Assembly: GCF_029962485.1 (NCBI RefSeq)
Contig: NZ_CP073638.1
Coordinates: 3,038,001 to 3,102,000, forward strand
Source: Burkholderia cepacia
GTDB taxonomy: Bacteria > Pseudomonadota > Gammaproteobacteria > Burkholderiales > Burkholderiaceae
Direction: 5' to 3'
DNA length: 64,000 nt
Of this stretch, positions 1 to 64,000 are shown piece after piece. Position numbers and translations under genes: made by a program. Position 1 is the first letter of the stretch; each line of letters starts with the position of its first letter. The notes under the pieces are model-generated. The model was not told the DNA's origin, made no database searches, and was given only the letters and a program-made list of their open reading frames with translations.

Positions 1-123
1 CCTCGTGATGGGCGTGTCCGACCGCATCCTCGTGATGGAGCACGGCCGGCCGATCGTGATCGGCACGCCGGAAGCGGTCCGCAACGACCCGCGCGTGATC
101 AAGGCGTATCTGGGGGAAGAGTG

Positions 124-124
<1 letters not shown>
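1..124 (+). CDS. livG: Branched-chain amino-acid ABC transporter ATP-binding protein LivG, C-terminal end (partial)
   Basis: Only the last 40 codons are in the window; the gene begins upstream of base 1. The visible tail (VSDRILVMEHG, then GTPEAVRNDP and a closing AYLGEE) is the region after the H-loop that is typical of LivG-type ATPases of the hydrophobic amino-acid transporter family. Its TGA stop shares an A with the ATG of the next gene, so the two ATPases are translationally coupled. The LivG role is inferred from the tail and from the LivF that follows. Confidence 0.8.
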
Positions 125-825
<701 letters not shown>

Positions 826-833
826 TGCCGACA

Positions 834-865
834 GCCGCCGGCCTGCAACGGGCCGGCGGCGTTTT
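834..865 (+). terminator. Rho-independent terminator after livF
   Basis: A perfect 10-bp stem (GCCGCCGGCC / GGCCGGCGGC) with a 7-base loop is followed by GTTTT. It starts 9 bases after the livF stop. Confidence 0.85.
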
Positions 866-916
866 GCCTGTTCGTACGCCTGGCGCATGCAAGGCCGGTT
901 CCCGGCCTTGTCTTTC

Positions 917-1768
917 CTACCCGATCCTGAACGTGCTTTTCAGTACGTCGCGCAGATGCAGCGCGGCGCGATTGCTGTCGTCCGTCAGGATGGTGATGAG
1001 GTGCGGCGGGAGATCGGGCAGCACGATCCCGGCGACGTGGCTCGTCAGGTTGCCCGACACGCGATCGTGCTCGATCAGGCCGACCGCGAGGCCGTTCGCG
1101 ATGCAGGCTTCGACCGCCGGCGAGCTGGCGCTTTCGAGCAGCATCCGGTGCGCGATCTTCGCCTTCTTCAGCGCGTTCAGCGCGGTATCGCGGTACGGGC
1201 AGCCCTGCAGCTGCACCGCGATCGGCAGCGGCGCATCGGGATTGAACTTGAACGTGCGCGCGGCGACCCACACCGGATGGGTCTTGCTGAGCAGCTCGGC
1301 ATGCGGCGGCGCTTTCGGCACGACGGCGATCGTGATGTCGAGCTGGCCGCGCGAGAACAGCAGCTGCAGTTCCTCGCTGGAACGTGCTTCGACGGTCAGT
1401 TCGAGCAACGGGCGATCGGCGGCGAAACGCGGCAGGAATTCCGCCATGAAGTGCGCCGCGTAGGAATCGGGGATGCCGAGCCGCAGCTTGCCGGTCAGCA
1501 TTTGCGGCGACAGCGATTCGACGAGCCGGTCGTGACTCAGCAGGAACTCGGTGGTGTCGCTCAGCAGCTTGTGGCCGTACTGCGTGAGTTCGACCGCCTG
1601 GTTGTTTCGCGTAAACAGGCGCTGCGCGACCATTTCCTCCAGCTTCTGAATCTGCGCGGTGACCGATGACGGGCTGCGGTTCACATGGGCGGCCGCATCC
1701 TTGAAGCGGCCGAGCTTCGCGACGGCGTGGAAGGTTCGCAACAGGTCGACGTCCAGGGTGCGCGGCAT
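917..1768 (-). CDS. LysR-family transcriptional regulator
   Basis: A 283-residue LysR protein. The winged helix-turn-helix covers about residues 5-65 (DLLRTFHAVAKLGRFKDAA, then SSVTAQIQKLEE), and a type-2 periplasmic-binding-like effector domain fills about 90-280. It is transcribed away from the methyltransferase/oxygenase/exporter operon and shares a 133-bp intergenic region with it, the classic layout for a LysR gene controlling its neighbour. A GAATCA-G-TGATTC palindrome 15 bases upstream of its start is a candidate site. The effector is unknown. Confidence 0.92.
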   Translation of the reverse strand: MPRTLDVDLLRTFHAVAKLGRFKDAAAHVNRSPSSVTAQIQKLEEMVAQRLFTRNNQAVELTQYGHKLLSDTTEFLLSHDRLVESLSPQMLTGKLRLGIPDSYAAHFMAEFLPRFAADRPLLELTVEARSSEELQLLFSRGQLDITIAVVPKAPPHAELLSKTHPVWVAARTFKFNPDAPLPIAVQLQGCPYRDTALNALKKAKIAHRMLLESASSPAVEACIANGLAVGLIEHDRVSGNLTSHVAGIVLPDLPPHLITILTDDSNRAALHLRDVLKSTFRIG

Positions 1769-1782
1769 GATTTGGTTTTTCC

Positions 1783-1795
1783 GAATCAGTGATTC
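1783..1795. promoter_or_regulatory. Perfect palindrome in the LysR/methyltransferase intergenic region
   Basis: GAATCA-G-TGATTC is a perfect 6+1+6 palindrome between the divergent LysR gene and the 1902 operon. It lies close to the LysR start, where an autoregulatory site is expected. It is not a textbook T-N11-A LysR box, so its assignment is inference. Confidence 0.45.
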
Positions 1796-1901
1796 AGGTA
1801 ATGTCGATTGACGGAATTATTGAGCATCCCATATTCTCGGGTCAACAGGCAGACAACGGCAGGCAGCCGGTCGGGCGTTGCACGCATCCGGGGAACGATT
1901 C

Positions 1902-2882
1902 ATGTCGATCAATGATTTTGTCGTAGATGCATTGGTGCGGGACAGGAAGCTGAAGGCGGAGTCGGTATGGACGGTCGAGAATCACGAAAAGTATTCGACG
2001 CTGAAGCGCGCTGACGATGACGCGCGGCGCAGGGAAGCGGGGCGCGAAGTCTTTTCGCTGATGCGCAACCTGAACGAGCTGGGCGTACGAAGCCCGGCGT
2101 TGTGCGCGGATCGCGACGGCAACGGTTCGTTGCGCGAAGCGATCGGCGAGCTGAGCGAGCGGCTGGCCACCTTGTCGCGCGGCCGCGATCTCCACTACAT
2201 CGAGCTCGGGCCCGAGCCGGTCAAGACGACCGAGCTGATGAAGGCCGTCAGCGGCGGCGGGCCGGACCATCTGCGTTACACGGCCGTCGACATCAACGAG
2301 TCGTCGGAAGACGCGATGCGTCACGCGATCATGCCGTTCCTGAAAACGCCCGGCTGCTTCAACTACATCGCCGACGATTACCGCAACGTGCAGTGGAACC
2401 ATATCGACCTGGGGCAGGACGTGACGTTCATCACGATGCTCGGGTTCCAGGAAGGCAACGAATTGCCGGTGACGATCGGCCGGCTCATCCGCAATCTCGG
2501 CGGCAAGTCGACCTACGTCGTGTCGGAGATGCAGTTGCTCGTGGAGGGGCGCGAAGAGCCCATCTACAACTTCTACCGGAACGAGAACATGGTGAGGTTC
2601 TCCGAGATCGTCAGCCGGCAGCAGGGCTTCGAGCCGCTGGGCGAGCATCATGTGTCGATCGTGCGGCTCAATCTGCTCGGCGACCAGTTTCATGTCGCGG
2701 TCACGCTGCAACCGGTGTCGAAAGCAGGGGCCGACGGGCATCTGATCACCAACGTCTGCCTGAAATACACGCCGGAGCAATTCCGCCACGTACGCCTGAG
2801 CCACGGCAATTGCCGCGTGATCGACGAGCTGCGCAGCGGCGACGGCAGCGTCGTGTACCAGATTGCGCAGTTCAAGGGCTGA
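1902..2882 (+). CDS. EgtD-like (histidine-specific type) SAM-dependent methyltransferase
   Basis: The 326-residue protein resembles the EgtD/EasF family, which N-methylates the alpha-amino group of histidine or tryptophan derivatives. The SAM motif YIELGPEPVKT (about residues 99-109) corresponds to the ELGxGxxxKT loop of EgtD, followed by the acidic AVDIN end of strand 2 (D130) and FITMLGFQEGNE (about 176-187), which occupies the place of the family's GNF motif. ATG 1902 was chosen because GGGGAA lies 6 bases upstream; a TTG at 1878 has no such site. No EgtB, EgtC or EgtE homologue is nearby, so ordinary ergothioneine synthesis is unlikely. It heads an operon with an oxygenase and an exporter. 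The substrate is unknown. Confidence 0.75.
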   Translation: MSINDFVVDALVRDRKLKAESVWTVENHEKYSTLKRADDDARRREAGREVFSLMRNLNELGVRSPALCADRDGNGSLREAIGELSERLATLSRGRDLHYIELGPEPVKTTELMKAVSGGGPDHLRYTAVDINESSEDAMRHAIMPFLKTPGCFNYIADDYRNVQWNHIDLGQDVTFITMLGFQEGNELPVTIGRLIRNLGGKSTYVVSEMQLLVEGREEPIYNFYRNENMVRFSEIVSRQQGFEPLGEHHVSIVRLNLLGDQFHVAVTLQPVSKAGADGHLITNVCLKYTPEQFRHVRLSHGNCRVIDELRSGDGSVVYQIAQFKG

Positions 2883-2911
2883 GTGCCGATTTGCCGACAG
2901 CGAGGCGCGCG

Positions 2912-3901
2912 ATGAACAAGGGAAATGCATTGCCGGTGTTTGCGCGAGGGTTCGATCGCGTGAGGCTCGCGTTGCAGACGTCGCTGTCCGCCGGCGTGAA
3001 CGTCGAAGGCGCGATCGATGCGTCGAAGGAACCGATGCGCTGGACGAGCGCCTGCCTGCGCGACGGTTACCAGGTGCGATATCGCCGCAACCTCGACGAT
3101 CTTGGCTACCGCGACGTGCCGATGCGCGGCACGCGCTCGGATTCGCTGAATGCGGTGTGCCATCTGCGCGGGCTGTTCTCCAGCGAAGCGGTGAGCGCGT
3201 TGCGCGAGATCGGCCGCGCGCTGGAGCGCAGCGCGTCGAGCAGCAACTGGATCATCTCGAAGCGCGTGCGCGCGGTGACGAACCGCTCGCGGTTCATCGA
3301 CGACATGATGCACGACCGCGCATTCCTGATGAGGGTGTCGCGTCTTGCCGGCGCGCCGCTGATCCCGTATCCGATGGTCAATGCGCGGTCGCAGTTCAAC
3401 TACTACTATCCGACGGACTCGCGCGACGACGGCAAGGAACAGCTCGGTATGTGGCATACCGACGGCACGAGTTTCGTGCTGAACATCGTGCTGTCGGATC
3501 GCTCCGATTACGAGGGCGGCAACTTTCTGTTCTACGAATCGACTGCGGAGACGTTCGATCGTCACGACAAGGAGCGCCGGCATGTAAAGACGGCGAATCT
3601 CGATACCGCGGGCGACGCGTTGCTCATCTACGGCAGCAAGCTGTTCCACGGTGTCGAGCCGGTCGAGGCCGGGCGCCGCATGTCGCTGGTGCTGTCGTTT
3701 CATTGTCCGTACACGCGCGAGGACGACAACGGGTTCTGGCATCTCGCGTCGGACGACGGCATTCCGCGCACGATCGTCAACTGGCTGGCGCTGCAGCGCG
3801 CCCTCAGGGACGACGCCGAACTGCAGTATCACCGTCTCGGGCTCGAACCGATCCGGCCCGAGGATCTGGCCGACCAGCGCCTGTTCCCGGCCACCTTCTG
3901 A
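2912..3901 (+). CDS. 2-oxoglutarate/Fe(II)-dependent oxygenase
   Basis: A 329-residue protein with a double-stranded beta-helix oxygenase core. The iron ligands can be read as WHTD (H182, D184) and LFHG (H246), with the 2-oxoglutarate-binding arginine in GRRMSLV (R255 or R256), the prolyl-hydroxylase-like pattern. About 120 N-terminal residues have no recognised domain. It starts 29 bases after the methyltransferase stop and is followed after 13 bases by an exporter gene. It probably hydroxylates or desaturates the methylated small molecule made by its neighbour; that role is inference. Confidence 0.8.
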   Translation: MNKGNALPVFARGFDRVRLALQTSLSAGVNVEGAIDASKEPMRWTSACLRDGYQVRYRRNLDDLGYRDVPMRGTRSDSLNAVCHLRGLFSSEAVSALREIGRALERSASSSNWIISKRVRAVTNRSRFIDDMMHDRAFLMRVSRLAGAPLIPYPMVNARSQFNYYYPTDSRDDGKEQLGMWHTDGTSFVLNIVLSDRSDYEGGNFLFYESTAETFDRHDKERRHVKTANLDTAGDALLIYGSKLFHGVEPVEAGRRMSLVLSFHCPYTREDDNGFWHLASDDGIPRTIVNWLALQRALRDDAELQYHRLGLEPIRPEDLADQRLFPATF

Positions 3902-3914
3902 GAGCCGTCGCCCC

Positions 3915-4838
3915 ATGCAGCTATTCCTGCTTCAGCTCGTTTTCGTGTTGTCGTGGAGTTCCGGTTTCATCGGCGCGAAGCTCGGCGCGGAAACGGCCGG
4001 CGCATTCAACCTGCTGTTCTGGCGGTTCCTGCTCGTCACGCTGTGCCTGGCGATCGTCCTCAACCGGCAACTCGGGCGGCTGACGCTCGAAAAAATCCGC
4101 TATCACGCGGTGATCGGCTTCCTGTCGCAGTTTCTCTATCTGACCTGCGTGTATATCGCGATTCAGCATGGCCTGCCGCCGGGCATCGCCGCGATCGTCG
4201 CGGCGCTGCAGCCGCTCATCACCGCCGCGATGACGTCGCTCGAAGGCAGCGAGCGCAGCGGGGCGCGCCAGTGGGCCGGGCTCGTCGTCGGGTTCGTCGG
4301 CGTGGGCATCGTGATCGGTGGGCAGTATGCGCTGCCGGCAGGGTCGGTCGGGATCGTCATGTACCTGCTGCCGCTGGCGTCCGCGCTGGGGCTGTCGATC
4401 GCGACGATCTATCAGCGGCGGCGTGCACTGACGGCCGTGCGCAGCAACGAGGACGGACTGTTCCTGCCGCTGTTCGTGCAAGGGTGCGTGAGCCTCGTGC
4501 TGTTCGCGGCGTGCGGGATCTTCACGGGCAACCTGCATGTGCCGACGCAGCCGAACGTATGGGTGTCGGTCGTGTGGCTGACGGTGTTCTCGACCTTCAT
4601 CGCCTATCTGTCGCTGTGGGCGCTGCTCAAGCGGATGCCCGCGACGCGCGTGGCGACCCTCGTCTATCTCGAACCGCCGGTGACGCTGATGTGGGCCGCA
4701 TGGATGTTCGGCGACCGGATCGAGGTGACGACCTATTTTGGCATCGTCGTCGTCGCGATCGGCGTGTGGCTGGCCGGCAAGCACGTCGAGCGGCCCGCGC
4801 GGGCGCGGCGCGCGGAGATGGAGGCGGCCGGCCGCTGA
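3915..4838 (+). CDS. EamA/DMT-family transporter (probable metabolite exporter)
   Basis: A 307-residue inner-membrane protein with about ten hydrophobic segments arranged as two EamA repeats (roughly residues 1-135 and 145-290), as in RhtA/YdcZ-type exporters. The N-terminus FVLSWSSGFIGAKLG is typical of the family. It starts 13 bases after the oxygenase stop, so it is the third gene of the operon and most likely exports the operon's product, or protects against a related compound. The substrate is not predictable from sequence. Confidence 0.88.
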   Translation: MQLFLLQLVFVLSWSSGFIGAKLGAETAGAFNLLFWRFLLVTLCLAIVLNRQLGRLTLEKIRYHAVIGFLSQFLYLTCVYIAIQHGLPPGIAAIVAALQPLITAAMTSLEGSERSGARQWAGLVVGFVGVGIVIGGQYALPAGSVGIVMYLLPLASALGLSIATIYQRRRALTAVRSNEDGLFLPLFVQGCVSLVLFAACGIFTGNLHVPTQPNVWVSVVWLTVFSTFIAYLSLWALLKRMPATRVATLVYLEPPVTLMWAAWMFGDRIEVTTYFGIVVVAIGVWLAGKHVERPARARRAEMEAAGR

Positions 4839-4903
4839 CGCACTGGTTGTACGAGCGATTCCGGTGTAGCGTCGCGAGACAACCCGACTCGCGAAGGAAC
4901 CCG

Positions 4904-5254
4904 ATGAAAGTCAAACGGATCGTCGCCAACATCGACACTCGATCGGTCGACGACGCAAAGCGTTTCTACCAGCACCTCTTCGGTCTCGACCTGCTGATGG
5001 ATCATGGTTGGATCGCGACCTGCGGCAATGCCGAGCAGATGGACGTGCAGATCAGTTTCGCGTCGCAGGGCGGGTCGGGCACGCCGACGCCCGATCTGTC
5101 GATCGAGGTCGACGATGTCGATGAAGCGCTCGCGCGCGTACGTGCGGCTGGCGTTCCCGTCGAGTACGGCCCGGCTGACGAGCCTTGGGGCGTGCGGCGG
5201 TTTTACGTGCGCGATCCGTTCGGCAAGCTCGTCAACGTACTTGCGCATCGCTGA
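4904..5254 (+). CDS. VOC-family (glyoxalase/bleomycin-resistance fold) protein
   Basis: A 116-residue single-module VOC protein. The first half (RIVANI, then AKRFYQHLFGLDLLMD) and second half (DLSIEVDDVDEALARVRA, then RRFYVRDPFGKLVNVLAH) show the paired beta-alpha-beta-beta-beta layout. A GAAGGA site lies a few bases before ATG 4904. It is separated from the exporter gene by 65 bases and could be cotranscribed. Its reaction is unknown; proteins of this size act as dioxygenases, lyases or binding proteins. Confidence 0.85.
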   Translation: MKVKRIVANIDTRSVDDAKRFYQHLFGLDLLMDHGWIATCGNAEQMDVQISFASQGGSGTPTPDLSIEVDDVDEALARVRAAGVPVEYGPADEPWGVRRFYVRDPFGKLVNVLAHR

Positions 5255-5279
5255 TCCGGCATCCGGGCCGGCGCGGCGT

Positions 5280-5425
5280 TCATGCATGCAACGCAAGCTT
5301 TTCACGGCCTTGTCGACCGCCTTCTTCGGCTGCCGCAATGCCAACCCGACGAGGTCGGGATTCTCGGCATCGTCGGTACGAAAGACTTCGCGGGTGGCCG
5401 TATCGAGCGGGGCAGCGCTTTGACG
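5280..5425 (-). pseudogene. Remnant of a DUF2000 gene (C-terminal part, frameshifted)
   Basis: The reverse strand encodes FRTDDAENPDLVGLALR followed by QPKKAVDKAVKSL, nearly the same as the C-terminus of the intact DUF2000 gene at 6627-7034. A one-base deletion near the end puts the final LALHA-stop into another frame. Homology fades above about 5425 and no start or N-terminal half remains. A 21-base block (5310-5330) is identical to 6658-6678. It looks like a decayed second copy or a duplicated end of the intact gene. Confidence 0.75.
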
Positions 5426-5456
5426 TGACAGGCTGAGTGCTGATCGCGGCATGCGT

Positions 5457-5494
5457 GTAGCAAATTCGGCTCCGATCGTAGCTAAATTGGCTAC
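5457..5494. promoter_or_regulatory. Operator pair 1 (GTAGC-N7-GCTAC) upstream of the nucleotidyltransferase/HEPN operon
   Basis: There are two 17-bp inverted repeats. The first (5457-5473) is imperfect, ending GCTCC, and the second (5478-5494) is perfect. Their starts are 21 bp apart, two helical turns. Together with pair 2 they are the likely binding sites of the winged-helix domain of the adjacent protein. Confidence 0.7.
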
Positions 5495-5537
5495 GTTTCG
5501 ATAATCGGCACAAAATCGGCGACTCGGACTATGCCTT

Positions 5538-5575
5538 GTAGCCGATTGAGCTACAATTGTAGCTAATCATGCTAC
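5538..5575. promoter_or_regulatory. Operator pair 2 (GTAGC-N7-GCTAC) overlapping promoter and start codon
   Basis: Two perfect 17-bp inverted repeats at 5538-5554 and 5559-5575 are again 21 bp apart. The second covers the ATG at 5569. A TACAAT at 5552-5557, a possible -10 element, lies across and between them, so a bound protein would block both transcription and the start region. No Shine-Dalgarno sequence precedes the ATG, so the message may be nearly leaderless. No convincing -35 was found. Confidence 0.75.
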
Positions 5576-6168
5576 GATCCATTGCCTCTACCCTGTTTGG
5601 TGACTATCGGCGCCGCGCGCTGGGCTTGCTTCTGTTGCGGCCCGATCAGGCGTTGCACGTCCGCGAGATCGCCCGTTTGACGGGCACGACGCCCGGTACG
5701 CTGCACAAGGAACTGAGCAAGCTGGCCGAAGCCGGCATCCTGAGCAGGGATCGACAGGGCAATCAGGTGCTCTATCGCGCCAATCGAAGTTGCCCGATCT
5801 ACGAAGAACTGGCTTCGATCATGCGAAAGACCTCGGGTATGGGGGACGTGCTGTCCGAAGCTCTGTCGTCGTGTGCCGAGGAAATCCGTGTGGCGTTCGT
5901 GTTCGGTTCCGTCGCGCGCGGCCAGGAAACGGCCGACAGTGACGTCGATGTGATGGTGATTGGCTCGGTTGGCTTTGCAACTGTGGTCCGGCTGTTCTAC
6001 GACGCACAGGCTACGTTGGGGCGGGACATCAATCCGAAGGTGCTGTCGGCGAACGAGTTTCGTGATGGCGTCACCGGGCAGGACGCGTTTTTGCGGGACG
6101 TGCTTGGAAAACCCAAGATCTTCTTGATTGGTAGCGACCATGACCTTGCAGAACTTGCTCGGCGTTAG
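5569..6168 (+). CDS. Winged-helix regulator fused to a MNT-type nucleotidyltransferase domain
   Basis: A 199-residue protein. Residues 1-75 form a winged helix-turn-helix (REIARLTGTTPGTLHKELS, then LAEAGILSR). About 105-160 is a minimal nucleotidyltransferase with the GS-x10-DxD motif: G113-S114, then D125 and D127 in SDVDVMV. In MntA/HepT pairs this domain is the antitoxin, which AMPylates the HEPN toxin; here it is joined to a DNA-binding domain, which should allow autoregulation at the four upstream palindromes. It overlaps the HEPN gene by 29 bases. Base composition is clearly lower in GC than the surroundings, suggesting recent acquisition. Confidence 0.85.
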   Translation: MLRSIASTLFGDYRRRALGLLLLRPDQALHVREIARLTGTTPGTLHKELSKLAEAGILSRDRQGNQVLYRANRSCPIYEELASIMRKTSGMGDVLSEALSSCAEEIRVAFVFGSVARGQETADSDVDVMVIGSVGFATVVRLFYDAQATLGRDINPKVLSANEFRDGVTGQDAFLRDVLGKPKIFLIGSDHDLAELARR

Positions 6169-6586
6169 TCTTGATGCAGTCCGGCCGGACCGGGAGCAAG
6201 CGACGCGCCTGCTGGCCGCGGCGGAACGAAATCTGGCGGATGCGCAAATCGCCGCGTTGAGCAACGAAAACCGCTTCGATGCGGCGTACAAGGCGATCAT
6301 GCAACTCGCCATGCTGGCTTTGCACGCGAACGGATTTCGTACGTTGACGAGCCGACCGGGGCACCACCAGACGGCGATCCAGACGCTCCCACAGACAATC
6401 GGTTTGCCGGTCGAGCGAATGATCGTGCTGGACGCACTGCGCAAGCAGCGCAACCTGTCCGATTACTCCGGCGATGTGGTTCAGGCGTCTGCGGTTCGCG
6501 AGTGTTTCGATAGTGCGACGGCGCTCCTGATTGACGTAAAGGCGTGGATGGACGGGAACAAGCCGGAGTTGTTGGCCGCGCAGTAG
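6140..6586 (+). CDS. HEPN-domain protein (putative toxin partner of the nucleotidyltransferase)
   Basis: A 148-residue, mainly helical protein with HEPN features: an N-terminal helix with paired basic and acidic residues (ATRLLAAAERNLADAQ), then YKAIMQLAMLALHANGF, then LRKQRNLSDY at 100-109. The usual RNase motif R-x4-6-H appears as R104-x4-Y109, the variant seen in UPF0332-like HEPN proteins, so RNase activity is not assured. ATG 6140 lies inside the end of the upstream gene. The pair forms a toxin-antitoxin-like operon. The activity and target are unknown. Confidence 0.78.
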   Translation: MTLQNLLGVSLDAVRPDREQATRLLAAAERNLADAQIAALSNENRFDAAYKAIMQLAMLALHANGFRTLTSRPGHHQTAIQTLPQTIGLPVERMIVLDALRKQRNLSDYSGDVVQASAVRECFDSATALLIDVKAWMDGNKPELLAAQ

Positions 6587-6626
6587 CCGTTACCGTGTCG
6601 AATCGCCAACTCGAAACGCCGATGCG

Positions 6627-7034
6627 TCACGCATGCAACGCCAACCCCTTCACCGCTTTGTCGACCGCCTTCTTCGGCCCGCGCAACGCGAGCCCGACGA
6701 GGTCGGGATGCGCCGCATCGCCGGCGCGAAACACCGCGCGGTTGGCCGCGTCGTGTCCGGTCGAAAACATCGCGTGCACGTAGGGCACGATCGTGAGTTC
6801 GCGCGACAGCGCCTGCCGGTGCGCCGCCTGCAGGCCATCGAGGTCGGCCGCGAACACCAGCATCGGCTGGCCCAACATGCGGCCGTAGCGGCGTCCCGCC
6901 GCATCCTCGTAAGGCTCGCCGAGCGCTTCGGGCGCTTCAGCCGCGACGCCCGTCGCGAGAAACGCGACGACATTGAGTTTCTGCCACGCTGCAAGATCGT
7001 CGCGCACGATCAGCGCCACCTTGGTATCGAACAT
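6627..7034 (-). CDS. DUF2000 family protein
   Basis: A 135-residue protein beginning MFDTKVALIVRDDLAAWQ and ending PKKAVDKAVKGLALHA, with the layout of DUF2000 proteins (a small alpha/beta fold similar to peptidyl-tRNA hydrolase PTH2; function not established). A GAGGAG site precedes ATG 7034. It lies 44 bases downstream of the AraC regulator on the same strand and may be the last gene of an isochorismatase-AraC-DUF2000 operon. Its C-terminal sequence is duplicated, in decayed form, on the other side of the HEPN module. Confidence 0.88.
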   Translation of the reverse strand: MFDTKVALIVRDDLAAWQKLNVVAFLATGVAAEAPEALGEPYEDAAGRRYGRMLGQPMLVFAADLDGLQAAHRQALSRELTIVPYVHAMFSTGHDAANRAVFRAGDAAHPDLVGLALRGPKKAVDKAVKGLALHA

Positions 7035-7078
7035 GATTGCTCCTCGTTGAAGCGCACATGATCGAATGCCACGTGCAA

Positions 7079-7939
7079 TCAGTCTGGAACGTTTGTGCAC
7101 AATTGCCGGTACGCGGCCGGCGTGATCCGGTATGCGCGGCGAAACCAGCGGCCGAGGTGGCTCTGGTCGGCGAAGCCGACGTCGGCCGCGACCTGTGCCG
7201 GCGTGCGGCCGGCGGCCAGCAGGCGGCGCGCGGCGCGCAGCCGCAAGCGCACCAGGTACGCGTGCGGCGACGTGCCGTAGGCGCGCTGGAACAGCCGCGT
7301 CAGCCGGAACCGGTCGATCCCGGTGAGCTCGACGAGTGCGTCGAGGCCGATATCGTCGCTCATGCGCGCATGCAGCAGATCGCGCGCGCGGGCAATCGCG
7401 GGCGCGACGGCATGGTCGCCGGTGGTCGCGAGCGGGGTGCGCAACTCGCCGCCGAGCCGCGTCAGCAGGCGGTCGAGTGCCTGGTCGCGTGCGAGCTTGC
7501 CCTCTTCGCCGTGGAGTGCGATGAACGCCTGCCGGATCGTGTCGACGAGGCTGAGATCGTCGACCAGCGTATGGCTGAACGCGGCTTCGACGCCACCGAG
7601 GCCCGGCAGTTCCAGCCGGCGCGCCGCGCGTTCGACCCATGTCTGCGGCAGGTACAGCATGCCGTACGTGAAGCCGCCCGCTTCGGGGGCATGGCCGTCG
7701 TGCAGCGCGCCCGGCTCGATCAGGATCGCACGTCCCGGCACGCTGGTATGCACCGACCGGTGGCACTGGAATTGCTGCACACCCTGCTCGGTGAAGCCGA
7801 CCAGCATGTCGTCGTGATCGTGCACATCGTATGCATGGCCGCTGAAATGCGCATGCAGGCTTTCGATGCCGGTTTCCGCATCGCGCCGCGCGACGAGCCA
7901 GTGGTCGCGCGCGTCGCTGCCGTTCGTCGCCGTGTTCAT
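7079..7939 (-). CDS. AraC-family transcriptional regulator
   Basis: A 286-residue protein with an N-terminal cupin-type sensor (about residues 20-160, including HAYDVHDHDDMLVGFTEQG and the downstream IEPGALHDGH) and a C-terminal AraC double helix-turn-helix (about 185-280, ending GFADQSHLGRWFRRAYRITP). ATG 7939 is the first plausible start after the upstream gene. It sits 62 bases after the isochorismatase-like gene on the same strand and probably controls that operon. The ligand is unknown. Confidence 0.92.
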   Translation of the reverse strand: MNTATNGSDARDHWLVARRDAETGIESLHAHFSGHAYDVHDHDDMLVGFTEQGVQQFQCHRSVHTSVPGRAILIEPGALHDGHAPEAGGFTYGMLYLPQTWVERAARRLELPGLGGVEAAFSHTLVDDLSLVDTIRQAFIALHGEEGKLARDQALDRLLTRLGGELRTPLATTGDHAVAPAIARARDLLHARMSDDIGLDALVELTGIDRFRLTRLFQRAYGTSPHAYLVRLRLRAARRLLAAGRTPAQVAADVGFADQSHLGRWFRRAYRITPAAYRQLCTNVPD

Positions 7940-8001
7940 CTCCACTGCTCGTTGCGTGCCGCGTCGTGACGTGTCCGGCAGTGTACGCCGATGCCGCCCG
8001 C

Positions 8002-8643
8002 TCACGCGCTGCCGGATGCCCCGGCCCCGGCCCGGATCGCCGCGACGAGCGCATCGGTCGACAGGATCTCGTGCGCGAAGGTCGGCCCGTTGATGTCGTG
8101 CGCGGCACGCAGTGCGTCGTGCGAGCGGGCCGACGTCGCATCGCGCACGAGCGTGACGTGGAAGCCGAGTTCCATCCCGATGCGCGCCGTCGCCTCGATG
8201 CAGGTATTCGCGAGTAGTCCGACGAGGATGATCTTCTCCTTGCCGTAGCGTTTCAGCTGATGTTCCAGATCGGTATTCGGGAAGCCGCTGGACGCCCAGT
8301 GCTCGGTCGCGACGATATCGCCGGGCTGCACCTGGAAGTCGTCGTGGAACGTACCGCCCCATGTGCCTTTCGCGAACACCTGATGCTGCGCGCCGCCGAG
8401 CTGGTACGGCGTCGGATACTTCCAGCGAACATAGTCGCCCGGCTCCCAGCGGTGATGCGGCACGTGATAGACCGTGATGCCCGCGTCGCGCGCCGTTTGC
8501 ACGACGGTGCGCAGGTTGTCCATCATGTTGTTCTCGCGCGCGATGTCCTTGATCCACGGGAACAGCTTGCCGCCTTCGCTGAGGAAATCGTTGTACAGAT
8601 CCACGCACAGCAGGGCCGTGACTGCCGGTTCATACGTCGTCAT
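8002..8643 (-). CDS. Isochorismatase-like cysteine hydrolase
   Basis: A 213-residue protein of the isochorismatase/nicotinamidase fold. The nucleophile is the cysteine of NTCIEAT (about C148) and the aspartate is in CVDLYNDF (D15). The usual catalytic lysine position falls in TEHWASSGF and is a glutamate, a pattern of one large subgroup that also carries SSGFxNTDL. The substrate is therefore likely an amide other than nicotinamide, but it is not known. ATG 8643 has a GGAGC-like site just upstream. It is followed by an AraC gene. Confidence 0.88.
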   Translation of the reverse strand: MTTYEPAVTALLCVDLYNDFLSEGGKLFPWIKDIARENNMMDNLRTVVQTARDAGITVYHVPHHRWEPGDYVRWKYPTPYQLGGAQHQVFAKGTWGGTFHDDFQVQPGDIVATEHWASSGFPNTDLEHQLKRYGKEKIILVGLLANTCIEATARIGMELGFHVTLVRDATSARSHDALRAAHDINGPTFAHEILSTDALVAAIRAGAGASGSA

Positions 8644-8806
8644 CGAAATGCTCCTTGAAGGTTCGCACTGGTCGCCGCGATTGACTGCTTGCAAATAATA
8701 AAGGTTGGTCGTAATTTATTCTACGTTCGGGCGGGAGCCGTGCGCAAGCGGCGCGACATCGTGCGCGATCTCCGGCCCGCTGGAATCCAATCGACTGAGG
8801 AATCCG

Positions 8807-9265
8807 ATGAGCATGACGAAGATCTATCTGGAAGACATGAAAGTGGGCGATCGGTATACGAGCGCCGAATATCGGATCGATGCGGACCAGATCCACGCAT
8901 TCGCGCGCGCGTACGACCCGCAGGTCTTCCATCTGGACGACGACGCGGCGCGGCACACGTTCTTCGGCGGGCTGGCCGCCAGCGGGTGGCAGACGGCCGC
9001 GATCACGATGAAGCTGATCGTCGAGAGCGTGCCGATCGCGAACGGGATCATCGGTGCGGGCAGCGACGTCACGTGGCCACGGCCGACGCGGCCCGGCGAC
9101 GTCCTGCATGTCGTCAGCGAAGTGATGGCGATCGCGCCGTCGCGCTCGCGGCCGGAGCGCGGTGTCGTGACGGTGCAGAGCGACACGCTGAACCAGGACG
9201 GCGAGTGCTGCCAGCGTTCCATCGCGCGGCTGGTCGTGTTCCGGCGCGACGCCACGACGCGCTAG
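8807..9265 (+). CDS. MaoC-family (R)-specific enoyl-CoA hydratase-like protein
   Basis: A 152-residue single hot-dog-domain protein. The hydratase motif lies at FARAYDPQVFHLDDDAA (about residues 27-43), with the catalytic Asp and His of the family, followed by FGGLAASGWQTAA. It probably hydrates or dehydrates an acyl-CoA in fatty-acid or polyhydroxyalkanoate metabolism. ATG 8807 (MSM) has a weak GAGGAA site. A TetR-type gene follows 101 bases downstream on the same strand and may regulate it. Confidence 0.87.
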   Translation: MSMTKIYLEDMKVGDRYTSAEYRIDADQIHAFARAYDPQVFHLDDDAARHTFFGGLAASGWQTAAITMKLIVESVPIANGIIGAGSDVTWPRPTRPGDVLHVVSEVMAIAPSRSRPERGVVTVQSDTLNQDGECCQRSIARLVVFRRDATTR

Positions 9266-9366
9266 ACTCGCGGATGGCGGCCGATCCGGCGCGCGCGGCG
9301 ACGGCCGCGGGCGTCGGTGTCGCGCCGGGAATCGAAGGTGTTTTTTCAGGCAGGAGCGGATATTTC

Positions 9367-9948
9367 GTGGGACGTTCGAATCGCGAGCAGGCGGACCGGA
9401 ACCGGGAGCGCATCGTCGAGGAAGCCGATGCGGTGGTGCGCAGCGGCGGCGTGGCTGCCGTCAGCATCGCCGAGATCATGGCGCGCGTCGGCTTGACGCA
9501 AGGCGGGTTCTACAACCACTTCGCGTCGAAGGACGCGCTCGTCACGGAAGCCTGCGCGGCCGGGTTCGCACGTGCCGCGCAGAACTGGAAGGCGAAGGCG
9601 CAAGCCGCCGGCCGGCCGGTCGCGGGCGGCTGGCGTCGGCTGGTCGCGTATTACCTGGGCAAGAAGGCGCCGGAGCGGAGTTGCCCGATGGTGGCGCTCG
9701 GGCAGGATGCCGCTCCCCATCATGCGAGCGATGCGTTCAACGACGCGTATCGGAATGGCGTCCGGGAGTTGTATGCGACTTTCGTGGCTGCGGCGCGCGA
9801 CGATCCATCGTGCGCGATGTCCGACGACGAACTGCGTGTCGCGTTCACGGCGATGGTCGGCGCGAACCTGCTTGCTCGTGCGACCGGCGACAGGACATGG
9901 GCAACTGACGTCGAACGCGCGCTGGTCGACCGGCCGCGCGATGCGTGA
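9367..9948 (+). CDS. TetR-family transcriptional regulator
   Basis: A 193-residue protein. The N-terminal helix-turn-helix (about residues 12-55) contains IAEIMARVGLTQGGFYNHFASKD, the hallmark of TetR proteins, and the remainder is a helical ligand domain (TetR_C type, with YYLGKKAPERSCPMVALGQD). A GTG start at 9367 was chosen because AGGAG lies 10 bases upstream and the family's N-terminal helix begins right there. The ligand and targets are unknown; the upstream MaoC gene is one candidate target. Confidence 0.9.
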   Translation: MGRSNREQADRNRERIVEEADAVVRSGGVAAVSIAEIMARVGLTQGGFYNHFASKDALVTEACAAGFARAAQNWKAKAQAAGRPVAGGWRRLVAYYLGKKAPERSCPMVALGQDAAPHHASDAFNDAYRNGVRELYATFVAAARDDPSCAMSDDELRVAFTAMVGANLLARATGDRTWATDVERALVDRPRDA

Positions 9949-9978
9949 GCCGGCGCAGGGGAGGCCGGGCCCGGCCAT

Positions 9979-10896
9979 TCACGCGTCGTTCGTCGTCGCC
10001 TGTTCGTCGCGTGCATATTGCGCGGGCGGCCGGCCGACGTGCCGCGTGAACGCGACGCTGAACGTGCTGGCCGAGCTGTAGCCGACGCGACCCGCGATCT
10101 CCGCGATGCGGCCCTCGTTGCGGCGGAGCAGGTCTTTCGCGAGCGCCATGCGCCACGTCAGCAGGTACTCCATCGGTGCGACGCCGACCGCGCGGCTGAA
10201 GCGTTCGAAGAACGTCGAGCGCGACAGCGCGGCTTCCTTTGCCAGATCGACGATCGTCCAGGGGTGCGCGGGGCGTTCGTGCATCCGCCGGATCGCGGCC
10301 GCGAGGCGGCTGTCGGCAAGCCCGCGCACGAGGCCGGGCGACGCGTTCGTGCCGGACGTGAAACGCAGCGCCTCGATCAGCAGCACTTCCAGCAGGCGCG
10401 CGAGCACGATCTCGCGGGCCGGCCGCTGCGCACGGGATTCGTCGCGGACCAGTTGCACGAGTGTGGTCAGCCGCGGTTCGCCGCGCACGTGCACGAATTG
10501 CGGCAGCAGCGACACCAGCAGCGATGCGTCGGGCGAACCGAAGCTGCAGTTGCCGGCCATCATCCGCGTGTCGACCGGGTTGGCAGCGTCGCCAATCCGG
10601 TATTCGCCGTGATCGAGCGCGACTGGCGGCGCGGTTTCGACGCCCGGCGCCGGCGGTTCGAGGCTGGACATCGCGACACCGTACGCGGCCGGAATCAGCA
10701 TGAAGTCGCCGGGCAGCAGCTCGATCGGTGCGTGCCCGTCGATCGCGATCCGGCACCCGCCGTCGAGGATCGCGCAGTAGAACGGCTCGCCGGCGACCGT
10801 GCGGCTGATCGCCCACGGGCTCGCGCCGCGCACGTACTTCGAGTACCGCGCGCCCGGTTGCAACAGCGTCACGACTTCGGTCAGCGGGTCGATCAT
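9979..10896 (-). CDS. AraC-family regulator with cupin sensor domain
   Basis: A 305-residue protein. An AraC-binding-like cupin (about residues 1-185) contains WAISRTVAGEPFYCAILDGG and LLPGDFMLIPAAYG. The AraC DNA-binding domain (about 200-295) has STFFERFSRAVGVAPMEYL and a GYSSASTFSVAFTRHVGRPP helix. It is divergent from a short-chain dehydrogenase gene 101 bases away, the usual arrangement in which this subfamily activates an oxidoreductase. Confidence 0.92.
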   Translation of the reverse strand: MIDPLTEVVTLLQPGARYSKYVRGASPWAISRTVAGEPFYCAILDGGCRIAIDGHAPIELLPGDFMLIPAAYGVAMSSLEPPAPGVETAPPVALDHGEYRIGDAANPVDTRMMAGNCSFGSPDASLLVSLLPQFVHVRGEPRLTTLVQLVRDESRAQRPAREIVLARLLEVLLIEALRFTSGTNASPGLVRGLADSRLAAAIRRMHERPAHPWTIVDLAKEAALSRSTFFERFSRAVGVAPMEYLLTWRMALAKDLLRRNEGRIAEIAGRVGYSSASTFSVAFTRHVGRPPAQYARDEQATTNDA

Positions 10897-10997
10897 CGCC
10901 GGACTCTCGCAAAAGAAAAGCGGATTTTCGATTGTAGCGAATACGGATCTGGCCATCTATCGTACGAACACCTGCCCGACACCTCACAGGAGTTCGC

Positions 10998-11747
10998 ATG
11001 AAGACCGTACTGATCACCGGCTGTTCCTCCGGCTTCGGCCTCGAGATTGCCCGCCATTTCCTGGCCCGCGACTGGAGCGTCGTCGCGACGATGCGCACGC
11101 CGCGCGAGGACGTGCTGCCGCCATCGGCGAACCTGCGCGTGCTGCCGCTCGACGTGACGAACGCGGACAGCATCCGCGCCGCGATCGAGGCGGCCGGCCC
11201 GATCGACGTGCTCGTCAACAACGCGGGCTTCGGCGCGGCCGCACCGGCCGAGCTGACGCCGCTCGACACGGTACGCGCGTTGTTCGAGACCAACACGATC
11301 GGCACGATCGCGCTCACGCAGGCCGTGCTGCCGCAGTTTCGCGAGCGCGGCGCCGGCGTGGTCGTGAACGTCACGTCGAGCGTCACGCTGAAGGTGCTGC
11401 CGCTGGTCAGCGCGTACCGCGCGAGCAAGGCGGCGGTCAACGCGTTCACCGAATCGATGGCGGTCGAACTCGCGCCGTTCGGCGTGCGCACGCATCTCGT
11501 GCTGCCGGGCCGCGCGCCCGATACGCGTTTCGGCGACAACGCGCGCGCGAACATGCACGGCTTCGAGCATGAAGCGTATGCGGACTTCGTCGGGAAGGCG
11601 ATTGCGCGGATGCTCGACGCGTCCGCGCCGATCACCCATGCGGAGGATGTCGCCGAAGCCGTATGGCGTGCGGCGACCGATCCGTCGAGCCCGATGCGCA
11701 TGCCGGCCGGTGCCGATGCGCAAGCGTGGGCGGCTGAAGCCGGCTGA
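10998..11747 (+). CDS. Short-chain dehydrogenase/reductase (SDR)
   Basis: A 249-residue classical SDR. The cofactor loop TGCSSGFG is at about residues 7-14, NNAG at about 75-78, and the active-site pair appears in SAYRASKAAV (Tyr and Lys spaced by three), with a preceding serine in VTSSVT. The nucleotide is probably NADP(H), but this is not certain. GGAG sits 8 bases before ATG 10998. The divergent AraC gene is its likely regulator. The substrate is unknown. Confidence 0.92.
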   Translation: MKTVLITGCSSGFGLEIARHFLARDWSVVATMRTPREDVLPPSANLRVLPLDVTNADSIRAAIEAAGPIDVLVNNAGFGAAAPAELTPLDTVRALFETNTIGTIALTQAVLPQFRERGAGVVVNVTSSVTLKVLPLVSAYRASKAAVNAFTESMAVELAPFGVRTHLVLPGRAPDTRFGDNARANMHGFEHEAYADFVGKAIARMLDASAPITHAEDVAEAVWRAATDPSSPMRMPAGADAQAWAAEAG

Positions 11748-11763
11748 GGGCTTCGGGAGCCAT

Positions 11764-11788
11764 CGCGCCGGCCGGTCGAACCGGCGCG
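11764..11788. terminator. Hairpin between convergent SDR and dgdA genes
   Basis: CGCGCCGG and CCGGCGCG form an 8-bp stem with a 9-base centre between the two convergent stop codons. There is no T run, so terminator function in either direction is only probable. Confidence 0.5.
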
Positions 11789-11815
11789 ACGGATCGCGTG
11801 ACGCGGAGAAGGGCG

Positions 11816-14081
<2,266 letters not shown>

Positions 14082-14390
14082 CGCGCGATGTTTGGCGCTG
14101 CCATCGGGTTTTCGATAATGGATTTCCGGATCGCATCGTCAGGTCTGCAGATGGATTGTCAATGAATGTCAGCGCGCCTTGTGCGCCGGAATATGAAACG
14201 GGAGGATCGGGTATCCGGCGAAGCGGGTGGCGCCTTACAGGCAAGCAAGGAAGCGATCTGTAAGGCGCTGGCGCGACCGGGTCGATCCGGTGGAGGCGGA
14301 TCGAAGCGACCACGTGGAGATTGATCGCGGATGGTCGGTCAATCGATTTCGACGAGGCTCACTCGTTCATAAAGAAAAGGAATCCTTATC
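14082..14390. other. Intergenic region dgdR-symporter
   Basis: This 309-bp gap has no convincing gene. Its only clear structure is the long inverted repeat at 14230-14268, listed separately. An AAGG site just before ATG 14391 serves the symporter. Confidence 0.6.
14230..14268. promoter_or_regulatory. 11-bp perfect inverted repeat upstream of the symporter
   Basis: GCGCCTTACAG and CTGTAAGGCGC are perfect complements separated by 17 bases, 122 bases before the symporter ATG. It could be a protein-binding site or an RNA hairpin in the 5' leader. There is no T run, so it is not an obvious terminator. Confidence 0.55.
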
Positions 14391-15698
14391 ATGAAGAGAA
14401 GGGGAGGCGCGGCCGTATGGATCCTGGCCGCGATGGTGATGGGGATCATCATCGGCTACATGATTTACACCAATTTTCCGGAGAAGCAGGCCGCGACGGA
14501 GATCGCCGGCTATATCTCGCTGGTATCCGACGTGTTCCTGCGGCTGATCAAGATGGTGATCGGCCCGCTGGTGTTCTCGACGCTGGTGGTCGGCATTGCG
14601 CACATGGGCGACGCGGCGTCGGTCGGGCGCGTGTTTACGAAGGCGCTCGGCTGGTTCGTGACGGCTTCGCTGCTGTCGCTGCTGCTCGGGTTGCTGATGT
14701 CCAACATCCTGCGGCCTGGCGAGAACCTCGGCCTGCCGCTGCCCGATATCGGCGCGACGGCGAATCTCGCGACGTCGAAGTTCACGCTGAAGGATTTCAT
14801 CGGGCACATGGTGCCGAAATCCTTCGCGGAATCGATGGCCAATAACGAGATCCTGCAGATCGTCGTGTTCTCGATGTTCTGCGGGGTGGCGCTGGCTTCG
14901 CTCGGCGAACGGGCCGCGACGCTCGTGGCCGTGATCGAACAGACGTCGCACATGATGCTGAAGATTACCGGCTACGTGATGAAGCTCGCGCCGCTGGCCG
15001 TGATGGCGGCCATGGCGGCGACGGTCGCGGTCAACGGGCTGTCGATCCTGTACAAGTTCGCCGTGTTCATGGCCGACTTCTACCTGAGCCTGACATTGCT
15101 CTGGACCTTGTTGGTGCTGGCCGGGCTGCTGTTCATCGGCCCTCGCGTATTCAAGCTGCTGGTGCTGATCAAGGAAGCGTTCATGCTGTCGTTCGCGACG
15201 GCGAGTTCCGAGGCCGCGTACCCGAAGATCCTCGATGCACTCGACCGCTTCGGCGTGAAGCGCAAGATCTCGAGCTTCGTGATGCCGCTGGGCTACTCGT
15301 TCAATCTCGACGGCTCGATGATGTACTGTACGTTCGCATCGCTGTTCATCGCGCAGGCCTACGGCATTCATCTGTCGCTCGGCACGCAGGTGTCGATGCT
15401 GCTCGTGTTGATGCTGACGTCGAAGGGGATGGCCGGCGTGCCGCGCGCCTCGCTCGTCGTGATCGCGGCGACGCTGCACCAGTTCAACATCCCGGAAGCC
15501 GGCCTGTTGCTGATCCTCGGCGTCGACACCTTCCTCGACATGGGGCGCTCGGCCACCAATGCGGTCGGCAACTCGATCGCCAGTGCGGTGGTGGCCAAAT
15601 GGGAGGGCGAGCTGCTGTCGGAGAGCGACGCGGAGGCGAACGCCGCACTCATGGACGCGGAGCTGGCCGCGTCGGTCAAGCAGACCGCCGGTGCCTGA
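14391..15698 (+). CDS. Dicarboxylate/amino-acid:cation symporter (DAACS family)
   Basis: A 435-residue inner-membrane transporter of the GltP/DctA family. Eight transmembrane segments plus two re-entrant loops are expected. The serine-rich loop appears as SFATASSEAAYPKILD (about residues 265-280) and the cation/substrate motif as GYSFNLDGSMMY (about 302-313). It takes up C4-dicarboxylates or acidic/neutral amino acids. It follows dgdR on the same strand but after 309 bases, so it probably has its own promoter. Two hairpins lie downstream. Confidence 0.93.
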   Translation: MKRRGGAAVWILAAMVMGIIIGYMIYTNFPEKQAATEIAGYISLVSDVFLRLIKMVIGPLVFSTLVVGIAHMGDAASVGRVFTKALGWFVTASLLSLLLGLLMSNILRPGENLGLPLPDIGATANLATSKFTLKDFIGHMVPKSFAESMANNEILQIVVFSMFCGVALASLGERAATLVAVIEQTSHMMLKITGYVMKLAPLAVMAAMAATVAVNGLSILYKFAVFMADFYLSLTLLWTLLVLAGLLFIGPRVFKLLVLIKEAFMLSFATASSEAAYPKILDALDRFGVKRKISSFVMPLGYSFNLDGSMMYCTFASLFIAQAYGIHLSLGTQVSMLLVLMLTSKGMAGVPRASLVVIAATLHQFNIPEAGLLLILGVDTFLDMGRSATNAVGNSIASAVVAKWEGELLSESDAEANAALMDAELAASVKQTAGA

Positions 15699-16369
15699 TC
15701 GGCAGCGCCACCTTTCTTCCGCGCAGACGCCGAATCGTGCGTCTGCGCAATTCGCATGTCGGCGTTCTCGTGAACGACCGACATATCTGAATTAGAACGT
15801 ATTCCTGAATATTTCTGGAATCTTGCCCATCCGATGACGCCGTCTACCCGATCGGGAATCGATCCCGGTTGCGGCCTGCTGTCTCCCTCCTGACGTTCCC
15901 TCCGCTGCTTCCCGACACACTCATGCCGGCCTGACGAGTCGTACGCCGTCTCGTGCTCCGCCGCGCTGCAGGCTCGGGACCCGTCCTACGACGGTCTCGC
16001 GGCTTCTGTCCGATTTACGCGCGCCGACGGCGAAATAGACTTCAAATCGAGCGAAATGATCGTACGGGACGGGACACGAAGCCTTCCGCCCCACGTCGCT
16101 CGCGCAAGCGCTTCGGCATGTCGCTCGACGGTCGCACGCTGCCGGCACCGTCGACATCGACCGCTCTTGGGGGAGCGGCCCGCCTGGTATCGGCAGACGA
16201 GCGGGCAATGGCCTGGCACGGGCGTTGTCCGACTGTTTCCGAACGAAATCGTTACGCCCTGATGTTCGACACGTGTCGCGCCGGTATGCCGGCCGACCGT
16301 CGATGCCGTGCGACCGGATGCCGTCGCATCGTGCGCTGCGTCGGGCGGATGCCTATCGAGGGGGTCATC
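15699..16369. other. Long intergenic region before the beta-helix gene
   Basis: This 671-bp gap starts with two consecutive hairpins (15721-15784). The remainder is ordinary high-GC DNA in which no reading frame has both a good start site and coding character. An imperfect inverted repeat (TTCCTGAA...TTCTGGAA) lies near 15803. The last part is probably the promoter and leader of the 16370 gene, which has a good GAGGGGG ribosome site. Confidence 0.5.
15721..15784 (+). terminator. Two tandem hairpins after the symporter gene
   Basis: The first hairpin is a perfect 10-bp stem (GCGCAGACGC / GCGTCTGCGC, 15721-15748). The second has a 12-bp stem (ATGTCGG-CGTTC / GAACG-CCGACAT with one bulged A, TCGT tetraloop, 15756-15784). 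Neither has a T run. They begin 22 bases after the stop and most likely end or stabilise the symporter transcript. Confidence 0.55.
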
Positions 16370-17689
16370 ATGACCAGGTCATTTCGTATCGTCGGCGCCG
16401 GGGTTGTTGCATGGGCGTGCGCCGTTGCCAGCTTCCCGGTCCAGGTTTGCGCAGCGACGCTCACGGAGTACCACGCACCGCGACATGGCACGCGGCTGCG
16501 ACCGGCGGCACCGGCGCCAGCCGTACCGGCGGCCGCGACAATCCGGCCGGCAAGCGACGGCAGCGACCAGACCGATGCGTTGCAGGCTGCGCTCAATGCG
16601 TTGCAGGCCGGGCAGACACTGATACTCGCGCCGGGGCGCTACACGGTCAGCCGTTCGTTGTCGGTGGCGATGTCGGGCGTCGTGGTATCGGGCTACGGCG
16701 CCACGCTCGTCGCGACCAATCCATCCGACCAGACGATCGTGATGAGCGGCACGGGCTCGACGCTGGTGGGCGTGACGCTGATCGGCACTGGTACGACGCG
16801 GCTCACGATACCGGCGTCGACCAAGGTCGAGGTGACGGGCACGGGCGTCCAGGTGCTCGGTGTGACGATCCAGGGCGGCGCCGGCGCCGGGATCTTCGTG
16901 TTCGGTGGCAGCAACGTCGCGATCGTCGGCAATACGGTGAGCGCCACGCTGGCCGACGGCATCCATACGACCTACGGCTCGACCAACGTGCTCGTGCAGG
17001 GCAATACGGTGACAGGTACCGGCGACGACATGATCTCCGTCGTCAGCTATCTGGGCGACGGCCGCGTCAGCAACAACGTGTCGATCGATCATAACGCCGT
17101 GTCGGGAAACTATTGGGGGCGCGGCATTTCGGTGGTCGGCGGCCAGGCCGTGACGATCTCGAACAATACGGTCGCCGGGGTGCAGAAGGCGGCGGGCATT
17201 CTCGTCGCCCAGGAGGACGGCTGGCGTACCTACGGCGTATCGAACGTCGTGATCGACAGCAACGTGGTGACCAACATCCAGAATTCGAACGTGAACAACG
17301 GGCTGCAGCCGACGCAGCAGGGCGCGCTCGAACTGGACACGTGGTCGGGCACGGTGTCGTACGTGAAGATCACGCGCAATCGCGTGACGGGATCGGGCTA
17401 TTCGGGATTCCGGGCCCTGGGCAACGTATGCGAGTTCGAGGTCGAGGGCAACACGTTCGCGTCGATTGCGGGTACCGCGGTGTCGCTGCTGTCGAGCGGC
17501 TGCACGGCCAGCCAGATCGTCGCCAGCGGCAACACGCTGGACGGCGTCGCGCTGGTCCAGCCGGTCGGCGCATCGTCGTCAGGCACGATCGCGGCTGCCG
17601 GTGCGGCGACGACGGCGATGCCGCAGGTGCGCACCGGCCTGATGCAGTCGTCGGGCAGTGCGGCGCCGGCGATCGGCGCGGCGCGATGA
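16370..17689 (+). CDS. Secreted right-handed parallel beta-helix protein
   Basis: A 439-residue protein with a signal peptide (charged start MTRSFR, hydrophobic core VVAWACAVASFPVQVCA, likely cleavage after CAA near residue 29). A Pectate_lyase_3-like opening (DGSDQTDALQAALNAL, then AGQTLILAPGRYTVS) leads into many coils with Asn/Val/Ile ladders (NTVSATLADGIHTTYGS, GNTVTGTGDD, NNTVAGV). The family includes polysaccharide lyases, epimerases and surface proteins; no catalytic set is identifiable. It stands alone and faces the response-regulator gene convergently. Confidence 0.82.
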   Translation: MTRSFRIVGAGVVAWACAVASFPVQVCAATLTEYHAPRHGTRLRPAAPAPAVPAAATIRPASDGSDQTDALQAALNALQAGQTLILAPGRYTVSRSLSVAMSGVVVSGYGATLVATNPSDQTIVMSGTGSTLVGVTLIGTGTTRLTIPASTKVEVTGTGVQVLGVTIQGGAGAGIFVFGGSNVAIVGNTVSATLADGIHTTYGSTNVLVQGNTVTGTGDDMISVVSYLGDGRVSNNVSIDHNAVSGNYWGRGISVVGGQAVTISNNTVAGVQKAAGILVAQEDGWRTYGVSNVVIDSNVVTNIQNSNVNNGLQPTQQGALELDTWSGTVSYVKITRNRVTGSGYSGFRALGNVCEFEVEGNTFASIAGTAVSLLSSGCTASQIVASGNTLDGVALVQPVGASSSGTIAAAGAATTAMPQVRTGLMQSSGSAAPAIGAAR

Positions 17690-17703
17690 TGCCGCGACGG
17701 CGA

Positions 17704-18336
17704 TCAGAGGAGCCCCAGGCGCTGGCCCGCGGCCGCCGCCTGGGTGCGATTGCGCACGTGCAATGCCTTGAAGATGGCGGTGATATGGGCTTTCACGGTT
17801 TTCTCGGACAGGCCGAGCCGGTCGGCGATCAACTTGTTCGGCACGCCTTGCGCGATCAGGCGCAGCACGTCGAGCTGGCGCAACGTCAGGCGCGGGCCGT
17901 CGGGTTCGTGTGCGGGCGGCGGGTCGCGATGCGTCGATTGCATGTCGAGCAGCAGCGGCGGCACGTACCGCTCGCCGTTCACCACCATCTTGATGGCCGA
18001 CAGCAGAGTATGCGCGGGGGCGGACTTGGGGATGTAGCCGAGCGCGCCATGCGTGAAGGCCGCACGTACGTCATGCGGGTCCTCGGACGAAGACAGCACG
18101 ACGATCGGCAGTTCGGGCCGGAGCTGCGTGATCCCGGTAATCGCGGCGAACCCGTCCATGCCGCTCATTTTCAGATCCAGGACGATGACGTCGAGGTCTG
18201 CGTGCAGCTCGAGCAGCCGCATCGCATCGTCGGCGTTGCTTGCCTGAATGTCGACCATCCCGCCGTCATCCTGACGCAACAATGTCGCCACGCCGTCTCG
18301 CAGAACCGGATGATCATCGACAATGAGTATTTTCAT
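17704..18336 (-). CDS. NarL/LuxR-type response regulator
   Basis: A 210-residue two-component regulator. The receiver domain (about residues 1-120) keeps the acidic pocket VDDHP, the phosphoacceptor in VLDLKMSGMDG and the lysine in IPKSAP. A LuxR helix-turn-helix (about 145-205) has LTLRQLDVLRLIAQG and NKLIADRLGLSEKTVKAHI. It is separated from the hybrid histidine kinase gene only by flhDC, and that kinase is its probable partner. Confidence 0.93.
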   Translation of the reverse strand: MKILIVDDHPVLRDGVATLLRQDDGGMVDIQASNADDAMRLLELHADLDVIVLDLKMSGMDGFAAITGITQLRPELPIVVLSSSEDPHDVRAAFTHGALGYIPKSAPAHTLLSAIKMVVNGERYVPPLLLDMQSTHRDPPPAHEPDGPRLTLRQLDVLRLIAQGVPNKLIADRLGLSEKTVKAHITAIFKALHVRNRTQAAAAGQRLGLL

Positions 18337-18789
18337 GAAAATAAAAATAAAGTCGGAGGCAGATATCTTTCGCTAATGTGGAATACGGGTTTTCGAAAAG
18401 TCTTAATACTTTGGTCGTATTCGACGCCGTCTTTCCATGGGCTAACGTCGGATTTACATCCGGTAAAGCGTGGTTGACACTGAATCGTCGCGGTTTTCGG
18501 TGCGCTGGGACGCACAACGAGCGTAACGAAGATCGAGATGGCAAGGGCCCGGGCAAGCTGCAAAAGCCGAGGTTTTTCGGGGTGCGATCGAACCCGGGTG
18601 CTGACTATACGATAAAAAGAACCGAACGTGCCAATACGGGGTGCGCTGTTTATTTAAATTGATTGCCTTCTGAAGATCCGGCAATTGACGCTGAAGCAGA
18701 CGATTCACGCCGTAAAACGAGACATGTTCCTTCGCACGGATTTGACGAGTGTCTCCATCAGCCTGATTCGATATCAATCAAGGTGCAAC
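18337..18789. other. AT-richer intergenic region upstream of flhD-like gene
   Basis: This 453-bp region between the divergent response regulator and flhD-like gene is visibly lower in GC than its surroundings. It should hold both promoters and a long flhD leader. A TTGACA occurs near 18473, but without a good -10 at the right distance. I found no convincing small gene. Confidence 0.5.
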
Positions 18790-19113
18790 ATGGAAACTAT
18801 CAATGAAGAGGATTTAATTCGTGACCTGAACATGTCTTATCTGTGGCTGGCGCAGCGGTTGCTGCGGACGGATCGCGCGACCGGCATGTTTCGCCTCGGC
18901 ACGACGCCGGAAATGGCGGGTGCACTGGAAAGCCTGTCGATGCGATCGATGCTGAACCTGGCCTCGTCGGGGCAATTGATCTGCGTGCTGCGACTGAGCC
19001 GCTGCGACACGGTCGAGGCGCTCGCGAGGCATGGGCCGCCGGACGAAGTCGCGCCGCTGCACGTCGCGCTGGCGCTCTCCAGTATCGGGGCCTTCGACCA
19101 GGACACGCCGTGA
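18790..19113 (+). CDS. flhD: FlhD-family transcriptional regulator
   Basis: A 107-residue protein that matches FlhD along its whole length: a start rich in acidic and Asn/Leu residues (EEDLIRDLNMSYLWLAQRLL), then RDRATGMFRLG-like and LSMRSMLNLASSGQLICVLR segments. FlhD binds FlhC as a heterohexamer that activates flagellar class II promoters. No flagellar gene is in the window; the context is a two-component system, so this could be a paralogue with a different regulon. It overlaps the flhC-like GTG start as GTGA. Confidence 0.88.
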   Translation: METINEEDLIRDLNMSYLWLAQRLLRTDRATGMFRLGTTPEMAGALESLSMRSMLNLASSGQLICVLRLSRCDTVEALARHGPPDEVAPLHVALALSSIGAFDQDTP

Positions 19114-19742
19114 ACGGCGGCGCCGAGCACACGCATGCGACGAGTCTCGCCGATCACGCACGGCTCGTCCTCGATGCCGTGACGCTGATCCGGCTCGGTG
19201 CGCGTCCGCAGATGCTCGAGATCGAACTGGCGCTGCCGCACGAGCGCCTGGTCCGACTGTATCGCGAGGTGCGTGGCGTGCCGCCGCCGAAGGGCCTGCT
19301 GCCGTTTTCCAGCGACTGGTACATGACGTGGATGGCCAACATCCACGCGTCGCTGTTCCACAACATCTACAGCTTCCTGCGGATCAGCGCGCGGTGTTCG
19401 CGGCTCGACGCGCTGGTGAAGGCTTACGGGTTGTATGCGGGGCGATGCAGTGCGGCGCACTGCGAACCGTTGCTCGACCTGACGCGCGCGTGGATGCTGG
19501 TGCGTTTCGTCGACGGCGGGGTGCTGTCGACGGCGCGCTGTGTCCGATGCCACGCTGCGTTCGTGATTCATCGTCACGACCTGCGGCCGAATCGCGTCTG
19601 CGTCGCCTGCCGGCCGCCCGCGCGGGCGGGCAAGCATACCGGCCGCGCAAAACAGGCGCCGTCTGCCGCAGGCGCATCCGGCGCGAACGTACGCATCGTG
19701 CTCGACCCGGCAGCGGTCGGCGAGCCCGCACGATGCGGCTAG
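19110..19742 (+). CDS. flhC: FlhC-family transcriptional regulator
   Basis: A 210-residue FlhC homologue starting with GTG and coupled to flhD. The zinc site is complete: CVRC (about residues 146-149), then CVAC about 20 residues later. The upstream region PKGLLPFSSDWYMTWMANIHASLF is the FlhC signature. The C-terminal 40 residues (Ala/Gly-rich) are longer than in the roughly 190-residue enteric protein. Its TAG stop overlaps the convergent sensor-kinase stop inside CTAG. Confidence 0.88.
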   Translation: MNGGAEHTHATSLADHARLVLDAVTLIRLGARPQMLEIELALPHERLVRLYREVRGVPPPKGLLPFSSDWYMTWMANIHASLFHNIYSFLRISARCSRLDALVKAYGLYAGRCSAAHCEPLLDLTRAWMLVRFVDGGVLSTARCVRCHAAFVIHRHDLRPNRVCVACRPPARAGKHTGRAKQAPSAAGASGANVRIVLDPAAVGEPARCG

Positions 19743-21565
19743 ATCGCGACGCCGCGGGCGTCCGCGTCGGCCATCGAGCGCTGGCGCGCACCGGCGGCGA
19801 CCAGATGACCGACCGCCGCGCGCAGTTTGCCGTTCGGCAACGGCCGATGCAGCAGAACCAGCCCGCGTGTGTGCGCCGCGGCCAATTGTTCGTCGGTTGT
19901 ATCGCCGCTGATCAGCAAGGCGGGCAGGGCGGCGTCGACGTCCTGGCGCAGCCGCTCGATCACCGCGATGCCGTTTTCTCCGCGAGGCGGCAGGTAGTCG
20001 CAGATCAGCAGATCGGGCTGCCGCTCGCCGGCCGACAGCCGGTCCAGCGCCTCCTTGCCCGAGCGAACCGCGATCGTCTCGTAACCCCACGCCGCCAGCA
20101 GCTCGGACAGCCCGGTGCGGGTCGTGCGATTGCCGTCGACCACGACCACGAGCCCCGTCGAGCCGGGCACGTCGACGTGACTGGCGATCGGCATGTCGAG
20201 CGGGTCGGGCATGCATGCGGCAAGCGCGATCGCGACTTCGAAGCACGAGCCGCGGCCGGGCGTCGAGCGCACGGCCAGTCGGCCGTCGAGCAGGCCGGCG
20301 AGCCGTCGCACGATCGCGAGCCCGAGCCCGAAGCCTTTCTCGTGATCGCGTTCGGCGTTGCCGACCTGATAGTACTCGTGGAACACGAGCTTCTGCAGGT
20401 GATCGGGAATGCCGCAGCCCGTATCCCAGACCTGGATCGCGAGGTGGGTGCCGCGGCGCCGGCAGCCGACGACGATTTTTCCGCGCTCGGTGTAGCGCAC
20501 CGCGTTGGATACGAGGTTGCGCACGATGCGTTCGACCAGCAGCGGATCCGATTGAACCACCGCGCGGCACGGAACGCGCGACAGTGCGACGCCTCTCGCT
20601 TGCGCATCGAGCAGGCAGTCGTTGCAGACGCACTCGAGCACGGTGTCGATGGCAAACGGCCGGCACTGTACGTCCACGCTGCCGGCATCGAGCCGGGAAA
20701 GATCGAGCAGCGCGCCGAAGAGCCGGCTGAGCGCATCGGACGAGCGCTCGATGCGCTCGACGAGCCGCCGCCCGTCCGGCGGCATCGGGACGCCGTGCAG
20801 CGCACCGATCAGCAGATTCAACGCATGCGCGGACTGGCGCAGATCGTGGCTGGCTGCCGCGAGGAATTGCGATTTGGCGAGATTGGCCTGGTCGGCGATG
20901 TGGCGCTGGCAGTCGAGGTCGACGGCGAGCCGCTCGATCCGTTCGTTCTGCGTCTGGAGATCGACTGCGTACTGTTCGGCCTTGAAGCGCAGGCGAATGT
21001 TCTGCGTGGCCGCGCGGTTCGCCCGCAGCCCGAGATAACCGACCACGCAGGCGATCAGCAGCATCATCGGCGCGGTCGCCGGCTGGAACGCATCCGTCGA
21101 CAGGATCGCGGTGCCGATATACGGAACGGTGGCCGGCAACAGGAAGGCGATGAATGCCGGAAAGTACGTGCCGAGCACCGGGATGGCGCCGGCAACGACG
21201 CAGGTCGTCGCGACGACCACCAGGCTCGCGATTTCGACATCCGCGTGCGTCGCGAGATGAATCGAGGCCCATCCCCAGCCCATGCCGGTGGCCGTGCTGA
21301 AGGCGGAGAACCACAGCGCCCAGCGCCGCCAGTGGCTCGCGGACGACGGCGACCGGCGATACAGACGCGACAGCGCGATCTGGCCGACCGAGCACACTGC
21401 GGTATAGAGGGGCCACGCAAGGCCCGACGCGGGAGCCGGACGGCCCAGCCAGCCGATAGACAGGGTCGCGAGAACGGCAAGCAACACGCTGCCGACGGCG
21501 TAGGGCATCACGGCGTCGTAGACGATCCTGACCTGCTCCGAGGCAATCCGGTCTCGCGACTGCAT
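19739..21565 (-). CDS. Membrane-bound hybrid sensor histidine kinase/receiver
   Basis: A 608-residue protein with five or six N-terminal membrane helices (about residues 15-190), a short coiled coil, a HisKA box with the phosphoacceptor in FLAAASHDLRQSAH, and a HATPase with N box NLVSNAVRYT, WDTGCGIP and GFGLGLAIVRRLAG. The C-terminal receiver keeps the phosphoacceptor (LLICDYLP), but the acidic pocket is DG rather than DD and the conserved lysine before proline is arginine (LLHRP), so it may be regulatory rather than fully active. The NarL-type regulator nearby is the likely partner. Confidence 0.9.
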   Translation of the reverse strand: MQSRDRIASEQVRIVYDAVMPYAVGSVLLAVLATLSIGWLGRPAPASGLAWPLYTAVCSVGQIALSRLYRRSPSSASHWRRWALWFSAFSTATGMGWGWASIHLATHADVEIASLVVVATTCVVAGAIPVLGTYFPAFIAFLLPATVPYIGTAILSTDAFQPATAPMMLLIACVVGYLGLRANRAATQNIRLRFKAEQYAVDLQTQNERIERLAVDLDCQRHIADQANLAKSQFLAAASHDLRQSAHALNLLIGALHGVPMPPDGRRLVERIERSSDALSRLFGALLDLSRLDAGSVDVQCRPFAIDTVLECVCNDCLLDAQARGVALSRVPCRAVVQSDPLLVERIVRNLVSNAVRYTERGKIVVGCRRRGTHLAIQVWDTGCGIPDHLQKLVFHEYYQVGNAERDHEKGFGLGLAIVRRLAGLLDGRLAVRSTPGRGSCFEVAIALAACMPDPLDMPIASHVDVPGSTGLVVVVDGNRTTRTGLSELLAAWGYETIAVRSGKEALDRLSAGERQPDLLICDYLPPRGENGIAVIERLRQDVDAALPALLISGDTTDEQLAAAHTRGLVLLHRPLPNGKLRAAVGHLVAAGARQRSMADADARGVAI

Positions 21566-21909
21566 AGGCGTTCCCCCAGATCGCTGCGCACGGCAGCAGG
21601 GAGTATCGGCGCGCCCGGCACAGGCGCGTATTCCCGTTACATCAGCATAGTCGCTGCGACCAGGGAATACGCCGCATTTTCTTGCGCCATCGGCAAGTTG
21701 ATCAGGAATGCAAATGTAATTGAAGCGTCCCGATTGAAATTCGCGGGAGGTCGTGTCGAATTGTGTTTCGGTGGTGCGCAATCCGTTACCTGCGATCAGG
21801 CAGCCGGGGAAGCGGTGTATCGATTGCGCCGGCCGTGCCGCCAGTCGCTTGCCGGCAGCGCGTATGCCGCAAGTGCCGGCGTCGTGACGGAGGCGCGGCA
21901 TCGGCCACG
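21566..21909. other. Intergenic region kinase-GlxA regulator
   Basis: This 344-bp gap holds the promoter of the hybrid kinase gene (reverse strand), with an AT-rich patch around 21660-21750. Nothing else is recognisable. Confidence 0.5.
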
Positions 21910-22893
21910 TCAAGACGTGCGAAAGCGCCCCCGATAAGCGCCCGGACTCAGTCCTACCCGTTCCTTGAACAACCGGCAGAACGAACTCACGTCGCTATAG
22001 CCGACCTTGACGGCCACTTCCTCGATCGTGAGGTCGGCGGCCTCGAACAGTCCGCGGGCCGCCTCGATCCGCAGGCTCTGCAAATAGCGCAGCGGTGTCT
22101 GGTCCAGTGCGGCCTGAAAGCGGCGAATCAGCGTGCGCTCGCTGACGTCGAGTTCGTTCGCGAGCGCCGACATCCGCACCTCCTTCGCCATGTTCTTCTG
22201 CAGCAGGTGCTGCGCGCGATGAACCAGTGAATCGCCGTGGGCCTTGTCCGCGAGCAGCGGCAGGTAGGGCGTCTGGCGCGTCTGGCTGACGTCGATGAGC
22301 ATGGTTTTCGCGCAAAGCGACGCGACCGTCGGGCCGGAGAGTCGCTCGACGATGTGAATCGTCTGCAGGAGATAAGACGCCGATGCACCGGCGCAGATCA
22401 GGCGATCGACTTCGGTGATGACAGGTTCGACCTGAAGGTTCACGCGCGGAAACCGGGCGCGAAACTGGTCGGCGAGCCACCAGGTCGTCGTCGCCGCGCG
22501 TCCGTCCAGCAATCCGGTTTGCGCGAGCAGAAACGTGCCCGTGCAATTGGCCGCGACGCACGCGCCGGCATTCCATTGGGTGATCAGCCAGTCGCATGCG
22601 CTCGACTGGCTCGCCAGCAACCTGTCGAACGCCTTGTGCCCCGCGTAATGCGCACTCGGGATGAACACCAGGTCGAAGCGTTGCCGCGGCCGGATCGGTT
22701 GCGTGTTCACCTCGAGACCGTTGCTGGTGCGGATCGGGCCGCCCGACTGCGACACGAAATGCCACTCGTAGCGCGTGCCGGTTTCTCCATGCTGCTTCTT
22801 CAGGTGCGAATTCGCGACCTGGAGGATGTCGGCGAACCCGCCCAGGCTGAAGGCGTAGCAATCGTCATAGGCAAGGATGGCGGCGCGGTGCAT
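21910..22893 (-). CDS. GlxA-type AraC regulator (DJ-1/PfpI plus AraC domains)
   Basis: A 327-residue protein. Residues about 1-185 form a DJ-1/PfpI-like sensor (FDLVFIPSAHYAG, then GACVAANCTGTFLLAQTGLLDG with the elbow region). The AraC double helix-turn-helix follows at about 220-320 (ELDVSERTLIRRFQAAL, then GYSDVSSFCRLFKERVGLSP). It is divergent from the quinone oxidoreductase gene by 134 bases, which is its likely target. Confidence 0.93.
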   Translation of the reverse strand: MHRAAILAYDDCYAFSLGGFADILQVANSHLKKQHGETGTRYEWHFVSQSGGPIRTSNGLEVNTQPIRPRQRFDLVFIPSAHYAGHKAFDRLLASQSSACDWLITQWNAGACVAANCTGTFLLAQTGLLDGRAATTTWWLADQFRARFPRVNLQVEPVITEVDRLICAGASASYLLQTIHIVERLSGPTVASLCAKTMLIDVSQTRQTPYLPLLADKAHGDSLVHRAQHLLQKNMAKEVRMSALANELDVSERTLIRRFQAALDQTPLRYLQSLRIEAARGLFEAADLTIEEVAVKVGYSDVSSFCRLFKERVGLSPGAYRGRFRTS

Positions 22894-23027
22894 GGCGGTT
22901 TTGGCACAACATTAGTCAATTTCGACAATGTACAGCAACCCGGCGACCGGCGACACTTTCGCTACCGGGTGATCGCGTGCCGAGCCGGCCGGATCACGAT
23001 CCATTCGTTCAATCGAGAGCCATTGCC

Positions 23028-23738
23028 ATGAAAGTCCTGATCGTTCACGCTCATCCCGAGCCTCAATCGTTCTGCACTGCTTTGAAAACCACGGCCGAGG
23101 ACGTGTTGCGCGCGGACGGGCATGAAGTCGAGGTGTCGGATCTCTATGCGATGGGCTTTAACCCCGTCGCATCGGCGAACGATTTCGGCGCGCGTGCCAA
23201 TGACGACTACTGCGTGTATGCGCTGGAGCAGCGTCATGGCGTCGCCAACGGCACCATCAGCGCGGATATCCGGGGAGAACTCGACAAGCTGATGCGATGC
23301 GACCTGCTCGTGCTGAATTTCCCGTTGTTCTGGTTCTCGACGCCCGCGATCCTGAAAGGGTGGATCGACCGCGTACTCGTGTCCGGCGCCGTCTACGGCG
23401 GCATGCGCTTCTACGATCGGGGCGGCCTTAAAGGCAAGCGTGCGATCGTGAGCCTGACGCTGGGCGGGCAGGCGCACATGTTCGGCAACGACGGCGTGCA
23501 CGGTTCGCTGCAAGGCATGCTGCGGCACCTGTTGCAGGGGACGCTCGCGTACACGGGGCTCGACGTACTCGAACCGTTCGTCGCATGGCATGTGCCGTAT
23601 GTGTCGAACGAAGTCCGGGGCGGCTATCTGGATGCGTGGCGAAACCGGTTGCCGGCGCTGGCGGCGGAGCAGCCGCTGGTGTTCCCGAGTCTCGACGACT
23701 TCGATGCGCAACTGTATCCGCACAAGCGCGGAACGTGA
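23028..23738 (+). CDS. NAD(P)H dehydrogenase (quinone), flavodoxin-like fold
   Basis: A 236-residue protein of the NQO1/KefF/MdaB flavodoxin-like family. The FMN/FAD phosphate loop is VHAHPEPQSF (residues 6-15), followed by NFPLFWFSTPAILKGWIDRV, the family's signature, and LTLGGQAHMF. It catalyses two-electron reduction of quinones or similar electrophiles, usually for detoxification. It lies divergent from a GlxA-type regulator. Confidence 0.92.
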   Translation: MKVLIVHAHPEPQSFCTALKTTAEDVLRADGHEVEVSDLYAMGFNPVASANDFGARANDDYCVYALEQRHGVANGTISADIRGELDKLMRCDLLVLNFPLFWFSTPAILKGWIDRVLVSGAVYGGMRFYDRGGLKGKRAIVSLTLGGQAHMFGNDGVHGSLQGMLRHLLQGTLAYTGLDVLEPFVAWHVPYVSNEVRGGYLDAWRNRLPALAAEQPLVFPSLDDFDAQLYPHKRGT

Positions 23739-23958
23739 CCGGGGAAGGGGGAATGCGGCGCAAGACGAGGCGATGACGTGCGTGGGCAGGTCGTTGTCGT
23801 CAAAGCGCTGGGGAGTGTGCGGTCGCGGCGAGGGGGCCCGGAAGTCGACATCGGCAGGCGATATCGTGGACGGCGCGGTAGCCGGCTCGACGGCGATGTG
23901 TTTCGCCGGTTGATGCCCGATGGGCTGCTGCGCTGGTAAGCAGCGCATTGCATTAACC

Positions 23959-24043
23959 TGGTGCCGACGGCGAGACTCGAACTCGCACAGCTTTCGCCAC
24001 TACCCCCTCAAGATAGCGTGTCTACCAATTTCACCACGTCGGC
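23959..24043 (-). tRNA. tRNA-Leu (anticodon GAG)
   Basis: On the reverse strand the 7-bp acceptor stem GCCGACG/CGTCGGC closes a class II tRNA with D-loop GAAATTGGTAGAC, anticodon stem CTATC/GGTAG around loop TTGAGGG, a short variable arm and T-loop GTTCGAGTC. The CCA end is encoded (23959-23961). The anticodon GAG reads CUC/CUU leucine codons. Confidence 0.95.
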
Positions 24044-24184
24044 ACTGCAAGGGGCGCAATTCTAACGTCACATTGCGCGTTTGTGAAGGGGGCGTGACAA
24101 GGTTGTGGTTTTGCACGAAAGCGATCCCGGTAGAATTCGTGAGATCGGTCTGACGATCATCGCAACCGCAACCTGTTTTCTCCC

Positions 24185-25498
24185 GTGATCCACACCCTCG
24201 AACAACTGCAGGCCGGACAACTGTCGGGCGCACGGCAACTCAAGCTCGCATGCGGGTTGACCGAATTTCCGCGCGAGATCTTCGATCTTGCCGACACGCT
24301 CGAAGTGCTCGACCTGACCGGCAATGCGCTGTCCGCGCTGCCGGACGACCTGCCGCGGCTGCATCGCCTGCGCATCCTGTTTGCGTCCGGCAATCGCTTC
24401 ACCGCGTTCCCCGACGTGCTCGGCGCATGCGCGCAACTCGACATGATCGGCTTCAAGGCGAACCGGATTCGCACGGTGCCGCGCGGCGCGCTGCCGCGCG
24501 CGCTGCGCTGGCTGATCCTCACCGACAACGCAGTCGATGCGCTGCCTGCCGATATCGGCGACTGTTCACGGTTGCAGAAGCTCATGCTCGCGGGCAATCA
24601 GTTGCGCGCGCTGCCGGCCGAAATGGCCGCGTGCCGCGCGCTCGAACTGGTGCGCCTGTCGGCCAACCGGCTGGATGCGTTGCCCGACTGGCTGCTGCGT
24701 CAGCCGCGTCTTGCGTGGCTCGCCGCCGCCGGCAATCCGTTCGGCGCGGCGCCGGAGGCCGCAGCTTCCGCGGGGCCGGATGTTGTGGAGATCGACTGGG
24801 CGTCGCTTTCGTGTGAGCAGAAGCTGGGCGAGGGCGCATCGGGCGTCATCTACCGCGCGCAGTGGCACACGGAAGGGCAGCCGCCACGGGCGGTCGCCGT
24901 CAAGCTGTTCAAGGGTGCGGTGACGAGCGACGGCTTGCCCGATTGCGAAATGGCCGCGTGCCTGCACGCCGGCCGACATCCGGACCTGATCCCGGTGATC
25001 GGCAAGGTGCGCGGGCATCCGGATGGCACGCATGGCCTCGTGATGGAACTGGTCGATCCGGCGCTGAAGAATCTCGCCGGGCCGCCGAGTTTCGTGTCTT
25101 GCACGCGCGACGTGTATGCGGCCGACGCGCGATTCGCGCCGGCGGAAGCGGTGCGGATCGCGCACGGCATCGCGTCGGTCGCGGGCCATCTGCATGCGCG
25201 CGGCATCATGCATGGCGACCTGTATGCGCACAACATCCTGCACGATGGGGCAGGCGGTGCGTTGCTCGGGGATTTCGGTGCGGCGTCGCTCTACGACGTG
25301 AACGACCGCATGCAGGGCGGCAGGTTCGAGCGGCTCGAAGTGCGCGCGTTCGGCTATCTGCTCGGCGAACTGCTCGAGCGATGCGAGCCGCGCACGGCGG
25401 CCCTCGATGCGCTTGCGGCGGCGTGCCTGAACGAGGATGTCGACGCGCGTCCGTCGTTCGACGAGATCACGGCGGCGCTCGCCGCCCACATGCGCTGA
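24185..25498 (+). CDS. Leucine-rich-repeat protein fused to a protein-kinase-like domain
   Basis: A 437-residue protein from GTG 24185. Residues about 20-190 carry six or seven leucine-rich repeats (LEVLDLTGNALSALPDDL, LQKLMLAGNQLRALPAEM). About 205-435 is a kinase-like domain with a glycine loop GEGASGVIYRA, the ATP-binding lysine in VAVKLFK, catalytic loop HGDLYAHNIL and GDFGAAS. All catalytic residues are present, but HRD is HGD. There is no membrane segment or signal peptide, so it is cytoplasmic. It stands alone between tRNA-Leu and a convergent LysE gene. The substrate is unknown. Confidence 0.9.
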   Translation: MIHTLEQLQAGQLSGARQLKLACGLTEFPREIFDLADTLEVLDLTGNALSALPDDLPRLHRLRILFASGNRFTAFPDVLGACAQLDMIGFKANRIRTVPRGALPRALRWLILTDNAVDALPADIGDCSRLQKLMLAGNQLRALPAEMAACRALELVRLSANRLDALPDWLLRQPRLAWLAAAGNPFGAAPEAAASAGPDVVEIDWASLSCEQKLGEGASGVIYRAQWHTEGQPPRAVAVKLFKGAVTSDGLPDCEMAACLHAGRHPDLIPVIGKVRGHPDGTHGLVMELVDPALKNLAGPPSFVSCTRDVYAADARFAPAEAVRIAHGIASVAGHLHARGIMHGDLYAHNILHDGAGGALLGDFGAASLYDVNDRMQGGRFERLEVRAFGYLLGELLERCEPRTAALDALAAACLNEDVDARPSFDEITAALAAHMR

Positions 25499-25511
25499 CG
25501 CGATTGCCCGC

Positions 25512-26141
25512 TTACGCCTGCCGCGCGGTCAGCAGCTTGATTCCGAGCCCGACGAACAGCAGCCCGCTGGCGCGCTTGAGCGCGCGCACCGCGCGGCTCA
25601 TGCCGAAACCGCGATGGAACCGGCGCACGCCGGCCGAATAAGCGCTGTGAACGACCACGACGGTGCAGGCGATCGTCGCGTACATCACGACGAACTGCAG
25701 TGCGAGCGGGCGGTCGTGCACGATGAACTGCGGCATGAACGCCGACAGGAAGATCATCGTCTTCGGATTGCTGCCCGATACGAACAGCGCTTCGCGGAAC
25801 AGCTTCCTGCGGTCGGGCACGGCGATTTCCGCGGCACCGGTCGACGCGGCGGCCTTGCGGTCGCCGCGCAGTTGCCGGACGCCCAGCACTATCAGGTATG
25901 CGGCGCCCACGACCTTCATCGCGACGAACAGCGGCGGCATCGCGGCCAGCACCGCGCCGACGCCGAGCGCGACGAGCAGCACGACCACACCCTGCGCGAC
26001 GAGGTTGCCCGCGATCGTCGCGGCGGTGCCGTGCGTGCCGTAGCGCACCGTGTTGCGGATCACGAGCAGGACGTTCGGCCCCGGCGACAGTGTCGTGGCG
26101 AGATAGGCTGCGGCAAACAGCATCCAGGTCTGAACGGACAT
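25512..26141 (-). CDS. LysE/RhtB-family amino-acid exporter
   Basis: A 209-residue inner-membrane protein with about six hydrophobic segments. The N-terminal signature ATTLSPGPNVLLVIRNTVRYG (about residues 15-35) and the central FREALFVSGSNPKTMIFL are typical of LysE/RhtB exporters, which excrete amino acids or homoserine lactones. It is convergent with the LRR-kinase gene. The substrate is unknown. Confidence 0.92.
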   Translation of the reverse strand: MSVQTWMLFAAAYLATTLSPGPNVLLVIRNTVRYGTHGTAATIAGNLVAQGVVVLLVALGVGAVLAAMPPLFVAMKVVGAAYLIVLGVRQLRGDRKAAASTGAAEIAVPDRRKLFREALFVSGSNPKTMIFLSAFMPQFIVHDRPLALQFVVMYATIACTVVVVHSAYSAGVRRFHRGFGMSRAVRALKRASGLLFVGLGIKLLTARQA

Positions 26142-26248
26142 GCGTCGCTCCGAGTGGCGGTTCCGGCGGTCGGGATGAATCGATTGAAGCGATGATGCCA
26201 CGCCAATAATGGCGCGGGCCGCCGCCGGAACCACGCAGGTGCGGCGCG

Positions 26249-26422
26249 TCAGCGCGCGTCGCGCATGCAGTACGCGGGGATCGACGGCGGCGTGTCGATC
26301 GCGGCGGGCCGCGTCATCCATGCGATCCACGCGGCCCACAACCCGCAGACGATCAGCACGGCGAGATTCAGCGGCGTCCGGTAACGGACGATCAGGTCGG
26401 CCAGCGGCAGGCGGTCTTTCAT
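26249..26422 (-). CDS. Small single-pass membrane protein in the copper operon
   Basis: A 57-residue protein, MKDRLPLADLIVRYRTP then NLAVLIVCGLWAAWIAW, ending YCMRDAR. One membrane helix spans about residues 19-36 with a positively charged N-terminus inside. A strong AAGGAG lies 6 bases before ATG 26422, which supports its reality. It follows the PCu(A)C gene by 33 bases on the same strand, so it belongs to the same transcript. No known family is recognised; it may anchor or assist copper delivery. Confidence 0.7.
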   Translation of the reverse strand: MKDRLPLADLIVRYRTPLNLAVLIVCGLWAAWIAWMTRPAAIDTPPSIPAYCMRDAR

Positions 26423-26455
26423 GTGCGTCTCCTTCGATCGGGGTACGGGGGCGCG

Positions 26456-26902
26456 TTACTGGCCGGCGTAGGTCGGCGGCTTCGCGTCGCAGGTGACCGA
26501 CACCGTCGAGCCGTCCGCGAAATGCAGCCGGAACGGCACCTTCGCGCCGGGTGCGACGGCCTGGCGCGGTTCCTCGAGCATCACGTGATAGCTCTTCGGC
26601 TTGAACGTCACCGAGCCGTGCGCGGGGACGACGACCGAGTCGACATGAACCATCTTCGCGGTGCTGCCGTTCGTCTGCGTTTCATGCACCATCGCCATGC
26701 CGTACGCGGGGCTGTCGATGCCCGTCAGCGTGGCGGGTGCGTCGCCGTCGTTCTTCAGCGTGAAGTAGCCGGACGACGGCACCGTCGCCGGCATCGCGCG
26801 GATCCAGCACGCATCGGCCTGCACGGCCGGCGCAGCGAACGTGGCAGGGGCTTGCAGCGCCAGCAGTGCAAACAGCAGGGCGGTCGGAATCGAGCGTTTC
26901 AT
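26456..26902 (-). CDS. Periplasmic PCu(A)C copper chaperone
   Basis: A 148-residue protein with a clear signal peptide (cleavage near AFA-AP, about residue 23). The Cu(I)-binding arrangement of the PCu(A)C family is visible: MVHETQTNGSTAKM (first His/Met set), then KSYHVMLEE (H-x-M) about 20 residues later. It delivers copper to the CuA site of cytochrome oxidase in characterised relatives. AAGGAG precedes ATG 26902. It lies downstream of a CopC gene. Confidence 0.93.
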   Translation of the reverse strand: MKRSIPTALLFALLALQAPATFAAPAVQADACWIRAMPATVPSSGYFTLKNDGDAPATLTGIDSPAYGMAMVHETQTNGSTAKMVHVDSVVVPAHGSVTFKPKSYHVMLEEPRQAVAPGAKVPFRLHFADGSTVSVTCDAKPPTYAGQ

Positions 26903-26945
26903 CGTTTGTTCTCCTTATTGGTAAATGCAGGGGATGGCGCGTGCA

Positions 26946-27311
26946 TTACTTCAGCGTGAACGTGTAACGGCCTTGCGTGCGATGGCCGTCGCTCGCAACG
27001 GCGACCCACGCGACCGTGTACGTGCCGGCCGTCAGGCTGGCCAGTGCGACGTGCATCCGTTTCCGGTTGCGGGCGTCGACGGCCGACTTCCCGTCGGCAA
27101 CGGATTGCCCGTGGCTGTCGGTGACGGCGATCGAGCTGAAGGCCGGTTCGAGCGCTTCGCTGAAATTGATCGTGACTGCGTGCGGTGCGGCCGACAGCGT
27201 GGCGTCGGCGGCCGGGTCCTGCGTCTTCGGAATGGCATGCGCATGGGCAGCCTGGATGACGATGAAGCCGAGCGCGGCGAGTGCGCCGCGCAAGAAAGTG
27301 GCGGTGTTCAT
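26946..27311 (-). CDS. copC: CopC-family periplasmic copper-binding protein
   Basis: A 121-residue protein with a signal peptide (residues 1-24, cleavage before HAIPKTQ), leaving the N-terminal histidine used for copper binding in CopC proteins. The beta-sandwich motifs VTINFSEALEPAFSSI, GTYTVAWVAVASDGH and the closing GRYTFTLK are standard. No CopD membrane partner follows, although CopC is often paired with one. It is cotranscribed with PCu(A)C and a DUF2946 protein. Confidence 0.92.
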   Translation of the reverse strand: MNTATFLRGALAALGFIVIQAAHAHAIPKTQDPAADATLSAAPHAVTINFSEALEPAFSSIAVTDSHGQSVADGKSAVDARNRKRMHVALASLTAGTYTVAWVAVASDGHRTQGRYTFTLK

Positions 27312-27407
27312 GACGGTGAGCGTCCTTCGAAACGTGACAGGTCACGCACGCGGGCGGCGTGCGCGGGCCGCGCGATGCGCTACGGCATCACGCGTGACGA
27401 CAACGGA

Positions 27408-27785
27408 TCAGGACGCGAACGGTGGGGCGCGCGGCTGCGCGGCCGTGAGCGGCAGCGCGCGGTGCAGGCTTTCGAAGCGGGTGGCCGCGCGGTGCTGGAT
27501 CACGCGCACGTTGGCCGCGAACGTCAGTTCGGGCGCGGGCAGGGCGGGCGTGTGGGCAAGCAGGCTGCAATAGCCGCATGCCTGGAGGTGGGCTTGCAGG
27601 CGCTTCGTCGATGCATCGGCAGAGTGGTCGCCGGCGGCCGGGGCGGCCGTACAGTAGCCGGCCAGCAGCGCGTCGACACGCCCTTGCGTGGTCAGCGCCT
27701 GCGAGATCGTCGGCGCGAGCGCCGTCATCAGGATGGCGAGCATCCCGATCAGACTGCCGATCTTCCGGAGGCGACGACTCAGCAT
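27408..27785 (-). CDS. DUF2946 family protein
   Basis: A 125-residue protein with an N-terminal hydrophobic export segment (SLIGMLAILMTALAPTISQA) and a CGYC-type pair (HLQACGYCSLL, about residues 72-82) preceded by GYCTAAP, consistent with DUF2946 proteins that accompany CopC and PCu(A)C in beta-proteobacteria. It heads the operon, 96 bases upstream of copC. A metal role is inferred from cysteines and context only. Confidence 0.8.
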   Translation of the reverse strand: MLSRRLRKIGSLIGMLAILMTALAPTISQALTTQGRVDALLAGYCTAAPAAGDHSADASTKRLQAHLQACGYCSLLAHTPALPAPELTFAANVRVIQHRAATRFESLHRALPLTAAQPRAPPFAS

Positions 27786-27877
27786 GCGATGCGCGGTGGC
27801 GTATGAGCGACGATGGAGCGGATTATGCCACGCACGTCGATCCGCGGGTCGGCCGCGGCATGCGGCGAAGCGGCACG

Positions 27878-28372
27878 CTACGCGTGCTTCGCCAGGTATT
27901 TCGTGATCAGCGTCATCTGCGCGGCCCAGCCCTGGTCGTTCATCTCGCGCGCCTTCGCGCGGCGCGCTTCGATCAACTGATCGAAACCCGTTTCGGTGAC
28001 CGTGAGCAGCGTGCCGCCGGCCTGCGCGGCGAGCGTGAACGTGACGAGCGTCATCGGCTCGGACGTGTAATCGAAATTCGGATCGATCGCGAACGGATGC
28101 CAGCGAAACGAGAACAGTTGCTTCGGTTCGCGGCGATCGACGACGATTTCGAACACAGTGCCCGCATAGGGCTCCTGCGCCTTGGCGACGTCGTCGTCGA
28201 CGCGCGTCGGCGTGATGCGGCCGAACAGCGGCTGGCCGGCCGCGAACGGGCCGTCGAACGTGACGCCGAACCACTGGCCGAATTCGCCGGAATTGCTGAC
28301 GGCTTCCCAGACGCGCTCGGGCGATGCCGCGAGCTGAGCGTGTTTCTCGATGCGATCGGTTTGCTGGGCCAT
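27878..28372 (-). CDS. SRPBCC (AHSA1-like) protein
   Basis: A 164-residue protein of the START/Bet v1-like fold: KHAQLAASPERVWEAVSNSGEFGQWFGV at the start, RWHPFAIDP in the middle and TLLTVTETGFDQL with a C-terminal long helix, typical of AHSA1/YndB proteins that bind hydrophobic ligands or chaperones. ATG 28372 (MAQQ) was chosen since GGAGA lies just upstream; the earlier ATG at 28384 contains that site. Many relatives are paired with ArsR regulators, but none is present here. Confidence 0.88.
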   Translation of the reverse strand: MAQQTDRIEKHAQLAASPERVWEAVSNSGEFGQWFGVTFDGPFAAGQPLFGRITPTRVDDDVAKAQEPYAGTVFEIVVDRREPKQLFSFRWHPFAIDPNFDYTSEPMTLVTFTLAAQAGGTLLTVTETGFDQLIEARRAKAREMNDQGWAAQMTLITKYLAKHA

Positions 28373-28430
28373 CGCGTTCTCCATGCAGGATCAGGCGTTG
28401 CAGGACGGCGCGCGCGACCGCACGCCGCGT

Positions 28431-28733
28431 CTAGTCGAGCATGACCGCGTCGGGCACGTCGAGCACGAGGTCCGACGTCGCGACGGCCACGCACGGCAGC
28501 GTATAGCCGTCGGCCTTTTCCTCGCGGCTCAGGCCCGGCCATTCGATCGTGTAGCGTACGCTGCCGCTGACGATCCGGCAAAGGCAGCTTCGGCACGTGC
28601 CGTTGCGGCACGAGCGCGGCAGCGACACGCGCGCGAACGCGGCGGCTTCGAGCAGTGTCAGTGAATCGGGTGCGTCGAAGGTCGTGCCGAGCGGCTCGAT
28701 GCGCACGAGGGGCGGGTGGTCGGGATCGGTCAT
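28431..28733 (-). CDS. [2Fe-2S] plant-type ferredoxin
   Basis: A 100-residue ferredoxin. The cluster ligands C42, C47, C50 and C81 are in SCRNGTCRSC and TLPC, the C-x4-C-x2-C...C pattern; C52 is extra. It should transfer electrons to an oxygenase or reductase that is not obvious nearby. It lies 82 bases downstream of the sigma-54 activator on the same strand and 58 bases upstream of the SRPBCC gene. Confidence 0.93.
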   Translation of the reverse strand: MTDPDHPPLVRIEPLGTTFDAPDSLTLLEAAAFARVSLPRSCRNGTCRSCLCRIVSGSVRYTIEWPGLSREEKADGYTLPCVAVATSDLVLDVPDAVMLD

Positions 28734-28815
28734 GACTGAGGCGGGCGGCGGTTCGGCGGCAACGCGCCAAGCATACCCGAACCGGCCGGCGGGCAGCGTC
28801 CGCCGGCCGGGGGCG

Positions 28816-30738
<1,923 letters not shown>

Positions 30739-31007
30739 GACTTGTCTCCTGTTCCCGGGGCAACCCGGGCCGACCGAATCGGAACCGGCGGCGGAGTGCT
30801 GCTCCGCTCGCGGTGCACCATCCGGCGCAACAGCCGACCGTCCGGGTACGCATCATCATACAAGCGCCACGTGCGATGCGCGACCGCGAACAAAATCCCC
30901 TTGCTTTTAAGCGCCCGCCTGCAATGATGGAAATGGAGCACGCACGCGCCGTGTTCCGCATTGCAACATGCATGCGACGCGACATGCATCCGTTCGGGAG
31001 ACGCATC

Positions 31008-31199
31008 ATGGTTCGGACGGAACTGAGAGTCGTGCTGGCGGCCATCGCCACGTTCATCATGCTGGGCGGCATTGCCGTGGCGATCCACGGATTGCTGTTC
31101 GATCTGACCGATGCGGTGCGATACGGGGCGGCCGCGATTGCGGTGGGCGTCACGACCGCCGCGATCGCGCTCAACGTCTGGCCCACCGATCCGCACTGA
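31008..31199 (+). CDS. Small two-helix membrane protein
   Basis: A 63-residue protein, MVRTELRVVLAAIATFIMLG then VAIHGLLFDL, YGAAAIAVGVTTAAIALNVW. Two membrane segments (about residues 8-28 and 38-57) are evident. GGGAG is 8 bases before ATG 31008. It belongs to no family I recognise; it stands between the divergent sigma-54 activator and a DUF1488 gene. Confidence 0.65.
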   Translation: MVRTELRVVLAAIATFIMLGGIAVAIHGLLFDLTDAVRYGAAAIAVGVTTAAIALNVWPTDPH

Positions 31200-31439
31200 C
31201 GTCCGTTTCCGAAACGGTGCCTGATGCCGCGCTGATCTGATGAATGGCGCGTCGGAACGACGCACGCGGGAATATTTGTCTCCTGCGCGAAACCGTCTAA
31301 AGTGGAAATCAACCGGCATGCATCGACCGCGCCACACTCCGCGGTCGGGGCCTCCGCCGGCGAGCCCGCGTACATTTCGTCCGGCCGGTAGCGGACGACG
31401 GACGCGGTCATTCGTTTTCTACCGGTCGAGGCGGCTCCC

Positions 31440-31727
31440 ATGCAGATCCATTTCACGAATGAGAAGCCTGAGTATTCGGGGCGTGACCTGATGCTTGCAT
31501 TCACGGCACTGGTCAATGGCGAGCGCGTCCAGTGTCAGATCACCGCCGAGGCGCTGGAAGACCACTTCGGTGCGGCATCGCCGCGCTTCGAGGACATGGT
31601 CGGCGCATTCGACCAGCACCGCGACCGTATCGAGGCGGCTGCACGACGCCTGCTGTCGGAAACGCGCGCGCAATGCGTGACGCTGCGCAGCGGTTACGTG
31701 CGCTTCTACGAGGCCAACTGGCGCTGA
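31440..31727 (+). CDS. DUF1488 family protein
   Basis: A 95-residue protein with the DUF1488 pattern: SGRDLMLAFTALVNGERVQCQITAEALEDHFG, then a helix with DQHRDRIEAAARRLL. Small single-domain proteins of this family are common in Burkholderia; no function is known. It is monocistronic as far as can be seen. Confidence 0.85.
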   Translation: MQIHFTNEKPEYSGRDLMLAFTALVNGERVQCQITAEALEDHFGAASPRFEDMVGAFDQHRDRIEAAARRLLSETRAQCVTLRSGYVRFYEANWR

Positions 31728-31960
31728 CGACACGACGCTCGTCTTGCGGAGCGCGCGACTGGGCGCGGCGCACGCGAAGACGTTGCCTTTCACGCAATGC
31801 CGTTCGGCGGAGTCGGGCGGCATTTTCGTATGCGGGCGGCGCCGGATTGCCGTTGCACCGCGCCCGCTGCTAGTGTGTCGAGGCGAACTGGCGTTCCGAT
31901 TCGTCAGGATCGCAGAAGAAATCATTCGAATACCAACACAATAAAAAGAGGGCACCGCAC

Positions 31961-33919
31961 GTGGAGCATCGTTCGGGATGGGGGAAGGCGCGCCGTCTGC
32001 TGGCAGGCGCATGGTTGCTCGCGGCCGGCATGTCGATGGCCGACGGGGCCGTTCGATCTGACGACGATGCGATCGGTCGGCGCGCACCCGGTGAGGTCGA
32101 CATCGTCGCGGGCGACGTCACGACGGGTGGCATCGTCGTGGCGCCGGGGCGTGTCGCGACGCCGTGTCATCGGCTCGCCGGCCGGCCGGCATTCGACATC
32201 GCATCGGCCGATGGCCGCCGTCTTCCCGCGCGACTCGTCGCGGGCAACCAGGATCGGGACATTTGCATCGTCGAAGCGACGGGTCTCGACGTCGCCGCCG
32301 TGCCGTTGACGGCGCGAAGTCCGGAAGCAGCCACGACCGCCTATCTGGCAGGCGCGCGATTCGACCGTCGCGATCCCGTTGCGCTGCGCGTGTGCTGCCA
32401 TGCGTGGGCCGCGGACGGCGGCATGCATTCCGGCCTGGTCGCGTCGCCGAATCCGGCGTCGCCGCACCTGCCCGAACCGGGCGCCGGCGTCTACGATGAG
32501 CAAGGCAATCTGATCGGCATGGTGGGCGTCCGCGCGGACAATGCCGCGTCGCTCTACATGGTCCTGCCGGTCGAGTGGATGGCGACCGTGGCGGCGAAGA
32601 TGCCGGCCGTCGACCTGCCGCTCGAAGCGACTGCCTGGATGAGCCAGGCGCGCGCATACGCGGTGGCAAACGACGTCGACGGGCTGATTCGCCATGACCT
32701 TGCATGGACGGCCGCGCGACCGCAAAGCGCGTGGGCGTGGAACAACCTCGGCAATGCCTACCGCACGAGCCGGCTGCCCGATCGCGGCGCGCTCAGCCTG
32801 GCCGCCTATCGCCGTTCGGTCGAAAACGATCCGTCATACGCATTTGGCTGGTCTTCGCTCGGCAACACCTATGCCGAGCTGGGGCAGATGGATCGCGCAC
32901 TCGACGCATTTCACGCCGGCATGCGTGCCGATCCGTCGGACGCGATGCTGGCGATGAATCTCGGTATCGCGTATTTGCGGCGCGGCGACAAGGCCGATGC
33001 GCGACCGTTGTTCGAACGGGGCGTACATGAACTGTCCGGTTCGCGCCAGGCAGATGCGTGGAGCCTGCTGGCCTCGACGCAGCAGGATGCCCAGGCAACC
33101 ATCGGCGTGCTGCACGACGGGTTGAAGGCTTTTCCCGACGATGTGCGGCTTTGGTACGCACTCGGCCGTGCGCAATACGATCTCGGCCACCTGGCGGACG
33201 CGATCGCCAGTTACCAGCACGCGCTGAAGGCGCAGAAGGGCGGCGATTCCGCCGCAACCGCGCTCATCCAGGGCGCGCTTACCCAGGCGTATGCGCTGCA
33301 AGGCCAGTCCGGCAACGCGTCCAGCGCGATGCACAGTGCGGTTGAAGCGGCGCCGGACAATGCCGAATACTGGTTGCGGCTCGGCGCGCTGTACATGACA
33401 CAGTCGAACTATGTCGATGCGTTGAGCGCGCTCGACCGATCCCTCAAGCTGAACGACAGCGACGCGAGGGCGTGGCGGATGCACGGCGTGACGCTGGCGC
33501 AACTGGGCCAGCATGTGCATGCCGTCGCATCGTTCCGGCGCGCGGTTGCGCTGGACGAATCCCTGGCGGCGGGATGGGTGGTGCTCGCGGGCGAACTGAA
33601 CGAGATCGGCCAGCCCGACGAAGCGTCGGCCGCGGCTGCGCATGCATTGAAGCTCGATCCGTCGAACCGGTTGGCGCGGGAGGCGATGGGCATCGCGGCG
33701 ATTCGCGGCAAGCGGCCCGATGCGGCGGTCGGGATCTTCGAGGAGATGAACCGCACGTATCCCGATGACGCGCAAGTCATGGCCAACCTGGCGGTCGCTT
33801 ATCGCCGCACCGGGCGGGTCGATGACGCGGTGCAGTTGTATCGCCGCGTCAAGACGCTCGATTCGTCGCTGGCGCAGCGGCTGTACGACGAGGAACTCAG
33901 GGGTGTCGCGACGCCTTGA
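31961..33919 (+). CDS. TPR-repeat protein with an N-terminal trypsin-like domain that lacks the nucleophile
   Basis: A 652-residue protein from GTG 31961 (AAGAGGG upstream) with a signal peptide (about residues 11-30). Residues about 45-210 resemble HtrA-type trypsin domains: GGIVVAPGRVATPCH (His70), NQDRDICIV (Asp) and GAGVYDEQGNLIGMVGV. The serine expected before GAGV is Pro173, so the domain is probably a pseudoprotease. About 225-640 contains ten or so TPR units (AWAWNNLGNAYRTS, AFGWSSLGNTYAELGQMDRA). It probably serves as a periplasmic scaffold. A bidirectional terminator follows. Confidence 0.82.
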   Translation: MEHRSGWGKARRLLAGAWLLAAGMSMADGAVRSDDDAIGRRAPGEVDIVAGDVTTGGIVVAPGRVATPCHRLAGRPAFDIASADGRRLPARLVAGNQDRDICIVEATGLDVAAVPLTARSPEAATTAYLAGARFDRRDPVALRVCCHAWAADGGMHSGLVASPNPASPHLPEPGAGVYDEQGNLIGMVGVRADNAASLYMVLPVEWMATVAAKMPAVDLPLEATAWMSQARAYAVANDVDGLIRHDLAWTAARPQSAWAWNNLGNAYRTSRLPDRGALSLAAYRRSVENDPSYAFGWSSLGNTYAELGQMDRALDAFHAGMRADPSDAMLAMNLGIAYLRRGDKADARPLFERGVHELSGSRQADAWSLLASTQQDAQATIGVLHDGLKAFPDDVRLWYALGRAQYDLGHLADAIASYQHALKAQKGGDSAATALIQGALTQAYALQGQSGNASSAMHSAVEAAPDNAEYWLRLGALYMTQSNYVDALSALDRSLKLNDSDARAWRMHGVTLAQLGQHVHAVASFRRAVALDESLAAGWVVLAGELNEIGQPDEASAAAAHALKLDPSNRLAREAMGIAAIRGKRPDAAVGIFEEMNRTYPDDAQVMANLAVAYRRTGRVDDAVQLYRRVKTLDSSLAQRLYDEELRGVATP

Positions 33920-33952
33920 TCCGCGCGGACAAGGCGGCACGGCATGCACAGC

Positions 33953-33981
33953 AAAAACGCCACCCGAAGGTGGCGTTTTTT
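33953..33981. terminator. Bidirectional rho-independent terminator
   Basis: AACGCCACC-CGAA-GGTGGCGTT is a perfect stem with a tetraloop, flanked by an A run on the left and a T run on the right. It can end both the TPR gene (forward) and the purine permease gene (reverse). Confidence 0.93.
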
Positions 33982-34009
33982 CATCATGCATCGCGCCGAA
34001 GCGCCACCG

Positions 34010-35311
34010 TCATTCGCTGCCGAGATAGAAGAAGCGGAACAGGAACACGGCCGCGATGACCCACACGATCGGCTTGACCGTGCGCGCCTGGCCCGTCAGC
34101 AGCTTGAGGCCGCCGTACGCGATGAAGCCGAACGCGACGCCGTTCGCGATCGAGTACGTGAACGGCATCAGCAGCGCGGTCAGCGCGGCCGGCACGGCTT
34201 CCGTTGCATCGTCCCAAGGCACCTCGACCATCTCGCGCAGCATCAGGCACGACACGTACAGCAGCGCGGGCGCCGTTGCATAGGCCGGCACGACGCCGGC
34301 GAGCGGCGCGATGAACAGGCACGCGAGGAACAGCACCGCGACGGTGATCGCCGTCACGCCCGTGCGGCCGCCCGCCTGCACGCCCGATGCGCTTTCGATA
34401 TACGCGGTGGTCGACGACGTGCCGAGCACCGAACCCGCGACGATCGCCGTGCTGTCGGCGAGCAGCGCCTTGTTCAGCCGGTTCATCTTGCCTTCGACGA
34501 GCAGGCCCGCGCGGTTCGCGACGCCCATCAGCGTGCCCGTTGCGTCGAACAGCTCGACGAGGAAGAACACGAGGATCACGTTGATGATGCCGGTCGACAG
34601 CGCGGCGCGGATGTCGAGCTTGAACAGCGTTGCATCGATCGACGGCGGCGCGGAGAACACGCCGTGGAACTGGTTGTCGCCGAAGAAGAACGACAGGACC
34701 GTCACGCCGATGATGCCGATCAGGATCGCGCCGCGCACGCGCAGGTGGTCGAGCGTGACGATCGTGAAGAAGCCGACGATCGCGAGGATCGTGTCGTGCT
34801 TGTGCAGGTCGCCGAGCGTGACGAGCGTGGCCGGGTTGCCGACGATCACACCCGAAGTCTTCAGCGAGATGATGCCGAGAAACAGGCCGATACCGGCGGT
34901 GATCGAGATTCGCAGCGATTTCGGAATGCCGTTGACGATCGCCTCGCGCACGCGGAACAGCGTGACGAGCAGGAACAGGCAGCCGGAGATGAACACCGCG
35001 CCGAGCGCGGCCTGCCACGTGAAGCCCATCCCCTTGACGACCGTGTAGGCGAAATACGCGTTCAGGCCCATGCCGGGCGCGCACGCGATCGGGTAGTTCG
35101 CGTACAGCCCCATGATGATCGACGCCAGCGCCGCGACGAGGCAGGTCGCGACGAACACGGATTCCTTCGGCATGCCGGCATCGCCGAGGATCGCGGGGTT
35201 GACGAAGATGATGTAGGCCATCGTCAGGAACGTGGTGACGCCCGCGAGTATTTCGGTGCGGAAGTCGGTGCCGGCTTCAGCGAAGCCGAAATACCGCTTG
35301 ATGGATTCCAT
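34010..35311 (-). CDS. NCS2-family purine (guanine/hypoxanthine) permease, AzgA-like
   Basis: A 433-residue inner-membrane transporter with 12-14 hydrophobic segments. The N-terminal RTEILAGVTTFLTMAYIIFVNP and ACAPGMGLNAYFAY are signatures of the AzgA branch, which imports guanine, hypoxanthine or adenine. FFLVELFDATGTLMGV and SSTTAYIESASGVQAGGRTG are the central family motifs. The upstream leader (35312 on) is long and holds an inverted repeat. Confidence 0.93.
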   Translation of the reverse strand: MESIKRYFGFAEAGTDFRTEILAGVTTFLTMAYIIFVNPAILGDAGMPKESVFVATCLVAALASIIMGLYANYPIACAPGMGLNAYFAYTVVKGMGFTWQAALGAVFISGCLFLLVTLFRVREAIVNGIPKSLRISITAGIGLFLGIISLKTSGVIVGNPATLVTLGDLHKHDTILAIVGFFTIVTLDHLRVRGAILIGIIGVTVLSFFFGDNQFHGVFSAPPSIDATLFKLDIRAALSTGIINVILVFFLVELFDATGTLMGVANRAGLLVEGKMNRLNKALLADSTAIVAGSVLGTSSTTAYIESASGVQAGGRTGVTAITVAVLFLACLFIAPLAGVVPAYATAPALLYVSCLMLREMVEVPWDDATEAVPAALTALLMPFTYSIANGVAFGFIAYGGLKLLTGQARTVKPIVWVIAAVFLFRFFYLGSE

Positions 35312-36094
35312 GAAGGCGTTTCTCCGGTCGGGTTGTCGTGTTGATTGTTGTGCCGAATTGTTGTAAAGGCAGCGCGCGGCCGACTTAATGTAACCAGCCA
35401 CTATTGCCCGGCTATCGGCGGATTGTAATAGCGCGGATAGCTCGGACGATATAGTTGGAGGGCACGATCGGTTGCCTGCGCGCGAACGGTCTGGCAGCCC
35501 GGGCGCGCGACGAAGGCGCGCATTTTACCGGTTCGCGCGGTGCGGACCGGCAGAAATGGCGCAAATGGCGGAAACGGTGGGAAGGCAAGTGGGAGGAACG
35601 GGCGAAACCGGCCGGTGCGTGCGCAACGGCACGGCGGCCGCGTCGCGCGTGGCGGGTGCGCGATGACACGCGACTGAAACGGAGCGCCCGCATGCTGCAC
35701 GAACGCGGTGCAGGCTGCGTGTGCGCGCAGACGCACATACGCGGCCGGTGCGGATGCACGGCAGCGGCGTGCAGCGGCCATTCGTCAGTCCAGGCGGTGG
35801 CAAATATCGGGCTATCGTGCGCCGAAGCCGTCCCGTCCGCAACTGTCATTTCGCGATGCGGGGGCGACTGTGGTTTCTGTGTAAAAGATTGCAAGACCCC
35901 ATCGCGTAAACCGGCAAGTCTTTCTAGGATAGATACACCGCGCATGCACACGCCGGCCGGTAATTGCCGACGCGGGGGAGTCGCAGTCCGTGCAGGCCAG
36001 GCGGTGAATGGCGGTCAAGGCCGTTGCGCGTTCGGGCAGGCACGGCCGATTGCGATTGCCCGATGCGGGTTCGTCCGTAATCACGGAGGTCAGC
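35312..36094. other. Long intergenic region between purine permease and small-protein gene
   Basis: This 783-bp gap holds the reverse-strand leader of the permease, including an inverted repeat GCTATC-N19-GATAGC (35411-35441), a short palindrome TGTGCG-CAGA-CGCACA (35720-35735), and near its right end a strong Shine-Dalgarno sequence for ATG 36095. Several long open frames run through it, but they lack start sites and coding character. Confidence 0.5.
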
Positions 36095-36373
36095 ATGTTG
36101 AACTGGATCAGCCGTTGGGCGATGCGACACGCCCCCACGCCGGAAAAAACCGCTGCGTCGATGCTCGTGACGGCGCGCATGGAACTGTTCGCAGCCGAAC
36201 AGCGCGTCATCGATGCGAAATTACAAGCGGATTACTGGCGCACACGAGTGTCATTCCTTGAAGAGGTGCAGAAGCAGGGCATCGATCCGTGGGTGACCTC
36301 GCAGGCAGCGCAACGTCCCGACCTCGATTCCACTCCCCGGAGCACGGGCCCGCGTCTCGCCGCCAGCACCTGA
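36095..36373 (+). CDS. Small hypothetical helical protein
   Basis: A 92-residue protein with a near-ideal Shine-Dalgarno sequence (ACGGAGGT, 4 bases before ATG 36095). The central helix (PEKTAASMLVTARMELFAAEQ, then IDAKLQADYWRTRVSFLEEV) looks like an amphipathic coiled coil; there is no signal peptide. The stop codon lies inside a perfect hairpin (36369-36391). Not assigned to any family. Confidence 0.7.
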   Translation: MLNWISRWAMRHAPTPEKTAASMLVTARMELFAAEQRVIDAKLQADYWRTRVSFLEEVQKQGIDPWVTSQAAQRPDLDSTPRSTGPRLAAST

Positions 36374-36481
36374 TGCACGCATTGCATCAGGTTGCTGCGC
36401 ACGGCGTGCGATCGCTCGCGGCACGCACTTGCGTGCCGCGGCATTCGATGCGCACCTGCGGCGTGCTGCGCTGCAGGTGCG
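36369..36481 (+). terminator. Cluster of three hairpins after the 36095 gene
   Basis: There are three perfect inverted repeats. The first is CCTGATGCA-CGCAT-TGCATCAGG (36369-36391), which covers the stop codon. The second is a 24-bp near-continuous palindrome centred on CT (36417-36440). The third is CGCACCTGC-N13-GCAGGTGCG (36451-36481). None has a T run. They separate the forward small-protein gene from the convergent DUF2917 gene. Confidence 0.5.
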
Positions 36482-36533
36482 TCCGTTTCCGGTCGCGGTC
36501 GTTCCGCGTCTCGCGTGCTTGACGGCACGTCGC

Positions 36534-36908
36534 TCATCCGCTCCTTCTCCATACCCCGACGAGCAAACGTTGCACTTGTGCGAGCGTGCGCCTGAAGCGC
36601 TCGCCGCGCCGCACGTACGCGGTCGTGAGCGTCGCTTCGGCCGATCGGTCGGCATCGGTGCCGAGCCAGATGCGCTCGCCGCGCGCGATGCGCAGCACGT
36701 CGCCGGGCCGCACCCAGTAATCGTCGACGCTCGGCGGGCGCGTGACCCACAGCGCCGCGCCATGCGTGCGCAGCTCGGCATCCTGCGACGCGCGCCAGGT
36801 CATCGTCGTGCGCGGCGCGACCGCGAAGCGGATCACGACAGTCGGTAACGCGATCGTGCCGGCGCGGCGCCGATCGGGACGGTCGAACAACTGGCTTGCC
36901 TGGTCCAT
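36534..36908 (-). CDS. DUF2917 family protein, copy A
   Basis: A 124-residue cupin-like protein with the DUF2917 core: FAVAPRTTMTWRASQDAEL, LWVTRPPSVDDYWVRPGD and VLRIARGERIWLG. ATG 36908 (MDQASQ) was chosen because GGAG lies 5-6 bases upstream; the same arrangement occurs in copy B. It lies downstream of a promoter, micro-ORF and intrinsic terminator repeated almost unchanged before copy B. The function of DUF2917 is unknown. Confidence 0.88.
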   Translation of the reverse strand: MDQASQLFDRPDRRRAGTIALPTVVIRFAVAPRTTMTWRASQDAELRTHGAALWVTRPPSVDDYWVRPGDVLRIARGERIWLGTDADRSAEATLTTAYVRRGERFRRTLAQVQRLLVGVWRRSG

Positions 36909-36952
36909 CGTCTTCTCCATTGATTGAGCCGGATGGATGACGCGCACCAGAA

Positions 36953-36985
36953 CAAAAAGGCCTCATCCGTTTCCGGTGAGGCCTT
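36953..36985 (-). terminator. Intrinsic-terminator-like hairpin in the leader of DUF2917 copy A
   Basis: On the reverse strand AAGGCCTCA and TGAGGCCTT form a 9-bp stem with an 11-base loop, followed by a run of five T. It lies between the predicted promoter (37106-37134) and the gene start at 36908, 45 bases before the ATG, so it acts as a potential attenuator. Confidence 0.75.
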
Positions 36986-37011
36986 GTGTGACATGCGGTA
37001 CTGCTCGATTG

Positions 37012-37098
37012 CTAACGCACAAGCGCCTCCCGTGAACCATTCTTTCGAATGTTCATCGAGCAATGAATCGCGACGGCGATGAGCTTGAACGTAGGCAT
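37012..37098 (-). CDS. 28-codon micro-ORF in the leader of DUF2917 copy A (candidate leader peptide)
   Basis: It opens with ATG CCT and closes with GAG GCG CTT GTG CGT TAG (peptide MPTFKLIAVAIHCSM, then NIRKNGSREALVR). The copy B leader has an ORF of the same length with the same first two and last five codons. The ATG lies about 7 bases after the predicted -10, so it would be translated from a leaderless or nearly leaderless message. Real translation is not proven. Confidence 0.4.
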   Translation of the reverse strand: MPTFKLIAVAIHCSMNIRKNGSREALVR

Positions 37099-37105
37099 GC
37101 GAACG

Positions 37106-37134
37106 ATTTTGTTGTCGGGCTGATGTGTTGTCAA
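37106..37134 (-). promoter_or_regulatory. Sigma-70-type promoter of DUF2917 copy A
   Basis: On the reverse strand a perfect -35 TTGACA (37129-37134) is followed after exactly 17 bases by CAAAAT (37106-37111). Transcription would start at about 37098-37100. The same geometry occurs upstream of copy B. Confidence 0.75.
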
Positions 37135-37219
37135 CGACTATTTTCGGGATATGCGCGGATGATCCGTTGCCGCACGTGTGCTGCGTATCGCGAGATCGCT
37201 GCGCATAGCGATGCTTTCT

Positions 37220-37597
37220 CTATTCGAGACTTCGACATCGTCCACTCAGCATGCGGCGCATCTGCGCGAGCGCACGCGCAAGCCACGCGTCGCGTTTCAT
37301 CACGTACGCGGTCGTGATCGACGCTGCGGCGGGCCGCTCGTCGTCGGTGCTGATCCAGATGCGATCTCCGCGCTGCACGCGCAGCACGTCGCCGGTTCGT
37401 ATCCAATAGTCGTCGACGCTGCCCAGCCGCGTGATCCACAGCGTCGCATCGTGCACGCGGATCTCGGCGTCGTGCTGCGCACGCCACGCCAGCGCCCTGC
37501 GCGGCGCAACCGTGAAATGCAACTCGACTCTAGGCAATGCGATCGTATCGGTGCGGCACCGATCGGGGCAAACAACCAGCCGGCTTGCTTGGTCCAT
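37220..37597 (-). CDS. DUF2917 family protein, copy B
   Basis: A 125-residue paralogue of copy A sharing MDQAS, the TIALP segment, VAPRRALAWRAQHDAEI, SVDDYWIRTGDVLRVQRGDRIW and ITTAYVM. ATG 37597 has GGAG 5-6 bases upstream. The stop is followed after 85 bases by the copy A promoter, so each gene has its own transcription unit. Function unknown; the cupin-like fold suggests small-ligand or metal binding, but this is inference. Confidence 0.88.
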   Translation of the reverse strand: MDQASRLVVCPDRCRTDTIALPRVELHFTVAPRRALAWRAQHDAEIRVHDATLWITRLGSVDDYWIRTGDVLRVQRGDRIWISTDDERPAAASITTAYVMKRDAWLARALAQMRRMLSGRCRSLE

Positions 37598-37642
37598 CGT
37601 CATCTCCATCCGTTGAGCCGGGCGGGATGACGCGCACCAAAA

Positions 37643-37675
37643 CAAAAAGGCCTCATCCGTTTCCGGCGAGGCCTT
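37643..37675 (-). terminator. Intrinsic-terminator-like hairpin in the leader of DUF2917 copy B
   Basis: AAGGCCTC and GAGGCCTT form an 8-bp stem (reverse strand) with the loop core CCGGAAACGGA, followed by five T. It is the counterpart of 36953-36985, again 45-50 bases before the gene. Confidence 0.75.
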
Positions 37676-37701
37676 GTGACATGCGTAACTGAGTCTCGAT
37701 G

Positions 37702-37788
37702 CTAACGCACAAGCGCCTCCGGTGATCGCCGCGGGTGGGCGTTCACTGGTGTTTTATGCGCGATGGCGTTGGGCTTGAGCATAGGCAT
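37702..37788 (-). CDS. 28-codon micro-ORF in the leader of DUF2917 copy B (candidate leader peptide)
   Basis: The peptide is MPMLKPNAIAHKTPV then NAHPRRSPEALVR, exactly the length of the copy A micro-ORF with the same start (MP, K at position 5) and end (EALVR). It begins about 7 bases after the -10. Codon composition is unremarkable and no family is recognisable. Confidence 0.4.
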   Translation of the reverse strand: MPMLKPNAIAHKTPVNAHPRRSPEALVR

Positions 37789-37795
37789 GCGAACG

Positions 37796-37824
37796 AGTGT
37801 GTCGTGGCACCGCAGCAATGTCAA
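37796..37824 (-). promoter_or_regulatory. Sigma-70-type promoter of DUF2917 copy B
   Basis: TTGACA (37819-37824, reverse strand) followed after 17 bases by CACACT (37796-37801). The -10 is weaker than in copy A; -35 and spacing are identical. Confidence 0.65.
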
Positions 37825-37848
37825 CGGAAATTTCGAGATACGTGGCGG

Positions 37849-38136
37849 TTACGCGTCGCGTTGCGCGAGGCCGTTCACGAGCAGCTCGGACAGCAGGCCC
37901 GTCATTCCTTCCGGGTGCGTGGCCGCGCGTGCCTTCAGCTGTTCGACGAGCTCGGCGTTGAGCTTGCAGGCGAACGGCACGAGGCCCTGTTCCTGGTCGA
38001 GCTTGCGCTGCGCGCGGCGGTCGAGCTTGGCGGCGTCGTCGGCGCCCTTGCCGAAACGCGCGGGGCCCGACTGCTTCATCGCTTGCGTCAGTTTGAGCGC
38101 CTTGTTCTTTTCGAGATCGGTTTTCTTCATGGCCAT
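37849..38136 (-). CDS. Small basic protein with a possible ribbon-helix-helix C-terminus
   Basis: A 95-residue protein starting MAMKKTDLEKNKALKLTQAM and ending LVPFACKLNAELVEQLKARA, GLLSELLVNGLAQRDA. The C-terminal half has the strand-helix-helix spacing of ribbon-helix-helix proteins; the N-terminal half is lysine/arginine rich. A GGAGGT site precedes ATG 38136. There is no partner toxin gene next to it, so an antitoxin role is not supported. It lies 79 bases downstream of the PF10118 hydrolase gene. Confidence 0.65.
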   Translation of the reverse strand: MAMKKTDLEKNKALKLTQAMKQSGPARFGKGADDAAKLDRRAQRKLDQEQGLVPFACKLNAELVEQLKARAATHPEGMTGLLSELLVNGLAQRDA

Positions 38137-38215
38137 CGCGGCACCTCCGGGAAATTGAAGCCGCGATTGTACGCATTTCGGCGGGCACTGCCCGCCGAGC
38201 CGGCCGGAAACGCGC

Positions 38216-39121
38216 TCAGGCGCCCTTCGTCGTGCCCCAGTTGCCGCCGTGCGCGGCGGCCTGCGCGGCCGGCGAGCGCGCGAGGTAGGCGAGTGCCTGC
38301 TCGGTCGAACCCTCGTGGTGCGGCGTATAGCTCGGCTTGAAATAACGCAGCGCCGCGCCGATCACCTTCCAGAACGACGGCAGGTGCCCGCGCCGCGAAC
38401 CCTGCCACCACGCGAGCACGAAACCCGGGTAGCGGCCGGCGTCCGGATCGCGCTTGTACATGAATTTCGCGCCGGTCGTGATGTAGTAGAGCAGCAGCAG
38501 GATCACGAACGCCATGTGCACGCAGCGCTCCGGATAGCTGCCGCCCAGGTGCCGGTAGATGTCGAACGCGACGGTGCGGTGCTCGACTTCCTCCGCGCCG
38601 TGCCAGCGCAGCAGGTCGACCATCGTCGGGTCGGCACGGCCTTCGTCGAGCCCGTGCGCATTGAGCACCCAGTTGCCGAGATAGCCGAAGAAATGCTCGA
38701 GCGACGCGATGACGGCGAGCTGCTGCCGCAGCCAGAAGCGCGTATGGCCGATCTTCAGCCCGAGCGGCTGCTCGCCGAGCACGCGCGTGAACAGCCGGTT
38801 GAGCTTCTGCGTGAACGGCTTCGTGTCGATGCCGTGCCGGTCGTAGTAGTGCTTGAGCACGCCGCCGTGCGAGCGCGAATGCACGGCCTCCTGGCGCAGG
38901 AAGCCTTCGGCCTCGTCGCGCAGGCGCGCATCGGTGATCAGCGGCAGCGCCTTGTTGTACACGCGGCAAAACCACAGCTCGCCTTCCGGGAACAGCAGGT
39001 TCAGCGTGTTGATGATGTGCGTGCTGCCCGGATCGTTCGGCACCCAGGTGATCGGCGTGTCGCTGAAGTCGAACTTCACGTGCCGGGCCTTGATCTTGTG
39101 GTAGTCGGCGGTATCGGTCAT
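38216..39121 (-). CDS. PF10118-type metal-dependent hydrolase
   Basis: A 301-residue protein resembling the PF10118 predicted metal-dependent hydrolase family. Likely metal ligands are in RQEAVHSRSHGG, SLEHFFGYLGNW and WHGAEEVEHRTVAFD, a di-iron-like spread of E/H residues. One membrane segment (FVILLLLYYITTG) is present. It begins 29 bases after the upstream fusion gene's stop, forming the end of a three-gene operon. The substrate is unknown. Confidence 0.85.
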   Translation of the reverse strand: MTDTADYHKIKARHVKFDFSDTPITWVPNDPGSTHIINTLNLLFPEGELWFCRVYNKALPLITDARLRDEAEGFLRQEAVHSRSHGGVLKHYYDRHGIDTKPFTQKLNRLFTRVLGEQPLGLKIGHTRFWLRQQLAVIASLEHFFGYLGNWVLNAHGLDEGRADPTMVDLLRWHGAEEVEHRTVAFDIYRHLGGSYPERCVHMAFVILLLLYYITTGAKFMYKRDPDAGRYPGFVLAWWQGSRRGHLPSFWKVIGAALRYFKPSYTPHHEGSTEQALAYLARSPAAQAAAHGGNWGTTKGA

Positions 39122-39150
39122 GTTGTCTCCCTGTGCGGCGTCATGCGCCG

Positions 39151-40938
39151 TCAATGCGATGCCATGCTGACGCGGGCGATCATTCGGCCGAGCCAAGGCA
39201 TGAAGCGGCCGACGAAGCGCATCGCGTGCGCCTCGCCGCCGACCGCGACGACGGGGCGGTTGCGCAGCACGCCGTCGACCATCGCCTGCGCGACGGTTTC
39301 CGGTTTCAGGCCGCGCATCTGGTACAGCTTCGTCGCGCGCTTGCGCAGCCGCGCTTCGTCCTGTGCGTTGGCGCCCGCGTATTGCGTCGACGCCATGATT
39401 CCGGTCTCAGCGAAACCCGGGCACACGGCCGTCACGCCGATGCCTTGCTCCGCGAGTTCCGCGCGCATGCATTCGCTGAGCATCAGCACTGCGGCCTTCG
39501 TCGTCGCATACGCGGGCAGGTCGCGCGACGGCCCGAACGCGGCGGCCGACGCGGTGTTGACGATGTGCCCGCCGGTGCCGCGCGCGGCCATCTGCTGCGC
39601 GAACAGCCGCGAGCCGTGGATCACGCCCCACAGGTTCACGTGCAGGATGCGCTCCCAGTGCCGCGCGCTCGTGTCGAGGATGCCGCCGGCCATGCCGATG
39701 CCCGCGTTGTTGATCACGATGTCCGCGCCGCCGAGTTCGCTGCCGACCCATGTCGCGAGCGCTTCCATCTCGTCGGCGGACCCGACGTCGACGCGTTTCG
39801 CGTGTGCCTGCGCGCCGGTCAGCCCGAGCAGCAGCGCGGTGCGTTCGGCGCTCGCGAGATCGATGTCGCACGCGACGACCGTCGCACCTTCGCGGGCGAA
39901 CGCAAGCGCCGCGCAGCGGCCGATGCCGCTGCCCGCGCCGGTGACGACCGCGACCTTGCCGCTGAAACGGCCGCTCGTTGCGCGGCGGCGCGCGTTCGCG
40001 AGCGCGGGCGGTTCGTTGCCCGATTCGACCGCGTCGATCAGTTGCCCGGCGAGATCCGCGAATCGTGCCGGATCGGCGAGCGGTAGCCAGTGGCCGGCCG
40101 CGACTTCGCGACGGTAGTACTGCGGCACCCAGCGCGACAGGTTTTCGGACAGCGCCGGGCTCACGTACTTGTCGCCGAGCGGCACGATCGTCTGCACCGG
40201 CGCATGCGCATAGCGCTCGCGCGGCGCGAACAGGCAGCGGATGAAGTTCGCACGATAGAGGCGCACGCCGCGCGCGCCGTCGTCGGCCTGCGTCGGGCGC
40301 GGCGTGGCCGGTGTCTTCTCGAGCCGGCGCAGCAGGCGCGGCCACGCGCGGCCGAGCCACAGCCGCCAGCCGAGCTCGGGGATGAACGGCAGGTGGAACA
40401 GGTACACGTACCACGATCGCACGAGCTGGCCGCCGAGCTTGGCGAGCGATGCGGGCGTCGGGCGCAGCACGCGTTCGCGCAGCCAGAAGCCGACGTGGTC
40501 GAGGCACGGCCCCGAGCACGACGTGTACGACGCGATGCGGCCCGCGAGGCGCGCATCGGTGACGAATTCCCAGCCCTGGATCGAGCCCCAGTCGTGCGCG
40601 ATCAGATGCACGGCGCGGCCGGGGCAGAGCGCGTCGATCACCGCGACGAAGTCGTCGGTCAGTTTCGCGAGGTGGTAGTCGGCCGTGCGCTTCGGCGCGC
40701 CGGACAGGCCCGCGCCGCGCACGTCGTAGGCGATCACGTAGTGCTTGCGCGCGAGCAGCGGCGCGACGTGCTGCCAGACGCTGCTGTCGTCGGGATAGCC
40801 GTGCACCAGCACGACCGGCGAGCGGGACGGGTCGCCCCAGGTCTTGACCGCGAGCGTCAGGTCGCCGGAGGTGACCGCCGTTTCGCTATGAACCGATTCG
40901 AACAGGGCCAGCGGCGCTTCGTCGGAAAGAGGCTGCAT
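39151..40938 (-). CDS. Alpha/beta hydrolase-SDR fusion (EphD-like)
   Basis: A 595-residue two-domain protein. Residues about 25-310 form an alpha/beta hydrolase with HGYPDD oxyanion segment, an Asp nucleophile in HDWGS (as in epoxide hydrolases) and a catalytic His in AAGHWLP. About 325-560 is an SDR with TGAGSGIG, NNAG and the Tyr/Lys pair in AYATTKAAV. The same order occurs in mycobacterial EphD, an epoxide hydrolase acting on mycolates. In this operon lipid or hydrophobic epoxide metabolism is plausible but unproven. Confidence 0.9.
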   Translation of the reverse strand: MQPLSDEAPLALFESVHSETAVTSGDLTLAVKTWGDPSRSPVVLVHGYPDDSSVWQHVAPLLARKHYVIAYDVRGAGLSGAPKRTADYHLAKLTDDFVAVIDALCPGRAVHLIAHDWGSIQGWEFVTDARLAGRIASYTSCSGPCLDHVGFWLRERVLRPTPASLAKLGGQLVRSWYVYLFHLPFIPELGWRLWLGRAWPRLLRRLEKTPATPRPTQADDGARGVRLYRANFIRCLFAPRERYAHAPVQTIVPLGDKYVSPALSENLSRWVPQYYRREVAAGHWLPLADPARFADLAGQLIDAVESGNEPPALANARRRATSGRFSGKVAVVTGAGSGIGRCAALAFAREGATVVACDIDLASAERTALLLGLTGAQAHAKRVDVGSADEMEALATWVGSELGGADIVINNAGIGMAGGILDTSARHWERILHVNLWGVIHGSRLFAQQMAARGTGGHIVNTASAAAFGPSRDLPAYATTKAAVLMLSECMRAELAEQGIGVTAVCPGFAETGIMASTQYAGANAQDEARLRKRATKLYQMRGLKPETVAQAMVDGVLRNRPVVAVGGEAHAMRFVGRFMPWLGRMIARVSMASH

Positions 40939-40983
40939 CGTGAGTCCGTCGTTCAGGGATTCGGGAGGAAGGGCGCATTCGCG

Positions 40984-41883
40984 TCAGGCGGCGGCCGGCA
41001 CGGTCGCGACGGCCTGCGCACGCTCGGCCTGGCGATGCTGCCAGCGGCGCACGTGCGGCAGGTCTTCGTCGAGCCAGTACGCGTCGTCTTCGGTGATGAC
41101 GAGCAGCTCTTCGAATTTCGCGCCGACGCCGGCAAAGCCGAGATGCGGCTCGACGGCCCACAGGCCCGGCACCGGCGCATGCTCGGAGCGGCGGTCGATC
41201 GACCACAGCGGCGACCAGCCTTGCTGCTTCGCCGCGCGGCCCTGGTCGAGCAGCAGGTTGCGCGTCGCGTTCAGCCCGAAGCGCGCGACGAAGCGCGGCT
41301 TCGACAGCTTGTGGATCTTCGCGACGCGATGCGCGAGCACCTTGAACGGATAGGCCTTGTGGCGCGGCTCGACACCCTGGCGGCGGCACAGCGCGTCGAC
41401 TTCCTGCGCGACCTCGGCCATCGGCCGGCGCGCCTTCACGAGCCGCACGATCATCTCGCGGTGGTCCATCAGGTCGTCCTGCAACTGTTCGAGGATCGGG
41501 TTGTGGCCCAGGCAGTGCGCGTAGCCGACGTCGGCGACGATGCCGTCGAGCACCGGCGCGACGTCGAGGATCACCGGCATGTCGGTTTCGAGCTGGCGGT
41601 TGCTCGGGAAGAACGCGAGATTGAAGCCGCCCATGTGCTTGAGGCCCGAGAAGCCCTCGAACGCGGTGCGGTCGCCGAACCACGCGAACGGCTTGTGCAG
41701 CCAGTCGTGCACGCCGTTGTCCTGCAGCCATTCGGTCAGGAGGCGAGCGGCTTCCTTCTCGGTGATGCCGGGATAGAGCATTGCGCCGACGGTTTCGACG
41801 CAGCGGTACGCCAACTGCTGGACCGCGCGGAATTGCGGCAGCTCGTCGAGGTGGACTTCCGGCAGCGGGTGATGGTCGGCCAT
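40984..41883 (-). CDS. M24-family metallopeptidase-like protein
   Basis: A 299-residue protein of the creatinase/aminopeptidase P 'pita-bread' fold. Candidate metal ligands are the aspartates in PVILDVAPVLDGIVADVGYAH, a histidine further on, and glutamates in WAVEPHLGF and KFEELLVIT. There is no separate N-terminal domain, so it is like methionine-aminopeptidase-sized members. It heads the operon with the hydrolase-SDR fusion 45 bases downstream. The substrate is unknown; it may be an ether- or amide-cleaving enzyme rather than a peptidase. Confidence 0.88.
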   Translation of the reverse strand: MADHHPLPEVHLDELPQFRAVQQLAYRCVETVGAMLYPGITEKEAARLLTEWLQDNGVHDWLHKPFAWFGDRTAFEGFSGLKHMGGFNLAFFPSNRQLETDMPVILDVAPVLDGIVADVGYAHCLGHNPILEQLQDDLMDHREMIVRLVKARRPMAEVAQEVDALCRRQGVEPRHKAYPFKVLAHRVAKIHKLSKPRFVARFGLNATRNLLLDQGRAAKQQGWSPLWSIDRRSEHAPVPGLWAVEPHLGFAGVGAKFEELLVITEDDAYWLDEDLPHVRRWQHRQAERAQAVATVPAAA

Positions 41884-42311
41884 GGTGCGTCTCCGTTGGG
41901 GCGCTGATCCGGAACGCGCCCGCCGGCGTCGCCGTCGCGGGTTATTCAGTCAGCATTTAATGTGTCATTGAGTGATGTAACGATCATAGACGGATACGCG
42001 CGCCGGGAAGTGAGGATTTGTCCTAATGGAAGGGGGAAATCGAGGGGAGCCTCTAGGTTTCCGGACGATGTCGCGGGCGGGCCTGGTGCCGGCCCGGATG
42101 GCCGTTTCGGCCATCTGGTGGCGCCCGGCATGTCGCGCCGGATCAACTCGCCGTCGCGTCGCGGCGTGACGCTGTCAAATTGCCGAAATAATTTCGTCAC
42201 ATCATTCGCCCCCAATTCGAAGCCGCCCCGGCCTCGCGACGGCGATGAGCCGCCAGTGCGCCGCACGGGGCAGTGACCGAAACCGATTCGACATTTCCAC
42301 GGAGAGAGACC
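41884..42311. other. Divergent intergenic region M24 gene - HAD phosphatase
   Basis: This 428-bp region holds two divergent promoters, a hairpin GATGGCCG-TTT-CGGCCATC (42097-42115) and a Pho-box-like array (42172-42200). No gene is supported. Confidence 0.5.
42172..42200 (+). promoter_or_regulatory. Pho-box-like array upstream of the HAD phosphatase
   Basis: CTGTCAA, CCGAAAT and TCGTCAC stand 11 bp apart, separated by AT-rich 4-base spacers, as in PhoB boxes (CTGTCAT with 11-bp periodicity). Only the first repeat is a close match, so the call is tentative. The gene downstream encodes an exported phosphatase-like protein, which fits phosphate control. Confidence 0.35.
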
Positions 42312-43589
42312 ATGCAACGCCGCCAGTTCATGAACACCCTTGCCGCGGCGACCGCCGCGACGTCGCTGATGCTCAAGGCCGGCACCGCCGATGCGAAGAG
42401 CGCAACCGCGCCGGACGCGCTGGACCCGGGCCGCTGGTCGCCGTTCAACGCCGCGCGCCTGCAGGCGGTGCTCGACCGGCATGGCGTCGCGAGCGCGCGC
42501 TACGACGAAAAGCGCCGCCCGTACGCGGTGTTCGACTGGGATAACACGTGCATCATGAACGACTGCGAAGAGGCGTTGCTGATGTACCAGATCAACCATC
42601 TTCAGTACAAGCTGACGCCGGACGAATTCGTCGCCGTGATGTGGAAGGACGTGCCGAAGGGCGCGTTCATGAAGGACTACACGACCGTCGACGGCAAGCC
42701 GGTGACGATGGAGGATCTCGCCGCCGACGTCGAATCCGACTACCGCTGGCTCTACGCGAACTACAAGGGTTTCGGCGGTGAGAAGAGCCTCGACGAGATT
42801 CGCGAGACTGACCAGTTCAAGGATTTCCGCGCGAAGCTGTACTTCATGTACGACGCGATCTGCGACACGCACCCGCTCGAAGTCGGCTACAAGTGGATCA
42901 TCTACTTCTACAAGAACATGACGACCGCCGAGCTGCAGGCGATGGCGGAAGCATCGGATAACTACGGGATCGGCGACGCGCTGCGCAAGGTCCGCTACGA
43001 AAGCCCGAAGACGCTGCCGGGCAAGGCTGGCGTGGTGGCCGACACGCATTTCCACGGCATCCGCATTCATGAGGAAATCCGCGCGGTGATGCACACGCTG
43101 CGCGCGAACGGCATCGACGTGTACGTGAGCACCGCGTCGCTCGACGATGTCGTGCGCGTGTTCGCCGGCAATCCGAACTACGGCTACGGCGTGCCGCCGG
43201 AGAACGTGATCGGCCTGCGCCTCGACATGCGGGACGGCAAGTACACGAGCACCTATCCGGCCGGCTGGCATTTCAACTGGGGGCCCGGCAAGACGGTAGG
43301 CATCCGCAACGTGCTCGAATCGAAGAAGGGCTACGGCCCGCTGCTGGTGTTCGGCGACAGCGACGGCGACGCGTGGATGCTGCGCGACTTCAAGGACACC
43401 GCGGCCGGCGTGATCGTCAACCGGATGAAGAAGGGCGAGATCGGCGCGGACAGCAAGCTCGCGGCCGAGCAGATCGGCCAGCAGGACGCGCGTTTCCTGC
43501 TGCAGGGCCGCGATGAGCACACGGGCCTGATGATTCCGGACGAGAAGTCGATCAAGTACGGCAAGACCGAGCGCAAGCTGCTCGCTTGA
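42312..43589 (+). CDS. Exported HAD-superfamily phosphatase
   Basis: A 425-residue protein with an N-terminal export signal (RRQFMNTLAAATAATSLML, Tat-like with the RRxF motif; cleavage near ADA about residue 28). The HAD nucleophile motif FDWDNTC (D75, D77) and the C-terminal GDSDGDAWM motif are intact, with a large insertion between them. It probably dephosphorylates phosphocholine or a similar organophosphate in the periplasm; the substrate is inferred only from relatives. GGAGAGAG precedes ATG 42312. Confidence 0.88.
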   Translation: MQRRQFMNTLAAATAATSLMLKAGTADAKSATAPDALDPGRWSPFNAARLQAVLDRHGVASARYDEKRRPYAVFDWDNTCIMNDCEEALLMYQINHLQYKLTPDEFVAVMWKDVPKGAFMKDYTTVDGKPVTMEDLAADVESDYRWLYANYKGFGGEKSLDEIRETDQFKDFRAKLYFMYDAICDTHPLEVGYKWIIYFYKNMTTAELQAMAEASDNYGIGDALRKVRYESPKTLPGKAGVVADTHFHGIRIHEEIRAVMHTLRANGIDVYVSTASLDDVVRVFAGNPNYGYGVPPENVIGLRLDMRDGKYTSTYPAGWHFNWGPGKTVGIRNVLESKKGYGPLLVFGDSDGDAWMLRDFKDTAAGVIVNRMKKGEIGADSKLAAEQIGQQDARFLLQGRDEHTGLMIPDEKSIKYGKTERKLLA

Positions 43590-43592
43590 CGT

Positions 43593-43622
43593 GTGCCGGG
43601 CCGGGCCGTCTCGGCCCGGCAC
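43593..43622. terminator. Hairpin between convergent phosphatase and slipin genes
   Basis: GTGCCGGGCC and GGCCCGGCAC form a perfect 10-bp stem with a 10-base loop just after the phosphatase stop. There is no T run. Confidence 0.6.
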
Positions 43623-43668
43623 CCGGCATGCGCGACGGCAGCGTCGCGCACGTCGGAACACGCGCGTT

Positions 43669-44442
43669 TCAGCGCTCGCGCGGCGTACCCAGCCGCTCCA
43701 GCAACGCGCCGATCAGGTCGATCGGCAGCGGAAACACGATCGTCGAGTTCTTGTCCGCGGCGATCGTCGTCAGCGTCTGCAAATAGCGCAGCTGCATCGC
43801 CTGCGGTTGCAGCGCGAGCCGTTGCGCGGCCTGCAGCAGCTTCTCCGACGCCTGCAGTTCGCCTTCCGCGTGAATCACCTTCGCGCGCCGCTCGCGTTCG
43901 GCTTCGGCCTGCCGCGCGATCGCGCGGATCATCGTCTCGTTCAGGTCGACGTGCTTGATCTCGACCGTCGACACCTTGATCCCCCATGCATCGGTCTGTG
44001 CGTCGAGCGTTTTCTGGATGTCGGCATTTAACTGCTCGCGCTCGGCGAGCAGTGCGTCGAGGTCGTGCTTGCCGAGCACCGAGCGCAGCGTCGTCTGCGA
44101 CAGCTGGCTCGTCGCGTCGAAAAAGCGCGCGACCTGGATCACGGCCTTCTCCGGATCGACGACACGGAAATACACGACCGCGTTGACCTTCACCGACACG
44201 TTGTCGCGCGTGATCACGTCCTGCGGCGGCACGTCGAACACGACGGTGCGCAGGTCGATCCGCACGACCTGCTGGACGATCGGGATGATCAGCACGAGAC
44301 CCGGCCCCTTCACTTTCCAGAACCGGCCGAGCATGAACACCACGCCGCGCTCGTACTCGCGGAAGATGCGGATCGACGACGCGACGAGCACCACGACGAA
44401 GACGATCAGGACACTGCTGAAGCCGAACGTGTAGCCGATCAT
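43669..44442 (-). CDS. Slipin (stomatin/SPFH-family) membrane protein
   Basis: A 257-residue protein: one N-terminal membrane helix (about residues 5-25), then the SPFH domain ([48 protein letters not shown]) and a coiled coil ([24 protein letters not shown]). It forms oligomeric membrane microdomains. Its ATG overlaps the stop of the NfeD/ClpP-like gene (ATGA), and such slipin-NfeD pairs are conserved partners, NfeD being the protease that acts on the slipin in archaeal examples. Confidence 0.93.
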
Positions 44443-45998
44443 GACGGCTCTCCTTGATGTTGTTCTTGCGCCGGTATGTCGTAGAGCGGAGCGACGGTGA
44501 GCAGCAGCCCGTGGCGGCCGGTGACGCGTACGCGGCAGCCCGCGGCGAGCGGCGCGCTGCTCGCCACGCGCCAGCGCTCGCCGCGCACGCGCGCCCAACC
44601 GGCGGCCGATGGCGCGGCGCCGGCCGCGCCGCGCGGCTGGTCGGCCTGCAGGCCGTCGTCGAGCACCTCGCCGATGCTGCCGAGCATCGCCTCGGCGCCC
44701 GTTACGACCGGGCGGCGCCGTGCGCGCAGCGCGACGCTCGACACGCCCGCGACGAGCAGCCCGCCGCCGAGCGCGAGGCTCGCGATCACGGGCCACGGAA
44801 TCCCGTAGCCGGGCACGTCGGTGTCGATCAGCATCAGCGCGCCGATCGTGAACGACACGATCCCGCCAAAGCCGAGCACGCCGAAAGTCGGCAGGAATGC
44901 CTCGGCGACGAGGCAACCGAGGCCGAGCAGCACGAGGCCGAGGCCCGCGTAGCTGACCGGCAGCAGCTGCATCGCGAACAACCCGACCAGCAGGCAGATC
45001 GTGCCGGCGACGCCCGGCAGTACGAAGCCGGGGTTCGCGAACTCGAAGAAAAGGCCGTAGATGCCGATCGTCAGCAGGATCAGCGCGACGTTCGGATCGG
45101 TGATGATCAACAGGAAGCGGCTGCGCCAGTCGGGTTCGACCACGACGAGCGGCGCATGCGCGGTCGCGAGCCGCACCGTGCCGGCGGTGGTCGTCGCGCT
45201 GCGGCCATCGAGCTGGCGCGCGAGATCGGCCGGATCCTGCGCGATCAGGTCGACCACGTGCTGCGCGCGTGCCTCGCTGGCCGACAGGCTGACGGCTTCG
45301 CGCACCGCGCGCTCGGCCCATTCGGCATTGCGCCCGCGCAACTGCGCGAGGCCGCGGATATAGGCCGACGCGTCCTGCATCGCCTTGCGGATCTCGGTCG
45401 ATTGCGTGTCGGTCGGCAGCGCGGCCGGTGACGCGCCCGACGCGCCCGAGGCACCCGGCGTCCCGGCCGCGGGTGGCCGTGGCGCAGCGGGGTTCGCGCC
45501 CGGCGGCGCGGCGCCGCCGACGCCGATCTGCACGGGCGACGCCGCGCCGAGATTGGTGCCGGGCGCCATCGCCGCGAAGTGGCTCGCATAGACGATGTAG
45601 GTGCCCGCGCTCGCGGCCCGTGCGCCGCCCGGCGCGACGAACGCGGCGACCGGCACCGGCGAGCCGAGGATCGCCTTGATGATCTGCCGCATCGAGGTAT
45701 CGAGGCCGCCGGGCGTGTCGAGTTGCAGGATCGCGAGCGGCGCGTGCTCGCGGGCGGCACGGTCGAGCGAGCGCACGATGAAATCGGCGCTGGCCGGGCC
45801 GATCGCGCCGTTGATCGGGATCACGATGACCGGGCGAGCGGCAGCGGGCGCGTCGACAGGAGGCGGTGCGGCGACTGCGGCGCACACGACGAGCAGCGCC
45901 GCGAACAGCGCGGCGCGCGCGACCCGCGCGGACAGCGGGTGACGGGGGCGGCCGTCGGGCACGGCAGGCGCCGGCGGCTCATGACGGTGAAAGCGCAT
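44439..45998 (-). CDS. NfeD-family membrane protein with ClpP-like serine protease domain
   Basis: A 519-residue long-form NfeD protein. It has a signal peptide or N-terminal helix (about residues 28-45), a ClpP-like domain (about 55-265: [17 protein letters not shown] and the nucleophile serine in [13 protein letters not shown]), an insertion rich in Pro/Ala/Gly (about 155-190), four or five membrane helices (about 295-425) and a C-terminal OB-fold NfeD domain (about 440-510). It is translationally coupled to the slipin gene. Confidence 0.92.
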
Positions 45999-46119
45999 GG
46001 GGACGTCCGGGCGGCGCGCGGCCGCGCGCCGTCCGGCTCGCGGAAAGGGCGTGGGCCCGATGCTTAAAGATTAGGCGGTTTCGGCCGAAAGCGCGAAACC
46101 GTGGCCACGTGGCGCAGAG

Positions 46120-47154
46120 TCAGACCGCGCCGCCGCCGCGCGCAAGCACTTCGTCGCGATAATCGGCCGGGCTGCGCCCGCTCCATTTGCGGAACGCGCG
46201 GTAGAACGCGCTGGGTTCCGCGAAACCGGTTGCGGCCGCGACGTCGGCGATCGTGCGCGCGGGGTCGGCCAGCGCCTCGAACGCGAGATCGCGCCGCAGC
46301 GTGTCCTTGATCGACTGGTAGGCCTGGCCTTCCTGGTGCAGCTTGCGGCGCAGCGTGGCCTCGGCCACGTGCAGCCGCGCGGCCATCCCGCCCGCGCCCG
46401 GCCACGCGGCGGGCGGCATCCCGCGCAGCACCGCGCGCACGCGCTGCGCGAGCGCGTTCGGGTTGCGGTACTTGACGATGAAGCTGGCCGGCGCGTTGCG
46501 CAGGAACGTCTTCAGCGTCTTCGCGTTCTGCACGACCGGCAGCGTCGCGAATTCGGGATCGAAATCGACATACGAATCGGGTTCGTTGAACCGCATGTCG
46601 TCGCAGAACATCGACGGGTACTCGTGGTCGGCGGGCGGCGTGTCGCAGCGGAAGCTCGCATGCAGCAGCGGAATGCGGCGCCCGATCAGCCAGCAGGTCA
46701 GCCCGTACACGATGATGAAATAGGTCGCGTACGTGAACATCGCGGGCGTCGCGCCGTTGTTGCGGTGCACGAAGCGCAGCCGCACGCGCTGCGGGTTCGC
46801 GTCGAGCTCCGCGTGCAGGTCGTCGAGCACGCAGTGCATGAAATTCACCGCGCGCGCCATCGCGTGCAGCCCGTCGCGCGCGGTTAGCGCGGACTGGCTC
46901 ATCGCGATGAAGCTGCCGCTGCGCATCGGGTGGCGATCCTGCCCGAAAAACTCGTCGTCCATCGTGCGCGCGATCGCGTTCCACAACGCGCCGTACTGCT
47001 GCGCGCTCACGCGTGCGCGCGGCTGCTCGAGCAGCGCGGGTGCGATGCCGGCCTGCGCGAGCAGCGGCTCGGCCGCGACGCCGCGTCGCGTGGCGAGCGC
47101 GACGCTGTAAGCGACGAGGCTGATCGCGACGGTTCCCTTGTCTTCCTGCTTCAT
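46120..47154 (-). CDS. AraC-family regulator (OruR/ArgR-like), probable regulator of valine catabolism
   Basis: A 344-residue protein with an N-terminal Arabinose_bd-type domain (PF12625-like, about residues 15-205) and a C-terminal AraC helix-turn-helix (about 240-335: LHVAEATLRRKLHQEGQAYQ, GFAEPSAFYRAFRKWSGRSP). It is divergent from the acyl-CoA dehydrogenase gene that begins the valine/isobutyrate operon. A terminator-like hairpin lies in its leader. Relatives such as MmsR activate mmsAB in Pseudomonas. Confidence 0.9.
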   Translation of the reverse strand: MKQEDKGTVAISLVAYSVALATRRGVAAEPLLAQAGIAPALLEQPRARVSAQQYGALWNAIARTMDDEFFGQDRHPMRSGSFIAMSQSALTARDGLHAMARAVNFMHCVLDDLHAELDANPQRVRLRFVHRNNGATPAMFTYATYFIIVYGLTCWLIGRRIPLLHASFRCDTPPADHEYPSMFCDDMRFNEPDSYVDFDPEFATLPVVQNAKTLKTFLRNAPASFIVKYRNPNALAQRVRAVLRGMPPAAWPGAGGMAARLHVAEATLRRKLHQEGQAYQSIKDTLRRDLAFEALADPARTIADVAAATGFAEPSAFYRAFRKWSGRSPADYRDEVLARGGGAV

Positions 47155-47177
47155 CCGTGCCGCCGGTGTGGCAAAAA

Positions 47178-48425
<1,248 letters not shown>

Positions 48426-48585
48426 GCCGCGACGGTCGCCCCGGTCGAAACATCACGCAAGGCACGAGGGCAGCGCGGCGAACGCGGCACGCAACGACGT
48501 GACCGTGCGCCGCACCAGGGGAAACCGCGCATGGGCTGCAGCGCATGCGCCGGTTGACCGCGAGACATGGAGACTGGAGGAAACG

Positions 48586-50292
48586 ATGACGGTACAGGCA
48601 TTCCTGAACGCACGCGACTTTCTGCTGCGCCATCGCACCGACTACGAAACCGCGTACCGCGAGTTCGAATGGCCGGTGCTCGATGCGTTCAACTGGGCGC
48701 TCGACTACTTCGACCCGATGGCGCGCGGCAACGACCAGCCCGCGCTGTGGATCGTCGATGCGGCGACCGGTACGGGCGATCCGTATTCGTTCGCGCAGAT
48801 GTCCGAGCGTTCGTCGCGGATCGCGAACTGGCTGCGTTCGATCGGCGTCGTGCGCGGCGACCGCATCCTGCTGATGCTGCCGAACCGTGTCGAGCTGTGG
48901 GACGCGATGCTCGCCGCAATGAAGCTCGGCGCGATCGTGCTGCCTGCCACCACGCAACTGTCGCCCGACGACGTGCGCGACCGCGTGCAGATCGGCGGCG
49001 CGAAATACGTGATCGTCGACGAGAACGAAACCGCCAAATTCGAACAGCCCGACCTCGGCCTCGCGCAGAAGATCGTCGCGGGTGCGCCGCGCGCGGGCTG
49101 GCTCGCGATGAACGACGGTTATGCGGCGAGCGCCGAATTCGAGCCGGACGCCGTCACCTATGCGAACGATCCGATGCTGCTGTACTTCACGTCGGGCACG
49201 ACGTCGAAGCCGAAGCTCGTCGAGCATACGCACCGCACCTATCCGGTCGGCCATCTGTCGACGATGTACTGGGTCGGGCTGCAGCCGGGCGATATCCACT
49301 GGAATATCAGCTCGCCGGGCTGGGCGAAGCACGCGTGGAGCTGCTTCTTCGCGCCGTGGAATGCGCAGGCGTGCGTGTTCGCATTCAACTACGCGCGTTT
49401 CGAGCCGAAGGTCGTGCTCGATGCGCTCGTCAAATACCAGGTCACAACGTTGTGCGCACCGCCGACCGTGTGGCGCATGCTCGTGCAGCAGCCGCTCGCG
49501 TCGTTCGACGTGAAGCTGCGCGAGATCGTCGGCGCGGGCGAGCCGCTGAATCCCGAGATCATCGAGCGTGTGAAGAAGGCGTGGAACATCGCGATTCGCG
49601 ACGGCTACGGCCAGACCGAGACGACCTGCCTGATCGGCAACTCGCCGGGTCAGCCGGTGGTCGCGGGCTCGATGGGGCGGCCGCTGCCCGGCTACCGGAT
49701 CGCGCTGCTCGACCCGGACGGCGCGCCCGTGACCGAAGGTGAAGTCGCGCTGCCGATCGGCCCCGACGTCACGCGCCCGGTCGGGCTGATGACCGGCTAC
49801 GCGAACAATCCCGATGCGACGGCCCATGCGATGCGCGACGGCCACTACCGCACGTCGGACATTGCGATGCGCGGCGACGACGGCTACTACGTGTACATCG
49901 GCCGCGCGGACGACGTGTTCAAGTCGTCCGACTACCGGCTGAGCCCGTTCGAACTCGAGAGCGTGCTGATCGAGCATCCGGCGATCGCCGAAGCGGCCGT
50001 CGTGCCGAGCCCCGACCCCGTGCGGCTGTCGGTGCCGAAGACCTTCATCACGCTGCGCCAGGGCTACGAGGAAAGCCCCGAGCTGGCGCTGGAGATCTTC
50101 CGTTTCTCGCGCGAGAAGCTCGCGCCGTACAAGCGCATCCGCCGCCTGCAGTTCGCCGATCTGCCGAAGACGATCTCGGGGAAGATCCGCCGCGTCGAGC
50201 TGCGCCGCCGCGAGATCGAGCGTGGCGACGACGCGAGCGCGCGCATGCCCGGCGAATACTGGGAAGAAGATTTTGCCGCCGAACTGAAATGA
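48586..50292 (+). CDS. AMP-forming acyl-CoA synthetase
   Basis: A 568-residue ANL-superfamily ligase. The P-loop YFTSGTTSKPK (about residues 200-210), the A5 motif DGYGQTETT, the A8 region and the catalytic lysine in LPKTISGKIRRVELR are intact. GGAGG lies 5 bases before ATG 48586. In the operon it would activate isobutyrate, propionate or a similar acid. Relatives include benzoate/medium-chain ligases, so the acid is not certain. Confidence 0.9.
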   Translation: MTVQAFLNARDFLLRHRTDYETAYREFEWPVLDAFNWALDYFDPMARGNDQPALWIVDAATGTGDPYSFAQMSERSSRIANWLRSIGVVRGDRILLMLPNRVELWDAMLAAMKLGAIVLPATTQLSPDDVRDRVQIGGAKYVIVDENETAKFEQPDLGLAQKIVAGAPRAGWLAMNDGYAASAEFEPDAVTYANDPMLLYFTSGTTSKPKLVEHTHRTYPVGHLSTMYWVGLQPGDIHWNISSPGWAKHAWSCFFAPWNAQACVFAFNYARFEPKVVLDALVKYQVTTLCAPPTVWRMLVQQPLASFDVKLREIVGAGEPLNPEIIERVKKAWNIAIRDGYGQTETTCLIGNSPGQPVVAGSMGRPLPGYRIALLDPDGAPVTEGEVALPIGPDVTRPVGLMTGYANNPDATAHAMRDGHYRTSDIAMRGDDGYYVYIGRADDVFKSSDYRLSPFELESVLIEHPAIAEAAVVPSPDPVRLSVPKTFITLRQGYEESPELALEIFRFSREKLAPYKRIRRLQFADLPKTISGKIRRVELRRREIERGDDASARMPGEYWEEDFAAELK

Positions 50293-50402
50293 CGTGACCG
50301 CGGGCCGAGCGCGCCGCTTGTCGCGGCCGCCGCCCGCAGCCGAACTGAACCGGCCGCGCGGCGATATCGCGCTTCGCGGCCCTCTGCAAGGAGAGTGGAT
50401 CG

Positions 50403-51917
50403 ATGAACGCGAATTCGAAAGACGTGCCGACGGTCAAGCTGCTGATCGACGGCGCCTTCGTCGAGTCCGCCACGAACGAGTGGCGCGACATCGTCAACCC
50501 GGCGACGCAACAGGTGCTCGCACGCGTGCCGTTCGCGACCGTCGCGGAAGTCGACGCGGCCGTGCAGGCCGCGCACACCGCGTACGCGACGTGGAAGAAC
50601 ACGCCGATCGCCGCACGCATGCGCATCATGCTGAAGTTCCAGGATCTCGTGCGCACGAACCAGCAGCGCATCGCGAAGACGCTGACGGCCGAGCAGGGCA
50701 AGACGATTCCCGATGCCGAAGGCGACATCTTCCGCGGCCTCGAAGTGGTGGAGCACGCGTGCTCCATCGGTTCGCTGCAGCTCGGCGAATTCGCGGAGAA
50801 CGTCGCGGGCGGCGTCGACACCTACACGCTGCGCCAGCCGCTCGGCGTGTGCGCGGGCATCACGCCGTTCAATTTCCCCGCGATGATTCCGCTGTGGATG
50901 TTCCCGATGGCGATCGTCTGCGGCAACACGTTCGTGCTGAAGCCGTCGGAACAGGATCCGATGTCGACGATGGAGCTCGTCGAGCTCGCGATCGAGGCCG
51001 GCGTACCGAAAGGCGTACTGAACGTCGTGCACGGCGGCAAGGAAGTCGTCGACGCGATCTGCACGCATCCGCTCGTGAAGGCCATCTCGTTCGTCGGCTC
51101 GACGGCGGTCGGCACGCACGTGTACAACCTCGGCAGCGCGCACGGCAAGCGCGTGCAGTCGATGATGGGCGCGAAGAATCATGCGGTGGTGTTGCCCGAT
51201 GCGAACCGCGAGCAGACGATCAATGCGCTCGTCGGCGCCGGCTTCGGCGCGGCAGGGCAGCGCTGCATGGCGACGTCGGTCGCGGTGCTGGTTGGCGAAG
51301 CGCGCGACTGGCTGCCCGATCTCGTCGCCAAGGCGAAGCTTTTGAAGGTGAATGCGGGCGCGGAAGCCGGCACCGACGTCGGCCCGGTTGTATCGAAGAC
51401 CGCGAAGGAGCGCATCCTCTCGCTGATCGAAGCGGGTGTGAACGAAGGCGCGAAGCTCGAACTCGACGGCCGCGACGTGAAGGTGGCCGGCTATGAAAGC
51501 GGCAACTTCATCGGCCCGACGATCTTCTCGGGCGTGAAGACCGGCATGTCGATCTACACGCACGAAATCTTCGGTCCGGTGCTCGTCGTGCTCGAAGCCG
51601 GAACGCTCGACGAAGCAATCGCGCTCGTCAACGCGAACCCGTTCGGCAACGGCGTCGGCCTGTTCACGCAAAGCGGCGCGGCTGCGCGCAAGTTCCAGAG
51701 CGAGATCGACATCGGCCAGGTCGGCATCAACATCCCGATCCCGGTGCCGGTGCCGTTCTTCAGCTTCACCGGTTCGCGCGGCTCGAAGCTCGGCGATCTC
51801 GGCCCGTATGGCAAGCAGGTCGTGCAGTTCTACACGCAGACGAAGACGGTTACCGCGCGCTGGTTCGACGACGACACGACGGCCGGCCCGGTGAACACGA
51901 CGATCCGGCTGCATTGA
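50403..51917 (+). CDS. mmsA: Methylmalonate-semialdehyde dehydrogenase (CoA-acylating)
   Basis: A 504-residue aldehyde dehydrogenase. The catalytic cysteine is C288 in [14 protein letters not shown], and the family markers [16 protein letters not shown] and [11 protein letters not shown] match MmsA, which converts methylmalonate semialdehyde to propionyl-CoA with NAD and CoA. The usual glutamate of hydrolytic aldehyde dehydrogenases is not visible at the equivalent place, as expected for CoA-acylating members. AAGGAG stands before ATG 50403. Confidence 0.95.
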
Positions 51918-51935
51918 GCGGCGGAGGACTCCAAA

Positions 51936-52835
51936 ATGAAAATCGGATTTATCGGCCTCGGCCACATGGGCGCACCGATGGCGCTGAACCTGCTGAAAGC
52001 AGGCCACGAAGTGCACGCGTTCGACCTCAGCGCCGATGCGTTGCGCGCGCTGCAGGACGCCGGCGCGCAGGTGGCCGCGTCGCCGCGCGATGCCGCATCG
52101 GGCGCGACGTTTGTCATCACGATGCTGCCAGCCGCCCCGCACGTGCGCTCGGTGCTGTCGGGCGAAAACGGCGTGCTGGCGGGCCTCGGCGCGGGCGCGA
52201 CCGTGATCGATTCGAGCACGATCGACCCGGCCAGCGCACAGGCGTTCGGCGCGCTGGTGCGCGAGCACGGCGGCGCGTTCGTCGATGCGCCGGTGTCGGG
52301 CGGCACCGGCGGCGCGGCGGCCGGTACCTTGACCTTCATGGTCGGCGGCAGCGATGCTGATTTCGAGCGCGTGAAGCCCGTGCTCGCCGGCATGGGCAAG
52401 AACATCGTCCACTGCGGCGCGACGGGCATGGGGCAGGTCGCGAAGGTCTGCAACAACCTCGTGCTCGGCATCTCGATGGCGGCCGTGTCGGAGGCGATGT
52501 CGCTCGGCGTCGCACTCGGCATCGACCCGAAGGTGCTGGCCGGCATCGTCAACACGTCGACGGGCCGCTGCTGGAGCTCGGACACCTACAACCCGTATCC
52601 GGGCGTGATCGAGACCGCGCCGTCGTCGCGCGGCTACACGGGCGGCTTCGGTACCGACCTGATGCTGAAGGATCTCGGCCTCGCGAACGATGCGGCGAAG
52701 CAGGCGCGCCAGCCCGTCTATCTCGGCGCGCTCGCGCAGCAGCTGTACCAGACGATGAGCAGCCGCGGCGACGGTCAACTCGATTTCTCGGCGGTGATCC
52801 GCCTGTACCAACCGGCAACGAAGAAGGACGCGTGA
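51936..52835 (+). CDS. mmsB: 3-hydroxyisobutyrate dehydrogenase
   Basis: A 299-residue NAD-dependent beta-hydroxyacid dehydrogenase. The Rossmann loop and signature are FIGLGHMGAPMALNLLKAGH (residues 5-24); DAPVSGGTGGAAAGTLTFMVGG is the substrate-binding region, and the catalytic lysine lies in GQVAKVCNNLVLG. It oxidises 3-hydroxyisobutyrate to methylmalonate semialdehyde, the substrate of MmsA. The stop shares its A with the next ATG. Confidence 0.95.
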   Translation: MKIGFIGLGHMGAPMALNLLKAGHEVHAFDLSADALRALQDAGAQVAASPRDAASGATFVITMLPAAPHVRSVLSGENGVLAGLGAGATVIDSSTIDPASAQAFGALVREHGGAFVDAPVSGGTGGAAAGTLTFMVGGSDADFERVKPVLAGMGKNIVHCGATGMGQVAKVCNNLVLGISMAAVSEAMSLGVALGIDPKVLAGIVNTSTGRCWSSDTYNPYPGVIETAPSSRGYTGGFGTDLMLKDLGLANDAAKQARQPVYLGALAQQLYQTMSSRGDGQLDFSAVIRLYQPATKKDA

Positions 52836-53626
52836 TGATCGAACTGGACTACGTCGACGACGGCGCGATCGCGTGCGCGACGCTCAAGCGTCCGCCCGCG
52901 AACGCTTTTACCGCCGACGGGCTGCAGCAGTTGCAGGCAACCGTCGCGGAACTGAATGCGAACCCGCGCGTGCGCGCACTGGTGATCACCGGCGACGGCC
53001 CGAAGTTCTTCAGCGCGGGCGCCGATCTCAACACGTTCGCCGATGGCGACCGCGCGGTCGCGCGCGCGATGGCGTCGCGCTTCGGCGCGGCGTTCGAGGC
53101 GCTGCATGACGCGCGTGTCGTGACGATCGCCGCGATCAACGGCTATGCGATGGGCGGCGGGCTCGAATGCGCGCTCGCGTGCGACCTGCGGATCGCCGAG
53201 ACGCATGCGCAGATGGCGCTGCCCGAGCCGTCGGTCGGCCTGCTGCCGTGCGGGCTCGGCACGCAGACGCTGCCCTGGCTCGTCGGCGAAGGCTGGGCGA
53301 AGAAGATCATCCTGACCGGCGCGCGCGTCGACGCGGCCACCGCGCTGCGGATCGGCCTCGTCGAGGACGTGGTCGAAAGCGGCGCCGCACGCGATGCGGC
53401 GCTGGCGCTCGCGCGCAACGTCGCGCGGCAGAGCCCGCACGCGGTCACGTACAGCAAGGAGCTGATCGGCCTCGCGCGCCGTGGCGTGCCGCGCAGCGCG
53501 GCGCTCGCGGTCGAACGCGAACGCTTCGTCGACCTGTTCGAGACGAACGATCCGCGCGAGGGCGTGGCCGCGTTCCTCGGCAAGCGCGCGCCGCAGTGGA
53601 ATACCGACGGAGAGCCGCAACGATGA
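52835..53626 (+). CDS. Enoyl-CoA hydratase/isomerase-family protein (valine pathway)
   Basis: A 263-residue crotonase-fold protein. The oxyanion-hole segments are FFSAGADLNTF and GYAMGGGLECALACDLRIA, and the catalytic glutamate region is ALPEPSVGLLPCGLGT. In the operon it would hydrate methacrylyl-CoA to 3-hydroxyisobutyryl-CoA. It overlaps mmsB (TGATG) and its own stop overlaps the hydrolase ATG. Confidence 0.92.
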   Translation: MIELDYVDDGAIACATLKRPPANAFTADGLQQLQATVAELNANPRVRALVITGDGPKFFSAGADLNTFADGDRAVARAMASRFGAAFEALHDARVVTIAAINGYAMGGGLECALACDLRIAETHAQMALPEPSVGLLPCGLGTQTLPWLVGEGWAKKIILTGARVDAATALRIGLVEDVVESGAARDAALALARNVARQSPHAVTYSKELIGLARRGVPRSAALAVERERFVDLFETNDPREGVAAFLGKRAPQWNTDGEPQR

Positions 53627-54762
53627 GCACGCCGGTCACGAATCACGACGCGTTCGCGGAGCACGCGCCCGAGGTGCTGTTCCGCGTGGTGAATCGCGTG
53701 GCGCTGATCACGCTGAACCGTCCGGCCGCGCTCAACGCGCTGTCGTACGCGATGATCGGCGAGCTGGCCGCGCTCCTCGAGCGCTGCCGCCACGACGACC
53801 AGATCGTCGCGGTCGTGCTGCGCGGCGCGGGCGAGAAGGGCTTCTGCGCGGGCGGCGACGTGCGTGCGCTGTACCGGATGGTCGCGCAGCGCGAAACCTG
53901 GCTGCCGTTCTTCGTCGACGAATACCGGCTCGACTACGCGATCCACACGTTCCCGAAGCCGGTGGTCGCGCTGATGGACGGCGTGACGATGGGCGGCGGC
54001 ATGGGTCTTGCGCAGGGCGCCGCGCTGCGGGTGGCGACCGAGCGCAGCAAGATCGCGATGCCGGAAACGCGCATCGGCCTCGTGCCCGACGTCGGCGCGA
54101 CGCATTTCCTGTCGCGCATGCCGGTCGAACTCGAACTGTACGTCGGGCTGACCGGCGCGATGCTGTCGGCCGCCGACGCGCTGACCGCCAAGCTAGCGGA
54201 TCTGTGCGTGCCGTCCGCGTGGCTCGACACGTTCGAGACGCGCATCGAAAACGTCAAGTGGGACGGCGACGCGCTGCCGCTGCTGCGCAAGGTATTCGAG
54301 CCGCCGTGCAACGTCGTGCCGCATGCGGCGCTCGACAGCCAGATGCCGTGGATCGTCCGCCACTTCGACAAGCGCTCGACCGTCGAGCGAATCGTCGCGA
54401 CGCTGACGCAGGATCTCGCGCGCGAAGACCTGTCGCGCGAGCACCGTCAATGGCTGCAGGCGACGCTCGATGCGCTCGCGAGCCATTCGCCGACGATGCT
54501 TTCCGTGACGCGTGAAGCGCTGCTGCGCGGCCGGCAGATGACGCTGGCCGAATCGTTCCGGATGGAACTCGGCATCGTGGCGCGTGCGATCGAGGAAGGC
54601 GACTTCTGCGAAGGCGTGCGCGCGCATCTCGTCGACAAGGATCGCAAGCCGCGCTGGGCGCCCGCGTCGCTCGTCGAAGTGCGCGCCGAACGCGTGCGGC
54701 ATTTCCTGACGTCGCCGTGGAAGCTGTTCGCGCATCCGCTCGCCGATCTCGGCGCGGCGTGA
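53623..54762 (+). CDS. 3-hydroxyisobutyryl-CoA hydrolase
   Basis: A 379-residue crotonase-fold protein of HIBCH length. FCAGGDVRALYR and GVTMGGGMGLAQGAALRVATERSK are the oxyanion-hole regions and AMPETRIGLVPDVGATHFLSR carries the glutamate that distinguishes this hydrolase. The C-terminal extension (to ASLVEVRAERVRHFLTSP) is also typical. It releases 3-hydroxyisobutyrate for MmsB, completing the pathway from isobutyryl-CoA. ATGA overlap with the preceding gene. Confidence 0.93.
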   Translation: MSTPVTNHDAFAEHAPEVLFRVVNRVALITLNRPAALNALSYAMIGELAALLERCRHDDQIVAVVLRGAGEKGFCAGGDVRALYRMVAQRETWLPFFVDEYRLDYAIHTFPKPVVALMDGVTMGGGMGLAQGAALRVATERSKIAMPETRIGLVPDVGATHFLSRMPVELELYVGLTGAMLSAADALTAKLADLCVPSAWLDTFETRIENVKWDGDALPLLRKVFEPPCNVVPHAALDSQMPWIVRHFDKRSTVERIVATLTQDLAREDLSREHRQWLQATLDALASHSPTMLSVTREALLRGRQMTLAESFRMELGIVARAIEEGDFCEGVRAHLVDKDRKPRWAPASLVEVRAERVRHFLTSPWKLFAHPLADLGAA

Positions 54763-54810
54763 CCGCCCGGCGCGCCGTGCGGCGGCGCGCCGGCTTCAAC
54801 GCCCCTCATC

Positions 54811-55731
54811 TCATCGCACTTCGTCCGCTCGCTCGATCATCGGCGGAATCGCTTGTGCGAGCGCGTCGATCACGCAGCGCGTCTTGCGCGGCAGGTAGCG
54901 CGTCTTCGGCCAGATCGCGTGAATGTCGCCTTCGCAGACGAAGCAGCGATCGAGCACGACGACCATTTCGCCGCGCTTGACGTAATGGTCGAGCAGCCAG
55001 CTCGGCACCCAGGCGATCCCGAACCCCGACGCGCCGGCCGCCGCAATCGCCTGCACGTCGTCGAAACTCAGTTGATGCGGCATGTCGATGCGCACCGTCG
55101 AGCCGTCCGGCGCGCGCAAGTCCCACGGCTGAACCACGCCCGAGCGTGAATACGCGATCGTCCGGTGCTGCTTCAGGTCGTCGAGCGTTTTCGGCATCCC
55201 GTAGCGCGCGAGATACGACGGCGCGGCGCCGAGGCTGCCGTATTGCGTGCCGAGCCGGCGCACCGCGAGGCTCGTGCTGTCCGCGAGCGTGCCGATCCGT
55301 ACCGCGAGGTCGATGCCTTCCTCGACGAGATCGACGAAGCGGTCGGTGATCGACACGTCGATCCGCAGGTGCGGGTAATTGCGCGCGAGATCGAGCACGA
55401 TCGGCGTCACGCAGTGATGCCCGAACGCGAGCGGCACGCTCAGCCGCAGCTTGCCGCGGGCTTCGTTGCGGCCGCAATCGAGATCGGCCTCCGCCGCTTC
55501 CAGTTCCGCCAGCGCGCGCACGCAGCGGTCGTAATACGCCTGGCCGTCGTCGGTCAGGCTCTGGCTGCGCGTCGTGCGCTGCAGCAGCCGCGCGCCGAGC
55601 CGCTTTTCGAGCCGCGCGATGGCCTTGCCGACCGCCGAGCGCGTCATTTCGAGCCGTTCCGCCGCGAGCGCGAAGCTGCCCGATTCCACTACCTGGACGA
55701 AGGTCGTTACGCCGTCGAGTCTGTCGGTCAT
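54811..55731 (-). CDS. LysR-family transcriptional regulator
   Basis: A 306-residue LysR protein. The winged helix occupies about residues 1-60 (GVTTFVQVVESGSFALAAERL, SAVGKAIARLEKRLGARLLQRTTR) and the effector domain the rest, with the SITDRFVDLVEEGIDLAVRIG segment of the CrgA/AaeR branch. It is divergent from the MFS pump gene by 178 bases and is its likely regulator. Confidence 0.93.
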   Translation of the reverse strand: MTDRLDGVTTFVQVVESGSFALAAERLEMTRSAVGKAIARLEKRLGARLLQRTTRSQSLTDDGQAYYDRCVRALAELEAAEADLDCGRNEARGKLRLSVPLAFGHHCVTPIVLDLARNYPHLRIDVSITDRFVDLVEEGIDLAVRIGTLADSTSLAVRRLGTQYGSLGAAPSYLARYGMPKTLDDLKQHRTIAYSRSGVVQPWDLRAPDGSTVRIDMPHQLSFDDVQAIAAAGASGFGIAWVPSWLLDHYVKRGEMVVVLDRCFVCEGDIHAIWPKTRYLPRKTRCVIDALAQAIPPMIERADEVR

Positions 55732-55909
55732 CACGGGTTGCGTCGATTGAGTCCTGAGATTCCCCAGTTCGCGGAAATGCGTGCGTCAATGGGGATGGAA
55801 ATTCTCACTATAGTACCGATTCCCGTCCAGCGTGCGATGCCGGCCGCACGCGGCGCATCTCACTCACCTGGAGGCGCGCGGCCTGTCACCGGGCCGCCGC
55901 GCAGTACGC

Positions 55910-57448
55910 ATGACGCTATCCGACTCTCGCAGGAATGCGGTCGCACTCGCGGCCGTCTGTCTCACGTCGCTGATGTTCGGCCTCGAAATCTCGAGCGTGC
56001 CGGTGATCCTGCCGACGCTCGAATACGTGCTGCATGGCGATTTCAACGGCATGCAGTGGATCATGAACGCGTACACGATCGCGTGCACGACGGTACTGAT
56101 GGCGGCCGGCACGCTCGCCGACCGGTTCGGCCGCAAGCGCGTGTACGTGATCGGCACCGTGCTGTTCGGCGCGACGTCGCTGCTGTGCGGGCTCGCGCCG
56201 AACGTGCCGGTGCTCGTCGCGGGCCGGCTGCTGCAGGGCGCGAGCGGTGGCGCGATGCTGATCTGCCAGATTGCCGTGCTGTCGCACCAGTTCCGCGAGG
56301 GCCGCGAGCGCGGTCGCGCGTTCGGAATCTGGGGGATCGTGTTCGGCATCGGGCTCGGCTTCGGGCCGATCGTCGGCGGCGCGATCGTCGCGCTGGCGAG
56401 CTGGCCGTGGGTATTCCTCGTCCATGCGCCGCTCGCGGCCGTCGCGCTCGTGCTGATCGGCGGCGCGGTGCAGGAGTCGCGCGATCCGCATGCGGGCACG
56501 CTCGACGTCGCGGGCATCGTCACGCTGTCGCTCGCGGTACTCGGCCTCGCGTTCTACATCACGCAAAGCGCGGAACTCGGGCTGGCCAGTGCCGCCGGCC
56601 TGGGCGTGCTCGGTGCGACCGTGCTGGCGGTGGCCGGCTTCTTCATCGCGGAGCGCGCCAGCGCGCGGCCGATGTTCGACTTCTCCGTGTTCCGGATCCG
56701 CGCGTTCACCGGCGCGATCTTCGGCTCGATGGGGATGAACTTCAGCTTCTGGCCGTTCATGATCTACCTGCCGATCTGGTTCCAGGTCGCGCTCGGCTAC
56801 GACAGCGTGACGGCCGGCCTCGCGTTGCTCGCGTATACGCTGCCGACGCTGGTCGCGCCGCCGTTCGGCGAACGGCTCGCACTGCGCTACGGGCCGGGCG
56901 TCGTGATTCCGGGCGGCCTGTTCACGATCGCGGCCGGTTTCGCGCTGATGCGGCTCGGCAGCGCGGCCGAGCATGCGAGCTGGCTGACGATGCTGCCCGG
57001 CTGCGTGATCGCCGGCATCGGGCTCGGGTTGACGAACACGCCCGTCACCAATACCACGACGGGGGCCGTGCCGAGTTCGCGGGCCGGGATGGCGTCGGGG
57101 ATCGACATGAGTGCGCGGATGATCTCGCTCGCGCTGAACATCGCGGCGATGGGCTTCGTGCTGGTCGCGGGGATCGTCGCGAGCCTGAAGGGCGGGGCGG
57201 CGGGCGCGATCGGCGATGCCGCGCTGCGCCGGCTCGCGCAGGAGATCGCGTCGGGCCGCACCGACGGGCTGCACGCGATCGCGCCGGCGCTCGCGCAGGC
57301 CGACCCGACCGGTGCGGCGCTGCATGCGGCGCTCGTACACGGCTTCGGCTGGGTGATGGTGTACGGCGCGGCCGGTGTGGCCGTGCTGGCGACCGCGAGC
57401 GCGGTGGCGTTCGCACCCGCGCGGCGCGGGGCGGCCGTGTGCGAATGA
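55910..57448 (+). CDS. MFS drug-resistance transporter, DHA2 (EmrB/QacA) type
   Basis: A 512-residue inner-membrane protein with about 14 hydrophobic segments. Motif A (GTLADRFGRKRVYVIG), motif B (VAGRLLQGASGGAML) and motif C (GIVFGIGLGFGPIVGG) are clear. It should export drugs or metabolites by proton antiport. There is no EmrA partner. The start ATG 55910 was taken as the first methionine after the leader; a longer start at 55832 lacks a ribosome site. Confidence 0.92.
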   Translation: MTLSDSRRNAVALAAVCLTSLMFGLEISSVPVILPTLEYVLHGDFNGMQWIMNAYTIACTTVLMAAGTLADRFGRKRVYVIGTVLFGATSLLCGLAPNVPVLVAGRLLQGASGGAMLICQIAVLSHQFREGRERGRAFGIWGIVFGIGLGFGPIVGGAIVALASWPWVFLVHAPLAAVALVLIGGAVQESRDPHAGTLDVAGIVTLSLAVLGLAFYITQSAELGLASAAGLGVLGATVLAVAGFFIAERASARPMFDFSVFRIRAFTGAIFGSMGMNFSFWPFMIYLPIWFQVALGYDSVTAGLALLAYTLPTLVAPPFGERLALRYGPGVVIPGGLFTIAAGFALMRLGSAAEHASWLTMLPGCVIAGIGLGLTNTPVTNTTTGAVPSSRAGMASGIDMSARMISLALNIAAMGFVLVAGIVASLKGGAAGAIGDAALRRLAQEIASGRTDGLHAIAPALAQADPTGAALHAALVHGFGWVMVYGAAGVAVLATASAVAFAPARRGAAVCE

Positions 57449-57482
57449 CGCGGCCGGCCCGCCTGCGGGATTCGACTGTCCG

Positions 57483-58856
57483 TCAGGAGGTCCCGCCGCC
57501 GAGCGCGCGGTACAGCGTCATCTGGTTGTTGAGCCGGTTCAGGCGCGTCAGTTCGTCGGCGCTTTGCGCGCTCCTCAGCACCTGCTGCTGGTCGAGCCAC
57601 GGCTGCACGGCGGTCGCACCGGCCGCGAAGCGCGCGGCGGCCAGCCGCTCGGCACGCTGCGCCTGGGCCAGCGACAGTGCACGCTGTTCGGCTTCGCGTT
57701 CGAGCTGCACGCGTGCCGACAGCGCATTCTCGACTTCCGCGAGCGCCGTGTAGAGCCGCTGGCGGAACCCGACCACCGCTTCCTCGTACCGCGACTTCGA
57801 CACCTTGATCTGCAACTGCATCGTGTTCCACTGGATGAACGGCAGCGCGAGGCCGAGCCCGAGTGTGCCGACCGGATTCGTCAGCACGCGCTCGAGGCTC
57901 GTGCTCGTCGTGCCGGCGCTGCCGGTCAGCGTGAAGGTCGGGTAGAAGCTCGTGCGCGTCGTGTCGACCTGCGCGAGTGACTCGCGCAGCCGGAATTCCG
58001 CCGCGCGCAAGTCGGGCCGCCGGCCGAGCAGGCTCGCGGGCAGGCCGGCCGCGACCTCCGGCGGCGCCGCGTCGGGCAGCGCCGGCGGTTCGGCCGCAAG
58101 CTGCTGCGGCGGCCGGTCGAACAGGATGGCGAGCGCGTGGCGGTTCTCGGTGCGCTGCTGGATCAGCTGCGTCTGCGCGGCGCGTTGCGCGGCGAGGCTT
58201 TGTTCGGCTTGCGCGAGGTCGAGCCCCGACACGGCGCCGGCCGTGTGCCGCGACCGAACGACCGCGAGCGTGCGCACCGCATACGCGATGTTCGCGTCGC
58301 CGAGCGCGATCTGCCGGTTCAGATAGCCGATCTGCCAGTACAGCGACGCGGTCGTGCCGATCAGCGATAGCCGGGCGGCTTCGAGATCGGCGGCCGTCGC
58401 ATCGGCTTCCCAGCGCGCGGCGTCGCGCAGCGCGGCCAGCCGGCCCCACAGGTCGATTTCATAGCTGAGCGAACCGTTGATGCCGCTCGACCGGCTCATC
58501 TGGTGCGTATCGAGCGTGCGCGACACGGCGCCGTTCGCGCCGGCCGTCACGTTGGGTGTCAGGTTCGTATCGGCGAGCCCGGCTTGCAGTTGCGCGCGAT
58601 ACACGCGGATCGCCGCGATCGCGAGGTCGTTGTTGGCGCGCAGCGCGTCGTCGATCAGTGCGTCGAGTTGCGGATCGCCGAAGCTGCGCCACCAGTCGCG
58701 CGTGGTGGCCGGCGCGTCGGCCGCAACCGGCGCGGCCCAGTTCGCGGGCATCGCGACGGCTGGCAGCGGGTCGTGGCGTATGCCCGCGCAGCCGGCGAAC
58801 AGCGCGGCCGCACAGGCGAATGCGCCGAGGTGGAGAAGCGGTGAGGAATGCGTCAT
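57483..58856 (-). CDS. Outer-membrane efflux lipoprotein (NodT/OprM family)
   Basis: A 457-residue outer-membrane factor. The lipoprotein signal ends in LFAGC (cysteine about residue 21). Two repeats of the OEP domain follow (WWRSFGDPQLDALIDDALRAN; RRPDLRAAEFRLRESLAQVD), with long alpha-helical coiled coils. It forms the outer-membrane channel for the MacA-MacB pump directly upstream (13 bases). Confidence 0.94.
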   Translation of the reverse strand: MTHSSPLLHLGAFACAAALFAGCAGIRHDPLPAVAMPANWAAPVAADAPATTRDWWRSFGDPQLDALIDDALRANNDLAIAAIRVYRAQLQAGLADTNLTPNVTAGANGAVSRTLDTHQMSRSSGINGSLSYEIDLWGRLAALRDAARWEADATAADLEAARLSLIGTTASLYWQIGYLNRQIALGDANIAYAVRTLAVVRSRHTAGAVSGLDLAQAEQSLAAQRAAQTQLIQQRTENRHALAILFDRPPQQLAAEPPALPDAAPPEVAAGLPASLLGRRPDLRAAEFRLRESLAQVDTTRTSFYPTFTLTGSAGTTSTSLERVLTNPVGTLGLGLALPFIQWNTMQLQIKVSKSRYEEAVVGFRQRLYTALAEVENALSARVQLEREAEQRALSLAQAQRAERLAAARFAAGATAVQPWLDQQQVLRSAQSADELTRLNRLNNQMTLYRALGGGTS

Positions 58857-58869
58857 GGCGGGCCTTGCG

Positions 58870-60915
58870 TCAGTCGCGCGCGAGCGCATCGATCGGATCG
58901 AGCCGCGACGCGTTGCGTGCGGGCATGAAGCCGAATATCACACCGGTGAGCGTCGAGCAGACGAACGCCGTCACGATCGCGCCGACGGAGAACACCATCT
59001 TCCACTGCGCGAAGAACATCGAGAACAGCGCGCCGAGCCCGAACGACAGCGCGATGCCGATCGTGCCGCCGAGCAGGCAGACAAGTACCGCTTCGACGAG
59101 GAACTGTTGCAGGATGTCGGACTGGCGCGCGCCGACCGCCATCCGGATGCCGATCTCGCGCGTGCGCTCGGTGACCGACACCAGCATGATGTTCATCACG
59201 CCGATCCCGCCGACGACGAGCGAGATCACGGCGATCAGCGACAGCAGCAGCGTCAGCGACTGGCCGGTCTTCTCGACGGTCTTGACCACGCTGTCCATGT
59301 TGTACGTGAAGAAATCCTTGCGGCCGTGGCGCTGGATCATCAGCTTCTCGAGGCTCTTCTCGGCGGCGGCGCTCGGCTGCCCGTCGCGCACGCGCACGGT
59401 GATGCTGTCGAGATAGCGCTGGCCGAACAGATGCCCGCTCGCGGTCGTGTACGGCACCCACACGTTCAGGCTTTTCACGCTGCCGAACGCGCTCTTCTTG
59501 TCGGCCGTCACGCCGATCACGACGCACGGCACGTTGTCGACGAGGATCACGTCGCCGATCGGGTTGCGCGTCGCGCCGAACAACTTGCGGCGCGTGTTCT
59601 GGTCGATCACGGCGACCTGCGCCTGACGGCGCACCGCGTCTTCGTCGAACGCGGCGCCGAACGCGAAGCGCATCCCGCGCGCCTGGAAGAAGCGGTCGCC
59701 GACGCCGCTCACGAGCGCGTTGACGTCGACGTTGCGGTAGCGCAGCAGCAGCGTGCGCGACGTTTCGGGCGTCGCGCTGTCGACGTACGGTTGCTCGGCG
59801 AGCGCGGCGACGTCGGCCGGTACGAGCGTCTGGATCGTGTCCGCGCGGCTGTCGCCCCAGTCGGTGCCCGGATAGACGTTGATCGTGTTGGTGCCGATGC
59901 TGCCGATCTCGTCGAGCATGTAGCGCTTCGCGCCTTCGCCGACCGCGACGATCGACACGACCGACGTGATGCCGATGATGATGCCGAGCATCGTCAGCAC
60001 CGTGCGCAGCCGGTGCGACACGAGCGCGATCCACGCCATCCGGCATGCCTCGGCGAAGCGGCCCGTGCCGGCCGCGAAGCGCGGGGCGCGCGGGCCGGTA
60101 TCGGTATCGATATCGGCGCCGGCGGGCGGTGGTTCGTCGCGGCGATCGGTTGCGCACGGCGCGCCGGCTGCCGTAGCGGTGGCTTCGGCCGTATCGATGC
60201 CGGCTTCCGCGAGCGCTTCGGCGTACTGGCGGTTCGGCCGGTCGGCGACGATCTCGCCGTCGCTGATCTCGATGATGCGCCGCGCATGGCGCGCGACGGC
60301 CTTGTCGTGCGTGACGATCACGATCGTATGGCCGAGCGCGTTCAGCTCGTGCAGGATGCGGATCACGTCCTGTCCGCTTTTCGTGTCGAGCGCGCCGGTC
60401 GGTTCGTCGGCGAGGATCACCTGGCCGCCGTTCATCAGCGCGCGCGCGATGCTCACGCGCTGCTGCTGGCCGCCCGACAGCTGCCCGGGGCGATGGTGCG
60501 CGCGATCCGCGAGCCCGAGGCGCGCGAGCAGCTCGCGTGCGCGTGCGTGCCGCGCCGAGCGCGTGGTGCCCGCGTAGATCGCCGGCATTTCGAGGTTCGC
60601 GACCGCGTCGACGTGCGGCAGCAGGTGATAGCGCTGGAACACGAAGCCGAAGTGTTCGCGGCGCAGCTGCGCGAGCTCGTCGCTGTCGAGCATGTGCGTG
60701 TCGCGCCCGCCGACCGTATAGATGCCTTCGCTCGGATGATCGAGGCAGCCGAGGATGTTCATCAGCGTCGACTTGCCGGAGCCCGACGCGCCGACGATCG
60801 CGACGATCTCGCCCGCGTCGATCGACAGGTTGACGTTGTTCAGGACGACGACGTCCTTGTCGCCGGCCGGAAAGCGACGCGTGACGGCCGAGAGTTTCAG
60901 CAGGGGCTGGCTCAT
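58870..60915 (-). CDS. macB: MacB-type ABC exporter (ATPase-permease fusion)
   Basis: A 681-residue protein. The N-terminal ATPase (about residues 1-235) has Walker A GASGSGKST, signature LSGGQQQRVSIARA and Walker B VILADEP. A low-complexity linker follows (about 245-285). The permease has one membrane helix near 300, a large periplasmic domain and three helices at the C-terminus (SLTLLLSLIAVISLVVGGIGVMN). It drives efflux of macrolides, lipopeptides or siderophores in relatives. It follows macA after 2 bases. Confidence 0.95.
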   Translation of the reverse strand: MSQPLLKLSAVTRRFPAGDKDVVVLNNVNLSIDAGEIVAIVGASGSGKSTLMNILGCLDHPSEGIYTVGGRDTHMLDSDELAQLRREHFGFVFQRYHLLPHVDAVANLEMPAIYAGTTRSARHARARELLARLGLADRAHHRPGQLSGGQQQRVSIARALMNGGQVILADEPTGALDTKSGQDVIRILHELNALGHTIVIVTHDKAVARHARRIIEISDGEIVADRPNRQYAEALAEAGIDTAEATATAAGAPCATDRRDEPPPAGADIDTDTGPRAPRFAAGTGRFAEACRMAWIALVSHRLRTVLTMLGIIIGITSVVSIVAVGEGAKRYMLDEIGSIGTNTINVYPGTDWGDSRADTIQTLVPADVAALAEQPYVDSATPETSRTLLLRYRNVDVNALVSGVGDRFFQARGMRFAFGAAFDEDAVRRQAQVAVIDQNTRRKLFGATRNPIGDVILVDNVPCVVIGVTADKKSAFGSVKSLNVWVPYTTASGHLFGQRYLDSITVRVRDGQPSAAAEKSLEKLMIQRHGRKDFFTYNMDSVVKTVEKTGQSLTLLLSLIAVISLVVGGIGVMNIMLVSVTERTREIGIRMAVGARQSDILQQFLVEAVLVCLLGGTIGIALSFGLGALFSMFFAQWKMVFSVGAIVTAFVCSTLTGVIFGFMPARNASRLDPIDALARD

Positions 60916-60917
60916 CG

Positions 60918-62111
60918 TCACACCACGTCCGACAGCGGTGCGTGGTCGTCGGCGGAGGCTTCGCCGATCACGACGCGCTCGCCGTCCTTCAGGCCGGCCA
61001 GCACTTCGACGCGCACATTGTTGTTGATGCCGATGCGGATGTTGCGCGTTTCCGTGCTGCCGTCGGCGCGCAGCACGCGCACCGCATAGGCGCCGTCCTT
61101 GCGCTTCTCGCCGAGCGCGGCCGCCGGGATGCTGAGCGCGTTGCGTGCGTTGCCGAGCACGATGTTGACCTGCGCGGTCATCGAGATGCGCAGCCGGTGC
61201 TCGGGATTCGGCACGTCGAACAATGCGTTGTAGAACACCGCGGCGTTCGGTTTGGCGCTGCCTCCCGCGCCGCCGCCGAGCGTGCTTTGCGCGTCGGCGT
61301 AGTTCTGCGGCGCCGGCTCGATCGCGCGCAGCCTGCCGTAGTGACGCGTGTCCGGTTCGCCGAGGATCGTGAAATACGCGGTCTGGCCGGCGCTCACGCG
61401 GATCACGTCGGCTTCCGACACCTGCGCCTTCACGGTCATCGTGTCGAGATTCGCGAGCTTCAGGATCACCGGCGCCTGCTGCTGCGCGATCACGGTCTGG
61501 CCTTCCTGCGTGACGATCGCGACGACCTCGCCGTCGATCGGCGCGACGATGCGCGTGTAGCCGAGGTTGGCCTGCGCCGTTTCGATCTGGATGCGGGCCG
61601 AGCGGATCTGCGCGGCGAGCGACGCGAGGGTCGCGCGCTGCACGTCGAGCGTCGCGCGCGCGGCCTCGAACGACTCGCGCGACGTCGCGTCGTCGGGCAG
61701 CATCGCCTGCTGGCGCCGGAACGCGAGTTCGGCCTGCGTCACCTGCGCGGCCGTCGATTGCTGCTGCGCGCGCAGGCTCTCTTCGCTGGCACGCGCCTGG
61801 CGCAGCGCGTTTTCGGAGATCACGGGGTCGATTTCGGCGAGCCACTGGCCCTTCGTGACTTTGTCGCCGAGCTTGACCTTCAGCGTCTTCAACTGCCCCG
61901 ATACCTGCGCGCCGACGTCGACCTGCTTGAAGGCCTGCAGCGCGCCGGTCGCGAGCACCGCGTTCTCGAGATCGCCGCGCGTGACGGGCGCGGACAGGTA
62001 CTGCGGATGCTTGTCGGGCGCGCAGGCCTTCAGCGTGACGCCGGTGGCGATCGCGACGACGGCAAGGGTAGCCAGCACGATGCGCCGGCGGCGATGGGTC
62101 TTCTGGGCCAT
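60918..62111 (-). CDS. macA: MacA-type periplasmic adaptor protein
   Basis: A 397-residue membrane-fusion protein with an N-terminal membrane anchor (RIVLATLAVVAIATGVTLKA), a lipoyl half-motif (VDVGAQVSGQLKTLKVKLGD), a helical hairpin (ASEESLRAQQQSTAAQVTQAE), the second lipoyl half (YTRIVAPIDGEVVAIVTQEG) and a beta-barrel. It links MacB to the outer-membrane factor, and all three genes are in one operon. Confidence 0.94.
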   Translation of the reverse strand: MAQKTHRRRRIVLATLAVVAIATGVTLKACAPDKHPQYLSAPVTRGDLENAVLATGALQAFKQVDVGAQVSGQLKTLKVKLGDKVTKGQWLAEIDPVISENALRQARASEESLRAQQQSTAAQVTQAELAFRRQQAMLPDDATSRESFEAARATLDVQRATLASLAAQIRSARIQIETAQANLGYTRIVAPIDGEVVAIVTQEGQTVIAQQQAPVILKLANLDTMTVKAQVSEADVIRVSAGQTAYFTILGEPDTRHYGRLRAIEPAPQNYADAQSTLGGGAGGSAKPNAAVFYNALFDVPNPEHRLRISMTAQVNIVLGNARNALSIPAAALGEKRKDGAYAVRVLRADGSTETRNIRIGINNNVRVEVLAGLKDGERVVIGEASADDHAPLSDVV

Positions 62112-62379
62112 GAGAACACTGCGAGGATGAAGCGGCGCCGGCGATGCGTGCGGCCGAGCGGGACGATCCGGTCGGCGTCGCATGCCGGGCGTAGTGCCCG
62201 CGACAGCATCCGCGTTCGCATCGCGCGGGCGTGCCGAGTCGAATCAGGCGCCCATGGTAAGCGAGGATTTCGCGACAAATCGTGTGGAAATTGTGCTGAA
62301 TTGTGCGAATGCCGCGCGCGAGCGGGGGCGGGCGGCGTCGTGATGGCGGTTCCGGAAGGCGTCGCGCGCGGGCTCGTCG

Positions 62380-63108
62380 TTACCGCTGCGCGGCGACGAT
62401 CGCCATCATCGGACGATCGCGCTCCTCGTCGAGTGCGGGCATCGCGTCGACTTGCTCGGGCGTCGGCCCCCATTCGTCCAGGTGCGTGAGCGTGAAGCCG
62501 TTGCCGATCAGCAGGTTCACGAGCGTGCCGAGGGTGCGATGCTGCTTGACGATGCCCGGCGCGAGCCAGTCGGTCACGCGCTCGCCTTCGTGCTGGTACC
62601 CGTCGACCGGCCAGGATCGCTTGCCTTGCGCGTCGACGACGAAGCCGGGCCGGCGCGGTGCCGTATAAATCGGATGCTCGATCGAGAACACGAGTTGCCC
62701 GCCCGGCACGAGCGCGCGATGGATCGTGCGCAGCAGCGTGTCGAGATGCGCGATGTAGTGGAACGCGAGCGAGCTGTAGGCGAGATCGAACGCGGCGTCC
62801 GGCAACGCGAGCGTTTCGAGGTCGGCGCGACGGTATGTGATCGCCGGATGCGCGGCAGTCGATGCCGCGCGTTCGAGCATGCGCTCCGATACGTCGACGC
62901 CGAGTACGCTGGCCGCGCCGTGATCGGCCGCCCAGCGGCTGAACCAGCCGTAGCCGCAACCAAGGTCGAGCACGCTGCGGCCGCGCAGGTCGGGCAGCAA
63001 CGCACGCAGCGCGGGCCACTCGGGCGCACCGTCGAGCCCGAGAACCGAGCGGTTCAGGCGGCTGTAGCCTTCGAAGAAGGCCGGGTCGTCGTAGATGTTC
63101 TGCGTCAT
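62380..63108 (-). CDS. Class I SAM-dependent methyltransferase
   Basis: A 242-residue Methyltransf_11-type protein. Motif I is VLDLGCGYGWFSRWAA (about residues 46-61), motif II acidic end GVDVSERML, and motif IV LAYSSLAFHYIAHLDTLL. The C-terminal part with GFTLTHLDEWGPTPE is typical of a small-molecule methyltransferase group. The substrate is unknown. It is followed upstream by an HD-domain gene on the same strand. Confidence 0.9.
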   Translation of the reverse strand: MTQNIYDDPAFFEGYSRLNRSVLGLDGAPEWPALRALLPDLRGRSVLDLGCGYGWFSRWAADHGAASVLGVDVSERMLERAASTAAHPAITYRRADLETLALPDAAFDLAYSSLAFHYIAHLDTLLRTIHRALVPGGQLVFSIEHPIYTAPRRPGFVVDAQGKRSWPVDGYQHEGERVTDWLAPGIVKQHRTLGTLVNLLIGNGFTLTHLDEWGPTPEQVDAMPALDEERDRPMMAIVAAQR

Positions 63109-63163
63109 GCGTCGGGCCTCGTGCGAGCGGGGCGCGCGGTGCCGCGCGCCCGACACCGCGAGC

Positions 63164-63745
63164 TTACGCGTGCTGCCGATTCGCGTCGATCCTGCGCTGC
63201 GTGTCGGCGTCGACGATGGCGCGGATCGCGCTGAACAGCGGCGCGGCGTCGGTATGGCGGCGGCCGTAGTCGAGATTGAACGAGTAGTCGAAATCGGGCG
63301 GATTGCTGCCCTGGTTGTGCTGCAGGATTGTTTCGAGTTTGTCGAGCGCCTTCGCCGCGCGCGCTTCCGGCGACGCCGCTGCTTCGTATTCGTCCCACAG
63401 CGCGACGATCTCGTCGCGCCGTGCGCGGTCGAGCGATGCGGTCAGCGTCAGCAGGTCGTCGCGTTCGTGCGCGCTCTTGTCGGGGTGCGCGGCCTGCTCG
63501 ATCGCGGGGATGTCGCCATGCAGCGCCTCGCCGAGATCGTGGACGACGCACAGCTTCAGCAGCTTCAGCGTGTCGACGCCGGGCAGCGCGTCGGCGAACA
63601 CGAGCGCCATCAGGCATAGCCGCCAGCTGTGCTCGGCCGTGCTTTCGGGGCGGCCGCCCGATGTGTGGCCGCTGCGCAGCACGTCCTTCAGGCGTTCGGC
63701 TTCGCGCAGGAAATCGAGCCGCGCGTGGATCGTATCGGGGTTCAT
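63164..63745 (-). CDS. HD-domain phosphohydrolase (YfbR/5'-deoxynucleotidase-like)
   Basis: A 193-residue HD-domain protein. The metal ligands are visible as ESTAEHSWRLCLM (H), VVHDLGEALHGDIPA (HD), and a later D in LDKLETILQHNQG (with an Asp). Related proteins hydrolyse deoxynucleoside monophosphates or act as hydrolases of short oligonucleotides. It starts 55 bases upstream of the methyltransferase gene. Confidence 0.9.
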   Translation of the reverse strand: MNPDTIHARLDFLREAERLKDVLRSGHTSGGRPESTAEHSWRLCLMALVFADALPGVDTLKLLKLCVVHDLGEALHGDIPAIEQAAHPDKSAHERDDLLTLTASLDRARRDEIVALWDEYEAAASPEARAAKALDKLETILQHNQGSNPPDFDYSFNLDYGRRHTDAAPLFSAIRAIVDADTQRRIDANRQHA

Positions 63746-63826
63746 GGTCGGCGTCCTTGCGATGAGCCGACCAGCGTACGCCGGCCGCGCGCGGTTCGTC
63801 CACGCATGAAATATGCGCGGTGCGCG

Positions 63827-64000
63827 CTAAAGCGTCTCGACGAGCCGCGCGGCCGAACCGTCCGACAGCGTCATTCGGGTCCACCGGCATAGGCTGCCGC
63901 GGATCGGCACGACGCGCGACGCGTTCGCGCCCGTGTCGAACTCGACGCTCGGCGGCCCCGCGCGGTCATGCCAGCCGAGCGGGTCGAGCGCGGCTTCCAT
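63827..64000 (-). CDS. Unidentified protein, C-terminal end (partial at window edge)
   Basis: An open frame runs on the reverse strand from the window edge to a TAG stop at 63827 (57 codons; DPLGWHDRAGPPSVEF, ending SLCRWTRMTLSDGSAARLVE). A methionine happens to be the edge codon, so it may be complete or truncated. It has normal coding character for this genome; no family is recognised. Confidence 0.45.
   Translation of the reverse strand: MEAALDPLGWHDRAGPPSVEFDTGANASRVVPIRGSLCRWTRMTLSDGSAARLVETL

Follow-up and report, generated by a model that had tools for sequence, protein, structure and literature searches.

The window, a 64,000-nucleotide stretch of Burkholderia cepacia DNA, carries two tandem genes of the DUF2917 family on its reverse strand, here called copy 1 and copy 2. 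An earlier note on this DNA had described a TTGACA hexamer, a 17-bp spacer, a -10 hexamer, a leader and a terminator before each gene, and all of these are present. Its assignment of both proteins to DUF2917 agrees with PF11142 scores of 58.6 and 51.9 bits against a curated cut-off of 25.5. The features of the two loci, including a short open reading frame (ORF) in each leader and the leader segments (regions) predicted to pair with one another, are as follows:

37819..37824, reverse strand: -35 hexamer TTGACA of copy 1, from the sequence and a pattern scan (position 37824)
37796..37801, reverse strand: -10 hexamer CACACT of copy 1, a weak match after a 17-nt spacer
37702..37788, reverse strand: leader ORF of copy 1, 28 codons plus TAG, MPMLKPNAIAHKTPVNAHPRRSPEALVR, with its ATG 7 nt past the -10
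37773..37784, reverse strand: predicted region 1 of copy 1, from the consensus fold, with a related pairing in the single-strand fold
37708..37719, reverse strand: region 2 of copy 1, 5' half of the putative antiterminator, GAGGCGCTTGTG, from duplex energies and hand-given structures
37668..37678, reverse strand: region 3 of copy 1, 3' half of the putative antiterminator, CACAAGGCCTC, overlapping the 5' arm of the terminator
37641..37675, reverse strand: intrinsic terminator of copy 1, hairpin 37675-37647 and T-rich tail to 37641
37220..37597, reverse strand: DUF2917 gene copy 1, 125 aa, ATG at 37597 (PF11142, E 3.6e-16)
37129..37134, reverse strand: -35 hexamer TTGACA of copy 2, from the sequence and a consensus promoter scan
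37106..37111, reverse strand: -10 hexamer CAAAAT of copy 2, after a 17-nt spacer and also in the consensus scan
37012..37098, reverse strand: leader ORF of copy 2, 28 codons plus TAG, MPTFKLIAVAIHCSMNIRKNGSREALVR
37018..37029, reverse strand: region 2 of copy 2, GAGGCGCTTGTG, from duplex energies and hand-given structures
36978..36988, reverse strand: region 3 of copy 2, CACAAGGCCTC, from duplex energies and hand-given structures
36951..36985, reverse strand: intrinsic terminator of copy 2, hairpin 36985-36957 and T-rich tail to 36951
36534..36908, reverse strand: DUF2917 gene copy 2, 124 aa, ATG at 36908 (PF11142, E 4.7e-14), with a predicted small all-beta fold

Pairwise alignment joins the copy 1 and copy 2 leaders end to end, and the terminator lies 42-43 nt before the ATG at both genes. 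Each terminator is downstream of its gene's own promoter, as had been described; the stem, described as perfect, is so in copy 2, and that of copy 1 has one G-U pair (CTCG/TGAG). Neither leader hairpin was reported by a simple terminator scan of the window, and the copy 1 -10 hexamer, identical to TATAAT at three of six positions, is missing from a generic promoter scan. The leader folds are more stable than dinucleotide shuffles, with z-scores of -2.4 (5/200 shuffles as good) and -2.8 (2/200). A scan with Rfam 15 gave no family at gathering score in the leaders, where four weak matches fall below their gathering scores; the sole match of the window at gathering score is a tRNA elsewhere. The full pattern – TTGAC, an ATG 35-37 nt on, an ORF of 14-42 codons, and a terminator shortly downstream – has two occurrences in the 64-kb window, both at the DUF2917 leaders, and none in 60 order-1 Markov copies; a looser terminator test again gives two occurrences in the window and none in 40 Markov copies. 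Its presence at the two loci is not due to chance.

The predicted model of DUF2917 is built of eight strands plus a helix at the C-terminus (mean pLDDT 80, pTM 0.62). Foldseek ranks long vitamin K-dependent gamma-carboxylase chains first (E 6e-6, TM by target 0.12-0.14); next come small cupin-like proteins, among them PpnP and TM1459, whose TM by query is about 0.5. We read this list as predicting a cupin-like protein, a reading that names no function. In the open literature searched, the term 'DUF2917' occurs in one paper, on iron corrosion.

The leader open reading frame

BLAST places for the leader in the genus number 80 at E 1e-3 and 78 at 1e-10 (L087 and L088 being lost), and give 75 distinct rows. 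Of these 75 aligned leaders, 73 have an ATG at 36 nt from the first base of TTGACA, and all 73 frames are closed by TAG, a codon that is the stop of 5/40 long ORFs in the window, selected by their length and base composition. The ORF has 28 codons in 69 leaders and 29 in four, so that ATG through TAG spans 87 or 90 nt. All internal gap runs are 3 nt long, a comparison for which the two rows without the ORF, L082 and L086, were set aside; the spacing from TAG to the gene's ATG varies among the same 73 rows, with seven different values from 100 to 107 nt. Both exceptions are relics that have no DUF2917 gene.

A covariance model built from 41 leaders matches 72/200 genomes of the family, counting those of the genus, at E 0.001. 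At the level of the order it matches 34/399 genomes with a threshold of E 0.1, and the weak matches there are doubtful. Of 64 matches examined in detail, DUF2917 follows 39 and is absent downstream of 25. In 61 of the 64 the leader contains a closed ORF of suitable length, with its ATG 35-37 nt after TTGAC in 60 of these (the remaining offset, 17 in L190, is from a TTGAC other than the -35) and with TAG as the stop in 54. The three without a closed ORF comprise two relics, L086 and L150, as well as L181, where DUF2917 is present and the leader frame continues past the usual stop. In the gene-less L086 and L150, GTG replaces ATG and there is no TAG, and the gene-less L082 has lost both promoter and ATG.

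The usual distance from a -10 hexamer to the transcription start would place the start of the window transcripts at or near the AUG of the leader ORF. Because the ATG is only 7 nt past the -10 in both window leaders, a Shine-Dalgarno site would have no space, and a leaderless ORF is probable.

The frame is kept more closely than the peptide. The pN/pS ratio of the ORF is 1.49 and 1.54 in two paralogue groups, values that 56/60 and 59/60 column-shuffled controls, respectively, do not exceed, and codon position 3 is the least variable. Frame, length and stop that persist while residues drift are what would be expected if translation itself, together with the RNA, matters. A conserved functional or arrest peptide is unsupported, given these ratios above most shuffled controls. 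We also considered a two-codon mini-ORF, GTG-CGT-TAG, following GGAGG, and rejected it; its GTG is not kept (GCG in L074 and L083), and its bases are the tail of the 28-codon leader ORF.

Association of leader and gene

Leader and gene occur together in the genus genomes searched. The copy 2 leader region is matched in 56 of 65 genus genomes (BLAST, E 0.01), two of these matches not being full leaders: a 29-nt fragment in G066 and a relic without promoter or gene in G010. A protein search of the same 65 genomes finds a close DUF2917 of this type in 54 (E <1e-28), exactly the genomes in which BLAST finds a full leader. G014 and G087 encode a more distant DUF2917 (E near 1e-22), and their leaders were located by the pattern scan. 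With the lists cross-compared by hand, the leader is thus present in 56/56 genus genomes that carry this DUF2917 type among the 65 searched. Of the other nine, G010 and G013 have relics, and leader BLAST finds only the G066 fragment in the remaining seven.

Outside the genus, a protein profile places DUF2917 in 39/39 and 39/41 genomes of two other genera of the family. We examined 60 of these loci, one per genome from the 30 best-scoring genomes per genus; 18 matching genomes, as well as weaker DUF2917 subfamilies, lie outside this set. A script requiring a T count and a given distance to the gene finds the leader at 58/60 loci, a figure not fully independent of the genus data, as the profile (A4) was built from proteins behind leaders and favours this type, and part of the loci are in genomes already met through the RNA model. 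The ORFs have 26 to 34 codons and 57 end in TAG. A first, stricter terminator filter had given 43/60 loci, one of them a chance ORF. By eye, one of the two loci missed by the script (L243) has an ATG 37 nt after TTGAC, a 28-codon ORF ending in TAG, and a terminator stem with a G-U pair; the other (L286) has no leader. By these sequence criteria, related genes in two further genera of the family are preceded by the same arrangement.

The same script finds a leader at 0/28 loci of other DUF2917 subfamilies (L001-L030 minus L004 and L015, with subfamily assigned by judgement), and neither the model nor the pattern scan finds one at the two chromosome-1 DUF2917 genes of the genome that contains the window (L199 and L200). 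The leader appears to belong to the gene, an association that speaks for control in cis. Hairpins are present in the leaders of orthologous DUF2917 genes, so that attenuation, as proposed in the earlier note, withstands the ortholog comparison suggested there.

Predicted alternative pairings of the leader RNA

The end of the leader ORF, GAGGC-G-CUUGUG, is complementary over 11 pairs to CACAAGGCCUC, which spans the 5' arm of the terminator. Elsewhere the complementarity is kept by other bases, GGGGGC/GCCCCC in L083 and GGGGCCU:AGGCCCC in L219/L220, two loci missed by BLAST and located by the pattern scan, which have the same leader plan in new sequence. Judged by sequence and energy, the putative antiterminator formed by regions 2 and 3 excludes the terminator and overlaps the end of the leader ORF.

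The partners are matched to each other. In 24 region pairs from 23 locus names, the cognate 2:3 duplex averages -23.2 kcal/mol versus -19.9 for exchanged partners, and 0/5000 permutations are as good; in 17 rows, hand-chosen as lineage representatives from the 39 DUF2917-linked covariance-model matches, the means are -23.1 and -19.8 kcal/mol (1/5000). Nine representatives of the protein-found loci, which include some genomes already used, give -20.8 versus -18.3 kcal/mol (19/5000). The control pairings of region 3 with the middle (mid:3) or the beginning (1:3) of the ORF give 841/5000 and 811/5000 in the 17 rows, and 3650/5000 and 235/5000 in the nine representatives. Compared singly with their own shuffled region 2, the 24 leaders show moderate effects (z +0.2 to -3.4), and antiterminator columns covary weakly within the genus.

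Pairing of regions 1 and 2 is without partner specificity (880/5000 in the 17 rows and 1944/5000 in the nine representatives). The whole-leader consensus fold predicts the 1:2 helix and the terminator, and one pair of the 1:2 helix has compensatory changes in 5/41 sequences. This fold contains neither the inner hairpin nor the antiterminator, both of which were tested through hand-given structures and duplex energies; for the inner hairpin, 73.5% of cells are paired in one register.

Masking parts of the RNA mimics the position of a ribosome. When the RNA stops short of region 4, 2:3 pairing gains at least 3 expected pairs in 12/17 leaders once codons 1-13 are masked, and masking the stop codon brings it at least 3 pairs below this stalled state in 14/17. 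Expected 2:3 pairs in window copy 1 are 0.9 in naked RNA, 10.2 with the ribosome stalled, and 0.0 with the ribosome at the stop; the corresponding values for copy 2 are 12.8, 12.7 and 0.0, and the antiterminator also forms in naked RNA of L083 and L164. Among the nine protein-found representatives, seven reach 5 pairs when stalled, six rise by at least 3, and all nine fall by at least 3 at the stop. In full-length RNA at equilibrium with region 1 masked, the terminator persists in 16/17 leaders, and because it wins even then, the switch must be kinetic. In known attenuators it is likewise the timing during transcription that decides. Comparison between genomes shows, at the level of sequence, that the ORF keeps its frame, that the 2:3 and 3:4 helices exclude each other, and that the leader is associated with the gene.

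Proposed attenuation, its rivals and the signal

Premature termination as a control of DUF2917, which the earlier note had proposed, is strongly supported by sequence comparison, and the leader ORF and antiterminator, both absent from that note, narrow the proposal to a ribosome-mediated mechanism. We consider it likely, with good confidence, that each DUF2917 gene is under ribosome-mediated transcription attenuation of the trp/his type. We infer the start site, translation, stalling and read-through of the leader as follows. Judging from the -10, the transcript would begin on the AUG of the leader ORF or only a few bases away. A ribosome reading to the UAG would cover region 2, leaving region 3 to pair with region 4 as the terminator, and only a short leader RNA would be made. 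Ribosomes stalled in the first half of the ORF would cover region 1 and leave region 2 free; this would pair with region 3 once that is transcribed, forming the antiterminator, and RNA polymerase would read into DUF2917.

The related leaders without DUF2917 share the geometry of an ATG 35-37 nt after TTGAC, an ORF mostly of 24-29 codons, and a terminator. Thr-rich leaders precede thrS-like, ThrRS-like paralogue, isochorismatase-domain and MFS genes, His-rich leaders precede YunG and redoxin genes, and others precede GNAT genes, these downstream genes having been identified by Pfam on ten proteins, one or two per kind, and, for near relatives, from their first residues. At L209, a Thr-rich leader is followed by a gene with TGS and tRNA_SAD domains and hence thrS-like, and in the same genome as the window one lies before a ThrRS-like gene (G000:C2 near 2288551). 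Leaders of textbook logic with this shared geometry support the attenuation reading of the DUF2917 leaders, in a set that is biased through being found with a model built on DUF2917 leaders.

What the DUF2917 leaders would sense is less clearly indicated. In 19 representative leaders, taken from 85 distinct peptides, positions 5-16 are enriched 7.9-fold in Asn, 5.1-fold in Ile and 4.1-fold in Lys over the long ORFs of the window, a reference that may include some false ones. At least two Ile residues are present in positions 4-15 of 15/19 leaders, as are at least two Ala (also 15/19, although Ala is common anyway), and at least two Asn in 2/19. Ile was considered as a single control codon; no codon is repeated across all leaders. 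There is an appreciable possibility, which we would put somewhat below even, that the leader responds to translation slowing in general, as under ribosome-targeting compounds or starvation at large, and that DUF2917 is a translation-stress gene; this would be a version of attenuation rather than its opposite. The strong differences between lineages in the leader peptides, with pN/pS near 1.5, are consistent with such a broad signal, as are the lack of any Ile or Asn run in the L219/L220 leaders (MNTRTVLTLSSGRRSVIARRALPGASVR and a near copy) and a downstream gene that is not a known biosynthetic enzyme. The Ile counts and the enrichment of Asn, Ile and Lys argue for something narrower, such as a single amino acid that may change with lineage, as do the clear runs in related leaders, such as Thr before the thrS-like gene.

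The terminated leader, which the earlier note had raised as a possible small RNA, would be about 148 nt long and carry a leaderless ORF. It is unlikely, although compatible with attenuation, that this is the main product, with the short RNA and/or the 28-aa peptide acting in trans in the manner of rnTrpL/peTrpL. Such a role would fit the leader's own promoter and terminator, its likeness to a small leaderless mRNA as in Sinorhizobium meliloti (PMC7298713), and the low variability of third codon positions, which suggests that the nucleotide sequence itself is held. However, the peptide sequence is not conserved, leaders that have lost their gene are degraded, and the close company of leader and gene inside and outside the genus points to action in cis.

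It is very improbable that attenuation is independent of translation, with a riboswitch or a protein-binding leader acting through this terminator. The consensus fold with its long 1:2 helix and inner hairpin, and some compensatory changes, would suit such a mechanism, but it would give no role to the open frame, to an ATG at a fixed position, to the TAG or to gaps of 3 nt, and this ORF evidence weakens a pure riboswitch reading; moreover, no Rfam family matches at gathering score, and the plan, but not the sequence, is common to L219/L220 and the other genera. That the terminators are mere insulators against upstream transcription, with no regulation, is more improbable still, since each lies downstream of its gene's own promoter and has a matched antiterminator, although the copy 2 leader terminator sits between the copies and would also end read-through from copy 1.

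Ribosome-mediated attenuation thus remains the preferred reading, and the arrangement resembles the trp/his/leu-type attenuators of proteobacterial biosynthetic operons. Such attenuators have a promoter, a short leader ORF and a gene after the terminator, and mutually exclusive 2:3 antiterminator and 3:4 terminator helices, all of which have counterparts here together with a predicted 1:2 helix. The DUF2917 leaders differ in preceding DUF2917 instead of a biosynthetic enzyme, in having no clear single run of control codons, and in a probably leaderless ORF of near-fixed length, about 28 codons. Features of the attenuator class are described in part in PMC7298713. The trpL leader of S. meliloti (rnTrpL/peTrpL) differs in that it is a Trp leader of 14 aa, located upstream of trpE(G), from an alphaproteobacterium. 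In Burkholderia cenocepacia J2315, 82 5'UTRs give rise to short transcripts by processing or attenuation, and the accessible part of that report describes no leader ORF or antiterminator (PMC5688073). Among titles and abstract openings in the open literature we found no such leaders before DUF2917, subscription papers and supplements being outside the scope of this search.

The finding is very probably a variant of ribosome-mediated attenuation, acting on an unexpected gene through a short and probably leaderless ORF. We tentatively suggest, as an idea that may well prove too broad, that the family carries a modular leaderless attenuator cassette of near-fixed geometry, with an ATG 35-37 nt from TTGAC, an ORF of about 28 codons that mostly ends in TAG, and a GC-rich terminator. 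On this view the cassette would have been placed before unrelated genes and re-tuned by swapping its middle codons, with Thr codons serving ThrRS-like genes, His codons the YunG and redoxin genes, and other codons GNAT and DUF2917, and the predicted cupin-like DUF2917 would be the effector of an unnoticed translation-stress response, present in some species as a tandem pair of switch and gene.

The leader provides a regulatory handle for DUF2917 of this type, which is very probably switched on by early ribosome stalling in a short ORF, and the role of this protein thereby becomes testable with reporters and with starvation or inhibitors of translation. The leader further suggests that attenuation by leader peptides is not confined, in the family, to amino-acid biosynthesis, and that attenuation may operate on leaderless ORFs, whose initiation takes a different route.

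Variants of the DUF2917 leader and its terminator

In the region between the tandem DUF2917 genes (window 36950-37222), RNA that reads through from copy 1 would not have the copy 2 leader ORF at its 5′ end, and for this reason the terminator of copy 2 may double as that of copy 1. Elsewhere, the 5′ half of the leader at L071:1093-1247 resembles that of copy 2 and the 3′ half that of copy 1, as would be expected, judging from sequence, of a tandem pair collapsed by recombination. Leader relics are present in two other genomes:

L086:1470-1629 (G021), L150 (G013): GTG replaces the ATG of the leader; both the TAG and the DUF2917 gene are absent

Both relics retain the terminator, and downstream of them is a small ORF, MNASRVILALAAAFAVSGNAVACDDPDHDAP, whose product looks to be secreted.

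Similar leaders before other genes

The window's own genome contains an additional attenuator-like leader, located before a class II tRNA-synthetase-like gene:

G000:C2, near 2288551-2288685 (L125 and L201): Thr-rich attenuator-like leader MNARFVTTTTTTTTTAKGGPGGGCTS, with the geometry of the DUF2917 leaders

Pfam matches in this gene are restricted to the core and anticodon domains, and it is perhaps a shortened ThrRS paralogue. Thr-rich leaders also lie upstream of isochorismatase-domain genes (L123, assigned by Pfam, and L184, L185 and L210, assigned by their first residues), and His-rich leaders sharing the DUF2917 leader geometry precede YunG-family genes (L189, assigned by Pfam, and L173, L175, L191, L211 and L213, by first residues).

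An MFS transporter gene (L196, L197; Pfam run on L196) is preceded by a leader that is likewise rich in Thr and closely similar to the one before the ThrRS-like gene. The first residues of the transporter also resemble the ThrRS-like start (MMDDCDRRVSG / MMDDFDHRVLG), as if a leader together with the start of its gene had been captured.
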